Below are positions 1-10,717 of a DNA stretch of 10,717 nucleotides, in pieces. This DNA is from Methanospirillum sp. (GTDB lineage: Archaea > Halobacteriota > Methanomicrobia > Methanomicrobiales > Methanospirillaceae): NCBI GenBank assembly GCA_028695895.1, contig JAQVIE010000017.1:1-10717 (forward strand), written 5' to 3'. The notes beneath the pieces were generated by a model. That model did not search any database and was not told the origin of the DNA. It saw only the letters and a program-made list of their open reading frames with translations. The position numbers were made by a program, and so were the translations under genes. Every line of letters begins with the position of its first letter. The first letter of the stretch is position 1.

Positions 1-257
1 GTCCGTTTAGGCTGCTTGTTCAGTTTGATGTGAATGCATTCCAGGATGAGGCAAACCTCTCTTCATATGCAAATCAGACACATGCTTCTCTTAATGCGAC
101 AATGCTTAAGGATTTTTCCATGGATGGACTTACAGGTCTGTATCTGATTGAACTTTCCAACATGACAACTACAGAGGGAATTTCGGCTTATAAAAACCAG
201 ACTGCTGTAATATATGCGGAACCTGATTATGAGATAAAAATCAACGAACCAGTCTGA
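1..257 (+). CDS. C-terminal part of an extracellular protein ending in a subtilase-propeptide-like domain (partial)
   Basis: The reading frame (first full codon at 3) is open at the window edge and stops with TGA at 255-257, so only the last 84 residues are seen. They align by eye with the propeptide of the protease at 2465-4252: the ending IYAEPDYEIKI matches RYAEPNYVTYI there, and GLYLIELSNMTTTEGI matches GMQVVKIPDTTTVADA. This is the fervidolysin/I9-like propeptide fold that normally sits N-terminal to a subtilase catalytic domain; here it is the C-terminal end and no protease follows. The segment carries five N-x-S/T sequons (NLS, NQT, NAT, NMT, NQT), which suggests an exported, glycosylated protein. 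It could be an inhibitor or folding chaperone acting in trans on a protease, or just a reused beta-alpha-beta fold. The upstream domains are unknown. The internal GTG at 30 is not a start, because the homology extends upstream of it. Confidence 0.75.
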   Translation, partial: PFRLLVQFDVNAFQDEANLSSYANQTHASLNATMLKDFSMDGLTGLYLIELSNMTTTEGISAYKNQTAVIYAEPDYEIKINEPV

Positions 258-266
258 AAAGATAAA

Positions 267-1622
267 TTACTGAGGAGGCATCTGAAATTTACCTTCTTTT
301 ATATCTTCAACCCATTTTTGAAACATCTTTATTCCTTCAATCATTCTTCCTGCATACCTGTTAAAGAATGCTTCTTCTTCTTCAGGTTCAGGGGGCTTTT
401 CCAGGTATTCAAGAAGGGCTGATTCACCATCAAAGTCTGTACAGGAAAACCTGATGAAATAATCACCATATGGTGCCATCATTGCCTCACCTGTGACGGT
501 TGCGATATGGTAGGGATGGGAGATTAACGCAGGAGCCAGATCATTTGAATGCATGATGCCGGCATTTTGAAGCTCATTCATTAGAGGATTCAGGTCTGCC
601 ATGAAGTAAAAACCTGCCATGGGAGTTGTCACCCTGATTCCCCTGATGGTTTTGCACATCTCTGCAAGCCTTGAGGTTATTATCCGAAGGATATTTCTGA
701 CTGCTTCCAGGTACTGATCCATCTCTTTACCTGACCTGTATGCAGCAATTCCTGCTTCCTGGAGTGGTGCGGCAGAACTGGTGTAGATTGTTGCAGCAAT
801 TTTTGCAACATCTCGAATTATTTCAGGGTTAGTCCCTTCAGGCATGATACAGCTTCCAAGCCTGAAACCTCCTGCACCCATGCCTGCAGAAAGACTGTGG
901 ATAACAAAAGTGCCTTCAGGGTAAATTTTTCCCATGCTGACAAATGAAGAGGGTTCATATGCCAGAAGGCTGTATACCTCGTCAGACAGAACAAAAGTAT
1001 AATATTTCCTGCATATATTTGCAATTACCGTGAGTTCTTCTTTCGTGTAAAGTCCACCGGTCGGGTTGCCAGGATTGTTCAGGATCAAAAGATGCTGGGT
1101 CTTTACCAGTCCTCTAAGCATTGCTTCAAGGGTCTGAGGACGGATTTTAAAGTTGCCGGCACCATGGGTATAAAGCCTGTAATAAGGAACATTCAGGATT
1201 CGGAGCTGCGGCAGATATCCAAGCCAGCCTGGAGAAGGAATGATGACTGAACCGGTTAATAATGTTAAAATTGAAAAAATTAGTCCCTTTGCACCATGAC
1301 CGGTGATTACCCGGTACGGTTCAATATCAAGATCAAATCTTTCATTGAAAAATGATGCAACAGCTTCACGAATTTCGTTGTTCCCTATGGGGTCAGCATA
1401 TGTCCCCATACCGCTGTGAAGGGAGAGCGCTTTCTGGAGTGGTGAAGGAACAGGAAAGGGTGATTGTCCAAGTCCGAATTTATAAAATTCTGCCTGACAA
1501 CCTGTCTCCGCACAAAGTTCTCTCTGTTCTTCAATCAATCGAAAATATCTAAGGTTTTCCGGAACCTGGATCCGGTCAACCTTGGCATCGATCATAATGC
1601 CGGCCATGTGAGAGTGTCTCAC
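267..1622 (-). CDS. Class I/II aminotransferase homologue lacking the PLP-binding lysine (probable pseudoenzyme)
   Basis: The 451-residue protein has the aspartate-aminotransferase fold-type I signatures in order: GxGxxPFPVP near residue 50, Y75, NNPGNPTGG (Asn186, PLP O3' contact), SDEVY (Asp214 and Tyr217, PLP contacts), GGFRLG (Arg254, phosphate contact) and YFIRFS (Arg391, substrate alpha-carboxylate contact). At the Schiff-base position the class signature SLSK is SLSA: Ala246, codon GCA at 885-887. Every other position of that signature fits. Family knowledge says this lysine forms the internal aldimine and acts as the proton shuttle, so ordinary transamination should be lost. PLP or PMP could still bind non-covalently. 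The protein is about 50 residues longer than a typical family member, with an N-terminal extension and an acidic stretch after residue 410 (PPEPEEEE). The start is uncertain: GTG at 1622 lies 11 bp after the upstream stop without a clear Shine-Dalgarno; ATGs at 1607 and 1595 are alternatives. It is the last gene of the protease operon and its substrate is unknown. Confidence 0.9.
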   Translation of the reverse strand: MRHSHMAGIMIDAKVDRIQVPENLRYFRLIEEQRELCAETGCQAEFYKFGLGQSPFPVPSPLQKALSLHSGMGTYADPIGNNEIREAVASFFNERFDLDIEPYRVITGHGAKGLIFSILTLLTGSVIIPSPGWLGYLPQLRILNVPYYRLYTHGAGNFKIRPQTLEAMLRGLVKTQHLLILNNPGNPTGGLYTKEELTVIANICRKYYTFVLSDEVYSLLAYEPSSFVSMGKIYPEGTFVIHSLSAGMGAGGFRLGSCIMPEGTNPEIIRDVAKIAATIYTSSAAPLQEAGIAAYRSGKEMDQYLEAVRNILRIITSRLAEMCKTIRGIRVTTPMAGFYFMADLNPLMNELQNAGIMHSNDLAPALISHPYHIATVTGEAMMAPYGDYFIRFSCTDFDGESALLEYLEKPPEPEEEEAFFNRYAGRMIEGIKMFQKWVEDIKEGKFQMPPQ

Positions 1623-1633
1623 AGAGACAGCAA

Positions 1634-1933
1634 TTAAACTTTCTCTTCTTCGTAGATATTAACTGAGGATGGGAAGATACCTGGTCTTTCATCGGTCATG
1701 AAGGAGGTATAAGGGAGGATATGAACATAATATTCCAGGTATCCCTGGATTAATTCAGAAAGAATCTTCGATCTCCGTCCAAGAATAAGAACCACGAAAA
1801 ACTGTATGAACATGCAGAGACCTGCAATAAATCCATAAACCATCAGGACAATTCCAATAATAAATGAATAAATCATCCTGATGAATAATTCTATTCTTCC
1901 GGCTTTTTCTTCGTATTTAAATAACTGTTTCAT
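1634..1933 (-). CDS. Small DUF4389-like membrane protein
   Basis: This 99-residue protein has a charged N-terminus, then a long hydrophobic stretch from about residue 15 to 51 that can form two closely packed membrane helices. A basic turn follows (LGRRSK), then an amphipathic segment and the motif YTSFMTDERPGIFPSS. The layout (membrane helices, ILxGR turn, YxEYxxxxxPY, then TDxxP) is that of the DUF4389 family, whose function is unknown. It starts with ATG 9 bp after the stop of the cohesin-like gene; an AAGGT that overlaps this stop may serve as a distant ribosome binding site, suggesting translational coupling. Between two secreted proteins and the aminotransferase homologue it could be the membrane component of the operon's system, but no anchor or transporter role can be read from the sequence. 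Confidence 0.8.
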   Translation of the reverse strand: MKQLFKYEEKAGRIELFIRMIYSFIIGIVLMVYGFIAGLCMFIQFFVVLILGRRSKILSELIQGYLEYYVHILPYTSFMTDERPGIFPSSVNIYEEEKV

Positions 1934-1942
1934 GTATCTCTC

Positions 1943-2455
1943 TTACCTTGATGCAGGGATCATCGGGTTCGGCCCTGCTCCGGATATAACAATACTTGCT
2001 GTTTTACTTATTGGGTAATACCTGCCTTTCTTGTCATCATCGACTATTACAGGTTCTGCACTGAGTGTTGCATATCCGGCGGTCAGGGCATGAATGGATA
2101 TCTTTGCAAGATTTGATGTGGAAAGTCCGGGTTCAACATGATTTCCAAGGTCAGCTCCCTGTATAAGGACTGTTGAACTGTTAATATGTTCTACCTTGTT
2201 TATTGTGACCCATGAAGGAAAGGTTATCTCACCAAATGATGCAACAGTCGGGTTATCAAGAATAAGGTACAAGGCGTACCCTGAAATTCCTGCATTACAC
2301 CCTTCCAGTATGAGGTCAATTGCTGGTTGTTCCCCAGGGTTTGATTCAACAACCGAGGGGTTGAAAAATAGGAGTGAGTAAGCTGATACTGGTGCAATCA
2401 GTCCGGCAATCAGGAAAAGTGCACCAAGCACTCCGATAGTATACTTATGTTTCAT
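1943..2455 (-). CDS. Secreted cohesin-like protein
   Basis: A 170-residue protein with a clear signal peptide (positive start MKHKY, hydrophobic core, cleavage likely after APVSA at residue 25). The mature part is a single beta-rich module of about 130 residues resembling the cohesin fold: an early ESNPGEQPAIDLIL strand, GISGYALYLILDNP, then LAKISIHALTAG and a final TASIVISG strand. There is no C-terminal membrane anchor, so it should be released or held by a partner. The start chosen is the ATG at 2455: a strong AGGTGAT, overlapping the stop of the protease gene, sits 4 nt upstream. GTG at 2464 directly abuts that stop and ATG at 2461 lies inside the same motif; both lack room for a binding site. 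The gene lies immediately downstream of a protease ending in a dockerin, the usual partner of a cohesin. The cohesin call rests on pattern similarity, not a database search. Confidence 0.75.
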   Translation of the reverse strand: MKHKYTIGVLGALFLIAGLIAPVSAYSLLFFNPSVVESNPGEQPAIDLILEGCNAGISGYALYLILDNPTVASFGEITFPSWVTINKVEHINSSTVLIQGADLGNHVEPGLSTSNLAKISIHALTAGYATLSAEPVIVDDDKKGRYYPISKTASIVISGAGPNPMIPASR

Positions 2456-2464
2456 CTTCATCAC

Positions 2465-4252
2465 CTAAACCATCTGGTATAATTTCACGATATCACCAAA
2501 CCCGATAAAGCCACTGCCATCAAAGTCGAACTGACCGACAGGCTCTTCTTTTATTGCGAAGAGTATCTGGTCAAAGAGGAGTTTTGGATCTTCGTATTCA
2601 AGCCATCCGTTTCCGTTGATATCTTCATAGAGTCCGTCATCATCAGGGTCAGTCGGAGCAGGATAATCTCCGCCTGTTTTGTCAGGAAATGCCTTTACCG
2701 GCTGATATGGGGGTTTGACATGTATGTAATCATCTTTTTCAGCAAATGAGCTCAGTCCCTCTTTGAATATGGTGAGTGTGATTGAGTACTTCCCTGGTTT
2801 CATGTATACATGTGTTGGATTTTGCAGTCCGGATTCAAACCCGTCGCCAAATGTCCATTGCCATGTTTCAGGGTTTCCTGAAGAAAGGTCTGTAAATTGA
2901 ACATTGAGGGGAATCGTTCCAGAAATGGGTTCTGCCTTAAATGCTGCTGTTAATGGACGAATCCGGCTAAGTGCTTCATAGGCATTAAGTCTTCCTCCGG
3001 TGGCACATTTACTTTCCAGCCATGATTTCATGTCAACAGAATTGAGGATCACATTTTTAATTGCAATTGTATCATATCCAGGTTTTTGACTTTTGATAAG
3101 TGCAGCCGTTCCGGAAACGAAAGGAGCTGCCATTGATGTGCCATCCATGAATCCATAACTTCCTGGCAGTGTACTATAGATGTCCATCCCTGGTGCCAGA
3201 AGGTCTACTGACGAAGTGCCATAATTTGAAAACCAGGTAAGCATGTCATTTTCATCACTTGCTCCTACAGATATGATATTTGCTGAGTTATATGCTGCCG
3301 GATAAACTGGTGTCTCATCAATGTCAAGTTCTTCATTTCCGGCAGAACATACAAATAGTGCCTGGGAACTGTCAATAGTCTCTTTTAACGCCTCGCTATA
3401 ATTATTACCTCCCCATGAACAGGAGATGATATCAGCCCCCTGTTCCTCTGCATATTTTATTCCCATGATTTCAAGGGCAATATTACTCTTACCTGTTGAA
3501 TCAAAGACTTTTACCGGAAGTATCTTTGAGTTCCAGCTGACACCTGCAATACCTATGGAATTGTTTGTTACCGCACTGATTATTCCTGCACAGTGCGTTC
3601 CATGACCATTGTCATCTGCCGGGTTGTCATCAAAGCTGACAAAGTTATATCCGGGAATGCAATTTTCTGCAAGATCTTCATGGTTATAATCAACACCCGT
3701 GTCAATTACTGCAACAATTACATCAGCTGAGCCGGTAATTATGTTCCAGGCCTCTGGTGCACTGATATCTGCCCGTTCTGAACTGATATTTTGCGTGTTG
3801 TAAAGACCCCACTGAAGATAAAAACCAGGGTCATTTGGAATTGTCATCCCTGATGATTCATTGCCCTGTTCGCTGATTGAATTTTCAGTGCCACCTATTG
3901 GTCCTGGTATATATGTCACATAATTTGGTTCTGCATACCTGACATATTCACTTGATTTAAAAAATCTGACTGCATCAGCGACTGTTGTTGTATCAGGTAT
4001 TTTTACAACCTGCATTCCCTTTTTTCCAAGTATTTCTTCTGAATAGATAATGTCAGCACCTATGTCAGTATTCAAAGAAGAAGCGACTGATGCAATCGCT
4101 GTTCCTGATCCAATATCTGCATACCTGACGATGACCTCACCAGGCATATATGTTTGAGACAATTGTTCGGCCTGCACTCCTCCCCATCCTGCTCCTATAA
4201 GCATGAACAGGAGACAAGCTCTAAAAATCCACGATACACTAACTCGTTCCAT
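2465..4252 (-). CDS. Secreted subtilisin-like serine protease (S8) with propeptide, PKD and C-terminal dockerin
   Basis: This 595-residue preproprotein has a signal peptide at about 1-29 and a propeptide at about 35-115 ending RYAEPNYVTYIPG. The S8 catalytic domain (about 145-430) has all key residues: Asp184 in AVIDTGVD, His217 in NGHGTHCAG, oxyanion Asn306 in CSAGNE and Ser373 in DGTSMAAP. A PKD domain follows at about 433-513 (WQWTFGDG, then NPTHVYMKPGKYSITLTI). At the C-terminus are two calcium-binding F-hand loops, D544-D555 (DINGNGWLEYED) and D576-D587 (DFDGSGFIGFGD), spaced 32 residues like a type I dockerin; an acidic DPDDDG linker precedes them. The catalytic residues predict an active, autoprocessed extracellular protease. 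The dockerin predicts attachment to a cohesin, and the next gene encodes a cohesin-like protein. It is the first gene of a four-gene minus-strand operon. The ATG at 4252 is preceded by GAGGT with a 7-nt spacer. Confidence 0.95.
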   Translation of the reverse strand: MERVSVSWIFRACLLFMLIGAGWGGVQAEQLSQTYMPGEVIVRYADIGSGTAIASVASSLNTDIGADIIYSEEILGKKGMQVVKIPDTTTVADAVRFFKSSEYVRYAEPNYVTYIPGPIGGTENSISEQGNESSGMTIPNDPGFYLQWGLYNTQNISSERADISAPEAWNIITGSADVIVAVIDTGVDYNHEDLAENCIPGYNFVSFDDNPADDNGHGTHCAGIISAVTNNSIGIAGVSWNSKILPVKVFDSTGKSNIALEIMGIKYAEEQGADIISCSWGGNNYSEALKETIDSSQALFVCSAGNEELDIDETPVYPAAYNSANIISVGASDENDMLTWFSNYGTSSVDLLAPGMDIYSTLPGSYGFMDGTSMAAPFVSGTAALIKSQKPGYDTIAIKNVILNSVDMKSWLESKCATGGRLNAYEALSRIRPLTAAFKAEPISGTIPLNVQFTDLSSGNPETWQWTFGDGFESGLQNPTHVYMKPGKYSITLTIFKEGLSSFAEKDDYIHVKPPYQPVKAFPDKTGGDYPAPTDPDDDGLYEDINGNGWLEYEDPKLLFDQILFAIKEEPVGQFDFDGSGFIGFGDIVKLYQMV

Positions 4253-4315
4253 CCTTCATACCTCTGTATACAGAAAAATTTAGTAATTGTTTATATTCTA
4301 TTTTTTATATATCTT
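4253..4315 (-). promoter_or_regulatory. Promoter and ribosome binding site of the protease operon
   Basis: On the minus strand, AAGATATATAAAAAA (4301-4315) contains a good archaeal TATA box (TATATAAA, 4304-4311). Transcription starting about 25 nt downstream would begin near 4282 and give a leader of about 30 nt that includes the GAGGT ribosome binding site (4260-4264). This is inferred from sequence and spacing only. Confidence 0.55.
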
Positions 4316-4392
4316 AATAGTATAAATAATTAACAGATGTAATCCTGAATTCTACTTCTTATATTCATTTAAAATAATTGCATGCTACATAA

Positions 4393-4419
4393 TTCAAAAA
4401 AGTATTTAAAAAATTTGAA
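4393..4419 (-). terminator. Probable archaeal T-tract terminator of hcp
   Basis: About 60 nt beyond the hcp stop, the minus strand carries two runs of six T (4396-4401 and 4408-4413) inside an imperfect palindrome with arms TTCAAA (4393-4398) and TTTGAA (4414-4419). Oligo-T tracts are the usual intrinsic termination signal in archaea. The rest of the 227-bp spacer 4253-4479 is AT-rich; apart from the protease promoter, no gene is evident in it. Confidence 0.5.
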
Positions 4420-4479
4420 CGGGTTTCTCTGGCAGGTTTTTGAATGAAATAAACCTACACCATTGAAAAAGTTTAAAAT

Positions 4480-6090
4480 TCAAGCTGGACAAAGCAGCTT
4501 CATATCCGCATCAACGGTTGTATTTGGAGCAATCCCGAACTGTTCCACCAGGACTTTTAGAACAGCAGGTGAGACGAATGCTGGAAGCTTAGGTCCAAGG
4601 GTAATATTTTTTACGCCAAGTGAGAGCAGGGCAAGCAGCACCAGAACCGCTTTTTGTTCATACCATGCGATATTATACGAAATCGGAAGATCATTAATCC
4701 CGACATTGAATGCCTCAGCAAGGGCCTTTGCAATAACTACCAGTGAGTATGAGTCATTGCACTGACCGGCATCAATGACACGTGGGATTCCACCGATATC
4801 TCCAAGCGGCAGATAATTATACCGAAACTTTGCACATCCTGCTGTAAGGATAACTGCATCTGACGGAAGTGCCTGTGCAAAAGTAGTGTAATATTCCCGC
4901 TCTTTCTGCCTTCCATCACATCCGGCCATAACTACAAATCGTTTAATATCTCCAGCCTTAATTGCTCCGATTACTGGTTCGGCAAGTGATAACACTGCGT
5001 TATGAGCACAACCTGTAATAAGATCAGGACCTGATGAGGGGAGTGATTTTGGCGGACTAGAGGTTTTTGCCTGATTTATCAGGATAGAAAAGTCTTTTGT
5101 ACCATCAGGATTTGCATTTACGTGGGCAACACCTGGAAAACCGGTAAGGCCTGTTGTGTAGATACGCCCTTTGTACGAATCCTTTGGAGGGACAATACAG
5201 TTGGTAGTGACGAGAACCGGACCATTGAATGATTCAAACTCTTTCTTTTGATGTGGCCATGATCCTCCGTAATTCCCGACAAGATGTGAATATTTCTTCA
5301 GTCCAGGATAGGCATGGGCTGGAAGCATCTCACCATGGGTGTATATATCTATACCGGCATCTTTCGATTGTTCAAGCAGCATTGCAAGATCCTTCAGGTC
5401 ATGACCGGTTACAAGGATACCAGGCCTGTTCTTTGGTACGGTGCTGACGGTTGTAATTTCAGGATTTCCATAGGTCTTTGTGTTTGCAGTATCCAGCAGT
5501 TCAAGTACCTTTACCCCCATACTTCCGCATTCCATGACTTTTGATATCATATCCGGGACTGTAAGATCCTGAATAGTTGAAGCAAGGGCTGTCTGCAGGA
5601 AAAGTTCAATCTCCGTATCTGTATACCCAAGGATAACTGCATGTGAATAATATGCCCCGATTCCTTTCAGACCGTAAATCAGCAGCTCACGAAGGGAACG
5701 GACATCTTCATCCTTTGTTGCCATCACCCCGGTTTCCGGCACGTTCTTTAGAATATCCTCTTCGGATTTAAATGTCAGGGTACAGGAATCATGTGCCGGG
5801 CAGTTATCATTCTTTATTGCATTACGCACCCTGGTTACTTCAGATATGCGGTCCCAAATTACAGTTTTATCAAAGTTGACATTAGTCAGTGTCATAAAAA
5901 GGGACTCTGCAACCAGTAGTCCGACATCTGCCTGGTCCTCCTTTTTTGCTGATATGTTCTTAGCTGCAAGACCCTTGAGTGAATAAATAAGGGCGTCCTG
6001 GTATGCAGCCGTCACATCATCTTTTCCGCATATTCCAAGAGTGGTACACCCGGTACCCTTGGAAGTCTCTTCACATTGATAACAGAACAT
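4480..6090 (-). CDS. hcp: Hybrid cluster protein (Hcp, 'hydroxylamine reductase'), full-length form
   Basis: This 536-residue cytoplasmic iron-sulfur protein carries an N-terminal cysteine motif, C3-x2-C6-x8-C15-x5-C21, for the standard cluster. All ligands of the hybrid 4Fe-2O-2S cluster can be placed: His230 (TGHDLKDL), Glu254 (THGEMLPAHAYP), Cys298 (TTNCIVPP), Cys391 (MAGCDGR, the position that carries the persulfide), Cys419 (TAGCAKFRYN), Cys444 (DAGQCNDSYS), Glu478 and Lys480 (WYEQKA). The length fits the full class with the three-helix N-terminal insertion typical of strict anaerobes, rather than the shortened archaeal class. Family knowledge: Hcp reduces nitric oxide and, in vitro, hydroxylamine, and is induced by nitrosative or oxidative stress. 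No Hcr-type reductase gene is adjacent. AAAGGAG lies 6 nt before the ATG. Divergence from an HxlR regulator suggests redox control. Confidence 0.97.
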   Translation of the reverse strand: MFCYQCEETSKGTGCTTLGICGKDDVTAAYQDALIYSLKGLAAKNISAKKEDQADVGLLVAESLFMTLTNVNFDKTVIWDRISEVTRVRNAIKNDNCPAHDSCTLTFKSEEDILKNVPETGVMATKDEDVRSLRELLIYGLKGIGAYYSHAVILGYTDTEIELFLQTALASTIQDLTVPDMISKVMECGSMGVKVLELLDTANTKTYGNPEITTVSTVPKNRPGILVTGHDLKDLAMLLEQSKDAGIDIYTHGEMLPAHAYPGLKKYSHLVGNYGGSWPHQKKEFESFNGPVLVTTNCIVPPKDSYKGRIYTTGLTGFPGVAHVNANPDGTKDFSILINQAKTSSPPKSLPSSGPDLITGCAHNAVLSLAEPVIGAIKAGDIKRFVVMAGCDGRQKEREYYTTFAQALPSDAVILTAGCAKFRYNYLPLGDIGGIPRVIDAGQCNDSYSLVVIAKALAEAFNVGINDLPISYNIAWYEQKAVLVLLALLSLGVKNITLGPKLPAFVSPAVLKVLVEQFGIAPNTTVDADMKLLCPA

Positions 6091-6173
6091 CGTCTTCTCC
6101 TTTGTATCTTTTTGCTACATAATATCTTTTGTATATCAAATTATAAATAGAGGGATGTTTCTAAAACTATACT
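6091..6173. promoter_or_regulatory. Divergent hcp / HxlR-regulator promoter region
   Basis: These 83 bp hold both promoters. The AT element at 6137-6150 (CAAATTATAAATAG) reads as a TATA box in both directions. To the left it lies 47 to 55 nt before the hcp ATG, leaving a leader of about 28 nt with AAAGGAG (6097-6103). To the right it lies about 25 to 35 nt before the regulator ATG at 6174, which has no ribosome binding site, so that transcript would be essentially leaderless. A direct repeat ATATC-N6-ATATC (6122-6137), 11 bp apart and close to the predicted hcp start, is a candidate operator. Confidence 0.55.
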
Positions 6174-6533
6174 ATGGACAATTCCTGCACAGTTAACCTG
6201 ACGGTGCGTTACCTTACAAAAAAATGGACTCTTCTAATTATTCTGGAACTCTACAAAGGTGATCAGTATACCCGAAGATTTTCTGAACTTAAAGACGCTC
6301 TCCTTGGAATCACGCCCAAAATATTATCTGAACGGTTAAAAGAACTGGAACAGGAAGGAATTATTGGAAACCGAATTGATGCAGACTGTTTTCCTGTAAA
6401 GAGTGAGTATTACTTAACCGAAAGCGGTATAGAAATCATTGATATTATCAAAGAGATTAAAATATGGGCATTAAAATGGAAGATTGACAATATCCCCTGT
6501 CAGAATCAGGACTGCAGGGTCTGTGTACTTTAA
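6174..6533 (+). CDS. HxlR-family winged-helix transcriptional regulator with cysteine-rich tail
   Basis: This 119-residue protein follows the HxlR pattern: a short N-terminus with Cys5, KKWTLLIILELYKGD (residues 16-30), RRFSELKDALLGITPKILSERLKELEQEGII forming the recognition helix-turn-helix (about 34-64), and a wing with YYLTESG (79-85). It would bind DNA as a dimer. Some family members (YodB, HypR types) sense electrophiles or disulfide stress through a cysteine near the N-terminus, where Cys5 lies. Unusual is the C-terminal cluster C109-x4-C114-x2-C117 in the last 11 residues, plus Cys72; it could bind a metal or Fe-S cluster or form disulfides. The gene is divergent from hcp across 83 bp, the classic layout for a regulator and its target. 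The ATG at 6174 is chosen because the promoter spacing fits leaderless translation and the homology begins there. Confidence 0.93.
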   Translation: MDNSCTVNLTVRYLTKKWTLLIILELYKGDQYTRRFSELKDALLGITPKILSERLKELEQEGIIGNRIDADCFPVKSEYYLTESGIEIIDIIKEIKIWALKWKIDNIPCQNQDCRVCVL

Positions 6534-6576
6534 AATATCTTGTCATCCACCTATCATATTGCAAATTTCCAGGTGC

Positions 6577-6584
6577 TTTAAAAA
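6577..6584 (+). promoter_or_regulatory. Weak candidate TATA box for the TPR gene
   Basis: TTTAAAAA lies 32 nt before the proposed CTG start. A transcript starting about 25 nt downstream would begin around 6602-6606, barely leaving room for the ribosome binding site at 6604. Readthrough from the regulator gene, whose stop is at 6533, is an equally possible source of transcription. Confidence 0.25.
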
Positions 6585-6603
6585 CCCATGGTGCAGATAA
6601 GCC

Positions 6604-6618
6604 AGGAGGAGTAATCTG
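6604..6618 (+). promoter_or_regulatory. Shine-Dalgarno and probable CTG start codon of the TPR gene
   Basis: AGGAGG (6604-6609) is a near-perfect Shine-Dalgarno. Six bases further lies an in-frame CTG (6616-6618). Between the in-frame stop TAA at 6598-6600 and the first ATG at 6664 there is no ATG, GTG or TTG in frame, while ATG 6664 has no ribosome binding site of its own. Repeat 1 of the TPR array starts with the Trp codon at 6655-6657, upstream of that ATG. Confidence 0.6.
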
Positions 6619-9600
6619 GCAGGACAGATAGGACCAGCTGATAAAGTTCAAAAATGGCTGTCAATGGGAATGGCGTTTCTCAAAAAGGATCAGTATGATC
6701 GTGCGTATTACGCATTTAAAGAAGGTCTTCGTATTGATCCGGATAATTCAGAGCTCTGGTTTCAGACCGGAGTAGTTCTCACAAAACAAGATCGCCACCG
6801 GGATGCCATGAAAATGTTCAGGAATGCATTGAAATTTGATCCTGATAATCTGAATGCACAGCTCCGTTTAGGCATGTCCATGCATGAGGTTGGCATGTAT
6901 AAAGAGGCCATTCCTGTTTTAACCCGTCTTGTTGAACGTGAATCTGAGAATGATCAGGTTTGGATGTACAGGGGTGCTTGTTTTCTTGCCCTGAACAAGT
7001 TCAGGGAAGCCCTGGCTGATCTTAATATGGCAGTTGACTGGGGAGCAGAGCAGGCTGAAGTCTGGGTTTTGAAAGGTTATTGCCACCTGCAGCTTGGATC
7101 GTTTTCAGATGCATTTGATGCTTATAATTTTGCAATTGAGATAAATCCTGATGACCCGGTTGCGTTTTTTGGTTTTGCCAATGTCCTTGTTCAACAGGAT
7201 GAAAGAGAACAGGCAATTAAAGCCCTGAAAAATGCTGTAAAAATTGATAATGATTATACCGACGCCTGGAAGATGATCGCCGATCTTTTTGCAGATACAG
7301 GCGATATTTCCCAGGCTATGGCTGCATATGAACAGGTCCTGAAACTTGAACCTTGGGATCTTGATACACGTTACACTTACTCAATTTTAAAGGCAGAGTT
7401 ATCTGAAGACAAGGATGCAGTTGTTGACATATTAAACCATATCATCAATGAAGGCCAGGAAACGGTCACATTTTATAATAATCATGGTCTGACCCTGATG
7501 CACCTGAAAAAATATGAGAGTGCACTCCAGGCATTTAACCGGGCTTTACAACTTGAAAAAGGCAATCCTTCTGTATGGCATAATCATGGTGCAGCCCTTT
7601 ACAAGCTCAGATGGTATAAAGATGCAATAAAGTCCTTTCAGCAGTCTTTAAAATTTAATCCGAAAAACGTCAACTCCTGGGTTGGTATCGGAATGGTTGC
7701 TGTTGCACAGTATGAATTCAGCCGGGCTGCTGCTGCATATACCCATGCTACACAACTGAATCCACACAAGGTAAATATATGGATAATGCTTGGAGATACT
7801 CAGGTTGAGAGGGGACAATTTAAAGATGCAATTGCTGCATATGAAAAAGCCCTGGAGCTTGATCCTGAAAACCCTGCTGCCTGGAATCAGCGTGGAATTG
7901 TTCTCCGGCTTCTTGACAGTCATTCGTCTGCCCTTGAATCATTTGAACATGCAACAGAAACAAAGAATGCAAAACCGGAATCCTGGATTAATCATGCTAT
8001 CACAAGTTTTGAACTTGGGGAGTATGACCAGTCAGTCCATTCTTTCGAGCTGGCCTGTAAATTCGGCCCGATAACTCCTGATAGCTGGCTTATTTACCTG
8101 AATGCCCTGGCTTATGAACATGAAAACCAGAAACTTATCAAGGCTGCGGAAAAGTTTATTGAATTGTTCAGGCTGGATGCTGAGGCACTCTTCCTGTTAG
8201 GTGTTGCTCATTATGAGTTAAAACAGTACGAAGCAGCCTTGTATCATTTCAAAGAGACGATAAAGCTGGAAAAAGATCATAGTGAAGCCTTTTTCTGGAC
8301 TGGTCTGACACTTTTTGAATTATTCCGGTTTTCTGAGGCGATTACCTGTTTTGAGCAGGTTGAGGATAATCATCCTGATGATGATCAGGCCTGGTTTTAT
8401 CATGGAAAGGCATTATTATCTTTAAATGAATTACAAAAGGCTGATTTCATCCTGAAACATTCTCTTCATATAAATGATCAGTCTGCTGATGCATGGTACC
8501 TGCTGGCAGAAGTTCAGTATACCAGAGAGGTGCATGCAGAAGCTCTTCAGTCTATTGGTAAAGCCCTTGATTTATCTTCTTCCAATAATGAAATCCTTAA
8601 ACTGAAGGCAAAAATTCAGATTGCACTTGGATCTTACCGGGGTGCATGTCAGACATATGCTGTTATAAGCGAGCCTGATGCCAGCGATGATGAAGTTCTT
8701 ACTGGATATTCCCAAGCCTTGTATCACACCGGACAATTCCGCGAAGCTAGTATACGTGTTGCCAGCCTGCTTGCTAAGAACGATAAAAATCCTGATCTCT
8801 GGAGGATGAAGGCAGAGATAGAGCAGGCACAGGGTCTGTTTGAAGAAGCTGCATCTGCCCTGACCGAAGCATGCAAACATGCTCCAAATGATAAAAAACT
8901 TTTAACGTTACAGGGCATTGTCCTTTACGAGGCAGAAAAATATCCGGAAGCAATATCGGTAATTGATAGTGTTTTAAAATTTGATCCACTTAACGGGGAA
9001 TTGTGGAAGAGAAAAGGAGGGGCTCATTATGCCATGGAACAGTATGAATTGGCTTCTGAATCATATCTTAAGGCTGTAGAGTTTCTACAAGATGATCCTT
9101 ATCTTATAAGAGGGCTTGGGGTGGCCTTGTATAAAACCGGAAGATGTGAATTAGCTCTTCCACGACTTGAACAGTATCTTGAGGTGGTTCCTGATGACCC
9201 GGATATCTGGGAGATGAAGGGAAATGTCCTTATCAACCAGGGAAAGTATGAATCTGCGAGTACTGCGTTTTCCCAGGCAATTCTCTTTCGACCGGATGAT
9301 GGAGATTTACTCTACAGGTACGCATATAGTCTTGTAAAATCCGGAGAATTACTTGCTGCCATCCCCCTGCTGGATCAGGTAATCGATCAAAATAACGAGA
9401 ATGTAAAAGCCTGGAAACTGAAAGCGGAGATTGAACAGGCTCTTGGAAGGGAAAATGAAGCTGTCCAGGCTGTGGAGGAGGCATTACGGCAGATACCAGA
9501 TGATCCCGGCCTGATGATAAGCAAGGTTACTTCTCTTTACGAGGCTGGTTCGTATATGGAAGGACTTGATCTGGTCAGGGAGGTGATAGATAAATCCCCG

Positions 9601-9867
9601 GAGAGTTATGAGGCATGGTTATTGTATGCAGAACTGCTCTGGATGACTGCTGATCACAATGCTGCCGCTGATGCATATGACCGGATACTGGCACTTGATG
9701 ATATTAATGCAAAAGCCTGGTTTTTAAAAGGTGATTCTTTGCAGAATGCTGGTCGTTTTGAAGAAGCTGCAATTGCCCATGAACGGGCTTTCTCATTGGG
9801 GGGCGATCCTTCCGTTGGTTTGATGCTCTCTAAAAAGATGCGATACCTCCAGCAAAAAAAGGAGTAA
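6616..9867 (+). CDS. Giant cytoplasmic TPR protein, 31 consecutive tetratricopeptide repeats
   Basis: Read from the proposed CTG start the protein has 1083 residues: a 13-residue leader (L/M-AGQIGPADKVQK), 31 repeats laid end to end, and a 15-residue basic tail ending YLQQKKE. Every repeat is 34 residues except the eighth, which is 35 (starting RYTYSIL). Repeats show the canonical pattern, often with Trp at position 1, Gly/Ala at 8, Tyr/Phe at 11, Ala at 20 and Pro near 32, for example WIMLGDTQVERGQFKDAIAA. There is no signal peptide, membrane helix or other domain, so it should be a cytoplasmic superhelical scaffold of about four turns for protein partners that cannot be named from sequence. 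With the first ATG (6664) it would be 1067 residues and lose the first three residues of repeat 1. Similar long TPR-only proteins are common in Methanomicrobiales. It may be co-transcribed with the upstream regulator but shows no clear functional link to it. Confidence 0.93.
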   Translation: MAGQIGPADKVQKWLSMGMAFLKKDQYDRAYYAFKEGLRIDPDNSELWFQTGVVLTKQDRHRDAMKMFRNALKFDPDNLNAQLRLGMSMHEVGMYKEAIPVLTRLVERESENDQVWMYRGACFLALNKFREALADLNMAVDWGAEQAEVWVLKGYCHLQLGSFSDAFDAYNFAIEINPDDPVAFFGFANVLVQQDEREQAIKALKNAVKIDNDYTDAWKMIADLFADTGDISQAMAAYEQVLKLEPWDLDTRYTYSILKAELSEDKDAVVDILNHIINEGQETVTFYNNHGLTLMHLKKYESALQAFNRALQLEKGNPSVWHNHGAALYKLRWYKDAIKSFQQSLKFNPKNVNSWVGIGMVAVAQYEFSRAAAAYTHATQLNPHKVNIWIMLGDTQVERGQFKDAIAAYEKALELDPENPAAWNQRGIVLRLLDSHSSALESFEHATETKNAKPESWINHAITSFELGEYDQSVHSFELACKFGPITPDSWLIYLNALAYEHENQKLIKAAEKFIELFRLDAEALFLLGVAHYELKQYEAALYHFKETIKLEKDHSEAFFWTGLTLFELFRFSEAITCFEQVEDNHPDDDQAWFYHGKALLSLNELQKADFILKHSLHINDQSADAWYLLAEVQYTREVHAEALQSIGKALDLSSSNNEILKLKAKIQIALGSYRGACQTYAVISEPDASDDEVLTGYSQALYHTGQFREASIRVASLLAKNDKNPDLWRMKAEIEQAQGLFEEAASALTEACKHAPNDKKLLTLQGIVLYEAEKYPEAISVIDSVLKFDPLNGELWKRKGGAHYAMEQYELASESYLKAVEFLQDDPYLIRGLGVALYKTGRCELALPRLEQYLEVVPDDPDIWEMKGNVLINQGKYESASTAFSQAILFRPDDGDLLYRYAYSLVKSGELLAAIPLLDQVIDQNNENVKAWKLKAEIEQALGRENEAVQAVEEALRQIPDDPGLMISKVTSLYEAGSYMEGLDLVREVIDKSPESYEAWLLYAELLWMTADHNAAADAYDRILALDDINAKAWFLKGDSLQNAGRFEEAAIAHERAFSLGGDPSVGLMLSKKMRYLQQKKE

Positions 9868-9903
9868 CTTTATCAATTAATGTTGCCTGTAGTGTCTTGA
9901 GCT

Positions 9904-9940
9904 GATGAACATGAAGTTTTTGATGCAAAACCTGTTCATC
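9904..9940. repeat. 8-bp perfect inverted repeat between the TPR gene and the next gene
   Basis: GATGAACA (9904-9911) and TGTTCATC (9933-9940) are exact reverse complements separated by 21 bp, with a short T-run (9917-9921) inside. The repeat lies 36 bp after the TPR stop and ends about 10 bp before the TATA box of the following gene. It could be an operator next to the promoter or part of a terminator; the long loop and the absence of a T-tract after the second arm favour the operator reading. Confidence 0.4.
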
Positions 9941-9950
9941 GTACAAATCT

Positions 9951-10010
9951 CTTATATATTCAGCCGACTACCATTCTTACAGATTGAGTATAAGTTACGA
10001 GGAGTTAGGA
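9951..10010 (+). promoter_or_regulatory. Promoter and ribosome binding site of the DUF4430-like gene
   Basis: CTTATATAT (9951-9959) is a good archaeal TATA box. A start about 25 nt downstream, near 9980, leaves a leader of about 36 nt containing GAGGAG (9999-10004, 11 nt before the ATG) and AGGA (10007-10010, 5 nt before it). The 148-bp spacer 9868-10015 contains no gene. Confidence 0.5.
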
Positions 10011-10015
10011 ACCAG

Positions 10016-10717
10016 ATGAGGAAAAGGGATATTGTGAGGTTATGGGTACCGGGTATTCTGACCATTCTGCTTGTATGTGTTATCTTCCAACCGTGTTTTG
10101 GGGCCGGAATTCCGGTTCAACAGGTACAAAACCAGGTTGTCATATTTTCAGGATTAATTCCATATGGGGATGGAAATGTTTCAATAAGATCTGAAACAGG
10201 GGCACTATACCAGATACCGGCTATGACTCCAGTTGGCATCATACAAGCACTGGCTGGAACAGGGATGATTGAAAGTTATAATATCGGCGATGAGCTTGTT
10301 GACAAACGGGGAATTTTCACTCTTGACGGAATAAATTCATACCTGGTGTCCGGGCAGGAGGCTTGGTTTGTTCTTGTTAATGGTATCCAGCTTAGGGAAT
10401 ACCTTCTTCCATCAGTTGAGGGATTGAACACTTATCTGCTAAAGGATGGAGATGATGTTCTTTTTGCATATGGAGATCCAACCCTGCCGCCCAGTGCAGC
10501 AAAAGCCCTTGTATGGGTTCAGGTAGGAAATAAAAAAAGTTCTATGCAATTGTTTTCCCCATCAACAATGATGGGCCAGTATGTTCTGTCACAGGTACCG
10601 GTAACATCAGTACCTGTTCAGACTCCTGTTCCTGTTGCTTTGGCAGAGCCCACGAATGCTTCCACCCCTGTTCCTGTTGCTTTGGCTGAGCCCACTAATG
10701 CTTCCACCCCTGTTCCT
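10016..10717 (+). CDS. Secreted DUF4430-like protein with Pro/Thr-rich glycosylatable stalk (partial, 3' end cut)
   Basis: The frame is open from ATG 10016 to the window end: 234 residues, with the stop not seen. A signal peptide covers about residues 1-29 (MRKRD, hydrophobic core, end near CFGAG). Residues 40-155 resemble a DUF4430/transcobalamin C-terminal-like beta-grasp domain: TPVGIIQAL, GIFTLDGINSYL, QEAWFVLVNG, then LLKDGDDVLFAYGDP, matching the family's GW-x-VNG and late GD-V-x-x-x-Y features. After a linker it enters a Pro/Val/Thr-rich region whose 14-residue unit TPVPVALAEPTNAS is tandemly repeated, each unit with one N-A-S glycosylation sequon. This looks like a cell-surface protein with a ligand- or partner-binding head and a stalk; an anchor or further domain may follow outside the window. 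Family knowledge gives no firm function for DUF4430 in methanogens. It has its own promoter and no visible tie to the TPR gene. Confidence 0.8.
   Translation, partial: MRKRDIVRLWVPGILTILLVCVIFQPCFGAGIPVQQVQNQVVIFSGLIPYGDGNVSIRSETGALYQIPAMTPVGIIQALAGTGMIESYNIGDELVDKRGIFTLDGINSYLVSGQEAWFVLVNGIQLREYLLPSVEGLNTYLLKDGDDVLFAYGDPTLPPSAAKALVWVQVGNKKSSMQLFSPSTMMGQYVLSQVPVTSVPVQTPVPVALAEPTNASTPVPVALAEPTNASTPVP
10622..10717 (+). repeat. 42-bp in-frame tandem repeat
   Basis: Two full 42-bp units (10622-10663 and 10664-10705) plus the first 12 bases of a third (10706-10717) are seen. Units 1 and 2 differ at only three third-codon positions (ACT/ACC, GCA/GCT, ACG/ACT), all silent, so the peptide unit is identical. 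The array continues past the window edge. Confidence 0.95.

Follow-up and report, generated by a model that had tools for sequence, protein, structure and literature searches.

A subtilase with a dockerin-type tail and the cohesin-like protein encoded behind it: a probable docking pair with exchangeable protease cargo in Methanospirillum

Introduction

In Methanospirillum sp., the gene of a secreted subtilase with a dockerin-type tail stands directly in front of the gene of a small secreted cohesin-like protein. Do the two proteins work together, and is the arrangement particular to this protease? Searching the literature, we found no paper on this protease-cohesin pair. The window, i.e. the whole stretch of 10,717 nucleotides that was analysed, belongs to an assembly of 1.70 Mb with a completeness of 76 %. 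The reading that we favour, with a probability of roughly 0.7, is that of a cognate dockerin-cohesin pair in which the cohesin serves as adaptor and the protease as exchangeable cargo, with the tail retaining the protease at the envelope.

Organisation of the locus

Both genes are on the minus strand. The subtilase (595 aa, 2465..4252) was delimited by Pfam and the positions of its catalytic motifs, and the cohesin-like protein (170 aa, 1943..2455) by a profile match at residues 1-169, its own sequence being a row of that profile. The signal peptides of both proteins were judged by eye from the sequence. The cohesin-like gene starts with ATG at 2455, and GTG at 2464 is an alternative start in the same frame. 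Five bases upstream of the ATG lies the ribosome-binding site AGGTGA (minus strand, 2461..2466), which reads from 2466 to 2461 and overlaps the protease stop codon TAG (2467-2465), just as the first-pass annotation of this DNA had claimed. The overlap is common to the loci L003, L004 and L005, and it suggests translational coupling of the two genes.

The next gene after the pair encodes a DUF4389 membrane protein (1634..1933, minus strand; PF14333, E 2.7e-17). A DUF4389-like gene follows the pair also in L003-L006 and L061 and is absent from this place in the C1-type loci L059 and L060. Elsewhere in the window we noticed a gene for a hybrid-cluster (prismane family) protein (4480-6090, minus strand), a divergently oriented gene for an HxlR-type regulator (6174-6533, plus strand) and, near the locus, a frame for a very long protein of 1067 aa with TPR-like repeats, recognised by eye (6664-9867, plus strand). 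A similar repeat protein is encoded in L006, the locus of M. stamsii.

The protease and its dockerin-type tail

Pfam searches of the subtilase recognised a Peptidase_S8 domain (E 1.8e-59), a PKD_4 domain (3.6e-14) and a fervidolysin N-prodomain (2.5e-12). On the minus strand these are the fervidolysin-type N-terminal prodomain (PF22148, residues 28-110, 3923..4171), the S8 catalytic domain (PF00082, residues 177-406, 3035..3724), with the motifs DTGVD, GHGTH and GTSMA starting from residues 184, 216 and 371, and the PKD domain (PF18911, residues 446-498, 2759..2917). Close to the pair, the opposite strand carries a conserved gene for a protein with two fervidolysin-type prodomains and no protease domain (L003:3553-4332(-), L004:4361-5302(-), L005:8204-9118(-) and L006:8215-8943(-)); the window holds just the C-terminal 84 residues of this protein (3-257, plus strand). 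The gene is kept at the M. stamsii locus despite the papain-type C1 protease encoded there, and its product is a candidate for a stand-alone inhibitor or a folding helper of subtilases.

The C-terminal residues 531-595 of the protease (2468..2662, minus strand) are matched by our dockerin profile A6 with E 8.8e-32, by construction since this tail is itself a row of A6. The first-pass annotation had proposed two F-hand loops with canonical spacing in this tail, and its coordinates were right: DINGNGWLEYED spans D544-D555 (2588..2623, minus strand), with D544, N546, N548 and D555 at 2623-2588, and DFDGSGFIGFGD spans D576-D587 (2492..2527, minus strand), with D576, D578, S580 and D587 at 2527-2492, both with the 12-residue spacing of dockerins. 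Two 12-residue F-hand loops near the C-terminus correspond to the layout of type I dockerins, and the loops would bind calcium.

In the database searches, the situation was less clear. Pfam Dockerin_1 did not match the window tail at E 1; another gene in the window's own genome scored 24.6 for the same model (cut-off 22.9). A single-sequence search of the PDB with the tail returned the dockerin 4uyp_B on top (E 0.0035), followed by an EF-hand protein (0.004). We considered that the tail might be a plain EF-hand domain and rejected this candidate, as tails of relatives found by the same profile exceed the Dockerin_1 cut-off with scores of 24.3 and 27.8, though EF-hand proteins rank above dockerins, which are also among the matches, when the dockerin profile is run against the PDB. 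In an AlphaFold2 model of an in-frame dockerin-cohesin read-through (pTM 0.53), the dockerin part had pLDDT of about 49-69 and the signal peptide and the last stretch of the dockerin merged into a single long helix; the structure comparison of this model covered the cohesin part only.

The cohesin-like protein

Structure prediction of the 170-residue protein gave a beta-sandwich of the cohesin type, and the non-cohesin fold that would have spoken against the first-pass annotation did not appear. The AlphaFold2 model (pLDDT 86.8) has ten strands, and in Foldseek its matches at ranks 1-45 are cohesins (best E 5.6e-9). By title, 49 of the 50 matches listed are cohesins or scaffoldins, the remaining one being an interaction module of a C. 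perfringens GH84. Ruminococcus flavefaciens has the autonomous, stand-alone cohesin ScaG (4n2o, 4wkz), which works with a cellulosome; its fold score is below those of type I and archaeal cohesins.

Sequence searches were less informative. The window cohesin had no cohesin match in Pfam, NCBIfam or single-sequence PDB searches, Pfam Cohesin had no match across the window's own genome (76 % complete), and PF00963 was matched by one of 13 aligned family members (24.3 vs 24.1). Our cohesin profile A3 gave no useful match in the PDB; profile A7 matched mostly antibody chains there, and its top match was a Scaffoldin C chain (E 0.015).

The cohesin module takes up residues 25-160 (1976..2383, minus strand). 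The claim that this cohesin has no visible anchor held: a simple hydropathy window found no C-terminal transmembrane stretch (best value 0.61), while the same measure gave 2.26-2.85 in eight relatives which have such a stretch and no dockerin gene in front. Other cohesins of the family continue after the module, either with a transmembrane helix or with PKD and PEGA domains. The window protein ends in a Pro-rich tail of 12 residues, GAGPNPMIPASR (1946..1981, minus strand), conserved in an alignment of 14 proteins; 13 of them have its GAGPxP core, and the protein of the second pair in the same genome (L002) lacks it. The pLDDT of the model falls below 50 at residues 163-167.

A bare module of 170 aa without an anchor, made in amounts that the stop/RBS overlap suggests are linked to those of the protease, might also be a protector or export partner that caps the dockerin against self-clipping of the protease tail and has no anchoring role. 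We hold this to be improbable: the transmembrane or PKD-PEGA parts of related cohesins point to retention, and capping alone would leave the conserved C-terminal tail unexplained.

Conservation of the gene pair

We built profiles of the cohesin (A3) and the dockerin (A6) and scanned them over 12 genomes of the genus, where they found 42 cohesin and 68 dockerin modules. Thirty of the 42 have a dockerin match on their own strand 6-47 bases upstream of their start, and eight more belong to the second cohesin gene of a dockerin-cohesin cluster. The remaining four are without an upstream dockerin; two of them begin at a contig edge, one lies on the contig of one of those, and one is a weak match. 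The loci of the genus are orthologous, and genes that lie side by side are inherited jointly, so that the counts are not independent; as independent evidence the genus contributes three kinds of pair instead of thirty. No multi-cohesin open frame was seen in the genus among the frames listed as holding the 42 matches. A cellulosome was considered and rejected, as the window's own genome (76 % complete) has two single-cohesin proteins.

The pair also recurs beyond the genus. A search of the family gave matches in 66 of 100 genomes, and we took the best locus for 30 of these. All 12 best loci from the genus were paired, and so were 8 of the 18 from other genera. Eight of the 10 unpaired loci from other genera end in a likely transmembrane helix, one of these eight having too little upstream sequence to judge. 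Outside the family we examined one region per genome in 38 of the 51 genomes with matches. In 23 of these 38 regions a dockerin gene is directly followed, within 400 bases, by a cohesin; the number falls to 17 of 38 when only the best-scoring cohesin counts. The pair is missing from 15 regions, seven of them from one genus. The same gene pair, which the first-pass annotation had asked to be looked for in related genomes, is thus there (30 of 42 modules in the genus, 23 of 38 regions outside the family). Its notion of a protease-cohesin operon stood in part: gene coupling is present, but such pairs are not limited to this protease, as the genome itself carries a second dockerin-cohesin pair (L002), the genome G024 has further ones, and the protease may be S8 or C1. 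What had been taken for a protease complex is a single instance of a gene order, dockerin first and cohesin second, that recurs in these archaea.

Could the two genes simply be unrelated neighbours, the F-hand tail just using calcium to stabilise the protease, and the cohesin-like protein being an independent adhesin? Certain cohesin genes do stand without a dockerin neighbour. In G024, assembled as a single contig of 3,544,738 bases, all three cohesin loci nevertheless lie directly behind dockerin genes, and the chance of this for one locus is 1.4e-4; dockerin and cohesin also persist together through a change of the catalytic domain (see below). We find such independence very hard to believe.

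It is also conceivable that the cohesin is a general socket, able to bind several of the genome's dockerins, and that co-expression is the only reason for its place behind the protease. Classic cohesins often bind several dockerins, and three of the six dockerin genes of G024 have no cohesin behind, namely those of a second S8 subtilase (600 aa), a NosD-like beta-helix protein and one more. Each genome of the genus holds 2-8 dockerin matches vs 2-5 cohesin modules, and therefore partners may be shared. At loop positions 10-11, however, the dockerin of the protease pair has YE/FG and that of the second pair IQ/LG, and we take these positions to set specificity. Moreover, the window dockerin shares 53 of 65 positions with the C1-linked dockerin of M. 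stamsii, vs 29 of 63 with the orphan S8 dockerin. A general socket thus seems unlikely, and we keep to a cognate pair.

Exchange of the protease

The gene in front of the cohesin encodes an S8 subtilase in six genomes (the window, L003, L004, L005, G024 and G058) and a papain-type C1 protease in four, M. stamsii (L006), G032, G039 and G067; this tally covers ten of the 12 genomes of the genus, the other two being 64 % and 67 % complete. The proteases of the window and M. stamsii are identical in 108 of 163 columns (66 %) from residue 433 onwards, i.e. in PKD, linker and dockerin, while their catalytic halves gave no significant match to each other. The two cohesins are identical at 116 of 171 positions (68 %). 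Behind the C1 pairs we found a DUF4389-like gene in M. stamsii and the more distant G067, and another gene in G032 and G039. As the DUF4389-like gene stands behind the pairs of M. stamsii, G067 and the window, we regard these as one locus with exchanged catalytic modules. Trees of the cohesin and of PKD-dockerin can be explained by one exchange, with weak support (52/79; 63/50), and give no direction as to whether S8 or C1 came first.

A working pair predicts just such an exchange, in which the cargo changes and the docking tail and socket stay. Judged from sequence, this is the strongest indirect evidence that we have, and the proteins carrying tail and socket probably work together. The S8/C1 exchange may be read as a natural domain-swap experiment, which suggests that the conserved unit is the docking pair.

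Proposed mechanism and known systems

The cognate pair could work as follows. The subtilase would be exported and matured through loss of its prodomain, and the overlapping stop and RBS would link the amounts of protease and cohesin. Outside the membrane, the two C-terminal F-hand loops would fold and take up calcium, and the subtilase would dock via this tail onto the cohesin from the next gene. We infer this binding and its calcium dependence, as well as the place and the substrate of the protease. In relatives the cohesin gene adds a retention module, either a C-terminal transmembrane helix or PKD-PEGA domains; the window cohesin adds just the Pro-rich tail. That this tail replaces the anchor, so that the cohesin places the protease at the cell envelope, perhaps at the sheath, is the step which we hold least firmly. 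If it all applies, methanogens gain a defined means of holding proteases at the envelope.

The closest known system is the pair of Archaeoglobus fulgidus ORF2375 (dockerin) and ORF2376 (cohesin, structure 2xdh), which agrees with the window in the positions of the modules and, going by the ORF numbers, in the order of the genes; its arrangement, a gene ending in a dockerin and directly afterwards a cohesin gene, is found in the window. PMC9705933 describes its binding as strong and specific, whereas the pair of the window is known from its sequence and predicted fold. In the window, the dockerin gene encodes a recognisable protease whose catalytic domain varies from species to species, and the cohesin protein consists of one module and a short tail. 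The window pair is thus a variant of the archaeal two-gene pair, with exchangeable protease cargo and an unanchored cohesin.

Dockerin-bearing proteases occur also in bacteria. For an S8 protease of Clostridium thermocellum with the double dockerin dDoc_0689, PMC12484212 proposes a location on the cell surface. Like the window protein it is a subtilase bearing a dockerin, but it is tied to the cellulosome, and its preferred partner is a cell-bound scaffoldin, not a single cohesin from the next gene. The PDB chains 8x39 and 8x3a ('Serine protease'), which our dockerin profile matches weakly (E 0.0071 and 0.01), probably represent this protein. RflaF_05439 of R. flavefaciens combines papain-like modules (NlpC/P60 type) with a C-terminal X-dockerin, according to PMC3573020, and PMC12484212 reports the surface-anchoring cohesin of ScaE as its partner; unlike the window pair, it is part of a cellulosome system. 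Among archaea, PMC9012536 and PMC5244752 describe large dockerin and cohesin sets in methanotrophs, with up to five cohesins per protein, and leave the assignment of partners to experiment. In PMC11452385, cohesins of Methanococcus maripaludis are proposed as anchors of hydrogenases.

More tentatively, at slightly less than even odds, gene order could be a partner code: in this archaeal phylum the usual partner of a cohesin would be the dockerin encoded just upstream. The loci would then be sockets for varied cargo (subtilase, papain-like protease, beta-propeller or PKD proteins), each preceding a docking tail that is conserved, and would form a surface display outside cellulosomes with exchangeable enzymes. 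Such a rule, if true, predicts the partner of each cohesin and gives a short list for binding assays.

Other arrangements in relatives

A secreted family starting with IPPxPxEFYG is encoded behind two different dockerin-cohesin pairs (L002:2122-2649 and L059:2955-3601). The two members are identical in 59 of 119 columns, the one from L002 has a hydrophobic C-terminal end, and the family is a possible third partner of the pairs.

One arrangement recurred in other genera, where a large protein contains an internal cohesin and ends in a dockerin, and the cohesin encoded next probably ends in a transmembrane helix (L066:2360-9156, L067:5601-11760, L068:3282-9498, L069, L070:1016-7123, L098, L106 and L107). 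Such proteins could form chains on the cell surface. A relative of the same order (G336) has a scaffoldin-like open frame in which three cohesin matches follow one another (L077:3280-4560). In G003, single polypeptides join a C1 protease, a cohesin and a dockerin (L074:1465-3249), or an NHL propeller, a cohesin and a dockerin (L075:514-3048).
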